A DNA stretch of 64,000 bases. Origin: Pectobacterium wasabiae CFBP 3304. Its GTDB lineage: Bacteria; Pseudomonadota; Gammaproteobacteria; Enterobacterales; Enterobacteriaceae. This document shows, one piece after another, positions 1-64,000 of the stretch. A program made the position numbers and the translations under genes. The notes below the pieces were generated by a model, which saw only the letters and a program-made list of their open reading frames with translations, was not told where the DNA came from and searched no databases. Location of the stretch: contig NZ_CP015750.1 of the NCBI RefSeq assembly GCF_001742185.1, forward strand, positions 3,286,001 to 3,350,000, in the 5' to 3' direction. Numbering within the stretch: the stretch's first letter is position 1; every line of letters starts with the position of its first letter.

Positions 1-1308
1 ACTCTCTGCGCGAGCTGCCAACTCTTCTGCGCGCAGCCCTTGGGCTGCTGCGGCTTGCGCTAATAGATCCCAGCCGTTCGGATCGTCAGGGTGCGCATAG
101 GTGTAGCGATACAGTATTTTGCCAGCGGCAGCAGGCTGTTTCCCTTCCACATAGGCATTGGCCAGATTAAGCTGAAGTACTGGATTAGCTTGCATTCCGG
201 GCACGTTTTGTAAACGGGCGATCGCCTGCGTGGCGCGATTTTGTCCCAGATCGATATCGGTCATCATATCCAGAAACCACGGATTGTCAGGTGTGCTGCT
301 TAGCAGCGGTTGCAGCACATTACGCGCTTCATCGTACTTCTTCGCCTGATACAACTGAATCGCACGGCCATACTTCGCAGCTAACTGCTCCCGCACGTTA
401 CCTTTTTCCCACTGCACTAATAGATCGTCATTGAGCGGACGATCCGGTGCACCATACATACCAAAAGTACGTATTTTGGCGAACAGGAAATCCTGAGAAG
501 ACTGCACTGGCGTCGAGCGCATCTGGTTGGCACGGTTACGGGCATCTGACAGGCGGCTTTCCGGCAATGGGTGTGTCAGCAACATTTCCGGTGGTCTGGA
601 GGCATAGCGTGATTGGTCAGCCAGCTTTTGCAGGAAATTTGGCATGGCTTGCGGATCGAAGCCCGCGCGCTGTAGTACCTGGATCCCGATGCGGTCTGCC
701 TCTTGTTCATTTGACTGCGTGAACGTAATCATGCCCTGCTGCGCACCTGCCAGCGTGCCGCTGAGCGCAGCCATTCCTAACTGTGGATTAGCCATTGCCA
801 GCAAAATAGAGCCGAGTGCACCGACCCAGGTGAGCGGGGCGCTGCGCTGCTGAGATTCCATGCTGCGCGCCAGATGACGCTGGGTGACGTGAGAAATTTC
901 ATGTGCCAGTACGGAGGCCAACTCGCTCTCGCTATCGGCATAGCGGAACAGAGCGGAATGCAGTACTACGTTGCCGCCGAAGAAGGCGAAGGCGTTAATA
1001 TCGTCATTGCGGATCAGATAAAAATGGAACGGCGTGCGCACCGAATCGGCCTGTTTGACCAATCGGTTACCGAGTTGATTAATGTAATTGGACAGAAGAG
1101 GATCGTTGATAAGCGGCGCACCGGCCCGCAGTTGACGGACGTAAAAATCGCCCATCGCTAACTCCTGATTGATGCTAAGCGTACCGCCTGCGGTGGTGCC
1201 GATATCCGGCAGCCGATCTAGCGTGTCAGCCTGAGCTGGAAGCTGGCTGCCAGCCAATAATGCTCCGAGCAGGACGGACATGAGCGTTTTTCTTAACCGA
1301 ATAGACAT
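1..1308 (-). CDS. bepA: BepA, beta-barrel assembly-enhancing protease (C-terminus outside window)
   Basis: Periplasmic M48 zinc metalloprotease and chaperone of outer-membrane protein assembly (LptD maturation, degradation of stalled barrels). The start at 1308 gives a hydrophobic signal peptide ending near LPAQA. The HEISH zinc motif follows around residue 130, and the second metal-ligand region ([10 protein letters not shown]) comes after it. The last visible residues are TPR-like and match the family C-terminal part ([20 protein letters not shown]). 436 codons are visible; the family is about 487 residues, so roughly 50 are missing beyond base 1. The frame is open throughout. The gene heads away from bcp on the same strand. 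Confidence 0.95.
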
Positions 1309-1476
1309 AACGGAAGATAACCTTATCAACAGCTAACGTGAAAGCATTCTGCCGACTATCTTAGCCAGCGATGGCAGACAAAGAAATGCCCCAGTGGGAA
1401 AAACGTGGTGAAGAGAGATAACCGCAGGAAAACCGGCACCGATTACGGTGCCAGTGGAAAGACTGAAAACCGCGAA

Positions 1477-1944
1477 TCAGGCGCTTTTCAGATAATCGAG
1501 AACGATGTCGTGGTGGTTGCTGGTTTTGAAGTCGTCAAAAACCTTCTCTACCTTGCCGTTTTCATCGATCAGGAAGCTGATGCGATGAATGCCGTCATAG
1601 GTTTTCCCCATGAACGTTTTTTCTCCCCAAACGCCAAATCCTTCTGAAACCTGATGATCTTCATCAGAAAGCAGGGTGAAATTTAAGACTTCTTTCTCGG
1701 CGAAGCGGGACAGTTTTTCTGATTTGTCCGTGCTAATACCAAGAACTTCAACGCCATGTTTTTTCAAATCATCCATGTTATCGCGCAGGCCACAAGCCTG
1801 AACGGTGCATCCTGGCGTCATCGCTTTAGGGTAGAAATACACCAACACTTTCTGTCCCTGGAAGTCGGTTAAATTTACTTGTTCGCCATCCTGGTCGGGC
1901 AAGCTAAATTTCGGTGCAATATCACCGGCTTTCAGTGTGTTCAT
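1477..1944 (-). CDS. bcp: Bcp thiol peroxidase (peroxiredoxin)
   Basis: Atypical 2-Cys peroxiredoxin that reduces peroxides in the cytoplasm using thioredoxin. It shows the peroxidatic cysteine in TPGCTVQAC (C46) and the resolving cysteine five residues later (C51). Length is about 155 residues, as in the family. I place the start at 1944 (MNTLKAGDIAPKF); an upstream in-frame ATG at 1947 would add only one Met. It lies 53 bp downstream of gcvR on the same strand, as in E. coli, and is probably cotranscribed. Confidence 0.96.
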   Translation of the reverse strand: MNTLKAGDIAPKFSLPDQDGEQVNLTDFQGQKVLVYFYPKAMTPGCTVQACGLRDNMDDLKKHGVEVLGISTDKSEKLSRFAEKEVLNFTLLSDEDHQVSEGFGVWGEKTFMGKTYDGIHRISFLIDENGKVEKVFDDFKTSNHHDIVLDYLKSA

Positions 1945-1997
1945 CACGACTCTCCGTCTTGTTTCTCTTCATGCTGTGGATATACCCATAAATTAGA

Positions 1998-2552
1998 CTA
2001 TTGGGCATAGTTAACGACGCTAATACTGCCTTGTGCGTGCAATTCTGTACATAGCTGATGAAAGGCTGGCTCAATAATTGAGCTATCAAGCGTTGCAGAA
2101 CTGTGCGCGGCAATCTGAATATACAACTGCGGTGGTTTTTCACCCTCTGCGGGCTGCGTTTTTGAAACCAATTCAGCAATATTTAACTGGTGAGAATCGA
2201 ACAAATCAGTGAAACGCTCAATGATGTGAGGAGAATCGGCGACGTCAACCTTCACCCAAACGGTGGAAGGCGTTGGTTGGCTGGCCTGTGACTCCGTCCG
2301 TTTCATGACGATCAGTAAATCCATCTCCGCGCCTTTTAGTGGCAGAGTCGATTCAATCAGCGTTATCGCGTTCCAACTGCCGGACAGCAGCATAATAAAT
2401 GTGAACTCTTTGCCCAGCATGGCAAGACGGCTATCTTCGATATTGCAGCCACAGCTACTGACGTGACGGGTAATCGCATTGACAATACCGGGGCGATCAA
2501 CCCCCAGCGCGGTAATAACCAGATAGTGTTCTTGTGAGCTTGGCAACATCAT
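1998..2552 (-). CDS. gcvR: GcvR, glycine cleavage system transcriptional repressor
   Basis: Accessory repressor that binds GcvA and blocks gcvTHP activation when glycine is low. Two tandem ACT domains are visible: residues ~8-85 beginning YLVITALGVDRPGIVNAIT, and ~95-175 beginning VWVKVDVADSPHIIERF. A longer frame opens at 2609, but family members start just before the first ACT domain. A Shine-Dalgarno-like AGGA lies directly before the two tandem ATGs at 2552 and 2549, so the true start is one of these. In E. coli dapA is the immediate divergent neighbour; here a roughly 750 bp patch intervenes. Confidence 0.93.
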   Translation of the reverse strand: MMLPSSQEHYLVITALGVDRPGIVNAITRHVSSCGCNIEDSRLAMLGKEFTFIMLLSGSWNAITLIESTLPLKGAEMDLLIVMKRTESQASQPTPSTVWVKVDVADSPHIIERFTDLFDSHQLNIAELVSKTQPAEGEKPPQLYIQIAAHSSATLDSSIIEPAFHQLCTELHAQGSISVVNYAQ

Positions 2553-2589
2553 GCTTCCTGTCTTTTTTCCCATTAACACATGGTAAACA

Positions 2590-2655
2590 TAAAAAATTGC
2601 CAGGAGCAATTTTTAACGCCGCTTGCGGCGGCCCGAAGGGCGGCGGGCATTCCGC
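2590..2655. repeat. Multi-hairpin repeat module, copy 1 (solo)
   Basis: Four successive hairpins can be read. They are AAAATTGC/GCAATTTT (2593-2613), CGCCGC/GCGGCG (2617-2630), GCCC/GGGC (2631-2641) and a degenerate GC-rich end. The order and spacing match the other copies at 10145, 12225, 27082, 45769, 45902 and 47767. It shares the flank CATAAAAAA with the 47767 copy. Confidence 0.7.
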
Positions 2656-2698
2656 GTTAAAGTGGGCGTTGGTAATCAGAAATAAAGTGCCTTTCACC

Positions 2699-2863
2699 AT
2701 GCGCCGCCTCGAACACTGTCGGCGACTCATGTTGGTGGGTGACAATCTCGCCGATATTGCCGCTCTTGCGGGCTTCGCAGACCAAAGCCATATGACGCGC
2801 CATTTCGTGAAGGCATTTGGCATTTCCCCCGGCCACTGGCAGCGCATGTTCACTACGTTTTAA
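2699..2863 (+). pseudogene. Remnant of an AraC-family regulator (C-terminal HTH only)
   Basis: A 54-codon frame starting at ATG 2699 encodes the end of an AraC/XylS DNA-binding domain. It has a first-helix remnant (RRLEHCRRLML), the second HTH (DIAALAGFADQSHMTRHF) and the signature KAFGISPGHW. The sensor domain and the first HTH are missing, and the upstream bases are the hairpin repeat at 2590-2655. The fragment therefore looks truncated rather than a working gene. It ends 77 bp before a cupin gene that might once have been its partner. Expression of the fragment alone cannot be excluded. Confidence 0.75.
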
Positions 2864-2940
2864 TCGACTTGCACAATCGTTCAATATCGCCGCGACTCTG
2901 CTTTGCTAACCTGATGCCGTCATCATAAAGGAGAGACGGT

Positions 2941-3303
2941 ATGTATAAATCCATTAATTTTGCCCAAAAGTTAGCGCTGTTCGACGATCGTTGGCAGCCG
3001 AAAGTCATTGCTGAGATGAATGACTATCAATTCAAGATTGTTAAGATTCAGGGTGATTTCATCTGGCATTCCCATTCCGATACGGACGAAACGTTTATTG
3101 TGCTGGAAGGTCAATTGAGAATTGATTTTCGTGACGGCGATGTGCGTATCGATGCGGGGGAAATGTATGTCGTCCCGCGCGGCGTTGAACATAAACCTTA
3201 CGCAGAACATGAAGTAAAAATGCTGCTCATTGAACCGAAAGGCGTGTTAAATACGGGTGATGAAGGCGGTGAACTGACGGCTGAAAATGATATTTGGCTT
3301 TGA
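2941..3303 (+). CDS. Small cupin-domain protein
   Basis: A 120-residue single-domain cupin. Metal-binding motif 1 is seen as HSHSDTDETFIVLEG (~residues 41-55), with H, H and E in the usual ligand positions. Motif 2 is GEMYVVPRGVEHKPY. A strong ribosome site (AAAGGAGAG) lies 6-8 bases before the ATG. The cytoplasmic function is unknown; such proteins often act as small sugar or acid isomerases, or as sensors. It sits in the patch between gcvR and dapA that is absent from E. coli, directly after an AraC-family remnant, which suggests a decayed regulator-enzyme pair. Confidence 0.85.
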   Translation: MYKSINFAQKLALFDDRWQPKVIAEMNDYQFKIVKIQGDFIWHSHSDTDETFIVLEGQLRIDFRDGDVRIDAGEMYVVPRGVEHKPYAEHEVKMLLIEPKGVLNTGDEGGELTAENDIWL

Positions 3304-3349
3304 TCGGTCGGGGAAAAAAACACCGTAAAACGTCTTACGAGTGATGTAT

Positions 3350-3374
3350 CAGCCGCAGTAAACGGGCTGCTTTT
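3350..3374 (+). terminator. Weak terminator candidate after the cupin gene
   Basis: Stem CAGCC/GGCTG (3350-3354 with 3365-3369), a 10-base loop, then CTTTT. It lies 46 bp after the cupin stop. Stem and T-tract are both short. Confidence 0.35.
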
Positions 3375-3518
3375 GTACCAAAACGTCAGAAGCATTTTTA
3401 ATTTCGTTTGCTGCGTCATAAAAAAACCTGCGTCAGGCACCGACAACGCCCTTGTCCGCTTGCTTTTGCATAGAGGTCAAAAGTACCATGAAGCACTTGT
3501 TTGTGGAGGGGATGGCCA

Positions 3519-4397
3519 ATGTTTACGGGAAGTATTGTTGCGCTGGTTACGCCGATGGACGCCAAAGGCGCTGTCGATCGGGCGAGCTTGAAGAAACTGA
3601 TTGATTATCATGTCGCTAGCGGTACATCGGCGATTGTCTCTGTCGGCACGACGGGCGAATCCGCCACGCTGAGCCATGACGAACATGGCGATGTCGTGTT
3701 GTTGACGCTGGAGCTGAGCGACGGGCGTATTCCCGTTATCGCTGGAACCGGTGCGAATGCTACCGCCGAAGGCGTTTCACTGACCAAACGCTTTCATGGC
3801 ACGGGCGTTGTTGGCTGCCTGACGGTGACACCGTACTACAATAAACCGACGCAGGAAGGGCTATTCCAGCACTTCAAAGCGATCGCTGAACATACCGATT
3901 TGCCACAAATCCTGTATAACGTACCTTCTCGTACCGGTTGCGATATGCTGCCAGAAACGGTTGCCCGTTTGTCTGAAGTGAAAAATATTGTCGCAATTAA
4001 AGAAGCGACGGGGAACTTAAGTCGGGTAAGCCAGATCCAAGAGCTGGTTAGTGAAGACTTCATTTTGCTGAGCGGCGATGACGCTAGCGGGTTAGACTTT
4101 ATGCAACTCGGCGGTAAAGGGGTGATTTCCGTAACGGCGAACATTGCTGCGCGTGAAATGGCAGAACTTTGCAAGCTGGCGGCGCAGGGCAATTTTGCTG
4201 AAGCGCGCCGTTTGAATCAGCGCCTGATGCCATTGCATCAGAAATTATTTGTTGAACCCAATCCTATTCCGGTGAAGTGGGCCTGTAAGGAATTGGGACT
4301 CATGGCGACCGATACGCTGCGCCTGCCGATGACACCGTTGACCGATTCCGGCCGTGCGGTGATGGGGCTGGCACTTAAGCAAGCGGGTTTGCTGTAA
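3519..4397 (+). CDS. dapA: 4-hydroxy-tetrahydrodipicolinate synthase
   Basis: Condenses pyruvate with aspartate semialdehyde, the first committed step to diaminopimelate and lysine. Visible catalytic residues are T44/T45 (GTTGES), Y133 ([10 protein letters not shown]), R138 and the Schiff-base lysine K161 (IVAIKEATG). The length of 292 residues is standard. An open frame begins at 3501, but the start at 3519 ([13 protein letters not shown]) fits the family and follows GGAGGGG by about 8 bases. bamC follows after 16 bp, so the two form an operon as in E. coli. Confidence 0.97.
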
Positions 4398-4413
4398 TCG
4401 TTAGGGAGATTTA

Positions 4414-5451
4414 ATGCGTTATTCATTACAAAAGTCGATGGTGGCAAAAGTCGTTGGCCTATCACTCGTGATGTTGCTTGCGGCTTGTTCCAGCGATCAG
4501 CGCTATAAGCGTCAGGTCAGTGGCGATGAATCCTATCTGAAAGCGCCTGAGCATCACGCGCTGAATACGCCTGCCGGAATGATTTTACCGCTGCAGAACG
4601 GGGATTATGAGATACCACCGGTTACCCTGAATGGCGCGGTCGGCAAGGCACTGGATATCCGTCCTCCTGTGCAGCCATTGGCTTTGTTAAATGGTTCGCG
4701 TACCCAGGTTTCAGGGGATACGGCAACGCTGCTGTTAGAAAACAGCTCGCAAAACAGCCAGCTCTGGTCTCAGGTTATCCGCGTGCTGCAAGATAAAGCG
4801 TTCACCATCGCCAGCCGTCAGGATGCCAGCCAAACGCTGACTACGGACTGGATCACATGGCCACGTGAAGATGAAGACGTACCGTATCAGGGGCGTTATC
4901 AGATTTCCGTACAGCAGCAGGGTTATCAGGTTGCTTTGATCGTGAAACTGCTGGGATTACAGTTGAACGGCCAACCGGTGACGACGGGCGATCAGGCTCA
5001 GCGTTATGCCGGCCTGATGCTGAATGCGCTTAGCAGTGGTCTGGATTCTCAGGCAACGGCACGTGAAAATGCGCTGGCAAACCGTACCATTGGTTCTCTG
5101 GATGTGCAGAGCGGCGCGGATGACACTGGCCTGCCGCTGCTGATTGTACGTGGCCCGTACACGGTGGTGTGGGATCGTCTGCCTGTTGCGTTGGACAAGA
5201 TCGGTATGAAGGTGAACGATCGCAGCCGTCCGCAAGGCTCTGTCTCCGTCACGTATCGCGCACCAAGCGGCGGAACCTGGGATGATTTAGGCGCGAAAAA
5301 CCCTGAGCTGCCTAACGGCGATTACAAATTGCAGGTCGGCGATTTAGATAACCGCAGCAGTCTGCAATTTATCGACTCCAAAGGGCATACGCTAACCCAG
5401 TCTCAGAACGATGCGCTGGTGGCCGTATTCCAGGCGGCGTTCGGTAAATAA
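4414..5451 (+). CDS. bamC: BamC, lipoprotein of the outer-membrane protein assembly complex
   Basis: Lipoprotein subunit of the BAM complex that inserts beta-barrel proteins into the outer membrane. The signal peptide ends in a clear lipobox (MLLAAC, lipidated C25) and is followed by an unstructured stretch. Two helix-grip domains come next, with the typical segments [14 protein letters not shown] and [14 protein letters not shown]. Length is 345 residues. Start 4414 has GGGAG about 6 bases upstream. Cotranscribed with dapA (16 bp gap); a hairpin terminator follows. Confidence 0.96.
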
Positions 5452-5461
5452 CACATAAACC

Positions 5462-5487
5462 AAGGGTCGGATTATCCGGCCCTTCTT
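5462..5487 (+). terminator. Rho-independent terminator of dapA-bamC
   Basis: Inverted repeat AAGGGTCGGAT/ATCCGGCCCTT (5462-5484, one mismatch) followed by TTCTTC. It begins 10 bp after the bamC stop and separates bamC from purC. Confidence 0.75.
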
Positions 5488-5524
5488 CATTCAACCCCTC
5501 TACCCGAATTGGCGGGCGTTGTTG

Positions 5525-5536
5525 GCAACCGTTCGG
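5525..5536 (+). promoter_or_regulatory. Possible PurR operator upstream of purC
   Basis: GCAACCGTTCGG resembles the centre of a PurR box (GCAAACGTTTGC), about 58 bp before purC. PurR control of purC is known in E. coli. The right half is poorly matched, so this is a weak call. Confidence 0.25.
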
Positions 5537-5593
5537 GGAAGCGTTAAATATACGGGTCGTATTTTTGACCCTCACTGTGTGGAGTAATTAAAG

Positions 5594-6307
5594 ATGCAAA
5601 AGCTAGCTGAGCTGTATCGTGGAAAGGCGAAAACTGTCTACACCACCGAAGATCCCGATCTACTGGTGCTGGAGTTCCGCAATGATACATCAGCAGGAGA
5701 CGGTGCGCGCATTGAGCAGTTTGACCGTAAAGGAATGGTAAATAACAAGTTTAACCATTTCATCATGAGCAAACTGGAAGAAGCCGGAATCCCAACGCAA
5801 ATGGTGAGCCTGCTGTCTGACAATGAAGTGCTGGTGAAAAAACTGGAGATGGTGCCGGTCGAGTGTGTCGTGCGCAACCGCGCGGCAGGGTCGCTGGTAA
5901 AACGTCTGGGTATCGAAGAAGGCATCGAGCTGAATCCGCCGTTGTTCGATCTGTTCCTGAAAAACGATGCGATGCATGACCCAATGGTGAACGAATCTTA
6001 CTGCAAGACGTTTGGCTGGGTGAGCGAAGAGAATCTGGCTCGCATGAAAGAGCTGAGCTACAAGGCGAACGATGTACTGAGCAAACTGTTTGGCGACGCT
6101 GGGCTGATTCTGGTCGATTTCAAACTGGAGTTTGGTCTGTTCAAGGGTGAAGTCGTACTGGGTGATGAGTTCTCACCAGACGGTAGCCGCCTGTGGGACA
6201 AAGAAACGCTGAACAAAATGGATAAAGACCGTTTCCGTCAGAGCCTCGGTGGTTTGATTGAAGCGTATGAAGAAGTTGCGCACCGTATCGGCGTAAAATT
6301 AGACTAA
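5594..6307 (+). CDS. purC: SAICAR synthetase
   Basis: Ligates aspartate to CAIR using ATP in purine synthesis. The 237-residue length is that of the bacterial enzyme. N-terminal [14 protein letters not shown] (phosphate binding) is present, as are [13 protein letters not shown] and LVDFKLEFG, followed by [12 protein letters not shown]. All are conserved family segments. GGAG sits about 10 bases before the ATG. It stands downstream of dapA-bamC, as in E. coli, but a terminator lies between them, so it probably has its own promoter. Confidence 0.97.
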
Positions 6308-6505
6308 TTGCGCAATCGTTTACGTTCAGGCCGTCAGTCGGCGATAGGCTGATGACCTGAATGTTTTAACGGCTCTCCTTCCTGATGGCCGTCGTTTTGT
6401 CCCTCTGTATCTGTGCGATTTGCTGACCTGCCCCTGACTCCGATTAATGCTATCATCGCGGTTTGCTTAACGCGCAACCTGACTACTTTCGACAGACTCG
6501 CATCC

Positions 6506-6958
6506 ATGGCTTACTTCGATCCAACATTGTTAATTCTGCTCGTCCTGGCGGGGCTGGGCATTATCAGCCACAACATGACCGTCACGCTGGCAATTCTGGT
6601 TCTGCTGGCAATACGCATCACCCCGTTAAATAGTTATTTTCCGTGGGTGGAAAAATACGGTTTGAGTATCGGTATTGTGGTGCTGACGATTGGCGTAATG
6701 GCACCCATTGCCAGCGGGAAAATTACCGCCAGTGAAGTGATGCATTCCTTCCTGCACTGGAAATCTCTGCTGGCGATCCTGATTGGCGTTGTTGTGTCCT
6801 GGCTTGGCGGACGTGGCGTGTCGTTGATGAGCAGCCAACCCTCCGTTGTGGCGGGGTTGCTGGTGGGAACAGTCATGGGTGTGGCGCTGTTTCGCGGTGT
6901 TCCTGTCGGGCCATTGATCGCCGCAGGACTGCTTTCTCTGTTAATCGGCAAGACCTGA
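6506..6958 (+). CDS. DUF441 family inner-membrane protein (YeaL-like)
   Basis: A 150-residue hydrophobic protein with four or so membrane segments: [45 protein letters not shown], plus C-terminal helices. The conserved blocks [10 protein letters not shown] and [19 protein letters not shown] match the DUF441/YeaL family. No biochemical function is established. I choose the ATG at 6506 because the family N-terminus begins right before the first helix; an open frame extends back to 6413. The tmcA start is 14-20 bp beyond the stop, suggesting cotranscription. In E. coli a different gene (ypfJ) lies between purC and tmcA. Confidence 0.88.
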
Positions 6959-6972
6959 TTGATCCGGCGCGT

Positions 6973-9045
6973 GTGATGATGCTGCGTGATTTTCTCCACA
7001 GCCAACACCAGCAACAACGCTATGGCATCCGTCGACTGCTGGTGCTGAGCGGTGAAGCGAGCTGGTGTGAAGCACAGGCGCTGTCGCTCAGTTCTCAGTC
7101 AATTGGCGACTGGCTGTGGATTAGCGAAGACGCGCCGGATTCCGTCACTTCACTTTCTGCCAACCGAGTACGCACGCTGCTAGGGCGGGAGTTTCTCCAT
7201 GCGGTGTTTGATGCGCGTAAAGGCGTGGATGTCGAGGCGTTGGCGATGCTGTCAGGCGCGCTACAGGCCGGTAGCTGGATGATTATGCTGGTGCCGTCGT
7301 GGCCGTCATGGCCGACCTTACCCGATGAAGACAGCCTGCGCTGGAGCGAACAACAACAGTCGATTGCCACCCCGCACTTTATTCAGCATTTTCAGCGCCA
7401 GTTATTGGCCGATAAGGACGTGGTGCTCTGGCAACAGGGGCAGGAATTAGCGATTCGCTCTCTCGCCGAGCGGCCCGACTGGCAGCCTGCGCATGGCGAA
7501 CCGACTGTACGACAGCAGCACGTTCTGCATGAACTGAGTGCCGCCGAATCTGGCATTTTTGTGATTACTGCACCGCGCGGGCGGGGAAAATCAACGCTGG
7601 CGGGTATGCTAACGCAGCGTAGTCGCGGAACCTGCTGGATCACCGCACCCTCACGCGTAGCGGCGGATATCCTGCAACAGCACGCGCGTGCTGATGCGCA
7701 GTTTTGGGCTCCGGATGCGTTATTGGCACATTGTCGCCTTCATGGTGTACCCGATATCAATTGGTTGCTGATTGATGAAGCAGCAGCAATTCCGTCTTCT
7801 CTACTTACGGCACTGTTACCCTACTTTCCCCGTATTCTGATGACCACGACGGTGCAGGGCTATGAAGGCACCGGGCGGGGTTTTTTGCTGAAATTTTGTG
7901 CTGCATTGCCACAGTGGCGGGCGTTTACGCTGGACGATCCGCTGCGCTGGGCGGTTAACGATCCGCTGGAGCGCGTGTTGGATCAGGCGCTGCTGTTCAA
8001 CGAACCTGCCTCGTTTCCTTCTCCGTTGAATCCCATTGCGGGTTCTCTGGCTTTGCCCTCTACCGAACTGGATATCCGAACTGAACGTGCCGTCGACTGG
8101 CTGACACATCCCGAACGTCTGACGTGGTGCTACGCGTTATTGTGTAGCGCACATTACCGTACTTCGCCGCTGGATTTACGCCGTCTTATGGATGCGCCGG
8201 GTATGCACATTGCCAGCGCACAGGTTGCCGATGAGATGTGTGGCGTACTGTGGCTGGTGGAGGAAGGCGGGCTGTCTGCCTCGCTGGCTCATGACGTTTG
8301 GGCTGGGAGGCGACGACCGCGCGGTAATCTGGTGGCCCAATCGCTAGCGGCGCATGCTGGATTGTGGCATGCGCCGACGCTGCGTGCGCGTCGCATCAGT
8401 CGAATTGCGATTGCGTCGTCATCTCGCCGGCGGGGGATAGGGCGAGCATTAATCGCAGAGCAGACACGCGAAGCACAAAAACAGGGGCTGGATTACCTGT
8501 CAGTCAGTTTCGGCTATCAGCCAGATCTGTGGGCGTTCTGGCAGTCGTGTGGGTTTCAACTGGTGCGTATCGGCAGCCATCTTGAGGCCAGCAGCGGTTG
8601 CTACAGCGCGATGGCGGTACTGCCGCTAAGTGAGGCGGGGCATGAACTGGCACAGCAGGGGAGCCAGCAATTGGCGCGTGACTGGTATTGGCTACAGCGT
8701 ATGATTCCGCTGAACCTCGCGCTGCCGCAGACAGAAAATACGGCGCTGGATGCCGAGAATATTGAACTGAATGACGACGACTGGCGTGAACTCGCGGGGT
8801 TTGCCTTTGCACATCGGCCGATGGAGGCCAGCTTCGCTGCGATCTGTCGTCTGCTGATTCATACCCCGTTACCGCTGCTTGCGCTACGTCTGTTGGCGGA
8901 GAAGCCGGGTGACGGTGAGCAAACGTCCACTACGCTGGGGTTAACGGGCAAGAAAGCGCTTTTGAAACGCTGGCGAGAAGAAACTGCCAGTGCGCTAATC
9001 GATCTCGATGCGCAACGGTGCCATGGATGGGTTTCCCGAGTTTAG
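6973..9045 (+). CDS. tmcA: tRNA(Met) cytidine acetyltransferase TmcA
   Basis: Forms N4-acetylcytidine at the wobble base of elongator tRNA-Met, using ATP and acetyl-CoA. An N-terminal DUF1726-like domain is followed by the helicase-like module. That module has Walker A (APRGRGKST, ~residues 200-208), Walker B (LIDEAAAIP) and TTTVQGYEGTGRGF. A GNAT acetyltransferase core follows (RISRIAIASSSRRRGIGRALI), then a tRNA-binding tail. 688-690 residues. The start is uncertain among GTG 6973, ATG 6976 and ATG 6979; the family N-terminus is usually slightly longer. The likely target tRNAs (elongator Met) are encoded in this window at 51563 and 52025. Confidence 0.94.
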   Translation: MMMLRDFLHSQHQQQRYGIRRLLVLSGEASWCEAQALSLSSQSIGDWLWISEDAPDSVTSLSANRVRTLLGREFLHAVFDARKGVDVEALAMLSGALQAGSWMIMLVPSWPSWPTLPDEDSLRWSEQQQSIATPHFIQHFQRQLLADKDVVLWQQGQELAIRSLAERPDWQPAHGEPTVRQQHVLHELSAAESGIFVITAPRGRGKSTLAGMLTQRSRGTCWITAPSRVAADILQQHARADAQFWAPDALLAHCRLHGVPDINWLLIDEAAAIPSSLLTALLPYFPRILMTTTVQGYEGTGRGFLLKFCAALPQWRAFTLDDPLRWAVNDPLERVLDQALLFNEPASFPSPLNPIAGSLALPSTELDIRTERAVDWLTHPERLTWCYALLCSAHYRTSPLDLRRLMDAPGMHIASAQVADEMCGVLWLVEEGGLSASLAHDVWAGRRRPRGNLVAQSLAAHAGLWHAPTLRARRISRIAIASSSRRRGIGRALIAEQTREAQKQGLDYLSVSFGYQPDLWAFWQSCGFQLVRIGSHLEASSGCYSAMAVLPLSEAGHELAQQGSQQLARDWYWLQRMIPLNLALPQTENTALDAENIELNDDDWRELAGFAFAHRPMEASFAAICRLLIHTPLPLLALRLLAEKPGDGEQTSTTLGLTGKKALLKRWREETASALIDLDAQRCHGWVSRV

Positions 9046-9095
9046 TGAAATCTGGTAGGTTGTAAGAACCTTTCTGTCCCGTTCAGGATAAACCG

Positions 9096-9323
9096 ATGCT
9101 GGAATTACGCCCTAACTGTGAACGCTGCGACTGTGATTTGCCGCCGGATGCCGAAACGTACATCTGCTCCTACGAATGTACATTTTGCCCAGACTGTGCG
9201 GATTCCGCATTTCATCACGTCTGTCCGAACTGCGGCGGCGGATTGGTTAAACGGCCGGTGCGCCCAGCACGTTGTCTGGCGAACGATCCGGCCTCAACGC
9301 TCCGTATTATCAAACCACACTGA
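9096..9323 (+). CDS. DUF1272 zinc-ribbon-like protein
   Basis: A 75-residue protein rich in paired cysteines: CERCDC, ICSYECTFCPDC and HVCPNCGGG. This is the pattern of the DUF1272 family and implies bound zinc. It starts MLELRPNCERCDCDLPP, the usual family N-terminus, after a CAGGATAA ribosome site. Function is unknown. It lies 50 bp after tmcA on the same strand, so it could be read through from it. Other frames across it do not show a cysteine pattern. Confidence 0.85.
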   Translation: MLELRPNCERCDCDLPPDAETYICSYECTFCPDCADSAFHHVCPNCGGGLVKRPVRPARCLANDPASTLRIIKPH

Positions 9324-9487
9324 CGGCGCGCATAGCTGATACCCCTCTGTCATTGCAAAAAATGGAACGTCTCGTTCAGTAATTCCCGATTTCTCCTGTC
9401 AGTGTGCGGCGTATAGTGAGAATTAACCGTATTTTATGACGACTGTCGGCAGATGATGCGTTCGCTGCACGACGTCAGGAGAGAAAC

Positions 9488-10105
9488 GTGAATCAAGATT
9501 ATATTGTTGTTCAGCAACCCTCGGAGGCGAATCGTTTAATCCTGCTGTTTCACGGCGTGGGTGATACCGCCGCAGGCATGGCACAGATTGGGCGCTATTT
9601 TGCTGCCGCATTACCGCAGGCAATGGTGATCAGTATTGGTGGGCCGTTCAGTACTGGCTATGGCGATGGGCGGCAGTGGTTCTCTGTTCAGGGCGTGACG
9701 GAAGAAAATCGGTTATCGCGCATTGAAGCAAACCTACCGCGTTTTGTTGAGACTGTGCGTGATTGGCAAGAGCAAACCGGCATTAGCGCAGAACAAACCG
9801 TGCTGGTGGGATTTTCGCAGGGGAGCATTATGTCGCTGGAGGCGCTGAAGTCCGAAGCCCCACTCGCGGGGCACATTATTGCTTTCAGCGGTCGTTTTGC
9901 TGTTTTACCGGAGACTGCATTTGCTGATGTTGTGGTGCATCTGATTCATGGTGAAGCGGACGGTGTCATTGTGGTTGGGCATGCGCATGCTGCTGCTCAT
10001 CGCTTTCAGGAATTGGGGACGTCGTTTACGGTGGATATCGTGCCCGGTGTTGGGCACGGCATTGATGAACGGATGTTGAAGCGGGCGTTAGCCTACCTCA
10101 AATAA
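9488..10105 (+). CDS. ypfH: YpfH-type esterase (alpha/beta hydrolase)
   Basis: Cytoplasmic carboxylesterase/phospholipase-like hydrolase. It shows the oxyanion region LLFHGVGDTAAGM, the nucleophile elbow GFSQGS, the acid segment HLIHGEADGVI and the catalytic histidine in GVGHGID. The 205-residue length is slightly shorter than E. coli YpfH (about 232), lacking its C-terminal tail. The start is GTG at 9488 with AGGAGAG about 5 bases upstream. The native substrate is unknown. Neighbour of tmcA, as in E. coli. Confidence 0.9.
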   Translation: MNQDYIVVQQPSEANRLILLFHGVGDTAAGMAQIGRYFAAALPQAMVISIGGPFSTGYGDGRQWFSVQGVTEENRLSRIEANLPRFVETVRDWQEQTGISAEQTVLVGFSQGSIMSLEALKSEAPLAGHIIAFSGRFAVLPETAFADVVVHLIHGEADGVIVVGHAHAAAHRFQELGTSFTVDIVPGVGHGIDERMLKRALAYLK

Positions 10106-10112
10106 ACGCCAT

Positions 10113-10215
10113 CCCATCGTACTCAAGCGGTTTGTGCGTTGACTTTTCAGGCCAGCGCACTGCGTTATTCAAAACGAACTCGTTTTGTCCTGAAACTCGA
10201 ATTATTTAGGGTATA
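10113..10215. repeat. Degenerate ERIC element carrying a truncated hairpin module
   Basis: The right end TCGAATTATTTAGGGTATA is intact at 10198-10215; the left end near 10113-10140 is a decayed form of the ERIC terminus. Between them lies the distal part of the hairpin module, GCGCactGCG and AAAACGA/TCGTTTT followed by GTCC (10145-10190). It sits 7 bp after ypfH. The rest of the gap, up to the chemoreceptor at 10451, is AT-rich; I see no gene in it, only a TGAACGTTCA palindrome at 10380-10389. Confidence 0.75.
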
Positions 10216-10450
10216 GACGATATCTCATCAGATTATCTTATTGGTTATTTTGATAACTAATACGGCCTGCATATAGTAAAATTAGAATATATATTTTCAG
10301 ATGTGATATTTTATCCATATTAAAGATAATATAATCCATATCGGGATGTTAAATAATATCGGCAATGTTTTGATTTGTGTTGAACGTTCAATATTTCCCC
10401 TCTTTTTTCGGATATAACTATTACATCCTTATGGAAAAAGAGGGTGTGCC

Positions 10451-12121
10451 ATGTTTAAACGTATTAGAGTGATAACCATCCTTGTTATTCTCTTGTTTGT
10501 ATTAGGTGTATCTCAATTTTTAACCGGGGCGCTATCCGTTCGGGCATTGATGAACGATAAAGAGAGTTTCCTTGTTTCTCAACGCTCTAACCAGAATGTG
10601 GCCGCCTTTACCGATGCCTGGATTATGATGAATCAGACACGCATCGCTATTGGTTCTATTATACAAAACATGATGATGGGGAATGCGGATAAAGAGGCCA
10701 TGCAGGCACTCTTACAGCAGGCCAAATCGCAATTGGTCGCTTCAGAGAATAGTTATAAATATTATTTGTCCCTGCCTAATACGCCCGGATTGGATGAGTC
10801 ATTATCTAAAAAACTTGAGGCGAGTTATGTCGCCTACGATAAGCTGCTGAATGATATTGTGGATTCACTTTCCGGTGGGTTAGCGGGGGCTGCGATGAAA
10901 TTGAGCAGTGGGGCGACGCCGTTTAACGTGGCGATGCAGGATGCCTATATTACGTGGCGTGCGGCCCAAAACCAACTGTCGGACGACGGCTTACAGGAAA
11001 ACCACGTCGCGTTTGAAACGATGCTGTGGCTTTTAGGCGCACTCTCTGTGGTTGTCGTGCTGGTGATTATCCTTAGTTGGATCGGATTGCAGCGTATTCT
11101 TTTACATCCGCTGCGCACGCTCATGCGGCATATCAGCGCCATTGCCGAAGGTAATCTAACGCAGCATATTGATACTAGTGGCCGTAATGAGATGAGCCAA
11201 CTGGCGGCGGGTCTGCACCATATGCAGCAGTCATTAACCCGTACCGTGAGTTTGGTGCGCGACAGTTCCCACTCCATCCACTCAGGAGCCAGTGAAATTT
11301 CGGCTGGCAGTAATGACCTGTCTTCGCGCACGGAGCAGCAGGCCGCCTCGTTACAGGAAACCGCTGCCAGCATGGAACAGCTTACCTCAACGGTGAAGCA
11401 GAATTCAGACAACGCGCGTCAGGCCACGTTGCTGGCAAAAAGTGCGTCAGAGACGGCGAATAAAGGGGGCGTTGTGGTCAATAACGTCGTGAAAACGATG
11501 GATGAGATCGCGGATAGCTCACGAAAAATCGCCCACATTACCAGCGTGATTGATGGTATTGCTTTCCAAACCAATATTCTGGCGCTGAATGCGGCGGTTG
11601 AAGCGGCGCGTGCCGGAGAGCAAGGACGCGGCTTTGCCGTGGTGGCGGGCGAAGTGCGCACGCTAGCACAGCGCAGTGCGCAGGCCGCAAAAGAGATCAA
11701 AGTGCTGATCGATGATTCGGTTAGCCGGTCCAATACCGGTTCTTTACAGGTGAAAGACGCGGGCGATACGATGAAGGAAATCGTCAGTGCCGTGAGCCGG
11801 GTAACGGATATCATGGGCGAAATCGCATCGGCCTCGGACGAGCAGAGTCGGGGGATTGATCAGGTTGGGCAGGCGGTTAATGAAATGGATCGTGTCACGC
11901 AGCAAAACGCCTCGCTGGTTGAGGAATCGGCTTCTGCCGCCGCGGCATTAGAAGAGCAGGCCAGATTTTTGCAGAACGCCGTTGAGGTGTTCAAAATTAA
12001 TCAGTCGGCTGCGCAGGAACAGCGTGTGGCGAGTGCTCCTTCTCTGGCTGCATTACCGAAATCGCTTCTGCCCAAATCCACCTCCGCTGGTTCATCGAAT
12101 GCGAATTGGGAAACGTTTTAA
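10451..12121 (+). CDS. Methyl-accepting chemotaxis protein (Tar/Tsr type)
   Basis: Complete 556-residue transmembrane chemoreceptor. TM1 is at ~8-30, a periplasmic four-helix ligand domain at ~31-190 and TM2 at 191-213. A HAMP domain (~214-266) precedes the cytoplasmic methylated helical bundle. The signalling tip FQTNILALNAAVEAARAGEQ is at ~372-391. The C-terminus ends NWETF, the pentapeptide that tethers CheR and CheB in major receptors. The ligand cannot be told from sequence. The ATG follows AAAGAGGGTG. No neighbouring chemotaxis genes: a stand-alone receptor gene, common in soft-rot bacteria, which carry many. Confidence 0.95.
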   Translation: MFKRIRVITILVILLFVLGVSQFLTGALSVRALMNDKESFLVSQRSNQNVAAFTDAWIMMNQTRIAIGSIIQNMMMGNADKEAMQALLQQAKSQLVASENSYKYYLSLPNTPGLDESLSKKLEASYVAYDKLLNDIVDSLSGGLAGAAMKLSSGATPFNVAMQDAYITWRAAQNQLSDDGLQENHVAFETMLWLLGALSVVVVLVIILSWIGLQRILLHPLRTLMRHISAIAEGNLTQHIDTSGRNEMSQLAAGLHHMQQSLTRTVSLVRDSSHSIHSGASEISAGSNDLSSRTEQQAASLQETAASMEQLTSTVKQNSDNARQATLLAKSASETANKGGVVVNNVVKTMDEIADSSRKIAHITSVIDGIAFQTNILALNAAVEAARAGEQGRGFAVVAGEVRTLAQRSAQAAKEIKVLIDDSVSRSNTGSLQVKDAGDTMKEIVSAVSRVTDIMGEIASASDEQSRGIDQVGQAVNEMDRVTQQNASLVEESASAAAALEEQARFLQNAVEVFKINQSAAQEQRVASAPSLAALPKSLLPKSTSAGSSNANWETF

Positions 12122-12224
12122 CTGAGGAGTTGTGCTGCTGGCTAAAAAAAGCGGGCTGTTGATAAAACTATTTACTGAACGAAAACGGCAGTAACGGAAT
12201 AGAAGAGTAAAGCGTTTGCGCCAT

Positions 12225-12303
12225 GGACAAAGGCGTCAGGAATGCCTTTGAACGTCGCTTGCGACGGCCCTGAAAGGGTGAATCTCATCCCTGAGATTCA
12301 TAT
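12225..12303. repeat. Multi-hairpin repeat module, solo intact copy
   Basis: Minus-oriented complete copy. On the plus strand it runs GGACAAAGGCGT/ATGCCTTT, then CGTCGC/GCGACG, CCCT/AGGG and GAATCTCA/TGAGATTC. It has the same order of four stems as the copies inside ERIC elements at 27082, 45769 and 45902, but with no ERIC ends here. The rest of the 12122-12403 gap shows no gene. Confidence 0.75.
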
Positions 12304-12403
12304 TCGCGCAATCCGAGCTTACATGGACGTACTTGCAGCGTCTTTACGATCTATCCGTTACTACCGCTTTACTGCCTTTGTTGTTTTAACTGGCCAACCC
12401 GCT

Positions 12404-13582
12404 TTAAACGCGTTCGATAATCATGGCGATACCTTGCCCACCGCCGATGCACAGCGTTGCCAACCCCAGCGTTTTGTTATAGCTGTGCAGCGCATGTACC
12501 AGCGTGACGAGAATACGCGCACCGCTCGCGCCGATAGGGTGACCCAACGCAATTGCACCGCCGTTAACGTTCACCTTTTCTGGGTCGAGCTGGAGATCGC
12601 GCTGTACCGCTAGGAACTGTGCTGCAAAGGCTTCATTGGCTTCAATCAGGTCGATATCACCGATGGTCAACCCAGCCTTGAGCAGTGCTTTCTGCGTCGC
12701 CGGAATCGGCCCCAGCCCCATCACTTCACTCGGTACGCCAGCAGACGCCCAACTGCGGATCCGCGCTAGCGGGGTAATGCCCTGTTTTTTCGCTTCGGAT
12801 TCACGCATTAATACCAGCGTTGCGGCGGCATCGTTAATGCCGGACGCATTTCCTGCGGTGACAGTGCCGTTCGCGGAGAATGCCGGACGTAACGCCGCCA
12901 GCGATGCCAGCGTAGTGTCTGCGCGAGGGAATTCATCCCGATCGAAAATCCGCGTCTCTTTTTTGCTGCGCAGCGACAGCGGGGTAATTTCTGCCTTGAA
13001 GCGGCCAGCTTCAATCGCGGCGACGGCTTTCTGCTGCGATGCTAGCGCGACCTGATCCTGTTCTTCGCGGGTGAGCTGATAGCGCTCGGCGATATTTTCC
13101 GCCGTGGTGCCCATGTGGTAATCGTTAAACGCACACCACAGACCATCGTTAATCATGATGTCGACGAGCTTGCCATCCCCCATCCGATAGCCGTGGCGCG
13201 CTTTTTCCAGCAGGTAAGGCGCAGCGCTCATGTTTTCCATCCCGCCCGTCACGCAGACGTGATTATCGCCGGACAGAATAGACTGTGCGCCCAGCACAAC
13301 GGCTTTCAGGCCGGAGCCGCATACTTTGCTGACGGTCAGCGAGGGCGTTTCAACGGCGATACCGGCGGCCTGGCTGGCCTGGTGCGCCGGGTTTTGTCCC
13401 AGACCGGCTTGCAGCACGTTGCCGAGAATCACTTCATCGATCGCCAGCGTGTCTGGCAGCGTTGACAGACAGTCACGGATGGTGGCAGAGGCCATCTCGA
13501 TAGCAGAGGTGTTGGCCAGACTGCCTGCAAATTTACCAATCGCCGTGCGCTTGGCATTAACAATAACAACGGAGTCGTTCAT
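12404..13582 (-). CDS. Thiolase (acetyl-CoA C-acyltransferase)
   Basis: Cleaves a 3-oxoacyl-CoA with CoA, or condenses two acyl-CoAs. The 392-residue protein carries the nucleophilic C88 (VSKVCGSG), H348 ([12 protein letters not shown]) and the acid/base C378 (LCIGGGQG). It resembles AtoB-type acetoacetyl-CoA thiolases, but PcaF-like specificity cannot be excluded from motifs alone. It is the last gene of the minus-strand operon, starting 11 bp after atoA. Placement after a CoA transferase implies thiolysis of the CoA ester which that enzyme makes. A convergent chemoreceptor gene lies beyond. Confidence 0.93.
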
Positions 13583-13593
13583 GATCGCCTCGA

Positions 13594-14241
13594 TTAATGA
13601 ATACTGAAGGGTTTTACATCGGCGGACACGATGAAGTTCGCCTCGGTTTTTTGGCGCAGTTCGTCCACGGTGATGTCAGGGCTGATTTCAATCAGCACCA
13701 TTTGCCGGTTGATAAATTCGAAGACGGCTAACTCAGTGACGACCATGCTGACTTTATTGGCGGCAGTCAGCGGGTAGGTGCATTGGTGCAATAACTTCGC
13801 ATCGCCATTTTTGGCGCAGTGCTCAAGGGCGATGATGACCTTCTTGGCACCGACAACCAGATCCATCGCGCCGCCCATGCCGGGCACCATTTTCCCCGGC
13901 ACCATCCAGTTGGCGAGGCTGCCGTGTTCATCGACCTGCAAGCCGCCCAGTACGCAGACATCAACATGGCCGCCGCGAATCAGCGCAAAAGAAAAAGCGC
14001 TGTCGAACATCGCAGCACCCGGCACCATGCCGCATGCCTGACCCCCGGCGTTAACCAGATTGCCATCCGGCTCGGTAACCGCACCGAGCCCCAAAAAGCC
14101 GTTCTCCGATTGGAAAGTGACTTCGATGCCGTGCGGCACGTAATTCGCCACTTTGGTGGGTAAGCCAATGCCTAAATTCACCACATCGCCGTTTTTCAGT
14201 TCCAGTGCAACGCGGCGGGCGATTAATTCTTTCGCATCCAT
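13594..14241 (-). CDS. atoA: 3-oxoacid CoA-transferase subunit B (AtoA-like)
   Basis: Catalytic beta subunit of a family I CoA transferase. The active-site glutamate is visible as E46 in FQSENGFLG. The length is 215 residues. A longer frame opens at 14334, but the start at 14241 overlaps the atoD stop by one base (TAATG), the signature of translational coupling, and matches the family N-terminus ([15 protein letters not shown]). It pairs with the AtoD-like subunit upstream. The physiological acceptor acid is not determined; acetoacetate is the E. coli AtoDA substrate, other 3-oxoacids are possible. Confidence 0.93.
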
Positions 14242-14897
14242 TATTTCTCTCCCAAATAAAGGTGATCGACCAGTGCCGCTGGGGTGACAATACATTCCGG
14301 CGCCAGTTGGCCAACCGGAATAACCTGTTCGCATTGCGCCACGACTTTCTTCGCGGCCAGCGCAATAAGTGGGTTAAAGTTACGGGCGGTGAGGTGATAA
14401 ATAAGGTTTCCGCTGGTGTCGGCAATGCTGGCCTGTAATATGGCGAGATCTGCCTTAATAGGCAGTTCTAATAAATAGGTAATATCGTTAATGGTTATTT
14501 TTTGTTTATTTTCTTCGACGATGGTGCCAACGCCGGTCGGTGTCAGGAAACCGCCTAAGCCCGCGCCGCCGCTACGAATACGCTCTGCCAACGTCCCTTG
14601 TGGAACGAGCTCTACATCAAGTTCACCGGAGAGCATACGACGACCGGTTTCCGGGTTCGTACCAATATGCGAGGTAATCAGTTTTTTTACCTGACCGCTG
14701 ACAATTAACGGCCCAACGCCGGTATCGACAAACCCAGTGTCATTTCCAATCAGGGTTAAATCAGAGACGCCGGATTTAATGATTTCATCTACCAATAATT
14801 TCGGTGTTCCGACGCCCATAAAACCACCGAACATAATTGCCATTCCGTCAAATAAATAAGAACGAAAATGGCTGGCATCAATGACTTTATTATTCAT
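14241..14897 (-). CDS. atoD: 3-oxoacid CoA-transferase subunit A (AtoD-like)
   Basis: Alpha subunit of the CoA transferase. It has 218 residues with the glycine-rich segment [10 protein letters not shown] near residue 25 and [16 protein letters not shown] near 110, both typical of the AtoD/PcaI group. It ends LYLGEK and its stop overlaps the atoA start. It begins 150 bp after the small AtuA C-terminal-type gene, a gap that holds one hairpin and no obvious terminator T-tract. It therefore probably belongs to the same transcript. Confidence 0.93.
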
Positions 14898-15002
14898 TGT
14901 GTTTTTACTCTGAAAGTTGTTGCTCTGAAAATGGCCGCACGGATCCCGCAGGCAATAAATACCCGTTAATCGTAGCGGCGAGTGTTAATTATTTAGGGGC
15001 AG

Positions 15003-15028
15003 AGGGTGGATTAATGCAATGCCACCCT
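15003..15028. other. Intra-operon hairpin
   Basis: Perfect 7-bp stem AGGGTGG/CCACCCT with a 12-base loop in the 150 bp gap before atoD. No T-tract follows in either direction, so it may be a processing or stability element rather than a terminator. Confidence 0.4.
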
Positions 15029-15047
15029 GATATTCCCATTAGCTAAA

Positions 15048-15347
15048 TTAAATATCGATATCCAGTATGGCTGAACTTAGTCCTTTGCCGTGCATGTCCA
15101 GCGCCAGCGAGCGGGTTACGCCGCCGCCGAGTGCGCCATACATGACGAAGTTCAGTGCACCGATGCTGGGTAACTCATAGCGAACCACATCACCCGTCAC
15201 GATATCGGCGAACCAGGATTTCACTTTTTCGGCAGTGATCTTCTCTTTCAGCACGTCATAATCTTCCGCACGGTAAGCAATCAGTGAAATATTGGAGGTA
15301 TTTCCTTTATCGCCGGTACGAGAGTGAGCAATTTCACGCAGTTTCAT
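15048..15347 (-). CDS. Small AtuA-associated protein (AtuA C-terminal ferredoxin-fold type)
   Basis: A 99-residue protein with N-terminal HSRTGDKGNTSNISLIAY, the hallmark block of the domain found at the C-terminus of fused AtuA proteins. It continues with GALNFVMYGALGGGVTRSL. Its start overlaps the stop of the 446-residue AtuA-like gene by one base (TAATG), so the two are translationally coupled and probably form a complex. In fused homologues, as I recall them, both parts sit on one chain. Function is unknown, presumably catabolic. Despite the fold name, no cysteine cluster for an iron-sulfur centre is present. Confidence 0.85.
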   Translation of the reverse strand: MKLREIAHSRTGDKGNTSNISLIAYRAEDYDVLKEKITAEKVKSWFADIVTGDVVRYELPSIGALNFVMYGALGGGVTRSLALDMHGKGLSSAILDIDI

Positions 15348-16687
15348 TATTTAATCTCCAGATAATCAACGGCTGGTGTGACGCAGGCGCGAGACAGCAG
15401 GGTGGAATCCATCGCCAGTATTTCTTTTACCGCTTTGTTAACGCCGCCGCCGCCTGCCGGGCCATTGGTATAAAGCGTTTCAACTTCGTTACCCACTTTC
15501 ACCGCCTGTGCTCTGGAGGTGCAGCGTGCTGCGACGCGAGCGCGAACTTCATACGGTTCACTGCTTTGCGACCGCTGTGCACCGTGCAATGAATCAACGC
15601 CGATCAGGTCGTAGCGCACTTCCTGAGGATCAAGCTGGCATAGTGCAAAACGTCCTTTGACGATATCCAGCGCTAAACGACCACGCGCTACCGCACCAGG
15701 ACCGGCGTAGGAAATTTCCCCTTCGCCGATAAACCCATCCTGATAGCCGACAGACACTTTCAGCGTGTCGGTTTTTGCCCGACCGGTTGCTCCCTGTACA
15801 CGCACGCGGTTTTCACCGTCTTGCGTAAAGGTGACGTGGCTGAAATCGGCAATCACGTCCGGGGTGATGTAGCTGTCTGGGCGATGGATTTCGTACAGCA
15901 ATTGTTCTTTGCAGGTATCCACACAGACGCAGCCACCGGAACCTTCAACTTTGGTAATCACAGCGCTACCATCTTCGGTAATTTCCGCGATCGGGAAGCC
16001 CAGACGGTCAAGGTTGGGGATATCTTTAACGCCGGGATCGGCATAATAACCGCCAGTAATTTGTCCCGCGCATTCCAGCAAGTGGCCGAGGCAGGTGCCT
16101 TTGCCCAGACGATCCCAGTCATCGGCAGCCCAGTCGAATTCATACATCATCGCGGACAGGAACAGAGAGGGATCGGAAACGCGGCCAGCGATAATCACGT
16201 CTGCACCCTGACGCAACGCTTCAACCAGCGCATCCGCACCCAGATAGGCATTGGCGGAAAGAATGTCTTTACCGCAGCGTGAAACAGGTTGGCCAATCTC
16301 ATCCAATTTAGAATCTTGTGCGATCAGCACCGAGTGCACATCGTCACCAGTGACAATTGCAATCTTCAGCTTGTCTGCACCCAGTTCCTTGGCGATTTCC
16401 AATACGCGCTGACCGGCGGCGACAGGGTTAGCTGAGCCCATATTGGTGATGATTTTAATACCTTTTTCCAGGCAAAGCGGCAGCACGGCGTGCATACGGT
16501 CGGCCAGCAGTTCGTTGTAGCCTTTTTCCGGGTTCTGCTGCTTCTGCTTTTGACCGATGGCGATAGTACGTTCCGCCAGACATTCAAATACCAGATACTG
16601 AATGTCGCCTTTTTGAGCCAGTTCTACGGCCGGTTCGATGCGATCGCCGGCATAGCCAGCCCCGGAACCAATACGAATTGTTTTCAT
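15347..16687 (-). CDS. AtuA/DUF1446 family protein
   Basis: A 446-residue cytoplasmic protein of the family named after AtuA of the acyclic terpene utilisation pathway. Recognisable blocks are IRIGSGAGYAGDRIEPAVEL at the N-terminus, DRMHAVLPLCLEKGIKIITN, GADVIIAGRVSDPSLFL and the glycine-rich TNGPAGGGGVNKAVKE near the end. The enzymatic activity of the family is not established. Coupled to the small gene downstream and 61 bp after the CitMHS transporter, so it likely acts on the imported acid before the CoA transferase step. I do not infer terpene catabolism: no acyl-CoA carboxylase or dehydrogenase genes are nearby. Confidence 0.88.
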   Translation of the reverse strand: MKTIRIGSGAGYAGDRIEPAVELAQKGDIQYLVFECLAERTIAIGQKQKQQNPEKGYNELLADRMHAVLPLCLEKGIKIITNMGSANPVAAGQRVLEIAKELGADKLKIAIVTGDDVHSVLIAQDSKLDEIGQPVSRCGKDILSANAYLGADALVEALRQGADVIIAGRVSDPSLFLSAMMYEFDWAADDWDRLGKGTCLGHLLECAGQITGGYYADPGVKDIPNLDRLGFPIAEITEDGSAVITKVEGSGGCVCVDTCKEQLLYEIHRPDSYITPDVIADFSHVTFTQDGENRVRVQGATGRAKTDTLKVSVGYQDGFIGEGEISYAGPGAVARGRLALDIVKGRFALCQLDPQEVRYDLIGVDSLHGAQRSQSSEPYEVRARVAARCTSRAQAVKVGNEVETLYTNGPAGGGGVNKAVKEILAMDSTLLSRACVTPAVDYLEIK

Positions 16688-16748
16688 AAGCTTACCTTTA
16701 TCAATGAAATGTGTCTGTTGGCGTAATCAATGGGAAACCGTATGTTCC

Positions 16749-18071
16749 CTACAAGGGGAAGACCCCGAAGATGACGCAGGCGAACGTCATGATGACGCTA
16801 GCGGCCCAGAGCACAGGAATAGAGAATTTCTGGTGGTCGGCGAGATCGACACCCGCCAGGCTGACCAGCAGGAATGTTGCCGGCGTGAGCGGGCTAACCG
16901 GGAAGCCGGTGGTCATCTGTCCTAATACGGAAGCCTGCGCAACCTGAATCGGCGGTACGCCCAGCATATCCACGGTGTGAGCAATGACTGGCATGATGCC
17001 GAAGTAGTACGAATCAGGATCGAACACCAGACTCAGCGGCATGGAGATCAGGCCGACGATGAACGGGATGTGGGAGGCAAAAGATTCCGGCACAAAGCTG
17101 ACTGCCGAGAGCGACATGGCTTTCAGCATACCAGTACCGCTCATAATGCCGGTGAAGGCACCCGCAGCGAACAAGATACTAGCCATCATCAGTGCCGCTT
17201 TGGCATGGGCGTTAATGCGTTCTTTTTGCATTTCAACGTTGGGGTAGTTGAACATCAGCGCCAGCGTCAGGGCGATCATAAAGGCGACCGTTGGTGAAAT
17301 TTTGGTAAACACCATGGTGCCGATAACGGCAAGAACCAGCGCAATGTTGACCCAAAACATCTTCGGACGACGCAGTACTTTTTCCGCATCGGTCAGCTCT
17401 TTCACATGCACTTCAGCCGTGATGGATTGCGTACCACCCGCCAGCGGATTACCCGATGCCAATCCCAGACGCTTCTCTTCTTTCTTACCCCAGTAATAGC
17501 CCATGAGCACCATGAAGGTCAGGCCGCAAACCTGTGCGGGGATAAGTGGAATGAACAGGTCGTGCGTAGTGGTGTTTAACGCGGCGGCGGCGCGGATCAT
17601 CGGCCCAGTCCACGGCAGGAAGTTAACACCAGCGCTGAGTGCGGTAATCCCGACCAGAATGCGCTTATCCATGCCGAGTTTATCAAACAGTGGCAACATC
17701 GCGGGAATGGTGATCAGGAAGGTGACGGCACCGTTACCGTCCAGGTGCGCAATCAGTGCTAACACGCCCGTGCCGATAATGATTTTGACCGGGCTGGTGC
17801 CGACCATGCGTAAGATCCCTTTGATAATAGGATCAAACATACCGGCATCGGTGACCACACCGAAGAAGGCGATGGCAAAAACAAACATCGCCGCCATCGG
17901 TGCCAGTTTGGTGATGCCGTCCACCACGTATTTTGCGGTATCGGTGCCGCTACCTGCGGCGAGCGCACCGAGAACCGGAATAACGATAAGCGCCACCAGA
18001 GGCGACATTCGCTTTGTCATGATGAAAAATAGCAGGGTAGCTATGGTGAGCACCCCGATGAGAGCTAACAT
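16749..18071 (-). CDS. CitMHS family metal-citrate type transporter
   Basis: A 440-residue integral inner-membrane protein with about 12 predicted helices, beginning MLALIGVLTIATLLFFIMTK. Conserved CitMHS blocks are HLDGNGAVTFLITIPAMLPL, SAGVNFLPWTGPMIRAAAAL and FDPDSYYFGIMPVI. Family members import citrate or related hydroxy-acids as complexes with Mg or Ca, together with protons. It is the first gene of the minus-strand operon, divergent from a LysR gene, so substrate uptake and the following AtuA/CoA-transferase/thiolase enzymes are probably induced together. The exact substrate is unknown. Confidence 0.92.
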   Translation of the reverse strand: MLALIGVLTIATLLFFIMTKRMSPLVALIVIPVLGALAAGSGTDTAKYVVDGITKLAPMAAMFVFAIAFFGVVTDAGMFDPIIKGILRMVGTSPVKIIIGTGVLALIAHLDGNGAVTFLITIPAMLPLFDKLGMDKRILVGITALSAGVNFLPWTGPMIRAAAALNTTTHDLFIPLIPAQVCGLTFMVLMGYYWGKKEEKRLGLASGNPLAGGTQSITAEVHVKELTDAEKVLRRPKMFWVNIALVLAVIGTMVFTKISPTVAFMIALTLALMFNYPNVEMQKERINAHAKAALMMASILFAAGAFTGIMSGTGMLKAMSLSAVSFVPESFASHIPFIVGLISMPLSLVFDPDSYYFGIMPVIAHTVDMLGVPPIQVAQASVLGQMTTGFPVSPLTPATFLLVSLAGVDLADHQKFSIPVLWAASVIMTFACVIFGVFPL

Positions 18072-18552
18072 AAGAACTCCTCATTAGTATAATTGTATGT
18101 TGCCTATTTGTTTCATTTACAATAAATTAAACAACTCAATAACAATCCATGTAATAATTAACAAATAAAAATGAATGCCTACCCCAGAGTCATTTGATTT
18201 TTTGCCTGCACTATTTTTATCACCCCTATCCCTCTTTATACTAACTCGTAATCGAAATGGTTTTATTCGTAAATCTGATGGGTTTATTTTATTTGTTAAA
18301 AGCATTAATTATTCTGTTTTTCTTATTAATGGTTAATTGGTTGATTTGCTTTGTATAGTTAGGTCTTTTTGCTTAATTGTTTTTTATGATTTGTGATATT
18401 TATCTAGCATGTTCATTTTTATGAGTGGCGCGCGTTGTTTGAATGGAATTAAATAAATGCGGGAAGGATCATAAAAATAGGAGTTGCTGTTTTTTTCTAT
18501 TGAGTTTGTTCCTTTCTTACTGGAGACTTCATTTTATTTATATAAAAACACT
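18072..18552. other. AT-rich divergent regulatory region
   Basis: The 481 bp between the transporter and lysR starts are strongly AT-rich and hold no convincing gene. They must contain both promoters and the LysR operators. A CRP-like half site TGTGA (18392) followed by TCTAG is visible but weak. I could not single out one LysR box with confidence. Confidence 0.5.
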
Positions 18553-19452
18553 ATGAACTTATCGATAAAACAATTACGGGCCTTTATCGCGTTGACGGAA
18601 ACCGATAATTTCACACGTGCCGCTCAGAAAATAAATTTATCTCAGCCGGCATTTAGTTCGCTCATTGCCGGGTTAGAAGAAGAGGTCGGCTATCGGTTAT
18701 TTGACCGTGATACACGCAAAGTACAGCTCAATGCAGACGGGATCCATTTCATTGATATTGCCCGTCGGCTGGTGCAAACCCATGACGATGCCGTCGGTGA
18801 GATCAAGTCTTATGCCACGGGGTATAAAGGAAATATTGTGCTGGCGGTGCTACCGTCAATGGCGGTGAAATGGTTGCCCCAGGTGCTAGCACAGTATCAC
18901 CGCGCTTATCCCAAAATTAAGGTTGAACTGCTGGATACGCAGTGGGATCGCTGCCTGAAAGCCGTGCTGGATGGTCGTGCCGATCTGGCGCTGACGGCAG
19001 GGCAACCATCACCGGGAACGTTCAGCTCCCGTATGCTGTTTGCCGACAGTTTTTATCTGATCTGCCATAATTCGCATCCGCTGGCGGGGCGCGACAGCGT
19101 TGATGTGACTGATGTGGTGCAGTATCCGTTTGTTGGGTTCTGCAAAGGCACCAGCATCAGGCAGTACACCGATCAGCTTATTGAACCGGAAGGTTTTAAC
19201 TACGTGCTGGAAGTGCGCCAGTTGACCACCATGATGGGGCTGGTGGCGGCAGATTATGGCGTGAGTATTGTGACGGGGCTGACGCTGTTCCAGTTCCAGC
19301 ACAAAGATATTGCGATTATTCCGTTTCGGGATTTATCGCTGCAGCGCGGCATCTATCTGGTGACGGATAGGGAGCGCCAACTGTCAGTGTGCGCGAAAGA
19401 GTTTTATGATTTTCTTCTGGATAGGGCGGAAAGTTTTGTTCCCGCCGCGTGA
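18553..19452 (+). CDS. LysR-family transcriptional regulator of the citMHS-atuA operon
   Basis: A 299-residue LTTR with an N-terminal winged HTH (MNLSIKQLRAFIALTETDNF, then AAQKINLSQPAFSSLIAGLE) and a periplasmic-binding-protein-like effector domain from ~90. An open frame starts at 18484, but the ATG at 18553 gives the canonical LTTR N-terminus. Divergent from the transporter operon, the classic arrangement for a regulator that activates its neighbour in response to an imported acid or an intermediate. Effector unknown. Confidence 0.93.
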   Translation: MNLSIKQLRAFIALTETDNFTRAAQKINLSQPAFSSLIAGLEEEVGYRLFDRDTRKVQLNADGIHFIDIARRLVQTHDDAVGEIKSYATGYKGNIVLAVLPSMAVKWLPQVLAQYHRAYPKIKVELLDTQWDRCLKAVLDGRADLALTAGQPSPGTFSSRMLFADSFYLICHNSHPLAGRDSVDVTDVVQYPFVGFCKGTSIRQYTDQLIEPEGFNYVLEVRQLTTMMGLVAADYGVSIVTGLTLFQFQHKDIAIIPFRDLSLQRGIYLVTDRERQLSVCAKEFYDFLLDRAESFVPAA

Positions 19453-19456
19453 GGAT

Positions 19457-19503
19457 CCAAACCGCCTGCGGCGTGGGGCTTAGCTCACGTACAGGCGGTT
19501 TGG
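19457..19503. terminator. Long inverted repeat between convergent lysR and ypfN
   Basis: Perfect 12-bp arms CCAAACCGCCTG (19457-19468) and CAGGCGGTTTGG (19492-19503) around a 23-base loop. It lies immediately after lysR and before the ypfN stop, so it may end both transcripts. No clear T-tract. Confidence 0.5.
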
Positions 19504-19515
19504 CGATGACGGGTA

Positions 19516-19710
19516 TCAGCGTTTTTTCTGCGGCCAGTCGTCGTCTTCTTCATTGTCCCATTTGTCGTTGTTGTCACGATGCGGGGGCAATTTCGGTTTG
19601 TTGAGTAGAAAACGCGTATGGTCAACGTTGCGCAATTCTTTGATGCCGTTAATCAGCATGCCTATCAGGATAACCAGAATTATCCACCAGTAATCAGCCA
19701 GCCATGCCAT
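19516..19710 (-). CDS. ypfN: YpfN, UPF0370 small membrane protein
   Basis: A 64-residue protein: one N-terminal membrane helix ([16 protein letters not shown]), then a charged, acidic C-terminal tail ([17 protein letters not shown]). This matches the UPF0370/YpfN family. Function unknown. It starts 2 bp after the M15 peptidase stop, so it is the last gene of yffB-dapE-M15-ypfN. In E. coli ypfN follows dapE directly. Confidence 0.93.
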
Positions 19711-19712
19711 GG

Positions 19713-20387
19713 TTACGCCTCATCAACGTTATGAATGTAACGGGTAAACAGTTGCGACAAGTGCTGGCGAAGCCAGTCATGGCCGGCAATATCTTCATCT
19801 TGCCAGGCGACAAGGATGAGGTCAGGAGTCAACTGTTCTTCCGCATACTGTGCTAATGGATAATAGCTGATATGCCAGGGTTCGACTGCGACCCCGCCGA
19901 GATCGTGCGCATAAGGCCGATAAAAACCATATTCATGCATGTGCGCACTCAGCCACGCATTCAGTGCGGAAAAATAACCACCTTCTTCATATTCCCACGG
20001 CTCCAACTGGAGCGAACTGCCTGTGGGTAATAAATCAGGATCGTAAATATCAAGATCGCTGCCCCAATGGTGACGACTGGATCCGGGCATGGCAGACCAA
20101 CGCAGAATCGCTTCACAACGCTCGCCGTCGTCCAGAGACGAGATATCTAGCGGTTGGCTGTTGGCATCCATGACGGGACGTTCGCCGCGAAACTTACTAT
20201 TCCAGATTTGACGCTGGCGCTCGAAATCACGAAACGTGCTGGCAGGCTGTAGGTTGAATCCTGCCGTTTTTGCCGCCTGCTGTAACGCCAGAAACGCGGT
20301 TACCGCCTCCGGTTGAAGACGATGACGGCCGTGCAAAGCGACCAAATGCTGGTCGCTTTTACCGGTTAACATAGCTGGCGTCATCAT
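19713..20387 (-). CDS. M15 family metallopeptidase (VanY-type D,D-carboxypeptidase-like)
   Basis: A 223-224 residue protein with the two zinc signatures of the family: [12 protein letters not shown] (SxHxxGxxxD, ~residues 104-115) and EPWHISY (ExWH). The family cleaves D-Ala-D-Ala type peptides. I see no signal peptide from the chosen start, so the substrate could be a cytoplasmic muropeptide. The start at 20387 or 20384 overlaps the dapE stop (ATGA), meaning coupled translation. An earlier in-frame Met at 20456 lies deep inside dapE and is unlikely. This gene is inserted between dapE and ypfN relative to E. coli. Confidence 0.87.
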
Positions 20388-21511
20388 GCGATGAGCTGCT
20401 CCATAATGCGCTGGTACATCCGGCTTAGCAGTTGCAGGTCTGCCGCGCTGACGCATTCGTCCACTTTATGGATCGTGGCGTTGACGGGGCCGAGTTCAAC
20501 CACCTGTGCACCCATGCGAGCAATGAAACGGCCATCGGAGGTGCCGCCATTCGTCAGCAGTTCTGGGGTAACTTCGTTGTAATGCTTGACAGCATTTACT
20601 ACGGCATCGACCAGTTCGCCGCGTGCGGTCAGGAATGGCTGGCCGGAGAGTTTCCAGTCGATGGTGTAATTAAGCTGGTGGCGATCCAGTAATTCCGCTA
20701 CACGCTGCTGGATTAATACATCCGTTAATTCGGTGCTGAAACGGAAATTAAATTGCACAAACAGTTCGCCGGGGATGACGTTATTGCTGCCAGTGCCCGC
20801 CTGAATATTGGCGATTTGCATGGTGGTTGGTGGGAAGAAATCATTACCCCGATCCCACTCGGTGGCGATCAGCTCGTTGAGTGCCGGAGTTGCACGATGA
20901 ACAGGGTTGTCTGCCAGATGCGGATAAGCAACGTGCCCTTGCACGCCGTGTACGCGTAGATTCGCGGTGATAGAGCCACGACGGCCGTTTTTCACCACGT
21001 CGCCCACGACATGCGTACTGGACGGTTCGCCGACCAGACAGTAGTCCAACCGCTCGTTACGTGCCATCAGCGCATCAACTACTTTTACAGTACCGTTAAC
21101 AGCACTGGCTTCTTCGTCCGACGTAATCAGAAACGCCAGACGCCCCTGATGGTTGGGGTGAGCGGCGACGAACCGCTCGGCGGCAATCACCATGGCGGCC
21201 AGTGAACCTTTCATGTCTGCCGCGCCGCGGCCGTACAACATGCCGTCACGAATGATGGGTTCAAACGGCGGATGCTGCCAGTGTTTTTCATCGCCGCTGG
21301 GAACCACGTCGGTGTGTCCGGCGAAGGCCAGCGTTTTTCCGGTGCCGCGCCATGCCCAGAAATTTTGGGTATCGCCAAAATCCATCGCTTCGACGGTAAA
21401 GCCGATCGCCGTCAGGCGTTCAATCATGAGCGCCTGACAGCCCTCGTCGTTCGGGCTGAGGGAAGGGCGTTTAATTAACTGTTGAGCAAGCTCTATGACT
21501 GGGCAAGACAC
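20384..21511 (-). CDS. dapE: Succinyl-diaminopimelate desuccinylase
   Basis: Dinuclear zinc hydrolase that releases succinate from N-succinyl-LL-diaminopimelate in the lysine pathway. Metal ligands are visible in [27 protein letters not shown] and [11 protein letters not shown], with the C-terminal NATIHKVDE. 375 residues. The family start [12 protein letters not shown] is reached with the GTG codon at 21511, which lies one base after the yffB stop. An upstream Met at 21580 would extend into yffB and is not conserved. It supplies the same pathway as dapA at 3519. Confidence 0.96.
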
Positions 21512-21512
21512 G

Positions 21513-21890
21513 TTATTTGTTCTCCGCAATAAATTTCTGATAGCTATCGATACTAAACCCAAGCAGTGCATTACCGTCATCGGTAATCAGTAAAGGCCGT
21601 TTAATCACCGCTGGCTGTTCCAGCATCAGATTTTTGGCGGCCTCTGCGCTGTCGCGGGTATCGCTATTGATCTGTTCACGCAGTTCTTCACTGAGTTTAC
21701 GCCAGGTCGTTCCGCGCGTGTTGAGTAAGGCCTGAAACCCCAGTTGGTCGATAAAACGCTGTAGCTGCTGTTCATCCAGACTATCGGCACGGTAATCATG
21801 GAAGTGGTACGCCACCTGTTGATCCTCCAGCCAGCGGCGCGCTTTCTTGATGGTGTCACAATTTTTAATGCCGTACATAGTCAGCGCCAT
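21513..21890 (-). CDS. yffB: YffB, ArsC-family thioredoxin-fold protein
   Basis: A 125-residue member of the ArsC/Spx-like family with the N-terminal cysteine motif [15 protein letters not shown] and the conserved [12 protein letters not shown] and [17 protein letters not shown]. Arsenate reduction is not shown for this subfamily; glutathione-dependent thiol chemistry is suggested. The start at 21890 ([11 protein letters not shown]) fits the family; an open frame runs back to 21983. First gene of the dapE operon. Confidence 0.92.
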
Positions 21891-22064
21891 AGGGGTAAAA
21901 TCCTTCTGCTTATTGATTTGCATGACGATTGCTGTGTCGAACAGCATAGCCTCACAGGGCTCGATCGTGCGATAGCCCAGCATGCCGAAAAAAGGCGGGG
22001 AGATCTACTGTGAACTGTGTGGCAGAAATAGACGCCAGTACACTTTTTATACTTTCATAACACT

Positions 22065-22093
22065 TTTACCTGATTAAAAAGTGTGCGTATAAT
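22065..22093 (+). promoter_or_regulatory. Sigma-70 promoter of ypfM
   Basis: A perfect -10 TATAAT (22088-22093) with a partial -35 TTTACC (22065-22070) and a 17-base spacer, about 30 bp before ypfM. Confidence 0.75.
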
Positions 22094-22122
22094 ATGTCGC
22101 CGTTAATCACCAAGAGGTTCAC

Positions 22123-22182
22123 ATGGTAGAAGTAGAAGTAAGCACTTGGAAAGATTTTATTGAAGCAATGTTACGCAAATAA
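22123..22182 (+). CDS. ypfM: YpfM microprotein (19 residues)
   Basis: A 19-codon frame encoding MVEVEVSTWKDFIEAMLRK. Its second half (WKDFIE.MLRK) matches the E. coli small protein YpfM as I remember it; the N-terminal acidic part varies. It has an AAGAGG ribosome site 6 bases before the ATG, a consensus promoter upstream and a strong terminator 50 bp downstream, so it is a self-contained monocistronic unit. It also sits beside yffB, as in E. coli. Function unknown. Confidence 0.88.
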   Translation: MVEVEVSTWKDFIEAMLRK

Positions 22183-22233
22183 TAACGAGAAGTACCGATA
22201 GTCATTGCATACCAGGAATAAAATCATACGAAT

Positions 22234-22267
22234 AAGCAGTATTGAGTCTCTCAATACTGCTTTTTTT
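22234..22267 (+). terminator. Rho-independent terminator of ypfM
   Basis: Perfect 13-bp stem AAGCAGTATTGAG/CTCAATACTGCTT with a 3-base loop, followed by TTTTTT. Confidence 0.93.
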
Positions 22268-22347
22268 CTATGTAAAAAGAGGAAACCTGAGTAAATAAAA
22301 GAGGCTATTATTAGCTAGCGTGCGAATTTTATTTTTCTCTATTTAAT

Positions 22348-23058
22348 TCATAGTGATGACTGATTAAGTGCGAATTTCGCTGCGGCAATCGCGTGGAGCT
22401 TGCTGGTATCAAAAAGAGGAACTTTCGCATCCTGGGCACTGATTAACAGCGGGATCTCCGTACAGCCAAGAATGATACCTTCCGCACCTTGCTGTTCAAG
22501 CTGCTGGATGATGTCCCGATAAGCTTGCCGCGAGGTGTCGTTAATGTTCCCTAGGCACAGTTCGTCATAAATGATGCGATTAACTAATTCTTTCCCCTTC
22601 GTGTCGGGAACAATCACATCCACGCCAAACCGTTCCTGAATTCGCTGACGATAAAAGTCTTGCTCCATCGTGTAGCGGGTGCCAAGCAAACCGACTTTCT
22701 TCAATCCGTGTTGTTTCAGGCTGGCACCGGTAGCATCGGCAATATGTAAAAGGGGAAGTTGACTGGCGTGTTCGACCTCATCAGCGACTTTATGCATAGT
22801 GTTAGTACAGATGACGATAGCGTCTGCCCCCGCCTGACGTAATCCTATGGCGATATTACCCAGCACGATAGCGGCTTGCGCCCAATCCCCCTGTGACTGC
22901 AATTGTTCTATCTCGTGAAAATCAACGCTGTGAAGGATGATTTTGGCGGAGTGCAGGCCACCCAGTTGGTTTTTCACATACTCATTGATAATGCGGTAAT
23001 ACGGGATAGTGGATTCCCAACTCATACCCCCGATCAGACCCAGCGTTTTACTTACCAT
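22348..23058 (-). CDS. Aspartate/glutamate racemase family protein (YgeA-like)
   Basis: A 236-residue cofactor-independent amino-acid racemase. The N-terminal signature GLIGGMSWESTIPYY is present. The two catalytic cysteines sit in VICTNTMHKVA and ILGCTEIPLL, as in broad-specificity YgeA/RacD enzymes. The start at 23058 (MVSKTLGLIGG) follows a GGGAGAC ribosome site; an earlier Met at 23181 would add a tail that is not part of the family. It stands alone between ypfM and cspE. Substrate not predictable from motifs. Confidence 0.9.
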   Translation of the reverse strand: MVSKTLGLIGGMSWESTIPYYRIINEYVKNQLGGLHSAKIILHSVDFHEIEQLQSQGDWAQAAIVLGNIAIGLRQAGADAIVICTNTMHKVADEVEHASQLPLLHIADATGASLKQHGLKKVGLLGTRYTMEQDFYRQRIQERFGVDVIVPDTKGKELVNRIIYDELCLGNINDTSRQAYRDIIQQLEQQGAEGIILGCTEIPLLISAQDAKVPLFDTSKLHAIAAAKFALNQSSL

Positions 23059-23276
23059 AGTGTCTCCCTTCGATATCATAAAAAGTAATGAACCAGCCAG
23101 AACTGAACTCTCTGTGCTCTGCATCGGGTTAAAATAGGACAACCGAGTTATCAGGTATACATTTTTAGCGACTTTTATCACTTTTTATCCAACTTCAACT
23201 GGACAAAAGGTCAATCTATTGTTGTACTGTACCTGACACAGATTTTGTGTCTTTCATTCATGTAAAGGTAAGTTTG

Positions 23277-23486
23277 ATGTCTAAGATTAAAGGTAGTGTT
23301 AAGTGGTTTAATGAGTCGAAAGGCTTCGGTTTCATTACTCCAGAAGACGGTAGCAAAGATGTGTTCGTACACTTCTCTGCAATCCAGAGCAATGGTTTCA
23401 AAACTCTGGCTGAAGGTCAGCGTGTAGAGTTCGAAATCACTGATGGTGCCAAAGGTCCTTCTGCTGCTAACGTTAACGCTATTTAA
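23277..23486 (+). CDS. cspE: Cold-shock-domain protein CspE
   Basis: A 69-residue single cold-shock domain with both RNA-binding motifs, [11 protein letters not shown] (RNP1) and VFVHFSAIQ (RNP2). The sequence ([16 protein letters not shown]) is closest to CspE/CspC rather than CspA. RNA chaperone and antiterminator in the cytoplasm. The start at 23277 has AAGGTAAG upstream. Neighbours crcB and tatE, as in E. coli, support the cspE assignment. Confidence 0.95.
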
Positions 23487-23504
23487 TTATACCGATTTCG
23501 TGAA

Positions 23505-23530
23505 AAACCCGCCGATGGCGGGTTTTTTTT
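23505..23530 (+). terminator. Rho-independent terminator of cspE
   Basis: AAACCCGCC/GGCGGGTTT stem with a 3-base loop and a run of eight T, 18 bp after the cspE stop. Confidence 0.93.
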
Positions 23531-23549
23531 CACCATTTTCCACGTTATA

Positions 23550-23933
23550 TCAATGTGTTGTTGCCCACGTGACCAGCGCAAACGCCAGCGCAGTCATGAG
23601 TAACGACCCCGCTAGATTCAACAGCACGTGCAATCCTGCTGCCATCAACTGCCCGCTTTGCAGAAATATAACGACTTCTGCTGAAAAGGTAGAGAATGTC
23701 GTTAAGCCGCCGCACAGCCCGGTGGTAATCAATAATTTCCAGTCCTGATCGAGATGAGGATGGCGCAGGAAGAAAGCTAGCGCGCCGCCAATAACGAAAG
23801 CCCCAATCAAGTTGGCAAGCAGTGTCCCCAACGGTAGCGTTGGATATAGATTGTTAAACTTAACGCCCAACTGCCAGCGCGCTACGCTGCCGACGCCGCC
23901 ACCAATAAATACCGCGAGTAATGTACTAAGCAT
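23550..23933 (-). CDS. crcB: CrcB/Fluc fluoride channel
   Basis: A 127-residue membrane protein with four helices, forming a dual-topology dimer that exports fluoride. It shows [13 protein letters not shown] at the N-terminus and the channel signature [17 protein letters not shown] around residue 75. Convergent with cspE. No fluoride riboswitch was recognised upstream. Confidence 0.95.
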
Positions 23934-24375
23934 AGGAACCTTTCTTGGATTGCTTTTGCATGGATTTTTTGCGATCTCGGAGAGTCTTGGGCAGGGCGCT
24001 ACACCCTCTCTGCGAGGCGGACATAGACACCGTTAGCTGAGTGGTGGCTGTTCAGGCTATCAGTATTGTGGCCGCGCTAGGGTAGGGAGGAATGCTATCT
24101 CCGCTTCAGTGTGAAAAGTTTACGCCGTCAGACAGTATTTTTGTAGTGATGTCGAAAGGGAAAGTGGTAAAGGGATCTGAATACGTGCGAAAGCACGCTC
24201 TCATACGTCTTACTTTGTTACAGATGGCAATTGTGTCGTGCTGCGTAAGGTTTTACATAGAGGACATAGGATACAAAGAATTTTTTCGACAACCATTTTT
24301 TTCGATAACCATTGTCGACAAGTACGTGTTCTCGTTTGCTGGCGTCTCCAGCCTCTGTAAATCAGGTAGGTTCGT
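23934..24375. other. Intergenic region between divergent crcB and tatE
   Basis: 442 bp with no convincing gene. It holds the promoters of both genes. A frame at 24092-24409 overlaps tatE and is not conserved with anything I know. Region 23975-24060 has several short GC-rich pairings but no structure I can name. Confidence 0.45.
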
Positions 24376-24573
24376 ATGGAAGGTATCAGTATTGCCAAAC
24401 TGTTGGTGATTGGCGCATTAATCGTTCTGCTGTTTGGTACAAATAAGCTTCGCAGTTTAGGCGGTGATTTGGGCGCGGCGATTAAAGGTTTTAAGAAGGC
24501 GATGAATGACGAGCAACCGGCGAAGACGGATGACACGACTGCGCTGAATGATTCATCACACAAAGGATCCTGA
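24376..24573 (+). CDS. tatE: TatE/TatA-type twin-arginine translocase subunit
   Basis: A 65-residue protein: N-terminal membrane helix ([17 protein letters not shown]), hinge [20 protein letters not shown] (amphipathic helix) and a charged tail. It is a single-copy TatA paralogue, called TatE from its location beside lipA, away from tatABC. It forms part of the Tat pore for folded proteins. Terminator directly downstream. Confidence 0.94.
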
Positions 24574-24589
24574 GCGCGCATTGCACAGC

Positions 24590-24619
24590 AAAACGGACGG
24601 TAATGACCGTCCGTTTTTT
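24590..24619 (+). terminator. Rho-independent terminator of tatE
   Basis: AAAACGGACGGT/ACCGTCCGTTTT stem with a short loop, then T run; it may serve lipA on the other strand in part. Confidence 0.9.
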
Positions 24620-24655
24620 ATGCCACACAAAAAATGTGTAAATATGTATGAGCGC

Positions 24656-25621
24656 TTATTTTACTTCAATACCCTTTGCCTGTAAGTCGGCATGGTAGGA
24701 TGAGCGAACGAACGGGCCGCAGGCTGCATGGGTAAAGCCCATTGCCATCGCTTCAGCTTTCATCTCATCGAATTCATCCGGGCTGACGTAGCGCTGTACC
24801 GGCAGGTGATGGCGGCTTGGCTGTAAATATTGTCCCAGCGTCAGCATCGTCACACCGTGGCGGCGCAGGTCACGCATGACTTCCACGATTTCAGCATTGG
24901 TTTCCCCCAATCCCACCATCAGACCAGATTTGGTCGGGATATCGGGATGTGCGCTCTTGAAGTTTTCCAGCAGCTTCAGCGACCATTCATAGTTCGCACC
25001 AGGGCGGACTTGACGGTAAACGCGCGGCACGTTTTCCAGGTTGTGGTTGAACACATCCGGCGGCGTGGCAGTCAAGATCTCTAACGCACGATCCATACGG
25101 CCACGGAAGTCTGGCACCAGCGTTTCGATACGAATATGCGGATTCTTGCGGCGAATAGCGCTAATACAATCTGCAAAGTGCTGTGCTCCACCGTCGCGCA
25201 GGTCATCACGGTCAACGGAGGTGATCACGACATAGCGCAAGCCCATGTCATGGATGGTCTGTGCCAGTTTTTCAGGCTCATTGGCATCCGGCGTAAGCGG
25301 GCGACCGTGGGCAACATCACAGAATGGGCAGCGACGTGTACAAATGGCACCCAGGATCATGAAGGTGGCGGTGCCGTGGTTGAAACACTCTGCCAGATTA
25401 GGACAAGACGCTTCTTCACAAACTGAGTGCAACCCGTTTTTGCGCATGGCTGCTTTGATTCCCTGAATACGGCTCGAATCCGCTGGAAGTTTAATCTTCA
25501 TCCATTCAGGTTTGCGCAGAAGCTCTTGGCGTTCGGTGACGACGGTACGTACCGGGATTAGCGCCATCTTATCGGCATCGCGGTATTTGACACCGCGTTC
25601 GATCTGAATCGGTTTACTCAT
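24656..25621 (-). CDS. lipA: Lipoyl synthase
   Basis: Radical-SAM enzyme inserting two sulfurs into protein-bound octanoate. 321 residues. Auxiliary cluster cysteines are in [12 protein letters not shown], the radical-SAM cluster in CTRRCPFC, and the C-terminal serine in VRSSYHAD. It works after LipB, encoded 227 bp upstream on the same strand. The gap (25622-25848) is AT-rich with no gene, and probably holds a separate lipA promoter. Confidence 0.97.
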
Positions 25622-25848
25622 GTTTGCGTAAGTTCCAGTTCTGAATCGTTTCTTTAAATTTATTATTCAAATTCAAAGGATTATGTTTTTAGTTAAACTT
25701 TTTTTTAAAAAACTATAAAAATTATATCATCTTGCCTAACGACAATCAGCCTTTGCGCGATCAAAATGAAGAAATTATGTGAATAAAATGTAATTTATCA
25801 AAAAATGATCGTCTAACCGACTGATTTTTATTGACAGGATGAAACAGA

Positions 25849-26532
25849 TTAACCAGAAAGCGGTTCACCCTGTGTGTCCAGATTCCAAGGAATACATTCG
25901 GGTGCAGAATAGCCGACTAGCTGTAAAAAGGTGTTTACCAGCACGGGGGCGGTATCATCCAGCGTGACGCCCGGCACCAGATCGCTTATCTGCGTCATCT
26001 CCATACCGGCGTAACCACAGGGATTAATGCGCAGGAAAGGAGAGAGGTCCATGGCGATATTCAGCGCTAGCCCGTGAAAAGAGCACCCTTTGCGGATACG
26101 CAGTCCTAGCGAGCAAATCTTGCGCTCGCCCACATAGACGCCGGGTGCATCAGGGCGCGCATGGGCTTCAATCTGGAAGTGTGCCAGTGTACCAATCACA
26201 GTATTTTCAATCGCAGTGACGAGCTGACGAACGCCGAGCTTGCGGCGTTTTAGGTCAATCAACACGTACATGACCTGTTGTCCGGGGCCGTGGTAGGTCA
26301 CCTGACCGCCTCTGTCACTCTGAATCACGGGAATGTCACCGGGCATGAGGACATGTTCGGCTTTGCCCGCCTGACCTTGTGTGAACACGCGAGGGTGCTG
26401 AACCAGCCAGAGCTCGTCTGGGGTTTTATCATCACGTCGGTCGGTGAAATTATGCATCGCCAGAGAGACGGGTTCATACGGCTGTACGCCAAATTGACGC
26501 ACGATGATCTTATCCTGTAGCAAGTGTGTCAT
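25849..26532 (-). CDS. lipB: Octanoyl-ACP:protein octanoyltransferase
   Basis: Transfers octanoate from ACP to lipoyl domains. 227 residues with [14 protein letters not shown] (~72-85), the catalytic lysine K138 ([15 protein letters not shown]) and catalytic C172 ([12 protein letters not shown]). The start at 26532 ([15 protein letters not shown]) is two or three residues longer than E. coli and has only a weak ribosome site. Follows ybeD on the same strand. Confidence 0.95.
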
Positions 26533-26680
26533 CTTCAGGTTAAGGAAAGGTGGGGGGATTATAACGGCGGGAAGCCTCAGCGAACAGCACTATGCAAAAT
26601 TACACGGTGCTATAGGGCACAAAACTATGCTGCACTTTGTAAAGCCATGCCGCACTCGCCAATGTTCCCGCTCGTTTTTC

Positions 26681-26944
26681 TTACAGCACCATACGCACGA
26701 TGTCGATGTTGCCCAGTTCTTCATACAGCGTTTCCACCTGCTCAATATGAGTCGCCGTGATAGTGATGGAAACTGAGTGATAGTTTCCTTTGCTGCTGGG
26801 TTTGATCTGCGGGGTATAGTCGCCAGGCGCGTGACGCTGTACCACTTCAACGACCAGATCGACTAATTCCGGCTTTGCCTCACCCATAACCTTGTAGGTA
26901 AAAACACAGGGGAATTCAAGCAGTTCGTTTAATTTGGTTTTCAT
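26681..26944 (-). CDS. ybeD: YbeD, DUF493 family protein
   Basis: An 87-residue ACT-like fold protein nearly identical to E. coli YbeD ([20 protein letters not shown], then [20 protein letters not shown]). Function unknown. The start at 26944 is the conserved Met with CTGGAGCG upstream; a frame opening at 27055 runs into an ERIC repeat and is not coding. Its leader contains a hairpin (AATACGTCGG/CCGACGGTATT, 26963-26990). Confidence 0.95.
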
Positions 26945-26997
26945 TTGCGCTCCAGAGAGGGTAATACGTCGGGGTAATTCCGACGGTATTAGCACGA

Positions 26998-27195
<198 letters not shown>

Positions 27196-27209
27196 AACGA
27201 TATTATACT

Positions 27210-27243
27210 AAAAAAATTAACTCCCGCGTTCTGCGGGAGTTAA
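27210..27243 (-). terminator. Rho-independent terminator of dacA
   Basis: TTAACTCCCGC/GCGGGAGTTAA stem (27217-27243); on the minus strand it is followed by a T run (27210-27216). It lies 63 bp after the dacA stop. Confidence 0.9.
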
Positions 27244-27306
27244 GGATACATATTTATATGTGACGTTCTAGCTATATGGGGACGCTTTGGCCCCAGACAA
27301 GGGGGA

Positions 27307-28518
27307 TTAGCCGAACCAGTGGTGGAACATCAGTTTGATGTAATCGATCATACGGCCAAAGATCCCGCCTTCTTTCACTTCGTTCATGACTACCAGCGGG
27401 CGCTGATCGATGGTTTTGCCATCCAATTGGAAGTTGATGGAACCCACAACCTGATTTTTGGCTAACGGTGCATGCAGTTCCGTGTTGTCCAGAACATAGC
27501 TGGCTTTCAGATCTTTCATGCGGCCGCGTGGTATGGTCAGGTAGGCATCTTTCTCTACGCCCAATGCAACGCGGTCACTGTCGCCAAACCAGACTGGCTC
27601 AGACGCGAATTCTTTACTGGCTTTTAACGGCGCGACGGTTTCAAAGAAGCGGAAGCCCCAGGTCAGCAATTTTTTGCTTTCTGATTCACGTCCTTTAGCA
27701 TTACGCCCACCCAGTACCGCCGAAATCAGGCGCATCTGACCTTCTGTTGCCGAGGCGACCAGATTAAAGCCGGCTGATGACGTATGGCCTGTTTTGATGC
27801 CGTCAACATTCAGGCTGGAATCCCACAGCAAGCCGTTACGGTTAGGCTGGCGGATATTGTTGAATGTGAACTCTTTCTCTTTGTAGGTTGCGTACTCTTC
27901 TGGAACATCGCGGATCAGCGCCTGACCGATCAAAGCCATATCACGCGCCGAACTGAACTGACCCGGCGCATCAAGACCGTGTACAGTTTCAAAATTAGTG
28001 TTTTGCAGCCCCAGCGCTTTCACGTAACCATTCATCAGGTTAACGAAAGCATCCTGACTGCCAGCAACGTAGTCGGCCATCGCGACGCAGGCATCGTTAC
28101 CGGATTGCAGGATAATGCCGCGATTGAGTTGAGAAACAGGAACACGGTCGCCTGGCTTCAGGAACATCAGGGAAGAGCCCTGGAAGGTCGGGTTGCCGGT
28201 TGCCCAGGCATCTTTACCGACGGTAACGATGTCATTCGGGCTGATTTTTCCTGATTTAATCGCCTGACCAATAACGTAGCTGGTCATCATTTTCGTTAAG
28301 CTGGCCGGATCGCGGCGCGTGTCGGCATTCATTTCCGCCAACACTTTCCCAGAGTTGTAATCAATCAGGATGTAGGATTCAGCATCGATTTGCGGGACGC
28401 CGGGGATCATCGTTTTAAGATTGATATCTTCGGCATAGGCAAAGGAAGAGGCACTAATGACGAGCAGTGCGCCAAGCGCAGTACGCTTAGTAAAACGAGA
28501 CGTGTTTACAGTATTCAT
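27307..28518 (-). CDS. dacA: D-alanyl-D-alanine carboxypeptidase PBP5
   Basis: Trims the terminal D-Ala of peptidoglycan pentapeptides in the periplasm. Signal peptide to ~residue 29 (ISASSFAYA). Active-site S73-xx-K76 in ASLTK, SGN motif ([11 protein letters not shown]) and KTG ([11 protein letters not shown]). The C-terminal amphipathic anchor [14 protein letters not shown] binds the inner membrane. 403 residues, the normal size. It follows rlpA in the mrdA-mrdB-rlpA-dacA cluster. Confidence 0.97.
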
Positions 28519-28683
28519 GATTGGAACAACAACATCCGTGGGTATGAGTTAAAAACGAGCCACACTATAGCAGATGGGGAATAGGCAGGCATCAGGCATT
28601 ACGTTACGTGATTTTGCAAAAGGGCGGTATGTTCAATGCCATAGCCGCCGTTTTCGCTTCGTGAGCCTGCCGATTATCCGTGA

Positions 28684-29789
28684 CTAGAGCGTGCCGGGTG
28701 CGGCGGTAATAAACGACTGCTGCTGAGCTTCGACTGACAAACGTTGTTGAAGTTCAGCGGCTTGTTGACGATTCTGGAATGGCCCCAGTTGGATACGGTA
28801 CAGCCCACCACTCGCTGTGACTTTACCGGCCACGCGGAAGCGTTCGCTCAGGCTACGCTGCCAGGTTTGTGCTCGCTGCTGATCGCTCAACGCACCGACC
28901 TGAACCACATAGCGACCCGTGGCAGAGGGGGCAACGGCCGCGGGGGGGTAACCGCTGGCGCAACGTTCATTGGCGTAGCAGAGGGCGTTGCGGTTGGCGT
29001 CACGCTTGACTCAACCACGCCAGCGGGCAGTGCAGACGGTGCCCCTAAAAAACCACCGCTGTGTGACGATGTGCTGCTCTGCGGCTGAGCATTCGCTGTT
29101 GGTGTGCTCAGGCTGCTATTACTGATTGGGCGAACGGCGCTGTCGGATGTTGGCGACGTCGTTTCCATCATGGGCGTCCCCAGTCCGCTAGCGCCGAAGT
29201 TTGGGCGTTCCGGCAGCGAGAAGCTTTGCTTGGCAACGGTGGTGCCCACGGTTCCGGGGCCAGAAAGCGTGCCGTCTGGCGCGACGCTGATGAAATCCAC
29301 TTTTACTTTGGTATTGTTCGAGATGTTTAGTCGATCGCCTGCTGCTTTTGACAGGTCGATGATTCTGCCCGGCGTGTACGGCCCGCGGTCATTGACACGA
29401 ACAACCAGACGGCGACCGTTACTTAGGTTGGTCACGCGCACATAGCTCGGTAGTGGCAGTGTCGGGTGGGCGGCAGTGATGGCGTTAGGGTCAAAAATTT
29501 CGCCGATTGACGTGCGGTTACCACTGGCCTCTTCGCCATACCATGTCGCTAAACCTGCTTCACTAAAGTTTTGCGGATTTTTGACAATTTTATAGCTCTT
29601 GCCCTTGATGCTGTAGTCTTGCAGCGTACCCTGATTATAGGGTTCATAACGAGGTTCCGCGCCGCCGATCTCTTCCGCCGGGCCGCTGTAAACCTGAGTA
29701 ACGGGCGGTGCAGGTTGCCGCTGTTCCGTTGTAGTACAGGCCGCAAGCGCCAGAGTTGCTACGCCGACCCAAAGCCAATTCTTACGCAT
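28684..29789 (-). pseudogene. rlpA: RlpA lytic transglycosylase, frameshifted (or homopolymer error)
   Basis: Septal-ring lipoprotein that cleaves peptide-free glycan. From 29789 the frame gives a lipobox (LALAACTTT) and the double-psi beta-barrel domain (LATWYGEEASGNRTSIGE, RVNDRGPYTPGRIIDLS). A Ser/Thr/Pro-rich linker follows. It leaves the SPOR-encoding frame at a run of seven G (28942-28948, plus strand) and ends 21 bases inside the SPOR frame, at 28887. Adding one base to the run restores a continuous reading (VTPPAAVAPSATGRYVVQVG) into the SPOR domain, which ends at 28684. Without it the product loses the SPOR domain that binds denuded septal glycan. Real mutation, slippage variation and sequencing error cannot be told apart here. 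Confidence 0.9.
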
Positions 29790-29802
29790 TGCTCACCTCG
29801 TA

Positions 29803-30915
29803 TTATAAATTCTTAGACAGCAGTTTGCGGTGAGTATGTATCGACATGACGATACCGAACCCCGCCATTAAGACGACCAGCGCCGACCCGCCGTAGCTGA
29901 TTAGCGGTAGCGGTACGCCAACCACGGGAAGGATACCGCTGACCATCCCGATATTGACGAAAACATAGAAAAACAGAATTAACATCAGCCCGCCGACCAT
30001 AACCCGGCCGAACGAGGTTTGCGCATTAGCGGCAATAACCAGACCGCGCATAATCATAAACAGATACATTGTGAGCAGAATCAAGACGCCGATTAGCCCT
30101 AGCTCTTCTGCCAACACGGCAAAGATAAAGTCAGTGTGTCGCTCTGGCAGAAACTCTAGCTGAGACTGTGTGCCATGCAGCCAGCCTTTGCCAGACAGGC
30201 CACCTGAGCCTATCGCAATTTTCGACTGAATAATATGGTATCCGGCACCGAGCGGATCGCTTTCTGGATCGAGCAGCATCATGACCCTGGCACGCTGGTA
30301 ATCATGCATCAGGAAGAACCAGAGTATCGGAATAAACGCGGCGAGTAGCAGTACGGCGATGCCAATCAAGCTCCAGCTCATCCCCCCCAGGAAAAGTACA
30401 AACAGCCCAGATAATGCAATCAGGATCGAGGTGCCTAAATCCGGCTGCGCAGCAACCAGCAGCGTTGGAACAAAAATCAGGATTAACGCGATCGCTGTAT
30501 TTTTTAGCGATGGTGGGCACATATCACGGTTGATAAAACGGGCAACCATCAGTGGCACGGCGATCTTGGCAATTTCCGATGGCTGGAAACGAATGAAACC
30601 CAAGTCCAGCCAGCGCTGTGCGCCTTTACTGATTTGGCCGAAAATATCCACGATAAGCAGCAAAATGACACAAACTACATACAGGTAGGGAGCCCAGCCT
30701 TCATAGACGCGAGGGGGGATTTGTGCCATCACGATCATTACTGTAAATCCCAGCACGATCTGAATGACTTTGCGCTCCATCATACCAACGTCCTGCCCGC
30801 TGGCACTCCATAAGACAAATAGGCTATAGCCCAGCAGTGCCAGGATGCAGAGAAGAAACGGGAGGTCGATGTGGATTTTCGCCCAGAACGAACCCTTTTG
30901 TTGGCTATCGGTCAT
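29803..30915 (-). CDS. mrdB: RodA (MrdB), SEDS peptidoglycan glycosyltransferase
   Basis: Polymerises lipid II for cell elongation together with PBP2. 370 residues with about ten membrane helices. SEDS signatures seen are [36 protein letters not shown] (essential Asp), [18 protein letters not shown] and the C-terminal [11 protein letters not shown]. Begins 9 bp after mrdA and ends 13 bp before rlpA: one transcription unit. Confidence 0.97.
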
Positions 30916-30924
30916 GAATATCGG

Positions 30925-32829
30925 TTACTCACTCTCGCTACCCGGAGGCGCAGGAGGCGCACTGGGTAAATCGGTATTGTTATCGCCTAGCAGAATATGA
31001 TCAAGGATCTGGCGGGTGATGGTGCCCACGGTTGGGCCCGCTCCACCATTTTCCAGAATAATCGACAGCGCGACTTTAGGGTTTTTATAGGGGGCAAATG
31101 AGACCATTAATTTATGGTCACGCAGATGTTCTGCGATCTTGTGCGCATTATAGGTTTCATTTTCTTTCAGGCCGAAAACCTGTGCTGTACCGGATTTTGC
31201 TGCAATTTTATAGGGCGCATCATCGAAACTTTTGTGCGCGGTGCCGTTAGCGCGATTAGCTACGCCATACATACCGTCTTTCGCCACTTCCCAATATCCG
31301 GAGTGGATATTGCCAATCTGCTGGTTCTCAGTTTGTCGGAAAGGCACAATAGCGCCATTTTCTCGCGAGCTATAAAGCAGATGCGGCGTTTTGACCTGGC
31401 CGTCGTTGATCAGCGTGACCAGTGCCTTATTCATCTGGATAGGCGTCGCCGTCCAGTAGCCTTGACCGATCCCGACAGGGATCGTATCCCCCTGATACCA
31501 GGGTTTCTTAAATCGCCTGAGTTTCCACTCGCGGGTTGGCATGTTGCCAGCGCTTTCTTCCGAAATATCGATGCCGGTTTTCTCGCCGTAACCAAATTTA
31601 TTCATCCATTCGGATAGGCGATCGATCCCCATGTCATAAGCGACCTGATAGAAGAAGGTATCGGCGGACTCTTCCAGTGATTTGGTGAGGTTAAGGCGAC
31701 CATGTCCCCATTTTTTCCAGTCACGGAAGCGCTTTTCGGAGCCCGGCAATTGCCACCAGCCGGGATCGAACAAGCTAGTGTTAGTGGTGATAACGCCGGC
31801 AGTCAGGGCAGAAACCGCGATATAAGGTTTAACGGTGGAGGCGGGGGGATAAATCCCCTGTGTTGCACGATTGATCAACGGACGATTAGGATCGTTTTGT
31901 AATTTTGCATAATTTTTGGTGGAAATTCCGTCAACAAACAGGTTGGGGTCGTAACTCGGCGTGGAAACCATCGCCAGAATACCCCCGTCGCGTGGATCGG
32001 TAACAATGACGGCGGCGCGGCTGCCTTCCAGCAGTTTTTCAATGTAGATTTGCAGGCTCAGGTCCAGCGTCAGATAAATATCACGCCCAGCCTGCGGTGG
32101 CTGTTCGTGGAGCTGGCGGATCACGCGGCCGCGGTTGTTAACTTCAACTTCTTCATAACCGGGTTTGCCGTGGAGCAGATCTTCGTAATGGCGCTCAATG
32201 CCTAGCTTGCCAATGTCACGCGTCGCAGCGTAATCGGCGATTTTTTCTTCTTTGGTCAGCCGTTCTACGTCTTTATCGTTGATTTTTGAGACATAGCCCG
32301 TGACGTGCGTCAGCGCAGAACCGTAAGGATAATAGCGGCGTTGATAGCCTTTAACCTCAACGCCGGGAAAGCGATATTGGTTGACGGCAAAACGGGCGAC
32401 CTGAATCTCATCGAGTCCGGTTTTTACTGGAATGGAGGTAAAACGGCGTGAACGCTTGCGCTCTTTTTCAAAATTTTCCAGATCGTCATCGGTCAAATTA
32501 ACGATCGGGCGCAGCGCGTCCAGCGTCTCTTTCAAGTCGTCGACTTTATCGGGCACCAGTTCTAATTGATAGATGGTGCGGTTCAACGCCAGCGGCGTGC
32601 CGTTACGGTCGTAGATAATGCCGCGACTTGGCGCGATAGGAACCAGCTTAATGCGGTTCTCGTTAGAGCGTGTGCGATAGTCATCGACACGCAAAATTTG
32701 CAGATGATAAAGATTAGCGACTAATACACCGGAAAGCAGCAAAATGCCCAGAAAGGCTACCAAAGCGCGGCGCACGAACAGGGCAGACTCAGCCGTATAA
32801 TCACGAAAGGGTTTACGTTCTACTTTCAT
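30925..32829 (-). CDS. mrdA: Penicillin-binding protein 2
   Basis: Elongation-specific D,D-transpeptidase anchored in the inner membrane. 634 residues: a TM helix (~22-45, LVAFLGILLLSGVLVANLYH), a pedestal domain, and a transpeptidase domain. The domain has active-site Ser in YPPASTVKP, SxD (ESADTFFYQ) and KSGT (AAKSGTAQVFG). Works with RodA, encoded next. Upstream rlmH ends 33 bp before. Confidence 0.97.
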   Translation of the reverse strand: MKVERKPFRDYTAESALFVRRALVAFLGILLLSGVLVANLYHLQILRVDDYRTRSNENRIKLVPIAPSRGIIYDRNGTPLALNRTIYQLELVPDKVDDLKETLDALRPIVNLTDDDLENFEKERKRSRRFTSIPVKTGLDEIQVARFAVNQYRFPGVEVKGYQRRYYPYGSALTHVTGYVSKINDKDVERLTKEEKIADYAATRDIGKLGIERHYEDLLHGKPGYEEVEVNNRGRVIRQLHEQPPQAGRDIYLTLDLSLQIYIEKLLEGSRAAVIVTDPRDGGILAMVSTPSYDPNLFVDGISTKNYAKLQNDPNRPLINRATQGIYPPASTVKPYIAVSALTAGVITTNTSLFDPGWWQLPGSEKRFRDWKKWGHGRLNLTKSLEESADTFFYQVAYDMGIDRLSEWMNKFGYGEKTGIDISEESAGNMPTREWKLRRFKKPWYQGDTIPVGIGQGYWTATPIQMNKALVTLINDGQVKTPHLLYSSRENGAIVPFRQTENQQIGNIHSGYWEVAKDGMYGVANRANGTAHKSFDDAPYKIAAKSGTAQVFGLKENETYNAHKIAEHLRDHKLMVSFAPYKNPKVALSIILENGGAGPTVGTITRQILDHILLGDNNTDLPSAPPAPPGSESE

Positions 32830-32862
32830 CCAGTGTTATTTCACATGTTTCATCGTATCGCC

Positions 32863-33333
32863 TTACTCCCGATGGTAAGGGTGATTAGTCGTAATGCTCC
32901 ATGCACGATACAGGCTCTCTGCCACCAGTACACGGACGAGCGGGTGCGGCAGCGTTAATGGCGAGAGTGACCAGCTTTGCTCCGCTGCGGCTTTGCATTC
33001 CGGTGAAAGCCCTTCAGGTCCACCAATCAGCAGACTGACATCGCGCCCATCCTGTTTCCAGCGCTCCAACTGTTGCGCCAACTGCGGCGTCTCCCAGCGA
33101 GTCCCTGGAATATCCAGCGTAACAATGCGGTTGCCTTTGCCTACCGCAGCCAGCATCTGTTCGCCTTCGCGCTCCAGAATGCGTTTAATATCGGCATTTT
33201 TACCCCGCTTCCCCGCCGGAATTTCGAGTAATTCGAAAGGCATGTCCTTCGGGAAGCGTCGCAGATAATCGGTGAAACCAGTCTGCACCCAGTCGGGCAT
33301 TTTGGTGCCAACGGCGACCAGTTGCAGTTTCAT
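32863..33333 (-). CDS. rlmH: 23S rRNA pseudouridine-1915 N3-methyltransferase RlmH
   Basis: SPOUT-family methyltransferase, dimeric, 156 residues. SAM-binding trefoil residues lie in [14 protein letters not shown] and the C-terminus [10 protein letters not shown] is the family's conserved end. The start at 33333 ([16 protein letters not shown]) is conserved; the open frame back to 33390 lies inside rsfS. One base separates it from the rsfS stop. Confidence 0.97.
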
Positions 33334-33334
33334 G

Positions 33335-33652
33335 CTAGCCCCACAGCTTTTCCAATTCGTATAACTGGCGGCTTTCTTCTTGCAACACATGAACCATCAC
33401 GTCACCTAAATCGACAACAACCCAGTCAGAGGCATTTTCACCCTCAACGCCGAGTGGAATCAGACCCGCCGCGCGTGAGGATTGCACGACGTGATCGGCA
33501 ATAGAAGCGACATGACGTGTAGATGTGCCCGTACAGATAACCATGTAATCGGTGATGCTGGACTTACCCTGGACGTTGAGTACAACGATATCCTGAGCTT
33601 TTAGGTCATCGACCTTATCAATAACGAAGTCTTGGAGTGCTTGACCTTGCAA
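33335..33652 (-). CDS. rsfS: Ribosomal silencing factor RsfS
   Basis: Binds L14 and blocks joining of ribosomal subunits in slow growth. 105 residues, with [20 protein letters not shown] and [18 protein letters not shown], as in the YbeB/RsfS family. Ends one base before rlmH. The gap to nadD (33653-33846, 194 bp) shows no gene. Confidence 0.96.
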
Positions 33653-33846
33653 AGGTTCCCCCTCAATGGCGTTCTGTCAGTAATTGATGAACGCGTGTGG
33701 CGCTGAATTGTTTAGGAAAAATGTAAATCACCGAGTAATTGCCGAGAATTTCCGTTTTTCCCGGTGATTGAAACCAGCCGCGGAGTATATCACGCGCTTT
33801 TGCCGAGTGGTATAAAGCCCGTGGCTGATGGGCGGGAAAACCTGCG

Positions 33847-34506
33847 CTATTGGTACAGGCCGTGTTCGTTGATGTAACGGAGTACGACGGGCGGTAATAA
33901 ATCGTGGCAATCCAGACCTTGCTGGCGTCGCTGGCGAATGTCCGTTGCGGAAATGGTGACCAGTGGCGTGTCTGCCAAAAAGATCCGCCCGTGTGACTGC
34001 TGATGAAGATCGTCCGGCGTGTGCGTCAGATGATCATCCAACCACTGCTGTAATTCGGGTGTTTCCAGCGTCGAGCGATAGCCGGGACGAGCACACACCA
34101 GCAAATGGCAAACGCTGAGTAGATCCTGCCAGCGGTGCCAGCGGTGTAGCGTTAGCAGTGAGTCCTGCCCGATGATAAATCCCAGCGGTGCATCATGGCC
34201 TTTTTCAGCCCGCAATGCTTCCAGCGTATCAATCGTATAGGAGGGGGTTTGCCGTTGCAGTTCACGATCGTCCACGGCAAAGAGCGGATTGCCTTCAACG
34301 GCCAGCTCAGCCATATGAAAACGCTGCCGGGAGCTGGCTTCGGGCTGCTGTCGGTGCGGCGGAACATTATTGGGCATCAGGACGACGTTAGTCAGCCCTA
34401 CGAGTTTCGCCAGCGCAGTCACCGGTTGAAGGTGGCCGTAATGGATGGGATCGAACGTGCCGCCAAAAAATGCGGTCAGCGATGGCGCAGTGGATGACCT
34501 ATTCAG
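33847..34506 (-). CDS. nadD: Nicotinate-nucleotide adenylyltransferase
   Basis: Adenylates nicotinate mononucleotide in NAD synthesis. It contains [14 protein letters not shown] (nucleotidyltransferase HxGH), [16 protein letters not shown] and the ISATDIRQR motif. The start is unusual: the nearest in-frame ATG, at 34536, lies within holA and gives a long N-terminus. A CTG at 34506 overlaps the holA stop (CTGA) and has GGAGG seven bases upstream. I favour CTG; the longer ATG form (229 residues) is the alternative. Confidence 0.9.
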
Positions 34507-35528
34507 ATGAATGCCTCCGGCAAGGCTTTGCCGCACAACAGCATGGCAAGCGATTCAAGTTCAGACCAAACGGACTGACCATAGTCTTGCTTTAGGGTTA
34601 TTTCCACCTGTGTTAATAACCGCACAGCCTGCTGTAGTTGCTGAAGAGAGAGCCGCTGTAATGCTTGACTGAGCAGATCACGTCGGTTTTGCCACACTTT
34701 TTGCTGATCGAATAACGTGCGCAGCGGCGTGTCTGACATGCGCCGTTTCAGCGCCAACAGCTGTAGTAGCTCGCGCTGTAGCGTACGCAGCAAAATGACA
34801 GGTTCACAGTCTTCCTGTTTTAGCTGCTGCAAAATGTGCCAGGCGCGTTTGGCTTTGCCTGCCAGCAATGCATCAAGCCAGTGAAAAGGCGTGAAGTGAG
34901 CAGCATCGTTGACCGCATTTTCTACACGCGGCAGGGTCAGCTTGCCATCGGGATAAAGCAGCGCTAACCGTTCTAACGCCTGAGACAGCGCGAGAAGGTT
35001 GCCTTCATAGCAATAGCAAATGAGCTGCGTGGCCTGTTCATCCAACGTCAGCTTCATGGCTTTGGCGCGCTGAGCAACCCAGCGGGGGAGTTGTGCTTGT
35101 TCCGGCGTCAGGCAATTGATATAGACACTGTCTTGCGACAGTGCTTTGAACCAGGCGCTGTTTTCCTGCGCTTTGGTCAGCTTATGGCCGCGCAAGATCA
35201 GCAGAATATCAGGGTGTAATAATCCAGAGAGCTTGGCCAGATTTTCGTTCATCGCTGCATTCGGGCCGTTTTCCGGCAAGATCAGCAGAAGCGATTGACG
35301 CGAAGCGAACAGGCTGAGCGCCTGACAGGTACTGAAAATCGCATCCCATTCGGTATGCAGATCCAGAATGAAGCTGAAATGCTCGCTGAATTCGTGCTGT
35401 TGAGCGACGCGTTTGATGTTATCAAGACTTTCTTGCAGCAGGAGAGGATCTGAACCAAAGACCAAATAACAACCGCGCAGCCCCTCATGGAGCTGCGCGG
35501 TGAGTTGTTCGGGGTAAAGCCGAATCAT
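34503..35528 (-). CDS. holA: DNA polymerase III delta subunit
   Basis: Clamp-loader subunit that opens the beta clamp. 341 residues starting [13 protein letters not shown] with the conserved [18 protein letters not shown] and [19 protein letters not shown]. Overlaps lptE upstream by four bases (ATGA) and nadD downstream: a tightly packed operon leuS-lptE-holA-nadD as in E. coli. Confidence 0.96.
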
Positions 35529-36079
35529 GAACGTGTGGCGGCAGTCGTCGAATCGGTGGATTGCAGCCGATTTTTGACTTCCTGACTACCGTTGATGGTC
35601 AGCAATTTACGCACCAACTGCTGAGCTGCCTGCTCACGCATTTCCTGACGGACGATTTCCTGTTCGGCATCTTTCGCCAGTGCAGCCAGCGGGTTATCAA
35701 AGAACGTGCGGAACACCGTCACGCTGAGCGGATAAATATCTTCACCCGGCATCAGCACCTGCGCCTGCAACGTTAGCACCATCTGGTATTCCGCTGTTTT
35801 ACCGTCCTGAAAAATAGAGACGGTATCGCGCGTTTCGCTTGAGCCTAGTACCCGCAGAGACGGGATATCCTGACGTGTCGCATCGTCAACGATTTTCACA
35901 TCGCTGAGACGGAGCTGCTCACGCACTGCACGCGTTAGCGGACCATAAGGATCGCTGCTGTCGAGCACCAGTGTTTGTAACTGCGCAGGCACTTGTGTCG
36001 TGCCGCGCAGATGAAAACCGCAGCCAGCGGTGATTAACACCGCCAGCCCCAGCAACAACGTGAATAGACGATGTCGCAC
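35525..36079 (-). CDS. lptE: LPS-assembly lipoprotein LptE
   Basis: Outer-membrane lipoprotein plugging the LptD barrel. Signal peptide with lipobox ITAGC, lipidated cysteine ~residue 20, followed by [20 protein letters not shown]. 184 residues. Lies 14 bp after leuS. Confidence 0.95.
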
Positions 36080-36093
36080 AGTTCCTCCTTGCC

Positions 36094-38676
36094 TTAACCC
36101 ACAACCAGGTTAAGCAGTTTGCCAGGGACATAAATCACTTTACGAACCGTGACGCCGTCCAGATATTTCGCGACCAGCGGTTCCTGAGCAGCGCGTTCGC
36201 GAACCTGTTCTTCGCTGGCGTCAGCGGCAACGGTAATTTTACCACGTACTTTACCGTTAACCTGAACGACGACCAGTTTGGAATCTTCCACCATCGCGTT
36301 CTCATCCGCAACCGGCCACGGTGCGGTATCCACATCGCCTTCACCTTGCAGCGCCTGCCACAGGGTGAAGCAAACGTGCGGCGTGAACGGATAGAGCATA
36401 CGAACGACAGCCAGCAGGGTTTCCTGCGTCAGCGCGCGGTCCTGATCGCTTTCCTGTGGCGCTTTCGCTAGCTTGTTCATCAGTTCCATGATGGCGGCGA
36501 TCGCGGTGTTGAAGGTCTGGCGACGGCCGATATCATCGGTCACTTTAGCGATCGTTTTGTGCAGATCGCGGCGCAGTGACTTCTGATCTTCGGTCAGCGT
36601 CGCAACATCCAGCGCTGTTGCTGCACCTTTCTCGGTGTGCTCGAAGGCTTGTCTCCAGACGCGTTTCAGGAAGCGGTTCGCGCCTTCTACGCCGGATTCC
36701 TGCCATTCCAGCGTCATTTCCGCCGGAGAAGCAAACATCATGAACAGACGAACGGTATCTGCACCGTATTTCTCTACCATGACCTGCGGATCGATGCCGT
36801 TGTTTTTGGACTTCGACATTTTGCTCATACCGGCGTAGATCACGTCACGGCCTTCGTTATCGACGGCTTTGACGATGCGACCTTTCTCATCACGCTCAAC
36901 GGTGACGTCGGTAGGTGAAACCCAGTTACGCTCGCCGTTATTACCCAGATAGTAGAACGCATCCGCCAGCACCATACCCTGACACAGAAGGCGTTTGGCA
37001 GGTTCATCAGACGTAACCAGACCCGCATCGCGCATCAGTTTATGGAAGAAGCGGAAATACATCAGGTGCATGATGGCGTGTTCGATACCGCCAACATATT
37101 GGTCAACGGGCAGCCAGTAGTTGGCGGCAGCCGGGTCCAGCATCCCTTGATCGTACTGCGGGCAGGTATAACGCGCGTAGTACCAGGAAGATTCCATAAA
37201 GGTGTCGAATGTGTCGGTTTCACGCAGCGCTGGCTGGCCGTTAATGGTCGTCTTCGCCCATTCAGGGTTAGATTTCAGCGGGCTGGTGATGCCATCCATC
37301 ACGACATCTTCCGGCAGGATCACCGGCAACTGATCTTCTGGTGTCGGGATGACGGTGCCATCTTCCAATGTCACCATCGGAATTGGCGCGCCCCAGTAGC
37401 GCTGACGAGATACGCCCCAGTCGCGCAAGCGATAGTTGACTTTACGTTCGCCAATGCCTTTTTCTACCAGCTTATCGGCAATAGCATTGAATCCAGCCTC
37501 GAAATCCAGATCGTCAAATTCGCCGGAGTTAAACAGGCTACCTTTTTCGGTCATCGCCTGAGCGGACAGATCGGGCTCGCTGCCGTCGGTATTGAGAATA
37601 ACTGGCTTGATGGACAAGTCATATTTGGTGGCAAATTCCCAGTCGCGCTGGTCGTGACCTGGAACGGCCATCACTGCGCCTGTGCCGTATTCCATCAGAA
37701 CAAAGTTGGCAACCCAGATAGCGACTTTCTCACCGTTCAGCGGGTGAATGACATACAGGCCGGTCGCCATGCCTTTTTTCTCCATCGTCGCCATATCGGC
37801 TTCAGCGACTTTGGTATTACGACACTCTGCAATGAAATCGGCCAACGCTGGATTGGTTGCGGCAGCCTGCGTGGCGAGAGGATGGCCCGCAGCAACAGCA
37901 ACGTAGGTCACGCCCATGAACGTATCCGGGCGTGTGGTGTAAACGCTCAGTTTCTCTGCGCTGTCTGCTACGTCAAAGGTGATTTCCACCCCTTCGGAAC
38001 GGCCAATCCAGTTACGCTGCATGGTTTTGACCTGCTCAGGCCAGCTTTCCAGCGTATCCAAATCGTTCAGCAGTTGGTCTGCATAAGCGGTGATTTTGAT
38101 AAACCACTGTGGAATCTCTTTGCGCTCAACCTTGGTGTCACAGCGCCAGCAGCAGCCGTCGATAACCTGTTCGTTCGCCAGTACAGTTTGGTCGTTCGGA
38201 CACCAGTTAACGGCGGAGGTTTTTTTATACACCAGACCTTTTTCATACAGCTTGGTGAAGAACCACTGCTCCCAGCGGTAGTAGTCTGGTTTACAGGTTG
38301 CGACTTCACGATCCCAGTCATAGCCAAAGCCCAGCAGTTTGAGCTGGTTTTTCATGTAATCGATGTTGGCATAGGTCCAGGGGGCTGGAGCGGTGTTGTT
38401 TTTGACCGCAGCGCCTTCAGCCGGCAGGCCAAACGCATCCCAACCGATCGGTTGCAGAACGTTTTTGCCCAGCATGCGCTGATAGCGGGAAATCACGTCA
38501 CCGATGGTGTAGTTACGGACGTGGCCCATATGTAGTCGACCAGAAGGGTATGGCAGCATGGAAAGGCAATAGTATTTTTCCTTGCCAGGCTGTTCGGTGA
38601 CTTTAAATGTCTGCTTCTCTTGCCAGTGAAGCTGGACGTCCGCTTCTATCTCTTCTGGGCGGTATTGCTCTTGCAT
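36094..38676 (-). CDS. leuS: Leucyl-tRNA synthetase
   Basis: Class I synthetase, 860 residues. HIGH-type motif in [14 protein letters not shown] (~residue 45), an inserted CP1 editing domain, a zinc-type cluster [12 protein letters not shown]...CCWRC, and [11 protein letters not shown] for ATP binding near 620. It charges among others the Leu-UAG tRNA encoded at 51933. Long reading frames on the opposite strand here are shadows. Confidence 0.98.
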
Positions 38677-38984
38677 GGCTGCCAGGGGTCCTGTTTAGTG
38701 AAGAATCGCTACGTGAGTAGTCTGTTCTGATTCATAACAAAAGATCCGCATAGCATAGCCGTAAGCGGCGCAGGCAACAACACCCAGCGCCCGACTGAGG
38801 AATATTTCTGATCTGTAAGCGGAATACTGCGAGGAATTGCGCAAATTGGCGACAATTCGTCGGGTATGTGGAAAAAATAATCTAAAATAGAGAGAGATAG
38901 GTAACGTATCGGTCTTTGGCTAGATATGCCAGACGGCGAATAATCGTTTTTTATCACCCTTCAACCCGCTATTCAGGAGGAAGC

Positions 38985-39467
38985 ATGAATAAACTAGCCC
39001 GCTATTACCGCGAGTTAATGGCCTCAGTGACGGCCCGGCTGAACAACGGTGAGCGCGATTTTGACAGTCTGGTGCAGAGCGCCCGTAAAACCTTACAGGA
39101 AGGCTCGGAGCTGACGCAAAAAGAAATAGAACAGGTGATTCAGGCTGTTCAGCGCGATCTGGAAGAGTTTGGCCGTAGCTATAGCGAAAGTCAGGATGAA
39201 TTTACCGACAGCGTTTTTATGCGAGTGATAAAGGAAAGTCTGTGGCAGGAGCTGGCGGATATTACGGATAAAACGCAATTGGAGTGGAGTGAGATCTTCA
39301 AAGATGTGAATCATCACGGGGTGTACCACAGTGGTGAAGTGGTGGGGTTAGGCAATCTGGTGTGTGAAAACTGCCATCACCATATCGCGTTCTACACACC
39401 GGAAGTTTTGCCACTCTGCCCGAAATGTTCACATGACCTGTTCCATCGCCAGCCGTTTCAGCCGTAA
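38985..39467 (+). CDS. ybeL: YbeL, DUF1451 zinc-ribbon protein
   Basis: A 160-residue protein: helical, highly charged N-terminal region (MNKLARYYRELMASVTARL and LTQKEIEQVIQAVQRDLEEF), then a zinc ribbon with CENCHHH and CPKCSHD. Function unknown. Start 38985 has a strong AGGAGG site. Divergent from leuS, convergent with gltL. Confidence 0.94.
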   Translation: MNKLARYYRELMASVTARLNNGERDFDSLVQSARKTLQEGSELTQKEIEQVIQAVQRDLEEFGRSYSESQDEFTDSVFMRVIKESLWQELADITDKTQLEWSEIFKDVNHHGVYHSGEVVGLGNLVCENCHHHIAFYTPEVLPLCPKCSHDLFHRQPFQP

Positions 39468-39485
39468 GGCGCGCTAAATAGATAC

Positions 39486-39506
39486 AGCGTGCCTTGCGGC
39501 ACGCTT
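39486..39506. terminator. Bidirectional hairpin between ybeL and gltL
   Basis: AGCGTGCC/GGCACGCT stem with a 4-base loop and only TTT after it, between two convergent genes. Confidence 0.6.
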
Positions 39507-39515
39507 TGATGGATA

Positions 39516-40241
39516 TTAATGCAGGATTTTCGCCAGGAAGTCTTTCGCGCGTTCAGACTGTGGGTTGTTGAAGAAATCATCCTTGCGAGTGTCTTCAACA
39601 ATTTTGCCCTCATCCATAAAAATCACGCGGTGTGCTACTTTTCTGGCAAAGCCCATTTCATGGGTGACGACCATCATGGTCATGCCTTCCTGCGCCAATT
39701 CAACCATAACGTCCAGCACTTCGTTGATCATCTCTGGGTCAAGCGCGGATGTTGGTTCATCAAATAACATCGCGATGGGGTCCATACACAGCGCGCGGGC
39801 AATCGCGACACGCTGTTGCTGGCCACCGGAAAGCTGTCCAGGGTACTTGTTGGCGTGCGCCGCCAGCCCTACGCGTTCCAACAGCTTCTGCGCTTTGGCT
39901 TTGGCGTCTTCACGCTTACGCTTTAATACTTTTACCTGCGCCAGCGTCAGGTTCTCGATAATCGACAGGTGTGGGAACAGTTCAAAGTGTTGGAACACCA
40001 TCCCGACTTTGGAACGTAACTGGGCCAGATTGGTTTTTTTATCGTTAACAGCAGTGCCATTGACGGTAATTTCACCTTTTTGAATCGGTTCCAGTCCATT
40101 TACGGTTTTGATCAGGGTTGATTTACCGGAGCCAGAAGGTCCGCAGACGACCACAACTTCACCTTTTTTTACTTCTGTGGAGCAGTCGGCTAGCACCTGA
40201 AATTGGCCGTACCATTTAGAAACATTTTTCAGGGAAATCAT
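39516..40241 (-). CDS. gltL: Glutamate/aspartate ABC transporter ATP-binding protein
   Basis: ATPase of the GltIJKL importer. 241 residues with Walker [10 protein letters not shown], signature [15 protein letters not shown] and Walker [12 protein letters not shown]. The start ATG at 40241 overlaps the gltK stop by one base (TGATG). Confidence 0.97.
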
Positions 40242-40915
40242 CAAACCGTCCTTTTTTTCAGGTAACTGACCAGCATTGAGGCAGTAATGCTGAAGAGAAA
40301 ATAAATGAATCCAGCAAACAGGATCATTTCAACTTGTGTTCCGTCGCGCTCGCCGATGGTTGAGGCGGTACGGAAGAAATCAGCGAGGCTGAGTACGTAA
40401 ACCAGTGAGGTATCCTGAAACAGAACAATCCCTTGCGTCAGTAACAGCGGCACCATAGCGCGGAATGCCTGTGGCAGAATAACCAGCTTCATGGATTGCC
40501 AGTGCGTCATTCCTAATGCTAACGCTGCGGAAGATTGACCGCGCGATACGCTGAGGATACCCGCACGAATGATTTCCGAATAATAGGCTGCCTCGAACAG
40601 CGAGAAGGCTACCATAGCTGAAATCAGTCGAATATCGGTTTTCGGCGATAGCCCAAGCACATTTTGTAATAAGCTAGGAACCACCAGATAGAACCACAGT
40701 AGTACCATGACCAGTGGAACGGAGCGGAACAGGTTCACATACAGTTTGGCGAACCAACTGATGGGCTTTATCGGCGACAGACGCATCACTGCGAGGATCG
40801 TACCCCAGACAATCCCGAATACTACCGCCGTCAACGTAATTTCGAGTGTGACAACCATCCCCTGAATCAGGTACGGCATACTTGGCCCAATGGAGCTCCA
40901 GTCAAATTCATACAT
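40241..40915 (-). CDS. gltK: Glutamate/aspartate ABC transporter permease
   Basis: Inner-membrane permease, 224 residues, about five helices. The cytoplasmic EAA loop is visible as [20 protein letters not shown], which contacts GltL. Starts 3 bp after gltJ. Confidence 0.96.
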
Positions 40916-40918
40916 GAT

Positions 40919-41659
40919 TTATTTGCTCCCCATATTGCCCGGCAAACGGGTTTTTCGCTCAACGACCTGCATGATCAACATAATAATGGCGTTGATGCCA
41001 ACATACGCGAGTGTGATGGCGGTAAAGGATTCATAGGCGTGGGCGGAATAGTCCAAGAGTTTCCCTGCCTGTGCCGCCATATCAACCAGACCAATTGTGG
41101 AAGCAATCGCTGAGTTTTTTACCAGATTTAGCATTTCTGACGTTAGCGGTGGAACGATCACGCGATACGCATTGGGCAGTAACACATAGCGATAGGTTTG
41201 CGGTAGCGTCAGACCCATTGCCAGCCCGGCGGCTTTCTGCCCGCGGGGTAACGACTGGATCCCCGCCCGCACCTGCTCACAAACGCGTGCTGCGGTGAAG
41301 AGCCCCAGACAAATCATTGATGACAGAAAGAACTGAATATTAGGGTCTAACTCGGCTTTAAACCACATACCGATGTTGACGGGAAGAAGCTCAGGAACCA
41401 CCAGATACCAAGTAAAAAATTGGACGATAAGCGGGACGTTGCGAAATAGCTCGACGTAGCAAGTACCAATGCTCGAAAGAAAACGGTTCGGGACGGTACG
41501 CAAGATTCCAAATAAAGAACCAATCAGAAAGGCGATAATCCAGGCACAGATAGATAATGTGACGGTGACTTGCAGACCGGACAAAATCCACCCGAGGTAG
41601 GTTGTGTTGCCGAAGGGGGCGGCTTGTAGAAATATGCCCCAGTTCCACTCTATTGACAT
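40919..41659 (-). CDS. gltJ: Glutamate/aspartate ABC transporter permease
   Basis: Second permease, 246 residues, with the EAA loop AAGLAMGLTLPQTYRYVLLP. It begins 219 bp after gltI, across a terminator hairpin and the likely SroC region, so its expression is probably lower than that of the binding protein. Confidence 0.96.
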   Translation of the reverse strand: MSIEWNWGIFLQAAPFGNTTYLGWILSGLQVTVTLSICAWIIAFLIGSLFGILRTVPNRFLSSIGTCYVELFRNVPLIVQFFTWYLVVPELLPVNIGMWFKAELDPNIQFFLSSMICLGLFTAARVCEQVRAGIQSLPRGQKAAGLAMGLTLPQTYRYVLLPNAYRVIVPPLTSEMLNLVKNSAIASTIGLVDMAAQAGKLLDYSAHAYESFTAITLAYVGINAIIMLIMQVVERKTRLPGNMGSK

Positions 41660-41671
41660 AACGAACTCCGG

Positions 41672-41697
41672 TAAAAAAAGGGTAGCGAAGCTACCCT
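41672..41697 (-). terminator. Internal terminator between gltI and gltJ
   Basis: AGGGTAGC/GCTACCCT stem with a 3-base loop (41679-41697) followed by seven T on the minus strand. Partial termination would favour gltI over gltJKL, as is usual for ABC operons. Confidence 0.85.
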
Positions 41698-41870
41698 GAA
41701 GATTGATGAGCGGCCATATTCCCGTTCTTTTTCAAACTACAGGCGTCGTGTTTATTTTCCTGTTTCTCGAAATTTCTCGGGGCAACATGTGATGGGGAAC
41801 GACCATCACATGCCTGTCTGTCCTGCCACGAATCAGCAATCAGAGGGCAGATGATCCTGCCCTTATTCTC
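41672..41870 (-). ncRNA. sroC: Candidate SroC sRNA from the gltI-gltJ intergenic region
   Basis: In E. coli and Salmonella the gltI-gltJ spacer is processed into SroC, an RNA that sponges GcvB. Here the same spacer is kept at about 220 bp, has no reading frame, contains several hairpins (e.g. CATGTGATGGnnnnnnCCATCACATG near 41786-41813) and ends in a terminator. The call rests on position and 3' hairpin, not on a covariance match; the 5' end is unknown. Confidence 0.5.
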
Positions 41871-41878
41871 ATTATTAA

Positions 41879-42775
41879 TTAGTTTAGTGCTTTGTCATTT
41901 GGCGCTTTGAACAACGCTTTCATTTCGTCTGACAGGGCAAAGTTCAGGTTAAGATCTTTTGGCGGAATCGGCTGTTTGAACCAGCGATCAAACCATTTTT
42001 CGGCTTCGCCAGAGGTCTGTACTTCGGCGATGGTGTCATCAACCAGTTTCTTGAATTGCGGATCGTCTTTACGCAGCATACAGCCGTAGGCTTCTTCAGA
42101 CTGCGCTTTACCAACGATATCCCACTGATCGGCGCTTTTCGCTTTCGCACGTTCACCAGCCAGCAGTGCATCATCCATCATAAAGGCGACTGCACGGCCG
42201 CTTTCCAGCGTGCGGAAAGAGTCGCCATGGTCCTTCGCACTGATGATGCGCATCTTCAGTTGTTTTTCTTCATTCAGCTTATTCAGCAGAACTTCAGAGG
42301 TTGTACCGGAGGTCACGACGACAGTTTTACCCGCCAAATCCGGGAAATCTTTTACACCGGAATCTTTTTTGGTTAACAGACGCGTACCGACAACGAAAAT
42401 GGTGTTAGAAAACGCGGCTTGTTTCTGACGTTCCAGGTTGTTGGTCGTTGAGCCACATTCCAAATCGAAAGTCCCGTTCTGTAACAGCGGAATACGATTT
42501 TGAGAGGTGATCGGGAGTAGTTTGACCTGCAGGTTAGGCGCATCCAGTTTTTTCTTAATCGCGTCGACAATTTTGTCAGAGTAGGCCTGAGAATAGCCGA
42601 CGACTTTCTGCGTATTATCGTAGTAAGAGAAAGGGACGGACGATTCACGGTGGCCAATGACGATCACGCCATTATCTTTGACCTTTTTCAATGTACCGGC
42701 CAGATCTTCAGCCTGGGCTGCACTGGCGGCAGTGCCAAGCAGAATCAGTGATAATGCCAGTTTACGCATTTGCAT
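41879..42775 (-). CDS. gltI: Glutamate/aspartate periplasmic binding protein
   Basis: Solute receptor of the GltIJKL importer. 298 residues with signal peptide (LALSLILLGTAASAAQA) and type 3 SBP blocks GVIVIGHRESSVPFSYYD and LLPITSQNRIPLLQNGTFD. The first ATG at 42775 has GGAG 8-9 bases upstream; a second at 42769 is possible. Confidence 0.96.
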   Translation of the reverse strand: MQMRKLALSLILLGTAASAAQAEDLAGTLKKVKDNGVIVIGHRESSVPFSYYDNTQKVVGYSQAYSDKIVDAIKKKLDAPNLQVKLLPITSQNRIPLLQNGTFDLECGSTTNNLERQKQAAFSNTIFVVGTRLLTKKDSGVKDFPDLAGKTVVVTSGTTSEVLLNKLNEEKQLKMRIISAKDHGDSFRTLESGRAVAFMMDDALLAGERAKAKSADQWDIVGKAQSEEAYGCMLRKDDPQFKKLVDDTIAEVQTSGEAEKWFDRWFKQPIPPKDLNLNFALSDEMKALFKAPNDKALN

Positions 42776-43042
42776 GTTCTAACTCCTTTGCTGTCGTTGC
42801 TGCAATAGTTATAGCGCTGTCATCAATAACCATAGGGTTAATGTGTTCGTTATCTTCAAGTTAACGTTATATCGCTGAATCACTCATGACACGTTGCTAC
42901 TTCTCAGTGATAACGTTGCACCGTTAAAGCGCGAAGTTACTGCGTACACAGTTAAAAAGTAGCTGATTGTAAATAGATTGAAATAGAAATGTTTTCTTTT
43001 TGCGATATCCGCCGCACCAAATGGCAGCAATGTCAGAGGTTG

Positions 43043-43057
43043 GCACCAATTTGGTGC
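43043..43057. promoter_or_regulatory. NtrC-like enhancer site upstream of gltI
   Basis: Near-perfect palindrome GCACCAATTTGGTGC, matching the NtrC pattern GCACCAnnnTGGTGC, 268 bp upstream of gltI. A second partial copy (GCACCAAATGG) starts at 43014. I could not find a convincing sigma-54 -24/-12 element between it and gltI. The rest of 42776-43157 shows no gene. Confidence 0.5.
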
Positions 43058-43157
43058 GTAACTTGCCCCGCGAGAGGGCTTTAAGCCGACGTAATATCCA
43101 AAAAAATACAGAAACAACCCTTTACAGGGTAATAAGAGGCAAATACCGTGCCAAAAA

Positions 43158-43184
43158 TAAAAAAAGGCATGCAAAAGCATGCCC
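43158..43184 (-). terminator. Rho-independent terminator of ybeZ-ybeY-corC-lnt
   Basis: GGCATGC/GCATGCC stem (43166-43183) followed on the minus strand by T7ATTTTT, 24 bp after lnt. Confidence 0.93.
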
Positions 43185-43207
43185 TTAGGGACGTGAGGAG
43201 GGGGCGG

Positions 43208-44737
43208 TTATCGGCGACGTAAACCGAAGAAAACGGCAGTGATGCCGCCTAGCAGCGTAACGATCCATAGCGGCCAAGAACCGAAGCGGGCATAAGGCGT
43301 TATCCCGGTTGCAGGAACCACCTTCGCGTCTAGCACCGCACGCGTAAACTGTGGCAGGCTGGCGCTGACCTTGCCATCTGGCGTAATCACCGCGGTGACA
43401 CCGTTATTAGTGCTACGAACCAGAGGACGCCCTAACTCCAGCGCGCGCATGCGTGCCATCTGGAAGTGTTGCCATGGGCCGATTGAATGGCCGAACCAGG
43501 CATCGTTCGAGATGGTCAACAACATATCGGTGTCTGGTCGGAAGTTATCACGCACCTGTTGTCCTAAGATGATTTCATAACAAATAGCGGCATTCAGTTT
43601 GAAACCATGCACAGAAAGCTGTGGCTGAACATAGTCCCCTCGGCTAAACGATGACATCGGCAGATCGAAGAACGGGGCCAGCGGACGTAACAGCGTTTCC
43701 AGCGGGACAAACTCGCCAAAAGGCACCAGATGGTTTTTGTTGTAGCGGTTCGTCGTGGGGTAGCTGTATGGTTCTTTGTCGCCGAGTACGATAATTGAGT
43801 TATAGAAGTCGGTCTTATTACCATCACGCCGGATATCGACGATACCTGTAATCAGGCTGCTATTGTGGCTACGTAGAATATCGTCGATCTGCTTCAAATA
43901 GGCGTTCTGACGGCTTTCAATATCAGGAATTGCCGTTTCCGGCCAGATAACAATAGGTGCCTTGTCCATATACGGCAGGCTGTTATCCAGATAGATCCTC
44001 AGTGTGTTCAACAGTTCATCTTGTTCCCACTTCATAGCCTGCGGGATATTACCTTGTACCAGCGCGATATTGACGGCGCGTTCCGGTTGCGAGGTGTACC
44101 ACTGCACGCTGCGTAGCGGCCATGCTAAAACGAAAACACCGACAGCAACGGCTGCCGGTAGGATTTTCCGCTGATTGATGGCATAAACGAGCAGTCCGCT
44201 GAGGCTCATCAATAGGAAGGTAATGGTGTCGATACCCAGAATAGGCGCGATACCTTTTAATGGGCCGTCAATTTGGCTGTAGCCGAATTGCAGCCACGGA
44301 AAGCCTGTGAGCACCCAGCCGCGCAGAAATTCGGTTAGCTGCCAGAGCACGGGGGCGGCAAGCGCAAGGCGCCACAGCGTGGTTTTCGGCCACAGGCGTG
44401 AGAGCAGGGCAGAAAACAGCAGAGGATAGAGCGACAAATAGGCGGCGAGTAGAATGACTATCGCAACATTGACTGGGTCTGGCATTCCGCCAAATTGCGC
44501 GATACTGACGTAAACCCAGTTTACGCCGCTGCCGAACAGGCCTAATCCCCAGCAAAACCCTATCCAGGCTGACTGGCGACTCGTGCGGTTGAGCGTCAGA
44601 GCCTGTAGACCCATGAGCGAGATAATCGCCGCAGGCCAGAAGTCAAAGGGAGAAAATGCCAGCGTGCCACAGGCACCAAATAAGAGCGCCAGCAGGGCTT
44701 TGACCTGCTGGCGTTGTAGGAAAGATGCGACAACCAT
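43208..44737 (-). CDS. lnt: Apolipoprotein N-acyltransferase
   Basis: Adds the third acyl chain to lipoproteins in the inner membrane. 509 residues: N-terminal membrane helices, then a periplasmic nitrilase-like domain. The catalytic triad regions are [10 protein letters not shown] (Glu), [12 protein letters not shown] (Lys) and [10 protein letters not shown] (Cys). The start at 44737 ([11 protein letters not shown]) is the conserved one; upstream Mets at 44827-44773 lie in corC. It begins 7 bp after the corC stop. Its products include BamC, LptE and RlpA lipoproteins of this window. Confidence 0.96.
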
Positions 44738-44744
44738 TGCCAAA

Positions 44745-45623
44745 TTATTCTTCCAATTTTGGTTGGGGGGCATTGTCAGGGATTCTGACATGAACCTGAA
44801 TGATACGGCGACTGTCTGCCATCGCAACCTTAAACAGGTAACCTTCTATGTCGATGGTTTCGCCACGAGCAGGAAGATGGCCGAAAGACTGCATGACCAA
44901 GCCGCCGATGGTGTCGACTTCATCATCGCTAAACCGTGTGCCGAAAGCCTCGTTAAAATCTTCTATATCGGTTAACGCACGAACGGTGTAGGTCTGGCGA
45001 TTAAGCTGACGAACATCTCTGTCTTCTTCATCGTCATATTCGTCTTCAATTTCGCCGACAATCAACTCAAGGATATCTTCAATCGTGACCAGGCCGGATA
45101 CGCCACCAAATTCATCGATGACAATCGCCATGTGATAGCGCAGCGAACGGAATTCATTCAGCATTCTATCAACGCGTTTACTTTCCGGCACAACAACGGC
45201 GGAACGCAGGACTTTATCCATACTGAACGGTTCGGAATCGCTGCGCATAAACGGCAGCAAATCTTTAGCCATCAGGATGCCTTCAATATGGTCTTTATCT
45301 TCGCTAATGACGGGGAAGCGGGAGTGAGCGGATTCGATAATGACATCCAGACACTCTTCCAACGTTTGATCGCGCTTGAGCGTAATCATCTGCGAGCGAG
45401 GGATCATGATGTCACGTACACGCTGGTCGGCGATATCCATGACGCCTTCGAGCATGTCTCGTGTTTCAGGATCGATCAGTTCATTCTGCTCGGAATCACG
45501 AATCAGAGTGAGTAAACCGTTACGATCTTTTGGCTCGCCGTGAAAAAGCTGATTAAGAATAAGAGAAAAGAAGCCCTTCTTGGGACTGGGTGCATCGCTG
45601 TTTTGAGAATGGTCGTCGCTCAT
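44745..45623 (-). CDS. corC: CorC/YbeX, CBS-domain protein
   Basis: 292 residues: two CBS domains ([14 protein letters not shown] and [33 protein letters not shown] and [20 protein letters not shown]), then a C-terminal transporter-associated domain ([17 protein letters not shown]). Linked to Mg/Co efflux and, through ybeYZ, to ribosome function. Separated from ybeY by a 269 bp ERIC element. Confidence 0.95.
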
Positions 45624-45731
45624 GCGTTTTAATTAACATCACTCTTGTTAAGGGATTATTGCCAGCAACTGGAAGCGGCACAGTGGCTGATGTGGAACAG
45701 ATTAGTACCCGGTATCTTCCCGATCTCGGGC

Positions 45732-46000
<269 letters not shown>

Positions 46001-46016
46001 CAAAATGTATTTCTAT

Positions 46017-46496
46017 TTATTCGGTGAGACCATCTTTTTCTGCAAGGTAGGGATCGGCATAACCCATGTCTTGCATAATCTCGGTTTCCAGCGCTTCCAT
46101 TTCTTCGGCTTCGCTGTCTTCGATGTGGTCATACCCTAGCAGATGCAGGCTACCATGGACAACCATGTGCGCCCAGTGCTCTTCTACGGTTTTTTCCTGC
46201 TCTGCGGCTTCGCGTTCCACAACCTGACGGCAGATGATTAAATCGCCCAGCAGAGGAAGTTCGACTTCGGGCGGTGCCTCAAAAGGAAATGATAGCACGT
46301 TGGTCGGCTTGTCTTTACCGCGATAGGTGTTATTCAGATCGCGACTTTCAGCCTCATCGACGATACGAATGGTAACTTCAGCGACTTCCTGAAACTGTGG
46401 TAGAACGCCTTCCAACCAACGCTGAAAGTCTTTTTCTTCCGGTAGCCCTTGTGTTTGCTCACTGGCGATTTGTAAATCGAGAATCACCTGACTCAT
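46017..46496 (-). CDS. ybeY: Endoribonuclease YbeY
   Basis: Zinc RNase for 16S rRNA 3'-end maturation and ribosome quality control. 159 residues with the metal motif [11 protein letters not shown] (~residues 114-124) and TNVLSFPFE. Its start overlaps the ybeZ stop by four bases (ATGA). Confidence 0.97.
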
Positions 46497-47551
46497 TTTT
46501 GCTCCTGATCTGCTGCCGCAGTCTGCGCTTCACGCTTACGCTGTTCTGCTAAGGCGTCTTTACGTTTCTGTTCGGCATTTTCCCATGCTTCATAGGCATT
46601 CACAATCCGCGCGACCACCGGATGGCGCACTACGTCTTCGCTGTGGAAAAAGTTAAAGCTGATCTCTTCCACATCGGCCAGCACTTCAATCGCATGGCGT
46701 AAGCCGGATTTTAGATTTTTCGGCAGGTCGATTTGTGTGACGTCACCAGTGATGACGGCTTTTGAATTGAACCCGATACGTGTCAGGAACATTTTCATCT
46801 GTTCGATGGTGGTGTTCTGGCTTTCATCCAGAATGATAAAGGCATCGTTCAGCGTTCGGCCACGCATGTAAGCCAGTGGCGCAACTTCAATGACGTTGCG
46901 TTCGATGAGTTTTTCAACGCGCTCAAAGCCCAGCATTTCAAACAGAGCATCATAAAGTGGGCGCAGGTACGGATCGACTTTCTGGCTCAGATCGCCAGGC
47001 AGGAAGCCCAGTTTCTCACCAGCTTCGACTGCTGGGCGCGTTAACAGAATACGGCGAATATCCTGACGCTCTAGCGCATCCACCGCGGCAGCGACGGCCA
47101 GGTAGGTTTTCCCCGTTCCCGCCGGGCCAACGCCGAACGTGATATCGTGATCGAGGATGTTGGCGACATACTGCGCCTGATTCGGTGTGCGTGGTTTGAT
47201 TACGCCACGTTTGGTACGAATATTGACCACTTTGCCATAGTCAGGAACGTGTTCCGCAGACTGTTCCAGCACACGAGATTCTTTAATCGCAAGATGAATC
47301 TGCTCAGGGTCTATGTCGCCGATGACGCCACGTATCGGAGCTGTATCGACATACAGGCGTTGCAGAATATCCGCGGCAGCCTGCGTCAGCAGGCTTTTAC
47401 CAACCAGTTTAAACTGATTATCCCGACGATTGATCTCGATGCCTAAGCGACGTTCTAACTGTTTAATATTGTCATCAAACGGACCGCAAAGGCTGAGTAG
47501 GCGTTGGTTATCTGCGGGTTCAAGGGCAATTTCTTTTGTTGTTACGTTCAA
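46493..47551 (-). CDS. ybeZ: YbeZ, PhoH-like ATPase
   Basis: 352-residue P-loop NTPase with Walker [14 protein letters not shown] and Walker [12 protein letters not shown], an N-terminal KH-like region ([19 protein letters not shown]). Partner of YbeY. The family N-terminus (MNxxTKEIxLEPADN) is reached only with a TTG start at 47551, preceded by GAGG; an upstream ATG at 47599 would add 16 unconserved residues. First gene of ybeZ-ybeY-corC-lnt. Confidence 0.95.
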
Positions 47552-47766
47552 ATTATTCCTCTTGAGCGTTACTGTGCTGGCGCTATTCTGCCCACACAAA
47601 ATGAACGGTTGTCAGACGGCACTGATGTGCCCGCCATATGAATGAATTATTCATCGTGAATGCCCGATGGTGCAAGCCACAATAATAATATTGGGATGCC
47701 GCTTCGCAAAAGCAAATGTAAGCGCCATGAAATTGAAACTGATTAAAGGTTATTTCTGCCTGCCAT

Positions 47767-47841
47767 AAAAAAACGCAGAGAACGTTTTTCAGCGTTGCAA
47801 AGCAACGGCCCGAAGGGTGGTAGGCAAGGATAGCCTGCTAT
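47767..47841. repeat. Multi-hairpin repeat module, solo copy
   Basis: Minus-oriented copy: AAAAACG/CGTTTTT (47767-47789), CGTTGC/GCAACG (47793-47807), GCCC/GGGT and TAGGC/GCCT(A). Same architecture as the copy at 12225 and the same CATAAAAAA flank as the copy at 2590. The remaining part of the 47552-47894 gap carries the ybeZ promoter and the miaB terminator; no gene. Confidence 0.65.
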
Positions 47842-47866
47842 AAAAAATGGGTGGCAAAGCCACCCA
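47842..47866 (-). terminator. Rho-independent terminator of miaB
   Basis: TGGGTGGC/GCCACCCA stem with a 3-base loop (47848-47866) followed by TTTTTT on the minus strand. Confidence 0.92.
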
Positions 47867-47894
47867 CAATAATATTCAAGCGAATGAACGTTGA

Positions 47895-49319
47895 TTACGG
47901 CTGGTAGAACCCGACACCGATCTCGTTCTCTTTACGAGTACGAGCAATCACGGAAGACGGTGATTCATGTACGCGCAGATCCATTTGATCTTCGGTACGC
48001 ACCACGATGCCACGCAATGAATTGGTATAAACGTCAACGATTTCAACATCGACAAATTTACCGATCATATCTGGCGTGCCTTCGAAGTTGACGACGCGGT
48101 TGTTTTCCGTGCGGCCAGACAGCTCCATCACGCTCTTGCGTGAGGTGCCTTCCACCAGGATACGCTGGACGGTGCCCAACATGAGACGGCTGAACCGCAT
48201 TGCCTGCTGAGTGATACGCTCTTGCAGAAGGTACAGCCGCTGTTTTTTCTCTTCTTCCGGCACATCATCGACCATATCCGCAGCCGGTGTTCCCGGACGG
48301 GCGGAATAGACAAAGCTATAGCTCATATCGAAATTCACATCGGCGATCAGCTTCATGGTCTGTTCAAAGTCAGCCTGCGTTTCGCCAGGGAAACCGATGA
48401 TAAAGTCAGAACTGATCAGGATGCCCGGACGCGCATTGTGCAATTTACGAATGATTGCTTTGTATTCCAGCGCGGTATGACGGCGTTTCATCATCGTCAA
48501 TACGCGGTCAGAACCGCTTTGCACTGGCAAATGCAGGAAGCTGACCAACTCCGGCGTGTCTTCATAGACGCTGATAATATCGTCTGTGAATTCAATCGGA
48601 TGGCTGGTGGTGAAGCGGACACGATCGATCCCGTCAATGGCGGCGACCAGACGCAGCAGTTCGGCAAAAGAGCAGATTTCACCGTCATAGGTTTCACCGC
48701 GATAGGCGTTAACGTTCTGTCCCAGCAGGTTAACTTCACGCACGCCTTGTGCCGCCAGTTGAGCGATCTCAAACAATACATCATCGCACGGGCGGCTGAC
48801 TTCTTCGCCACGGGTATAAGGCACCACGCAGAATGTGCAATATTTATTGCAGCCTTCCATGATGGAGACGAATGCCGTCGGCCCTTCGGCGCGAGGCTCT
48901 GGCAGACGGTCAAATTTTTCGATTTCAGGGAAGCTGATGTCAACGATAGGGCTACGCGTGCCCTGAACGTGATTAATCATTTCCGGCAGGCGGTGCAAGG
49001 TTTGCGGACCAAAAATAACGTCAACGTAGTGCGCACGTTCACGAATATGCGCGCCTTCCTGCGAGGCAACGCAGCCACCGACACCAATAATCAGATTCGG
49101 ATTAAGATCTTTCAGCGCTTTCCAGCGACCAAGTTGATGGAAGACCTTTTCCTGCGCCTTTTCACGGATCGAACAGGTATTGAGCAGCAGGACATCGGCT
49201 TCTTCAGCGATGTCAGTAAGCTCATAGCCGTGCGTACTTCCTAGTAAATCTGCCATCTTTGATGAATCGTACTCATTCATCTGACAGCCCCAGGTTTTAA
49301 TATGCAGTTTTTTTGTCAT
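47895..49319 (-). CDS. miaB: tRNA-2-methylthio-N6-dimethylallyladenosine synthase
   Basis: Radical-SAM methylthiotransferase acting at A37 of tRNAs. 474 residues: UPF0004 domain with cluster cysteines ([33 protein letters not shown]), radical [18 protein letters not shown], and a C-terminal TRAM domain. The conserved start [13 protein letters not shown] is at 49319; the frame back to 49364 is not conserved. Divergent from ubiF. Confidence 0.97.
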
Positions 49320-49548
49320 CGACTTGCCATTACTCAGTGCGGAAATAAGAAAGATTCCCCTCATTTGGGATGGGTATTGTAATCGTTAGCTGACGTTGTG
49401 ACCAGTGCTGGAAACCGTGCTGATTTGATAACCCCTTACTTTCTATAAAAATGCGGCTTTTCTGAAAAATCCTCCGCAAATCCAGTACACTATTTTCATG
49501 CATTTTTACTGGTGTGAATAAACCAGAACCAGAGGGGATAAAGCCAAT

Positions 49549-50715
49549 ATGCATTACGATGCGATTGTAGTTGGCGGTGGAATGGTCGGCGCGGCTGCGG
49601 CGCTTGGGCTGGCACAGCAAGGATTTCAGGTTGCGGTCATTGAGCAGGAAATGCCGACGCCGTTTGATGTCGCTAGCCCGCCAGATTTACGGATCTCGGC
49701 GATTGGCTATGCGTCGGTTGCGCTGTTGAAAGAACTGGGCGCGTGGCAGCGAGTACAGCAGATGCGCAGTGCGCCTTACCGCCGGCTGGAAACCTGGGAA
49801 TGGGAGAATGCCAGAGTGGTTTTCGATGCTGCCGACATTCATCTGCCTGAGCTGGGTTTTATGGTGGAAAACCGTGTGCTGCAACTGGCGCTTTGGGAAA
49901 GCTTGCAGAAAGAGGAACGCTGCGAATGTTATTGCCCGGCTACGCCGCAGAGTCTGCAACACACGGATGATGGCTGGTGCTTGCAACTTGCTGATGGGAA
50001 ACAACTGACGGCTTCGCTAGTGATTGGTGCCGATGGCGCGAACTCTCAGGTTCGCCAGTGGGCGGGAATTGGCATCAGCGGCTGGCAGTATCGCCAGTCT
50101 TGTATGTTGATCGGCGTTGAAACTTCTCAACCGCAGCAGGATGTTACCTGGCAACAGTTCACGCCGAGCGGCCCACGTGCGTTTTTACCGCTGTTTGATC
50201 AATGGGGCTCACTGGTGTGGTATGACCGTCCGCAGCGTATTCGCCAGCTACAGGCAATGCCACTTACACTGTTGGATAAAGAGATTGCGGCCGCGTTTCC
50301 AGAGCGATTGGGGGCGGTAAAGGCACTCTCCGTAGGGTCATTCCCGCTGATCAGACGCCATGCACAAACCTATATCAAGCCCGGTTTGGTGCTGCTGGGC
50401 GATGCGGCGCATACCATTAATCCGCTGGCAGGGCAGGGCGTTAATTTAGGATATCGCGATGTTGAAGCGTTGCTGGATGTGTTGATCAACGCGCGCGATG
50501 CCGGGGAAGAATGGGCTTCTGAACGGATTTTACGCCGTTATCAGTGCCGCCGTATGCCGGATAACCTGATGATGCAAAGTGGGATGGATTTATTCTATAA
50601 CGCGTTCAGTAACGCATTACCGCCGCTGAGCTTTGCTCGCAATATGGCGCTGATGGTTGCACAGCGCGCTGGCGTGTTAAAACAGCGCGCACTGAAATAT
50701 GCCATTGGTGTCTAA
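49549..50715 (+). CDS. ubiF: UbiF-type FAD monooxygenase of ubiquinone synthesis
   Basis: Flavin hydroxylase of the late ubiquinone pathway (3-demethoxyubiquinol hydroxylation). 388 residues: FAD dinucleotide motif VVGGGMVGAAAALGLAQQG, middle DG motif VIGADGANSQVRQW and C-terminal GDAAHTINPLAGQGVNLG. Location divergent from miaB and beside the Met/Gln tRNA operon matches E. coli ubiF. Confidence 0.96.
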   Translation: MHYDAIVVGGGMVGAAAALGLAQQGFQVAVIEQEMPTPFDVASPPDLRISAIGYASVALLKELGAWQRVQQMRSAPYRRLETWEWENARVVFDAADIHLPELGFMVENRVLQLALWESLQKEERCECYCPATPQSLQHTDDGWCLQLADGKQLTASLVIGADGANSQVRQWAGIGISGWQYRQSCMLIGVETSQPQQDVTWQQFTPSGPRAFLPLFDQWGSLVWYDRPQRIRQLQAMPLTLLDKEIAAAFPERLGAVKALSVGSFPLIRRHAQTYIKPGLVLLGDAAHTINPLAGQGVNLGYRDVEALLDVLINARDAGEEWASERILRRYQCRRMPDNLMMQSGMDLFYNAFSNALPPLSFARNMALMVAQRAGVLKQRALKYAIGV

Positions 50716-50738
50716 TCCAATAATGAGGATGTCGCCAG

Positions 50739-51344
50739 CTACCGTAATGGCTTGGCGGTGAAGATAATATCGGCGTCCGCGTCGGTTGTTGCTGTAAAAC
50801 GAGTATTCCCTACCTGCCGAATGCCTTTACCTGAGGTTCGGCTATCCTGAAGTAGGCCAAACATCATCTCAGTTACTTCACGGTTTTCGATATTATTTCC
50901 ACCCAGTAGCGCGGAAAACACGGCTGTGACAATTTGTAGATTCTGTGTCGCTGTTTCGGCAGATTCTGATGAAGCGCTGAACACGATGAGCTCTGTGAGT
51001 TGTTGATTTTGTTTTTCTGCTGACCCGATTAACCCGACGTGTTCATTGAAAATGTGCTGAAAATCATCAACGGAATGTCCCTTCTCCAGATTAATGATCA
51101 ATTTGAGTGGGATATTGAGTTGCGTCAGGTTGGCATTCATTCTGTCTGCAAACTCTTGTGATGAAATCTTGAAAGACGCGACATTCGCGGCATTCGTTGG
51201 GGCGATGAAGCAAAACAGCAGAGCCACATTGAGCAGTAACGTGTTTAACCGCGCACGAACGACGGATTGCCTAACGTGTTTTTGTCGTGATGGTGCTACG
51301 TGGCTGAAACCACAAGTAACAAAGAATGTAGATAAAACCTTCAT
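50739..51344 (-). CDS. Putative secreted protein of unknown function
   Basis: A 201-residue frame. A basic N-terminus is followed by a hydrophobic stretch (LNTLLLNVALLFCFIAPTNA) that looks like a signal peptide with cleavage after NAA, so mature protein would begin near residue 54. The signal is preceded by about 33 unusual residues, so the true start may be internal, though no later Met lies before the hydrophobic segment. No motif, repeat or cysteine pattern recognised in the mature part. Convergent with ubiF and absent from this site in E. coli: accessory gene. Confidence 0.65.
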   Translation of the reverse strand: MKVLSTFFVTCGFSHVAPSRQKHVRQSVVRARLNTLLLNVALLFCFIAPTNAANVASFKISSQEFADRMNANLTQLNIPLKLIINLEKGHSVDDFQHIFNEHVGLIGSAEKQNQQLTELIVFSASSESAETATQNLQIVTAVFSALLGGNNIENREVTEMMFGLLQDSRTSGKGIRQVGNTRFTATTDADADIIFTAKPLR

Positions 51345-51423
51345 GCTGCCCTTTTTGGGAAAATCGAATGATTGATTGGGATATGCTTGCTGGCATCAGA
51401 CTATGTTAATACCAGACATAAGA

Positions 51424-51456
51424 AAACGGGGCGACGTCTTTCGACTATCGCCCCGT
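51424..51456 (-). terminator. Rho-independent terminator of the tRNA operon
   Basis: ACGGGGCGA/TCGCCCCGT arms (51426-51434 and 51448-51456) followed by TTTTCTT on the minus strand, 26 bp after the last tRNA. Confidence 0.9.
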
Positions 51457-51481
51457 ATCTTGCTGTTTTACCAGCTTTATT

Positions 51482-51556
51482 TGGCTGGGGTACGAGGATT
51501 CGAACCTCGGAATGCCGGAATCAGAATCCGGTGCCTTACCGCTTGGCGATACCCCA
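51482..51556 (-). tRNA. tRNA-Gln (CUG)
   Basis: 75 nt cloverleaf, anticodon CTG, CCA encoded, starts with unpaired-type T1 like E. coli glnV/glnX. Last tRNA of the six-gene operon; E. coli has two CUG copies here. Confidence 0.97.
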
Positions 51557-51562
51557 AAAATT

Positions 51563-51639
51563 TGGTAGCTACGACGGGAATCGAACCTGTGACCCCAGCA
51601 TTATGAGTGCTGTGCTCTAACCAGCTGAGCTACGTAGCC
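51563..51639 (-). tRNA. tRNA-Met elongator (CAU)
   Basis: 77 nt, anticodon CAT, CCA encoded. Same as the copy at 52025 apart from base 72 (T instead of C), which makes a G1-U72 wobble at the end of the acceptor stem. Confidence 0.97.
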
Positions 51640-51690
51640 AAATGTACTGCTGTTATCACTTCATCTAAAAAATTTCTACTATCAAATAGA

Positions 51691-51765
51691 TGGCTGGGGT
51701 ACCTGGATTCGAACCAGGGAATGCTGGTATCAAAAACCAGTGCCTTACCGCTTGGCGATACCCCA
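51691..51765 (-). tRNA. tRNA-Gln (UUG), copy 2
   Basis: 75 nt, anticodon TTG, CCA encoded. Identical to the copy at 51802. Confidence 0.97.
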
Positions 51766-51801
51766 ATAGGACAACATATTTTTCTCACACACTATTTGAA
51801 A

Positions 51802-51876
51802 TGGCTGGGGTACCTGGATTCGAACCAGGGAATGCTGGTATCAAAAACCAGTGCCTTACCGCTTGGCGATACCCCA
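51802..51876 (-). tRNA. tRNA-Gln (UUG), copy 1
   Basis: 75 nt, anticodon TTG, CCA encoded; tandem identical duplicate of 51691-51765. Charged by GlnS (59492). Confidence 0.97.
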
Positions 51877-51932
51877 ATCACAACAAACACTAACAAGCTT
51901 CGAAAAGCAATGTCAAACCGAGAAGATGATAA

Positions 51933-52017
51933 TGGTGCGGGAGGCGAGACTTGAACTCGCACACCTTGCGGCGCCAGAACCTAAATCTGGTGCGTCTACC
52001 AATTTCGCCACTCCCGC
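51933..52017 (-). tRNA. tRNA-Leu (UAG)
   Basis: 85 nt class II tRNA with long variable arm, anticodon TAG, CCA encoded; equals leuW of E. coli in position. Charged by LeuS (36094). Confidence 0.97.
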
Positions 52018-52024
52018 AGAAAGA

Positions 52025-52101
52025 TGGTGGCTACGACGGGAATCGAACCTGTGACCCCAGCATTATGAGTGCTGTGCTCTAACCAGCTGAGCTACGTAGC
52101 C
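52025..52101 (-). tRNA. tRNA-Met elongator (CAU), first gene of the operon
   Basis: 77 nt, anticodon CAT, CCA encoded, regular G1-C72 pair. Elongator rather than initiator: it lacks the unpaired position 1-72. Likely TmcA substrate. Confidence 0.97.
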
Positions 52102-52138
52102 ATCTTTCCGCTTCACCTTCATCGGCGTTGCGGGGCGC

Positions 52139-52167
52139 ATTATGCGTAGTTGACCTAATTGCGTCAA
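52139..52167 (-). promoter_or_regulatory. Promoter of the tRNA operon
   Basis: -35 TTGACG (52167-52162), 17-base spacer, -10 CATAAT (52144-52139), then a GC-rich discriminator GCGCCCCG, the kind associated with stringent control. It lies 38 bp before the first tRNA. Confidence 0.85.
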
Positions 52168-52273
52168 CTAGTTTTTTCCCGAAAAGTGCCCTCAATGTAT
52201 CGTTTGTTTGGGTTGTGAACAGTATGGTGAGAAAAACACCAAAAGGCACGCATTCCCAATCAATTAAGCGTAC

Positions 52274-52298
52274 AAAAACGGGCCTTTTATAGCCCGTT
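52274..52298 (-). terminator. Rho-independent terminator of asnB
   Basis: AACGGGC/GCCCGTT stem with a 7-8 base loop, then TTTTTGT on the minus strand, 22 bp after asnB. Confidence 0.85.
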
Positions 52299-52319
52299 GA
52301 CTGATAAAACTAAATCGAA

Positions 52320-53984
52320 TTATTTGTAGGCTGATTGGTGTACACCAACCGCGCGGCCTGATGGGTCATCCAGTTTTTTGAAGGATTCATCCCACTCAAT
52401 CGCTTTAGCCGACGAACAGGCGACTGACGGGCCACCAGGGACACATTCTGCTGCACTGGGGACCGGGAACAACTCTTCGAAGATTTCACGATACAGGTAG
52501 GCTTCTTTGGAGCCTGGCGTGTTGTACGGGAAGCGGAAGCGTGCAGTTTCCAATTGTTGATCGGTAACCTGGTTTGCAGCGACTTCTTTCAGCGTGTCGA
52601 TCCAGCTATAGCCCACGCCATCAGAGAACTGTTCTTTCTGACGCCAGGCAACGCTGTGCGGCAGATCCGATTCAAAGCACTCACGCAGGATGTGTTTTTC
52701 CATCTTGCCGTTGCCGCACATTTTGTCGCGCGGATTGATGCGCATGGCGACATCGAGGAAGTTTTTGTCCAGGAATGGCACGCGAGCTTCCACGCCCCAA
52801 GCTGACATCGCTTTGTTAGCGCGAGCGCAGTCATACTGGTGCAGTGCCAGCAGCTTACGTACGGTTTCTTCATGCAGCTCTTTGGCATTTGGCGCTTTGT
52901 GGAAGTAGAGGTAGCCGCCGAACACTTCATCAGAACCTTCGCCTGACAGCACCATCTTGATGCCCATCGCTTTAATTTTACGCGACATCAGGTACATCGG
53001 CGTTGAGGCACGAATCGTGGTGACGTCATAGGTTTCGATGTGATAAATCACGTCGCGAATCGCATCCAGCCCTTCCTGCACGGTGAAGTGAATTTCGTGG
53101 TGCACGGTGCCTAAGTGGTTAGCGACCTCTTGCGCAGCTTTCAAATCTGGCGCACCTTCCAAGCCGACGGCAAAAGAGTGCAACTGAGGCCACCAGGCTT
53201 CACTGCGCGCGTCATCTTCTACGCGACGTGCGGCATATTTTTTGGTGATCGCGGAGATAACGGAAGAATCCAGACCACCAGAGAGCAACACGCCGTAAGG
53301 CACATCGGACATCAGGTGGCTTTTCACCGCTTCTTCCAGCGCATCGTGCAGCGCTTCTTTATCTGTTTCGTTGTCTTTTACGGCATCGTAATCAAACCAG
53401 TCACGCTGGTAATACTCACGGATTTCCCCGTCTTTGCTCCACAGGTAGCTACCCGCTGGGAATTCTTTGATGGTACGGCAAACTGGCACCAGCGCTTTCA
53501 TTTCAGACGCGACGTAGAGGTTACCGTGCTCATCGTAGCCCATATACAGCGGGATGATGCCGAGATGGTCACGGCCAATCAGGTAGGCGTCTTTTTCGCT
53601 GTCATACAGCGCAAAAGCAAACATGCCGCGCAGTTCATCCAGGAATTCAGGGCCTTTTTCCTGATATAGGGCAAGGATGACTTCGCAGTCGGAGCCAGTT
53701 TGAAACGCGTAACGGTCACCGTATTGCTGACGCAATGCTTGATGGTTATAAATTTCACCGTTAACGGCCAGAATGTGGGTGCGCTCGGCGTTGTAAAGCG
53801 GTTGTGCGCCTGTGTTGACGTCAACGATAGACAGACGTTCGTGAGCTAGAATGGCCTTGTCGCTGGCATAAACGCCGGACCAGTCTGGCCCGCGGTGACG
53901 CATTAAACGGGATAATTCCAGCGCTTTCTTACGCAGTTCAACAGGATCGCTTTTCAGATCAAGCACACCAAAAATAGAACACAT
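52320..53984 (-). CDS. asnB: Asparagine synthetase B, glutamine-hydrolysing
   Basis: Two-domain enzyme, 554 residues. N-terminal class II glutamine amidotransferase with catalytic Cys2 (MCSIFGVLD), then synthetase domain with the PP-loop LLSGGLDSSVISA (~residues 232-244). ATP-dependent asparagine formation from aspartate. Lies between nagC and the tRNA operon, as in E. coli, except that nagD is missing. Confidence 0.97.
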   Translation of the reverse strand: MCSIFGVLDLKSDPVELRKKALELSRLMRHRGPDWSGVYASDKAILAHERLSIVDVNTGAQPLYNAERTHILAVNGEIYNHQALRQQYGDRYAFQTGSDCEVILALYQEKGPEFLDELRGMFAFALYDSEKDAYLIGRDHLGIIPLYMGYDEHGNLYVASEMKALVPVCRTIKEFPAGSYLWSKDGEIREYYQRDWFDYDAVKDNETDKEALHDALEEAVKSHLMSDVPYGVLLSGGLDSSVISAITKKYAARRVEDDARSEAWWPQLHSFAVGLEGAPDLKAAQEVANHLGTVHHEIHFTVQEGLDAIRDVIYHIETYDVTTIRASTPMYLMSRKIKAMGIKMVLSGEGSDEVFGGYLYFHKAPNAKELHEETVRKLLALHQYDCARANKAMSAWGVEARVPFLDKNFLDVAMRINPRDKMCGNGKMEKHILRECFESDLPHSVAWRQKEQFSDGVGYSWIDTLKEVAANQVTDQQLETARFRFPYNTPGSKEAYLYREIFEELFPVPSAAECVPGGPSVACSSAKAIEWDESFKKLDDPSGRAVGVHQSAYK

Positions 53985-54142
53985 ACATGACTCCCAGTAA
54001 TTACGAATTCGACCTTAGTGCTATTGATTTAGCATCAAATTGCCATAGGAATTCAATATTATTTAATGAAAAAACCGATTGGTGTGGTGTTTCGTTAATT
54101 TTTTGACGGATTTAATGTTTAATCGTCAAATTAATGAAGGGG

Positions 54143-54177
54143 AAAGGCCGGATTTTTAGTGATTACATAATCCGGCC
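54143..54177 (-). terminator. Terminator-like hairpin after nagC
   Basis: GGCCGGATT (54146) / AATCCGGCC (to 54177) with a 14-base loop, then TTTCC on the minus strand, 10 bp after the nagC stop. Confidence 0.7.
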
Positions 54178-54187
54178 AGAAAGGGAA

Positions 54188-55411
54188 TCAAGCGTTTTCG
54201 AGTAATTGCTGCAGCAGCACGCCGTTTAGCATCGCACGTTTAACTAAGGAGAAGGCGCTGATAGCGGAAAGATGGTTAAGGCTTGAGACCTCAATCGGTA
54301 GATTATGACGAAATTCCTTCAGCACCTGAGAATTGATACAGCGCTGGATGGCAGGAAGTAGCGTTTTTTCTGCTGCGGTGATTTCACCAGCAATCACGAC
54401 TTTCTGAGGGTTGAACAGGTTGATCGCGATGGAAAGCGCTTTGCCGAGATTAAGCCCGGCCTGTTCGATGACCTCACGGGCGAGCGCATCGCCTCGATTC
54501 GCTGCTTTGCAAATCGTAGAAATCGTCGCGTTATCTGCAGAAAGTTTGCTGGGGTAACCTTGGCGCAGCAGATGCTGTACGCGTTGTTCAATCGCACTGT
54601 TGGCGACGACGGTTTCCAGACAGCCGAAATTACCACAGTGGCAACGATCGCCGAGTGGATCGATCTGAATATGACCGATCTCACCCACGTTGCCGTTACT
54701 GCCAAGAAAAATTTGCCCGTTGACGAGAATCCCCGCGCCTGTACCCCGATGGACACGTACCAGAATAGAATCTAACGAGTCGTGTGTTGCACCGAAGTAG
54801 TGTTCTGCCAACGCCAGACTGCGGATGTCGTGACCGACAAAACTGGTGACGTTGAAGCGACGTTGCAGGTTTTCAACCAGTTGCCAGTTATCCACGCTGA
54901 TGTGCGGCATATAGCGGACAATACCCGCAACGGGATCAACCAATCCCGGCAGCACCACAGAAATCGCAATAAGCTCGCGAATGCGGCGCTGGTGGCTGGT
55001 AATGAAGTCGCTGATAGATTGAAAAAGCGTGGCCTCCAACGTCTCCTGCGTGTTTTCTTGCAGTTCGTAGTGCGCTTCTTCCAGGGCTTTTCCCTGTAAA
55101 TCGTACAGCGCAATGGTGGCGTCATAACGACCGAGACGAACGGCGATGCTATGGAAAGGACGATTTTCGGTGGTAATCGAAATGGCGCGTCTGCCACCAG
55201 TGGAAGCCTGCTGATCGACTTCTTTGATGAGCCCGCGTTCCAGAAGTTGGCGGGTGATTTTGGTGACGCTGGCGGGAGCAAGTTGGCTCTGCTCTGCTAT
55301 CTGAATCCGTGAGATCGGGCCTTGCTGATCAATCAGGCGGTAAACCACCGCGCTGTTTAATTGCTTAACCAGATCGACATTCCCTATCTGCGCCTGTCCG
55401 CCTGTGGTCAT
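54188..55411 (-). CDS. nagC: NagC, ROK-family repressor of N-acetylglucosamine genes
   Basis: 407-residue repressor/activator induced by GlcNAc-6-phosphate. N-terminal winged HTH (ISRIQIAEQSQLAPASVTKI), then ROK domain with RVHRGTGAGILVNG and the zinc motif CHCGNFGCLE. Third gene of nagBAC. Separated from nagA by 91 bp that hold a strong hairpin. Confidence 0.97.
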   Translation of the reverse strand: MTTGGQAQIGNVDLVKQLNSAVVYRLIDQQGPISRIQIAEQSQLAPASVTKITRQLLERGLIKEVDQQASTGGRRAISITTENRPFHSIAVRLGRYDATIALYDLQGKALEEAHYELQENTQETLEATLFQSISDFITSHQRRIRELIAISVVLPGLVDPVAGIVRYMPHISVDNWQLVENLQRRFNVTSFVGHDIRSLALAEHYFGATHDSLDSILVRVHRGTGAGILVNGQIFLGSNGNVGEIGHIQIDPLGDRCHCGNFGCLETVVANSAIEQRVQHLLRQGYPSKLSADNATISTICKAANRGDALAREVIEQAGLNLGKALSIAINLFNPQKVVIAGEITAAEKTLLPAIQRCINSQVLKEFRHNLPIEVSSLNHLSAISAFSLVKRAMLNGVLLQQLLENA

Positions 55412-55439
55412 TAAGAAGTACTCGCTTAGGTTTAACTCA

Positions 55440-55473
55440 ACGTTGGGGAAACCTTATTTGGTTTTCCCAACGT
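55440..55473. other. Stable hairpin between nagA and nagC
   Basis: ACGTTGGGGAAACC/GGTTTTCCCAACGT: 14-bp stem with one mismatch and a 6-base loop. No T-tract follows in the nag direction, so it is more likely an mRNA stability or processing element than a terminator. Confidence 0.55.
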
Positions 55474-55502
55474 ATTTCTGCGTTACCCCAAGACGCTTCG
55501 CT

Positions 55503-56648
55503 TTACCCCCAAACTGGGTTGCCGTTAACAAATGTCTTGAGAATGTGATAATCACGGTCAAAGGCGGTCAGGTTCGCCACTTTACCGCTTTCAATGCTGC
55601 CTAGCTGTTTGTCGACACCGATGGCACGAGCGGGATAGAGCGTCGCCATCCGAATTGCTTCATCCAGTGCGATACCAACGTGTTCGACGCTATTACGTAC
55701 GGCGTCAATCATAGTCAGTGCCGAACCGCTCAGGGTGCCGTTTTCATCAACACAAATGCCATCACGGTAGTATATGGTTTTACCAGCAAAAATGAACTGG
55801 TCAATATCTGCGCCCGCCGGTGCGGTGGCGTCGGTAACCAACACTAGTTTATCGCCCTTGATGCGTTTACTGTTGCGAATGTTGGCCCAGTCTACGTGTC
55901 GTCCATCCGCGATAATGCCGCAATAGACTTCTGGGGCATCGTAAATTGCGCCAACGAGTCCAGGCTCGCGGCCAGTCAGATACGGCATGGCGTTGAACAG
56001 GTGAGTGGCGAAACGAATACCGGCGGCAAAACCCTGCTTAGCCTGTTCCCAGGTCGCGTTAGAATGTCCAGCAGAGACGATGATACCCGCCGCAGTTAAC
56101 TGACGGATAACGGCCGGTTCGACTTCTTCCGGTGCCAGCGTAATTTTCGTAATCGCACCCGCGTTGGCGCACAGAAAGTTGACGAGTTCTTGCGTTGGCT
56201 TGCGGATAAAGGCTGGGTCATGTGTGCCTTTTTTTATTACGTTCAGCCACGGGCCTTCGAGATGCAGCCCAAGCGCCTGATGCTTATTCTGCGCCAGCCA
56301 GTCTCTCATTACGTTGACGCTGTGCTTCATGAACGCGTCGCTGGACGTAATTAGCGTAGGTAAAAAGCTGGTACAGCCCGAGCGCTGGTTTGCCTGCTGC
56401 ATGATTTCCAACGTTTTGACAGATATCGTTTCCAGCGAATCGTTGAACTGCACACCACCACAACCGTTCAACTGGAGATCGATAAATCCAGGAGCGAGGA
56501 ACGCACCGCCCAGGTCGTGTTGTTCAATGCCAGAAGAGAGATCGGCAAGTGGGCAGATCCGTTCGATCAGCCCATCGGCAATCACAACGGCGTGATTATC
56601 CAAAATCTGATGGCCGGTGAAAATCCGGCTATGGGTTAACGCGTACAT
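55503..56648 (-). CDS. nagA: N-acetylglucosamine-6-phosphate deacetylase
   Basis: Removes acetate from GlcNAc-6-P. 381 residues of the amidohydrolase fold with [38 protein letters not shown] and catalytic Asp in VTDATAPAG. Start 56648 (second of two tandem ATGs) has GGGAG at the best spacing. Follows nagB by 19 bp. Confidence 0.96.
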
Positions 56649-56667
56649 CATCAACTCCCGCGATCGG

Positions 56668-57468
56668 TTAGAGATTTCTCATACTTTCCGTTTCTAACTC
56701 ACGGAAATACTTAACGGTTTTTATCTTTAACTCCATCGTTGAAGGCTCATCACAAACCATGATGGCTTTAGCATGGAGTTGCAGACAACTGATGGTCCAC
56801 ATGTGGTTGACGTTGCCTTCTACCGCAGCCTGTAGCGCTTGCGCTTTGTTGCGTCCGGTCACCAGAATCATCACTTCTTCGGCATCCAGCAATGTACCAA
56901 CGCCAACGGTCAGGGCAAATTTGGGCACCAAACTGACGTCCCCGCCGAAGAAACGGGAATTCGCAATACGGGTTTCTTCCGTCAACGTTTTGATGCGGGT
57001 GCGGGAAGCCAGAGAGGAAGCGGGTTCATTGAAGGCGATGTGCCCATCATTGCCCACGCCGCCCATGAAAAGATGAATCTTCCCGTAGGATTTTATTTTC
57101 TCTTCATAGCGGCGACATTCTGCTGTGGTGTCTTCTGCGTTGCCGTTCAACAGGTTAATGTTTTCACGCGGAATATCAACGTGATTGAAGAAATTCTGAT
57201 GCATGAAGGTATGATAGCTTTCTGGGTGATCGGTTGGCAGGCCGACGTATTCATCCATATTGAAGGTCACAACGTGTTTGAAGCTCACCAGACCGGCTTT
57301 GTGCATGGCGACCAGCGATTTATAGGCTTCCTGTGGTGAGCTACCTGTCGGTAAGCCAAGGATAAAAGGGCGCTCTGGACTGGGTTTGAAAGCGTTAATT
57401 TTCTCAACGATGTAGTGGGCGGCCCATTTTCCGACGTCTGCGGCGGTAGTTAAGGGGATGAGTCTCAT
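56668..57468 (-). CDS. nagB: Glucosamine-6-phosphate deaminase
   Basis: Converts GlcN-6-P to fructose-6-P and ammonia. 266 residues: [13 protein letters not shown] phosphate loop, catalytic Asp in [26 protein letters not shown] with His, and allosteric-site residues. First gene of nagBAC; divergent from nagE over a 361 bp control region. Confidence 0.97.
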
Positions 57469-57628
57469 CGGCGCTCTCCTGATTTCTAGTGGAATTAAAT
57501 ACGTTATCGCGTAAATCGTGCCAGTGGCACGCGTTCTCTATGTATTAAAATTAGTCTACTCCGTTTTTTTTAATCTTGAAATAAGTTGGGGTTTTATTCA
57601 GATATAAAGTTTTCGTATGCAGTTTTTT

Positions 57629-57644
57629 GGTGATTTTTATCACA
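57629..57644. promoter_or_regulatory. CRP site between nagB and nagE
   Basis: GGTGATTTTTATCACA: one half exact, the other one mismatch to TGTGAnnnnnnTCACA. Its place in the nagB-nagE divergent region matches the known catabolite control in E. coli. Confidence 0.8.
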
Positions 57645-57657
57645 TAATTATGGGGAT

Positions 57658-57676
57658 TAATTTGTGTAGCGAATTA
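57658..57676. promoter_or_regulatory. Candidate NagC operator
   Basis: TAATTTGtgtagCGAATTA, 7-bp arms with one mismatch around a 5-base centre, 13 bp beyond the CRP site on the nagE side. E. coli NagC sites are A/T-rich dyads with a central G...C, and this fits loosely. A second operator near nagB, needed for looping, was not identified with confidence. Confidence 0.45.
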
Positions 57677-57829
57677 TTTTTCTTACACTGTTCCTAAGAA
57701 CCACCGCAGGTCATGGTTTTTCGACAATGTGACGCTGTTCGACAGTGAAATTTTTGGCAGTGAAATTTATTGGCAGGTTTGTTTGCCCCACAACATTTCA
57801 TTTACCTCGCAAAGGTAAGAGAGGGAAAC

Positions 57830-59326
57830 GTGAGTATTCTTAGCTATTTACAAAAAGTTGGCCGGGCATTGATGGTGCCTGTCGCGACGCTGCCTGCTGC
57901 CGCTATCCTGATGGGGATAGGTTATTGGATTGATCCGGTTGGCTGGGGAAGTGAAAACGCGTTGGCGGCACTTCTCATCAAATCGGGTGAGGCGATCATT
58001 GGGCATATGGCGGTGCTGTTTGCAGTCGGTGTCGCTTACGGCATGTCGAAAGATAAGGATGGTGCGGCCGCATTGACCGGTTTTGTTGGTTATCTGGTGC
58101 TGACTACACTGTGTTCACCTGCTGTGGTCGCGATGATTCAACGAATTCCCGTTGAACTGGTGCCGGCTGCGTTTGGCAAGATTGAAAACCAGTTCATCGG
58201 GATTCTCGTCGGTGTGATGTCGGCTGAACTGTATAACCGTTTCAGCCAGGTTGAATTGCCTAAAGCGCTCTCTTTCTTCAGTGGGCGGCGTTTGGTACCG
58301 ATTCTGGTTTCTTTCCTGATGATTCTGGTGGCGTTCATTTTAATGTACGTCTGGCCTGTCATTTACAATGCACTGGTGTCGTTTGGTGAACACATCCAAC
58401 AGTTAGGGTCGGCTGGTGCTGGGGTTTATGCCTTTTTTAACCGCTTACTGATCCCTGTTGGATTACACCATGCGCTGAATTCCGTGTTCTGGTTTGATGT
58501 CGCGGGTATCAACGATATTCCTAACTTCCTGGCTGGCCAACAGTCTATCGATTCTGGTAAAGCCGTAGTGGGGATCACGGGCCGTTATCAGGCGGGTTTC
58601 TTCCCGATCATGATGTTCGGCCTGCCGGGAGCTGCGCTAGCGATTTACCACTGTGCGCGCCCAGAGAACAAAAGCAAAGTAGCCGGGATTATGCTGGCGG
58701 CGGCATTTGCTTCATTCTTCACTGGGATTACCGAGCCGCTGGAATTTTCGTTTATGTTTGTCGCGCCAGTGCTGTATTTCCTGCATGCGTTACTGACAGG
58801 TTTTTCCGTATTTATTGCAGCCAGTATGCAGTGGATCGCCGGTTTTGGTTTCAGCGCCGGTCTGGTGGATATGGTGCTGTCTTCGCGTAATCCGCTGGCA
58901 ACCCAGTGGTACATGTTGATAGCGCAGGGGCTGGTATTCTTCGTCATTTACTACGTGGTGTTCCGCTTTACCATCACTCGCTTCAATCTGTTAACGCCGG
59001 GACGTGAGCTGGCGGTAAGCGGTAGCGAGGCAGATGGCTATGACGTGATTAAGGCGTCTGCGGGCAAGAAGTCAAACGATACGGCGGCGTTGGCACTGGG
59101 GTATTTGCAGGCGCTTGGTGGCAAAGCCAACCTGGTTGGTATCGACGCCTGTATCACACGTTTGCGTTTGAACGTGGTTGATTCCTCTCTGGTTGATGAT
59201 GCACAGGCGAAACGTCTTGGTGCTGCGGGTGTTATTCGCCTGAATAAACAAAGCGTACAGATTGTGGTGGGCACGCAGGCTGAGTCGATAGCAACGGCGC
59301 TGAAAGCGGAGCATGACAAGGCGTAA
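57830..59326 (+). CDS. nagE: PTS N-acetylglucosamine transporter, IICB only
   Basis: Phosphorylating importer of GlcNAc. 498 residues: IIC membrane domain (GRALMVPVATLPAAAILM, NRLLIPVGLHHALNSVFWF, TGITEPLEF) and IIB domain with phospho-cysteine in GIDACITRLRL. Unlike E. coli NagE (~648 residues), it stops after IIB (ALKAEHDKA) with no IIA domain, so it should depend on a separate EIIA-Glc (Crr). GTG start at 57830 with GAGGG; the ATG-type frame at 57770 is less likely. Confidence 0.94.
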   Translation: MSILSYLQKVGRALMVPVATLPAAAILMGIGYWIDPVGWGSENALAALLIKSGEAIIGHMAVLFAVGVAYGMSKDKDGAAALTGFVGYLVLTTLCSPAVVAMIQRIPVELVPAAFGKIENQFIGILVGVMSAELYNRFSQVELPKALSFFSGRRLVPILVSFLMILVAFILMYVWPVIYNALVSFGEHIQQLGSAGAGVYAFFNRLLIPVGLHHALNSVFWFDVAGINDIPNFLAGQQSIDSGKAVVGITGRYQAGFFPIMMFGLPGAALAIYHCARPENKSKVAGIMLAAAFASFFTGITEPLEFSFMFVAPVLYFLHALLTGFSVFIAASMQWIAGFGFSAGLVDMVLSSRNPLATQWYMLIAQGLVFFVIYYVVFRFTITRFNLLTPGRELAVSGSEADGYDVIKASAGKKSNDTAALALGYLQALGGKANLVGIDACITRLRLNVVDSSLVDDAQAKRLGAAGVIRLNKQSVQIVVGTQAESIATALKAEHDKA

Positions 59327-59371
59327 TATAATGACGATGCCTGTGTAACGCCGTGTTATATCGATGAAACT

Positions 59372-59406
59372 AGGGGGGTGAGATAGCAATCTCGCCCCTT
59401 TTTTTC
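59372..59406 (+). terminator. Rho-independent terminator of nagE
   Basis: AGGGGnnnGAGAT/ATCTCGCCCCT hairpin followed by seven T, 45 bp after the stop. Confidence 0.88.
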
Positions 59407-59491
59407 GTTATGAATAATTAACGGTTGTTTCCCTGCGTAGCTTGTTGGATCATTGTCGGTTATACGTCGTTTTAGCATTGAGGAATGAAGA

Positions 59492-61150
59492 ATGAGTGAG
59501 GCTGAAGCCCGCCCGACTAACTTTATCCGTCAGATTATTGATGAAGATCTGGCATCCGGTAAGCATGACCATATTCAGACGCGTTTCCCGCCAGAGCCGA
59601 ACGGTTATCTGCATATTGGGCATGCCAAATCTATTTGTCTGAATTTTGGGATCGCGCGTGACTATCAAGGGCAGTGCAACCTGCGTTTTGACGACACCAA
59701 TCCGGTAAAAGAAGATATCGAATACGTTGAGTCGATCAAACGTGACGTCGAGTGGCTGGGTTTTTCATGGAGCGGTAACGTTCGTTATTCTTCTGATTAT
59801 TTCGATCAACTGCACGCTTATGCGGTTGAGCTGATCGGTAAAGGGCTGGCTTACGTTGATGAGCTGACGGCCGATCAGATTCGTGAATACCGTGGTTCGT
59901 TGACGGCTCCGGGCAAAAACAGCCCTTATCGCGATCGTACCGTGCAGGAAAACCTGGCGCTATTTGAAAAAATGCGTAACGGCGGGTTTGCAGAAGGTAC
60001 TGCTTGTCTACGTGCAAAAATCGATATGGCATCATCCTTTATCGTGATGCGTGATCCGGTGCTGTATCGTATTAAGTTTGCCGATCATCACCAGACCGGC
60101 AACAAGTGGTGCATCTACCCAATGTATGACTTCACCCACTGCATTTCTGATGCGCTGGAAGGGATCACGCATTCTCTGTGTACGTTGGAATTCCAAGATA
60201 ACCGCCGTCTGTACGACTGGGTTCTGGATAACATCACGATTCCTTGCCACCCACGTCAGTACGAATTCTCCCGCCTCAATCTTGAATACGCGATTATGTC
60301 CAAGCGTAAGCTGAATCAACTGGTCGTGGAAAATGTGGTTGAAGGCTGGGATGACCCGCGTATGCCGACCATCTCAGGCCTGCGTCGTCGTGGCTATAGT
60401 GCGGCTTCCGTCCGTGAATTCTGTGTGCGCATCGGCGTAACGAAGCAGGACAATAACGTGGAAATGGCCGCGCTTGAATCCTGCATCCGTGACGATCTGA
60501 ATGAAAATGCTCCGCGTGCGATGGCAGTGCTAGATCCGGTCAAGGTCGTGATCGAGAATCTGCCCGCTGGGCACGAAGAGTTTGTTGCGATGCCAAACCA
60601 TCCTAATAAGCCGGAAATGGGCTCACGTCAGGTGGCATTCAGCCGTGAAGTTTACATCGATCGCGCTGATTTCCGTGAAGAAGCCAACAAGCAGTACAAA
60701 CGTCTGGTGTTGGGTAAAGAAGTTCGTCTGCGTAATGCCTATGTGATCAAAGCCGATCGCATTGAAAAAGACGAGCAGGGCACTATCACTACGATCTATT
60801 GCAGCTATGATGCGGAAACGCTGAGCAAAGATCCGGCTGACGGCCGTAAAGTGAAGGGGGTTATCCACTGGGTCTCTACGGCGCATGGCGTGCCAGCAGA
60901 ATTCCGTTTGTACGATCGTTTATTCAGTGTGGCAAATCCTGGCGCGGCGGATGATTTCCTGTCGACGATTAACCCAGACTCACTGAAAGTTACGCAAGGT
61001 TTTGTCGAAGCGAGTTTGGCACAAGCGGAAGTAGAGAAGGCGTATCAGTTTGAGCGCGAAGGTTACTTCTGTGCCGATCGTGTTTACTCCAGTACAGAAC
61101 ATCTGGTGTTTAACCGAACGGTCGGGCTGCGCGATACTTGGGTTGGCTAA
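59492..61150 (+). CDS. glnS: Glutaminyl-tRNA synthetase
   Basis: Class I synthetase, 552 residues. HIGH region in [16 protein letters not shown] (~34-49), KMSKS-type VMSKRK as [11 protein letters not shown] (~269), and anticodon-binding beta barrels at the C-terminus. Charges the three Gln tRNAs encoded in this window. Neighbours nagE and fur follow E. coli order. Confidence 0.98.
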
Positions 61151-61171
61151 AGTCACGAAGTAGAAGATAAA

Positions 61172-61199
61172 AATAAAACCGCCTCGGCGGTTTTATTTT
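61172..61199. terminator. Bidirectional terminator between glnS and fur
   Basis: AATAAAACCGCC/GGCGGTTTTATT stem with 2-base loop, T run on the plus strand and A run upstream, so it can act on both strands. Confidence 0.92.
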
Positions 61200-61213
61200 T
61201 TTATGCGGTCGAT

Positions 61214-61663
61214 TTATCGTGTGGACTCATGCAGGGTTTCGTCTTCTCGACAATCCCCTTCACTGCAATGCCCATAGAGATACAAACTGTGGTTGGTCAG
61301 TTTAATGCCGTGTCTTTCTGCGATCTCACGCTGACGTGCTTCGATAGATTCATCGCGGAATTCAATGACTTTGCCACAGTCGAGGCAAATTAAGTGGTCG
61401 TGATGATGCTGCTGCGTCAATTCAAAGACGGATTTGCCACCTTCGAAGTTATGACGGGTTACGATACCAGCATCATCAAACTGGTTGAGTACGCGATAGA
61501 CGGTAGCAAGACCAATCTCTTCGCCCATATCAATCAGTCTCTTATATAAATCTTCCGCACTGACGTGATGACAGACAGGATCCTGTAACACTTCCAGTAT
61601 TTTCAGTCTTGGAAGAGTGACTTTCAAGCCGGCCTTCTTCAATGCGGTATTGTTGTCAGTCAT
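61214..61663 (-). CDS. fur: Fur, ferric uptake regulator
   Basis: Iron-sensing repressor, 149 residues: winged HTH (~residues 1-80, LATVYRVLNQFDDAGIV), then metal-binding dimerisation domain with HHHDHLICLDCGK and CSEGDCRED. Follows fldA as in E. coli. I did not find an E. coli-type uof leader peptide upstream. Confidence 0.98.
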   Translation of the reverse strand: MTDNNTALKKAGLKVTLPRLKILEVLQDPVCHHVSAEDLYKRLIDMGEEIGLATVYRVLNQFDDAGIVTRHNFEGGKSVFELTQQHHHDHLICLDCGKVIEFRDESIEARQREIAERHGIKLTNHSLYLYGHCSEGDCREDETLHESTR

Positions 61664-61748
61664 GCGGGTTTAGTCCTGTAGCTTACTTATCAATGGAGGC
61701 TGCCTAGCCTATGACATCGGTCGGCTCAAAAAATGCAAACGCGTCTCA

Positions 61749-61777
61749 ATTATAGAACCGCGCATACAAAATGAAAA
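61749..61777 (-). promoter_or_regulatory. Likely fur promoter
   Basis: Minus-strand -10 TATAAT (61754-61749) with a weak -35 TTTTCA (61777-61772) at 17-base spacing, about 85 bp before the fur ATG. The rest of 61664-61955 holds no gene I can support. Confidence 0.5.
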
Positions 61778-61955
61778 CAAGGGAATGTTAACAATATTGT
61801 CCCCACTCACACTATTGATATACAACGCAATCCGTTGTTGATGAATGAGGAAAAGGTAAAGCGCGTATAAAACCGATGGGATTATTGTACAGGTTTACTG
61901 ATAGAAGTTAAAAAAATGTGTCAATTATTGTGAAAGGTTTTACCTATCGATACTA

Positions 61956-61988
61956 TTTTGGCTCTGATAGGAATTATCAGAGCCAAAA
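61956..61988 (-). terminator. Terminator hairpin after fldA
   Basis: TTTTGGCTCTGATA/TATCAGAGCCAAAA-type long inverted repeat with a short loop, 5 bp after fldA. The flanking T run is short, so readthrough into fur is possible. Confidence 0.75.
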
Positions 61989-61992
61989 TGGC

Positions 61993-62520
61993 TTAGCCAA
62001 CCAGCTCTTTCAGATTCAGTTCATCGCCGATCTGTTTCACCCACGTCGTCACGCGCTCGCTGGTCAATTCAGGCTGACGGTCTTCATCGATAGCCAAACC
62101 AATGAAGTGATTATCGTCGGCAAGTCCTTTAGACGCTTCAAAGTAATAACCTTCTGTTGGCCAGTGACCGACAATCGTCGCTCCGCGAGGTTCAATGATG
62201 TCGCGAATAGTCCCCATGGCATCACAGAAGTATTCCGCATAGTCTTCCTGATCGCCGCAGCCAAACAGAGCAACCAATTTTCCGGTGAAATCAACCTCTT
62301 CCAACGAAGGGAAGAAGTCATCCCAATCGCACTGAGCTTCACCGTAATACCAGGTTGGAATACCTAACAGCAGAATATCGAAACCTTCTAGGTCTTCTTT
62401 GCTACTTTTGGCGATGTCATGAACATCAGCAACGTTGGTGCCTAACTGCTGTTGGATCGTTTTGGCGATGTTTTCCGTGTTGCCCGTATCACTGCCAAAG
62501 AATATTCCGATGAGTGCCAT
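61993..62520 (-). CDS. fldA: Flavodoxin 1
   Basis: FMN electron carrier, 175 residues. Phosphate-binding loop FFGSDTGNTENIAK, isoalloxazine segments IPTWYYGEAQCDWDDF and ALFGCGDQEDYAEYFCDA. Electron donor for radical-SAM enzymes such as LipA and MiaB (both encoded here). Start 62520 (MALIGIFFGSDTG) is conserved; an open frame extends to 62571. Confidence 0.97.
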   Translation of the reverse strand: MALIGIFFGSDTGNTENIAKTIQQQLGTNVADVHDIAKSSKEDLEGFDILLLGIPTWYYGEAQCDWDDFFPSLEEVDFTGKLVALFGCGDQEDYAEYFCDAMGTIRDIIEPRGATIVGHWPTEGYYFEASKGLADDNHFIGLAIDEDRQPELTSERVTTWVKQIGDELNLKELVG

Positions 62521-63237
62521 GAATTGAATAACCTCTTGATTCTTAATGGTATGGTGTAATATTTCACCCACTTATCTGTTAATAATAACAGACACTCACA
62601 TTAGGAGAAACTCGTATCGGTACGGAGGCGTAAATCAAGAGCATGCAAAATGCGGGGGGCGATAAAAGGAACGAAGCGCTGATCTTCTGGTGCTAAATTA
62701 CCCATGGTAATAGTATGGTCATATTACCTTTCGAGATCAGACACGCATAGCCCTAACACTACCAAGGTTATTTATTTGCAATGATGTTTCATTTTTTATG
62801 AATGGTATTTTTATTTCATGGTTCGTTTCAGTTGTAATTAAAAGCAGACTTCTTTTTGTCAGAAATGAAAGTCACGGAACGATACATCTCTACTCTGGGA
62901 AATTAAAATGCATACAAAAGATAATGTTTTTACTGAATTGAAAATTTGTAACATTTTTAGGGAATATTCCTAATAAAAGAAGATAAGAATTATAACCATT
63001 TGTAGCTGAAACGATGCAGCCTTGAAGAAGAAATCTTTAGCTTTTGATGTTAAAGAATAAAATGAAAATGATGCGTAAATTGCTTCTCCGTCTAAGTGCG
63101 TATCCACGCCAGCGCACAAGGGACGCGGGTGGCCGTCGCTTTGCTTTCAACCCTCTGATTAAAAACCGTATATTTATAAAAATAGGTGAATTCATTCTCA
63201 GTGTGAAAAATTATATTAATAAATATAGCAAGAGTGC
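62521..63237. other. Gene-poor AT-rich region
   Basis: About 720 bp (888 bp between the flanking genes) without a convincing gene. It holds the fldA promoter, a palindrome CTGTTAnnnnTAACAG near 62575 and GGTAATA/TATTACC at 62706-62728. An 86-codon frame at 63044-63304 is rich in Lys/Met/Arg and overlaps the FliA promoter; I do not accept it. Confidence 0.4.
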
Positions 63238-63264
63238 TAAATATTCTCTGTATTTAGCCGATGA
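63238..63264 (+). promoter_or_regulatory. Sigma-28 (FliA) flagellar-class promoter
   Basis: TAAATATT, 11-base spacer, GCCGATGA: close to the consensus TAAAGTTT-N11-GCCGATAA, 145 bp before the chemoreceptor ATG. It would couple the receptor to flagellar gene expression. Confidence 0.8.
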
Positions 63265-63408
63265 ACTAGCGTGGTTTTTGAGTTTTCAACTTGGTGAAAT
63301 GTGAACGCTAGGGAGAAGTGGTCTGTTTTATTGTGTGAATTTTCTGATTCATATTGGTTGATTAGCGATAAAAATCTTTTTAACCATTTTCCTGATTTGG
63401 AGTGAGCT

Positions 63409-64000
63409 ATGAGACTTATTAAAAATATTGCCATCAGAACCGCTATGCTATGGGTGCTGGGCATTTTTTGCGTTCTTTGGGGGGGCGTATCGATATATAC
63501 CCTGTTCTCTTTTAAAGAGATGACTGCAACCTCAAAAACCAGCACCTTGCTGGTTCAGAACATGAATTTCATCAACCAGGGCAACGATCAATACTTTCGT
63601 ATGGTGACCCGTCTGGCGCGCGCGGTAGATGCGCGTCGCAGTGGTGATAATGCGACTGCTGATAAAGAGCAGGCCTCTGCACTCGTCGCGCTGGATAAAC
63701 TAAAGACTGATTTGGTGGCGTTTAATGCCATCGATCATGCGAGCCTGGATAATGCTCTGGTGCAGGCTGTCAGTCGTGACTGGAATAATCTGGTTGTTCA
63801 AGGCGTTGAACCGCTTTATCAAAAGGCCGTTGCCAACGCGCTGGATGATTACCAAAATCAGGCCAAGAATGTTGTGCCGCCATTGAGTCGCCAGTTTGGC
63901 GCGTCCCTATCCGCATTCAGTAACGCCAGCGCAGAGAAATTCGCTGCAGCGGGGGTTCGCTTTGAACAAATCACCACGGTTGGACAGAACATTTTGCTGA
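63409..64000 (+). CDS. Methyl-accepting chemotaxis protein (N-terminal part, cut by window)
   Basis: 197 codons are visible: a short cytoplasmic start (MRLIKNIAIRTAM), TM1 (LWVLGIFCVLWGGVSIYTLF), then a periplasmic helical domain with the Tar/Tsr-like pattern SKTSTLLVQNMNFINQGNDQ and FRMVTRLARAVD. The HAMP and signalling domains lie beyond 64000. ATG 63409 follows GGAGTGAG. Typical of the Tar/Tsr four-helix-bundle class; ligand unknown. Driven by the FliA-type promoter at 63238. Confidence 0.92.
   Translation, partial: MRLIKNIAIRTAMLWVLGIFCVLWGGVSIYTLFSFKEMTATSKTSTLLVQNMNFINQGNDQYFRMVTRLARAVDARRSGDNATADKEQASALVALDKLKTDLVAFNAIDHASLDNALVQAVSRDWNNLVVQGVEPLYQKAVANALDDYQNQAKNVVPPLSRQFGASLSAFSNASAEKFAAAGVRFEQITTVGQNILL

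Follow-up and report, generated by a model that had tools for sequence, protein, structure and literature searches.

Our analysis indicates that a six-gene operon of Pectobacterium wasabiae CFBP 3304 is probably a catabolic unit for the free acid 3-hydroxy-3-methylglutarate (HMG), combining import, cleavage by the AtuA pair, CoA transfer and thiolysis. HMG is an analogue of citrate in which the central carboxylate is replaced by a methyl group. In the proposed pathway, the CitMHS transporter would import HMG, and AtuA together with a small PF23544 protein would act as a CmlAB-like two-subunit lyase, converting HMG to acetoacetate and acetate. With acetyl-CoA as the donor, an AtoDA-type CoA transferase would activate acetoacetate, and the thiolase would split the resulting acetoacetyl-CoA into two acetyl-CoA, for a net conversion of HMG and CoA to acetyl-CoA and two acetate. 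The divergent layout of the LysR gene suggests that its product would control the operon, responding to HMG or a product. Support for the pathway comes from the gene content, the fold match of both AtuA subunits in predicted models and the co-occurrence of AtuA with a CoA transferase, while we infer the substrate, the order of the steps and the regulation. The locus lies within the window, the 64,000-nucleotide stretch of DNA analysed here (contig positions 3286001-3350000), and consists of the following features:

12404..13582, minus strand: thiolase of the acetyl-CoA C-acetyltransferase type (392 aa; TIGR01930)
13594..14241, minus strand: 3-oxoacid CoA-transferase subunit B (215 aa; TIGR02428; ATG at 14241)
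14241..14897, minus strand: CoA-transferase subunit A, AtoD type (218 aa; NF007394)
15048..15347, minus strand: putative small lyase subunit (99 aa; PF23544)
15347..16687, minus strand: putative large lyase subunit, AtuA (446 aa; PF07287)
16749..18071, minus strand: CitMHS transporter, presumed HMG importer (440 aa; TIGR00784)
18072..18552, no strand: divergent promoter/operator region (28% G+C)
18553..19452, plus strand: divergent LysR-type regulator (299 aa; PF03466, PF00126)

The open reading frame listing and the profile search bear out the gene content given in the first-pass annotation, six minus-strand genes and a divergent LysR gene, with strong family matches for all seven. The six genes are transcribed in the order CitMHS, AtuA, small protein, CoA-transferase A, CoA-transferase B and thiolase, with gaps of -1 to 61 bases except for the one from the small protein to CoA-transferase A, which measures 150 bases. 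The start of CoA-transferase B overlaps the stop of subunit A by 1 base, as does the start of the small protein the stop of AtuA, and it is this spacing that suggests cotranscription of the six genes. A scan for terminator-like sites found none on the minus strand in the 150-base gap (14898-15047), where an inverted repeat, GGTGG...CCACC, can be seen by eye and may be a regulatory hairpin or a REP-like element. Over the operon region, promoter-like sites numbered 4 against 6.7 in shuffles, and terminator-like sites 15 against 8.1, with 11 of the 15 on the plus strand. The starts of CoA-transferase B (14241, 215 aa) and LysR (18553, 299 aa) are corrected ones; in the inputs to the family searches, the former was 6 bases too long and the latter 3 bases too short. 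A near-identity search of E. coli genomes gave no match. Convergent with the operon end, a long plus-strand open reading frame (10451-12121) resembles by eye a methyl-accepting chemotaxis receptor, and in two related loci (L025, L026) the thiolase is followed by a protein as long as the product of this reading frame.

AtuA matches PF07287 at 539.9 bits (cut-off 22.8, E 5.7e-162) and is present as a single copy in this 5.04-Mb single-contig genome, and the small protein matches the AtuA ferredoxin-like family PF23544 at 130.4 bits (cut-off 27, E 4.8e-38). Although modelled separately, the two proteins find their top PDB match in one solved complex, chains A and B of 9evf (CmlA/CmlB). In the predicted models, the large-subunit fold is shared with CmlA over 411 residues and the small-subunit fold with CmlB over 90. 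AtuA and CmlA also have GRxxDP and LLEC/ILEC motifs in common, and their identity is 15% by structure and 23% by profile. No second full-length fold appeared in the VIA list for AtuA, an uninformative result. The activity of AtuA had earlier been called undescribed, which needs revision: a PF07287 member is deposited under 9erq/9evf, by entry titles and molecule names, as citramalate lyase subunit A, and the excerpted parts of PMC4847356 tentatively list terpene AtuA as an acetate-releasing lyase. The title of 9evf names CmlA/CmlB with pyruvate and ADP, and the pyruvate is consistent with clostridial citramalate lyase, whose products are pyruvate and acetate (PMC4682846). The unit HO-C(R)(R')-CH2-COO(-) is common to both family substrates, that of citramalate lyase and that of terpene AtuA. 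Given that both subunits have CmlA/CmlB as their top match and that acetate release is listed for terpene AtuA in the same excerpts (PMC4847356), the AtuA pair is most likely a lyase that would cut this unit into a ketone and acetate. Within the CC-licensed PMC literature, we found neither a paper describing 9erq/9evf nor anything linking DUF4387, citramalate and AtuA.

The resemblance to CmlA/CmlB, in which a PF07287 large subunit is likewise paired with a second subunit of about 100 aa and both folds are shared, could mean that the AtuA pair is itself a CmlAB-like citramalate lyase forming pyruvate and acetate. We consider this very improbable, as neither a CoA transferase nor a thiolase is needed for these products. 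In addition, CmlB belongs to DUF4387, whereas this type of small subunit is replaced here by PF23544, the only family matched by the small protein in a sequence search that gave no match to DUF4387 (PF14330). The profiles of the small protein and the CmlB family barely align (prob 4.3), and the two small subunits appear to be linked by predicted fold only, with a weak link in sequence. The gene context also differs. Close relatives of the 9erq CmlA/CmlB lie at 8788-10475 of locus L106 (genome G239) in an enterobacterial methylaspartate-type cluster of B12-binding, MutL, MutE, methylaspartate ammonia-lyase and fumarase genes (glutamate mutase), in contrast to the CitMHS-CoA transferase-thiolase operon here. 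Inspection by eye of the open reading frames of 9000-23500 recognised no methylaspartate-pathway genes beside the operon. The same comparison weakens the HMG reading itself, because the solved homologue found is only about 15% identical and named for citramalate, and because the small subunit falls outside the Pfam family of CmlB, with that poor profile alignment. Some database names for CmlA read '3-methylaspartate ammonia-lyase'.

The terpene atu system shares PF07287 with the present locus, along with a predicted release of acetate from a 3-hydroxy-3-alkylglutaryl group, but its Thauera AtuA is a single protein of 615 aa in the excerpts of PMC4847356, whereas two separate genes are found here. 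A fusion of PF07287 and PF23544 occurs in L021 and L022, whose proteins (605 and 616 aa) are more distant, at 36-37% identity. Within the subfamily, a 537-aa protein (P0060) was considered as a possible AtuA-small fusion and rejected, as by eye it is an internal duplication of AtuA. The atu-cluster genes for geranyl-CoA carboxylase, isohexenylglutaconyl-CoA hydratase and acyl-CoA synthetase are absent from the operon by profiles and from its flanks by eye. The AtuA of Pectobacterium actinidiae (P0001) carries the database name 'ABC transporter substrate-binding protein', probably a misnomer.

The downstream genes point to the identity of the ketone. CoA-transferase A scores 384.7 bits against the AtoD equivalog NF007394 (cut-off 315), and a profile search of the genome gave no other TIGR02429 match; CoA-transferase B scores 305.6 bits against TIGR02428 (cut-off 243.55). 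The thiolase matches TIGR01930 at 462.9 bits (cut-off 240.55), the only model over its cut-off among the best 25 of 43; its best-scoring model, PRK05656, reaches 528.5 bits, under the cut-off of 688. As the alpha subunit is of the AtoD type and the thiolase would complete the known acetoacetate route, the ketone is probably acetoacetate, and a lyase with the products acetoacetate and acetate would have HMG as its substrate. Citramalate and citrate were set aside as substrates of the operon, since pyruvate or oxaloacetate would have no need for an AtoDA-type transferase and thiolase. The transporter matches the citrate:proton symporter model TIGR00784 (414.5 bits, cut-off 259.7), and the naming of CitMHS for citrate, like the varying neighbours of AtuA relatives, would agree with another substrate, such as citrate or a longer 3-hydroxy-3-alkylglutarate, and a product other than acetoacetate. 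This appears improbable, because citrate would yield oxaloacetate, which is not a substrate for AtoDA and thiolase, longer chains would call for additional beta-oxidation genes where the operon has a thiolase only, and CoA-transferase A lies over the AtoD equivalog cut-off. HMG is thus favoured as substrate by exclusion and by a parallel with Snodgrassella described below. The chain of hydroxy-acid import, formation of a 3-oxoacid by the AtuA pair, CoA transfer and thiolysis put forward in the first-pass annotation is consistent with these findings, but HMG, the best candidate, was missing from its substrate panel.

HMG-CoA lyase (MvaB/LiuE, NF004283) would also take an HMG unit towards acetoacetate, but it belongs to a separate family from AtuA and releases acetyl-CoA, not acetate. 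No HMG-CoA lyase was over the NF004283 cut-off in this genome (best 64.6 bits against 246). The pairing of an AtoD-type CoA transferase with a thiolase is shared with the E. coli atoDAEB operon, to which the operon here adds a putative lyase and a CitMHS importer; the E. coli acetoacetate operon is accompanied by the AtoSC system, whereas a LysR gene is found here instead.

The distribution of AtuA is patchy. It is present in 14 of the 24 genomes of the genus, this one included, and the same search found it in 0 of 16 other genomes of the order; of 295 genomes sampled evenly across the order, 10 have PF07287, and two of these (G239 and G279) carry the distant CmlA type. Among named AtuA proteins, the closest belong to Pectobacterium (98 and 97%), as do loci at 99 and 97%. 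For the comparison of gene neighbourhoods, we used the best 80 of 571 confirmed named loci, with neighbours called by tblastn thresholds; as contig ends cut some of the 80, counts of linked genes are lower bounds. The small gene follows AtuA in all 80, CitMHS lies upstream of AtuA in 56, and 51 have a divergent LysR gene. CoA-transferase A and B are linked in 17, and a thiolase in 15, all among those 17. All six genes occur together in 15 loci, with or without the divergent LysR gene, and in 12 with it. The regular position of the small gene and of CitMHS argues that the layout is not due to chance. These counts, taken together, indicate that the conserved unit is AtuA with the small gene, usually with CitMHS, and that the CoA transferase and thiolase are an add-on. 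Joint conservation in other genomes, which the first-pass annotation named as a refutation test for the six-gene set, therefore holds for this core and fails for the full set, which the same counts reject as a conserved unit.

These counts also bear on the order of the steps. The CoA transferase could act first to make HMG-CoA, which the AtuA pair would cleave to acetoacetyl-CoA and acetate before the thiolase finishes the route. HMG would still be the substrate, the net equation would be identical, and cleavage of a CoA ester is what has been proposed for terpene AtuA. This order is rather unlikely, as the transporter accompanies the AtuA-small pair in 56 of the 80 loci and a linked CoA transferase in only 17, so that AtuA looks like the first enzyme, and as the ligands named in the entry title for CmlA/CmlB, which has the same fold, are free pyruvate and ADP. 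Cleavage of the free acid remains our preferred route in Pectobacterium. For the 63 of 80 loci in which no CoA transferase was found within the stretch searched, some of them cut by contig ends, the substrate of AtuA may differ.

The neighbours of the core vary among the 24 loci without CitMHS. In seven (L054, L066, L079, L080, L092, L096 and L104), what follows the small gene is a protein cluster of the TctC type, a tricarboxylate-binding receptor judging by the one member scanned (L080, PF03401). The AtuA-small pair lies beside an amidase cluster, again with no CitMHS, in L046, L052, L055, L056, L059, L069, L070, L072, L073 and L077; both members scanned (L046, L052) match PF01425. A second cluster is often present in these loci, its one scanned member (L069) matching DUF2848 (PF11010). 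The amidase-type loci may handle the substrate in a form bound through an amide or ester link.

Insect-gut bacteria, namely Snodgrassella, Gilliamella, Zophobihabitans and Entomohabitans, are among the carriers of AtuA, as are the plant-associated Pectobacterium and Brenneria. The LysR gene and all six genes are found in the Snodgrassella loci L029 and L032-L034 and in L030, from a bin titled Neisseriaceae that our search of the genus covers, and Snodgrassella AtuA is 72-74% identical to that of the window. AtuA is present in 11 of 14 genomes of Snodgrassella; the lack of a match in 3 of 14, like its presence in only 14 of 24 genomes of our own genus, weakens the HMG reading. In the excerpted parts of PMC11343714, HMG is secreted by the bee and depleted in the bee gut by all five S. 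alvi strains tested, the growth rate of S. alvi is 3.52-fold higher when HMG is added to citrate, and acetate is made from HMG by steps without annotated enzymes. Those excerpts assign no genes to this breakdown; the link to the AtuA operon is our proposal, by analogy, and would point to named genes as candidates for the breakdown of bee-secreted HMG by S. alvi, a gap in the published account (PMC11343714). The pathway, yielding C2 units only, would also fit Snodgrassella as an organism without a glyoxylate shunt. Rhizobial exo-metabolites include HMG in the excerpts of PMC6630823, which we do not draw on as evidence, and phrases on HMG lyase, degradation, utilization or catabolism were not found in the CC-licensed PMC literature. 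A large family that carries annotations such as 'acyclic terpene utilization', 'DUF1446' and 'ABC transporter substrate-binding protein' would become a testable family of acetate-releasing lyases, in which citramalate, isohexenylglutaryl-CoA and HMG, each a proposed substrate, would be brought together.

Formation of acetoacetate by AtuA would lead one to expect a 3-oxoacid CoA transferase elsewhere in the genome wherever the AtuA core stands unlinked, an expectation that could have failed. In the family containing Zophobihabitans, where G338 and G344 (L031) share the same hit coordinates, AtuA is present in 7 of 44 genomes, and TIGR02429 is over cut-off in 7/7 of these, compared with 2/37 of the genomes without AtuA, two more of which have matches below the cut-off. 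Fisher p is 9.4e-7 for the 44 genomes and 2.3e-6 for the 39 more complete ones, uncorrected for shared descent. Linkage does not explain this co-occurrence, since by coordinates the two genes are side by side in G140 alone of the seven. The whole-genome content of 14 of the 80 loci gave an over-cut-off match in 14/14, of which 7 are the linked copy; this is partly expected, as 8 are genomes of more than 4 Mb that would have a match anyway.

The linked thiolases themselves are diverse among the five scanned (window, L029, L038, L048 and L049). PRK05656 is the best model for those of the window, Snodgrassella (L029) and Rhizobium (L038), all three under its cut-off, while L049 is over cut-off for BktB (PRK09051) and L048 is under cut-off for PRK06954. 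These differing best models suggest that the thiolase may have been recruited repeatedly. In L049, other genes separate the thiolase from the CoA transferase, and an acetate kinase lies near the thiolase. In L038 (Rhizobium wenxiniae), the thiolase is followed on the same strand by acetate kinase (TIGR00016) and phosphate acetyltransferase (PRK05632) genes, both over cut-off, and in L039 by members of the same two clusters. A nucleotide-assisted step is hinted at by the ADP named in the title of 9evf. From just that ADP and the two genes of L038, one may speculate, doubtfully, that enzymes of the AtuA fold are, as a general class, CoA-free lyases that act with nucleotide assistance on HO-C(R)(R')-CH2-COO(-) acids, in which the carboxylate would be activated as an acyl phosphate and HMG converted to acetoacetate and acetyl phosphate, or ATP regenerated from ADP. 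If true, this would be a CoA-free degradation of HMG with substrate-level phosphorylation, common to plant- and insect-associated bacteria.

The LysR gene product matches PF03466 and PF00126. In the divergent region (18072..18552), the CitMHS-proximal part is well conserved between the window and three relatives, and promoter-like matches do not rise above shuffles. Among 47 LysR-CitMHS intergenic regions (46 relatives and the window), TTTCAATT occurs in 17, whereas no 8-mer exceeded 10 in any of 20 shuffles, and is absent from the window. We set it aside as evidence for an operator, since Burkholderiales or Pseudomonas account for 13 of the 17 carriers. An element ATTTCAATTG/ATTTCAATTT is common to the LysR-CitMHS regions of relatives, for example L057, L062, L074 and L082, and is a possible LysR operator; the window has TTGTAAATGAAAC, which loosely resembles it.
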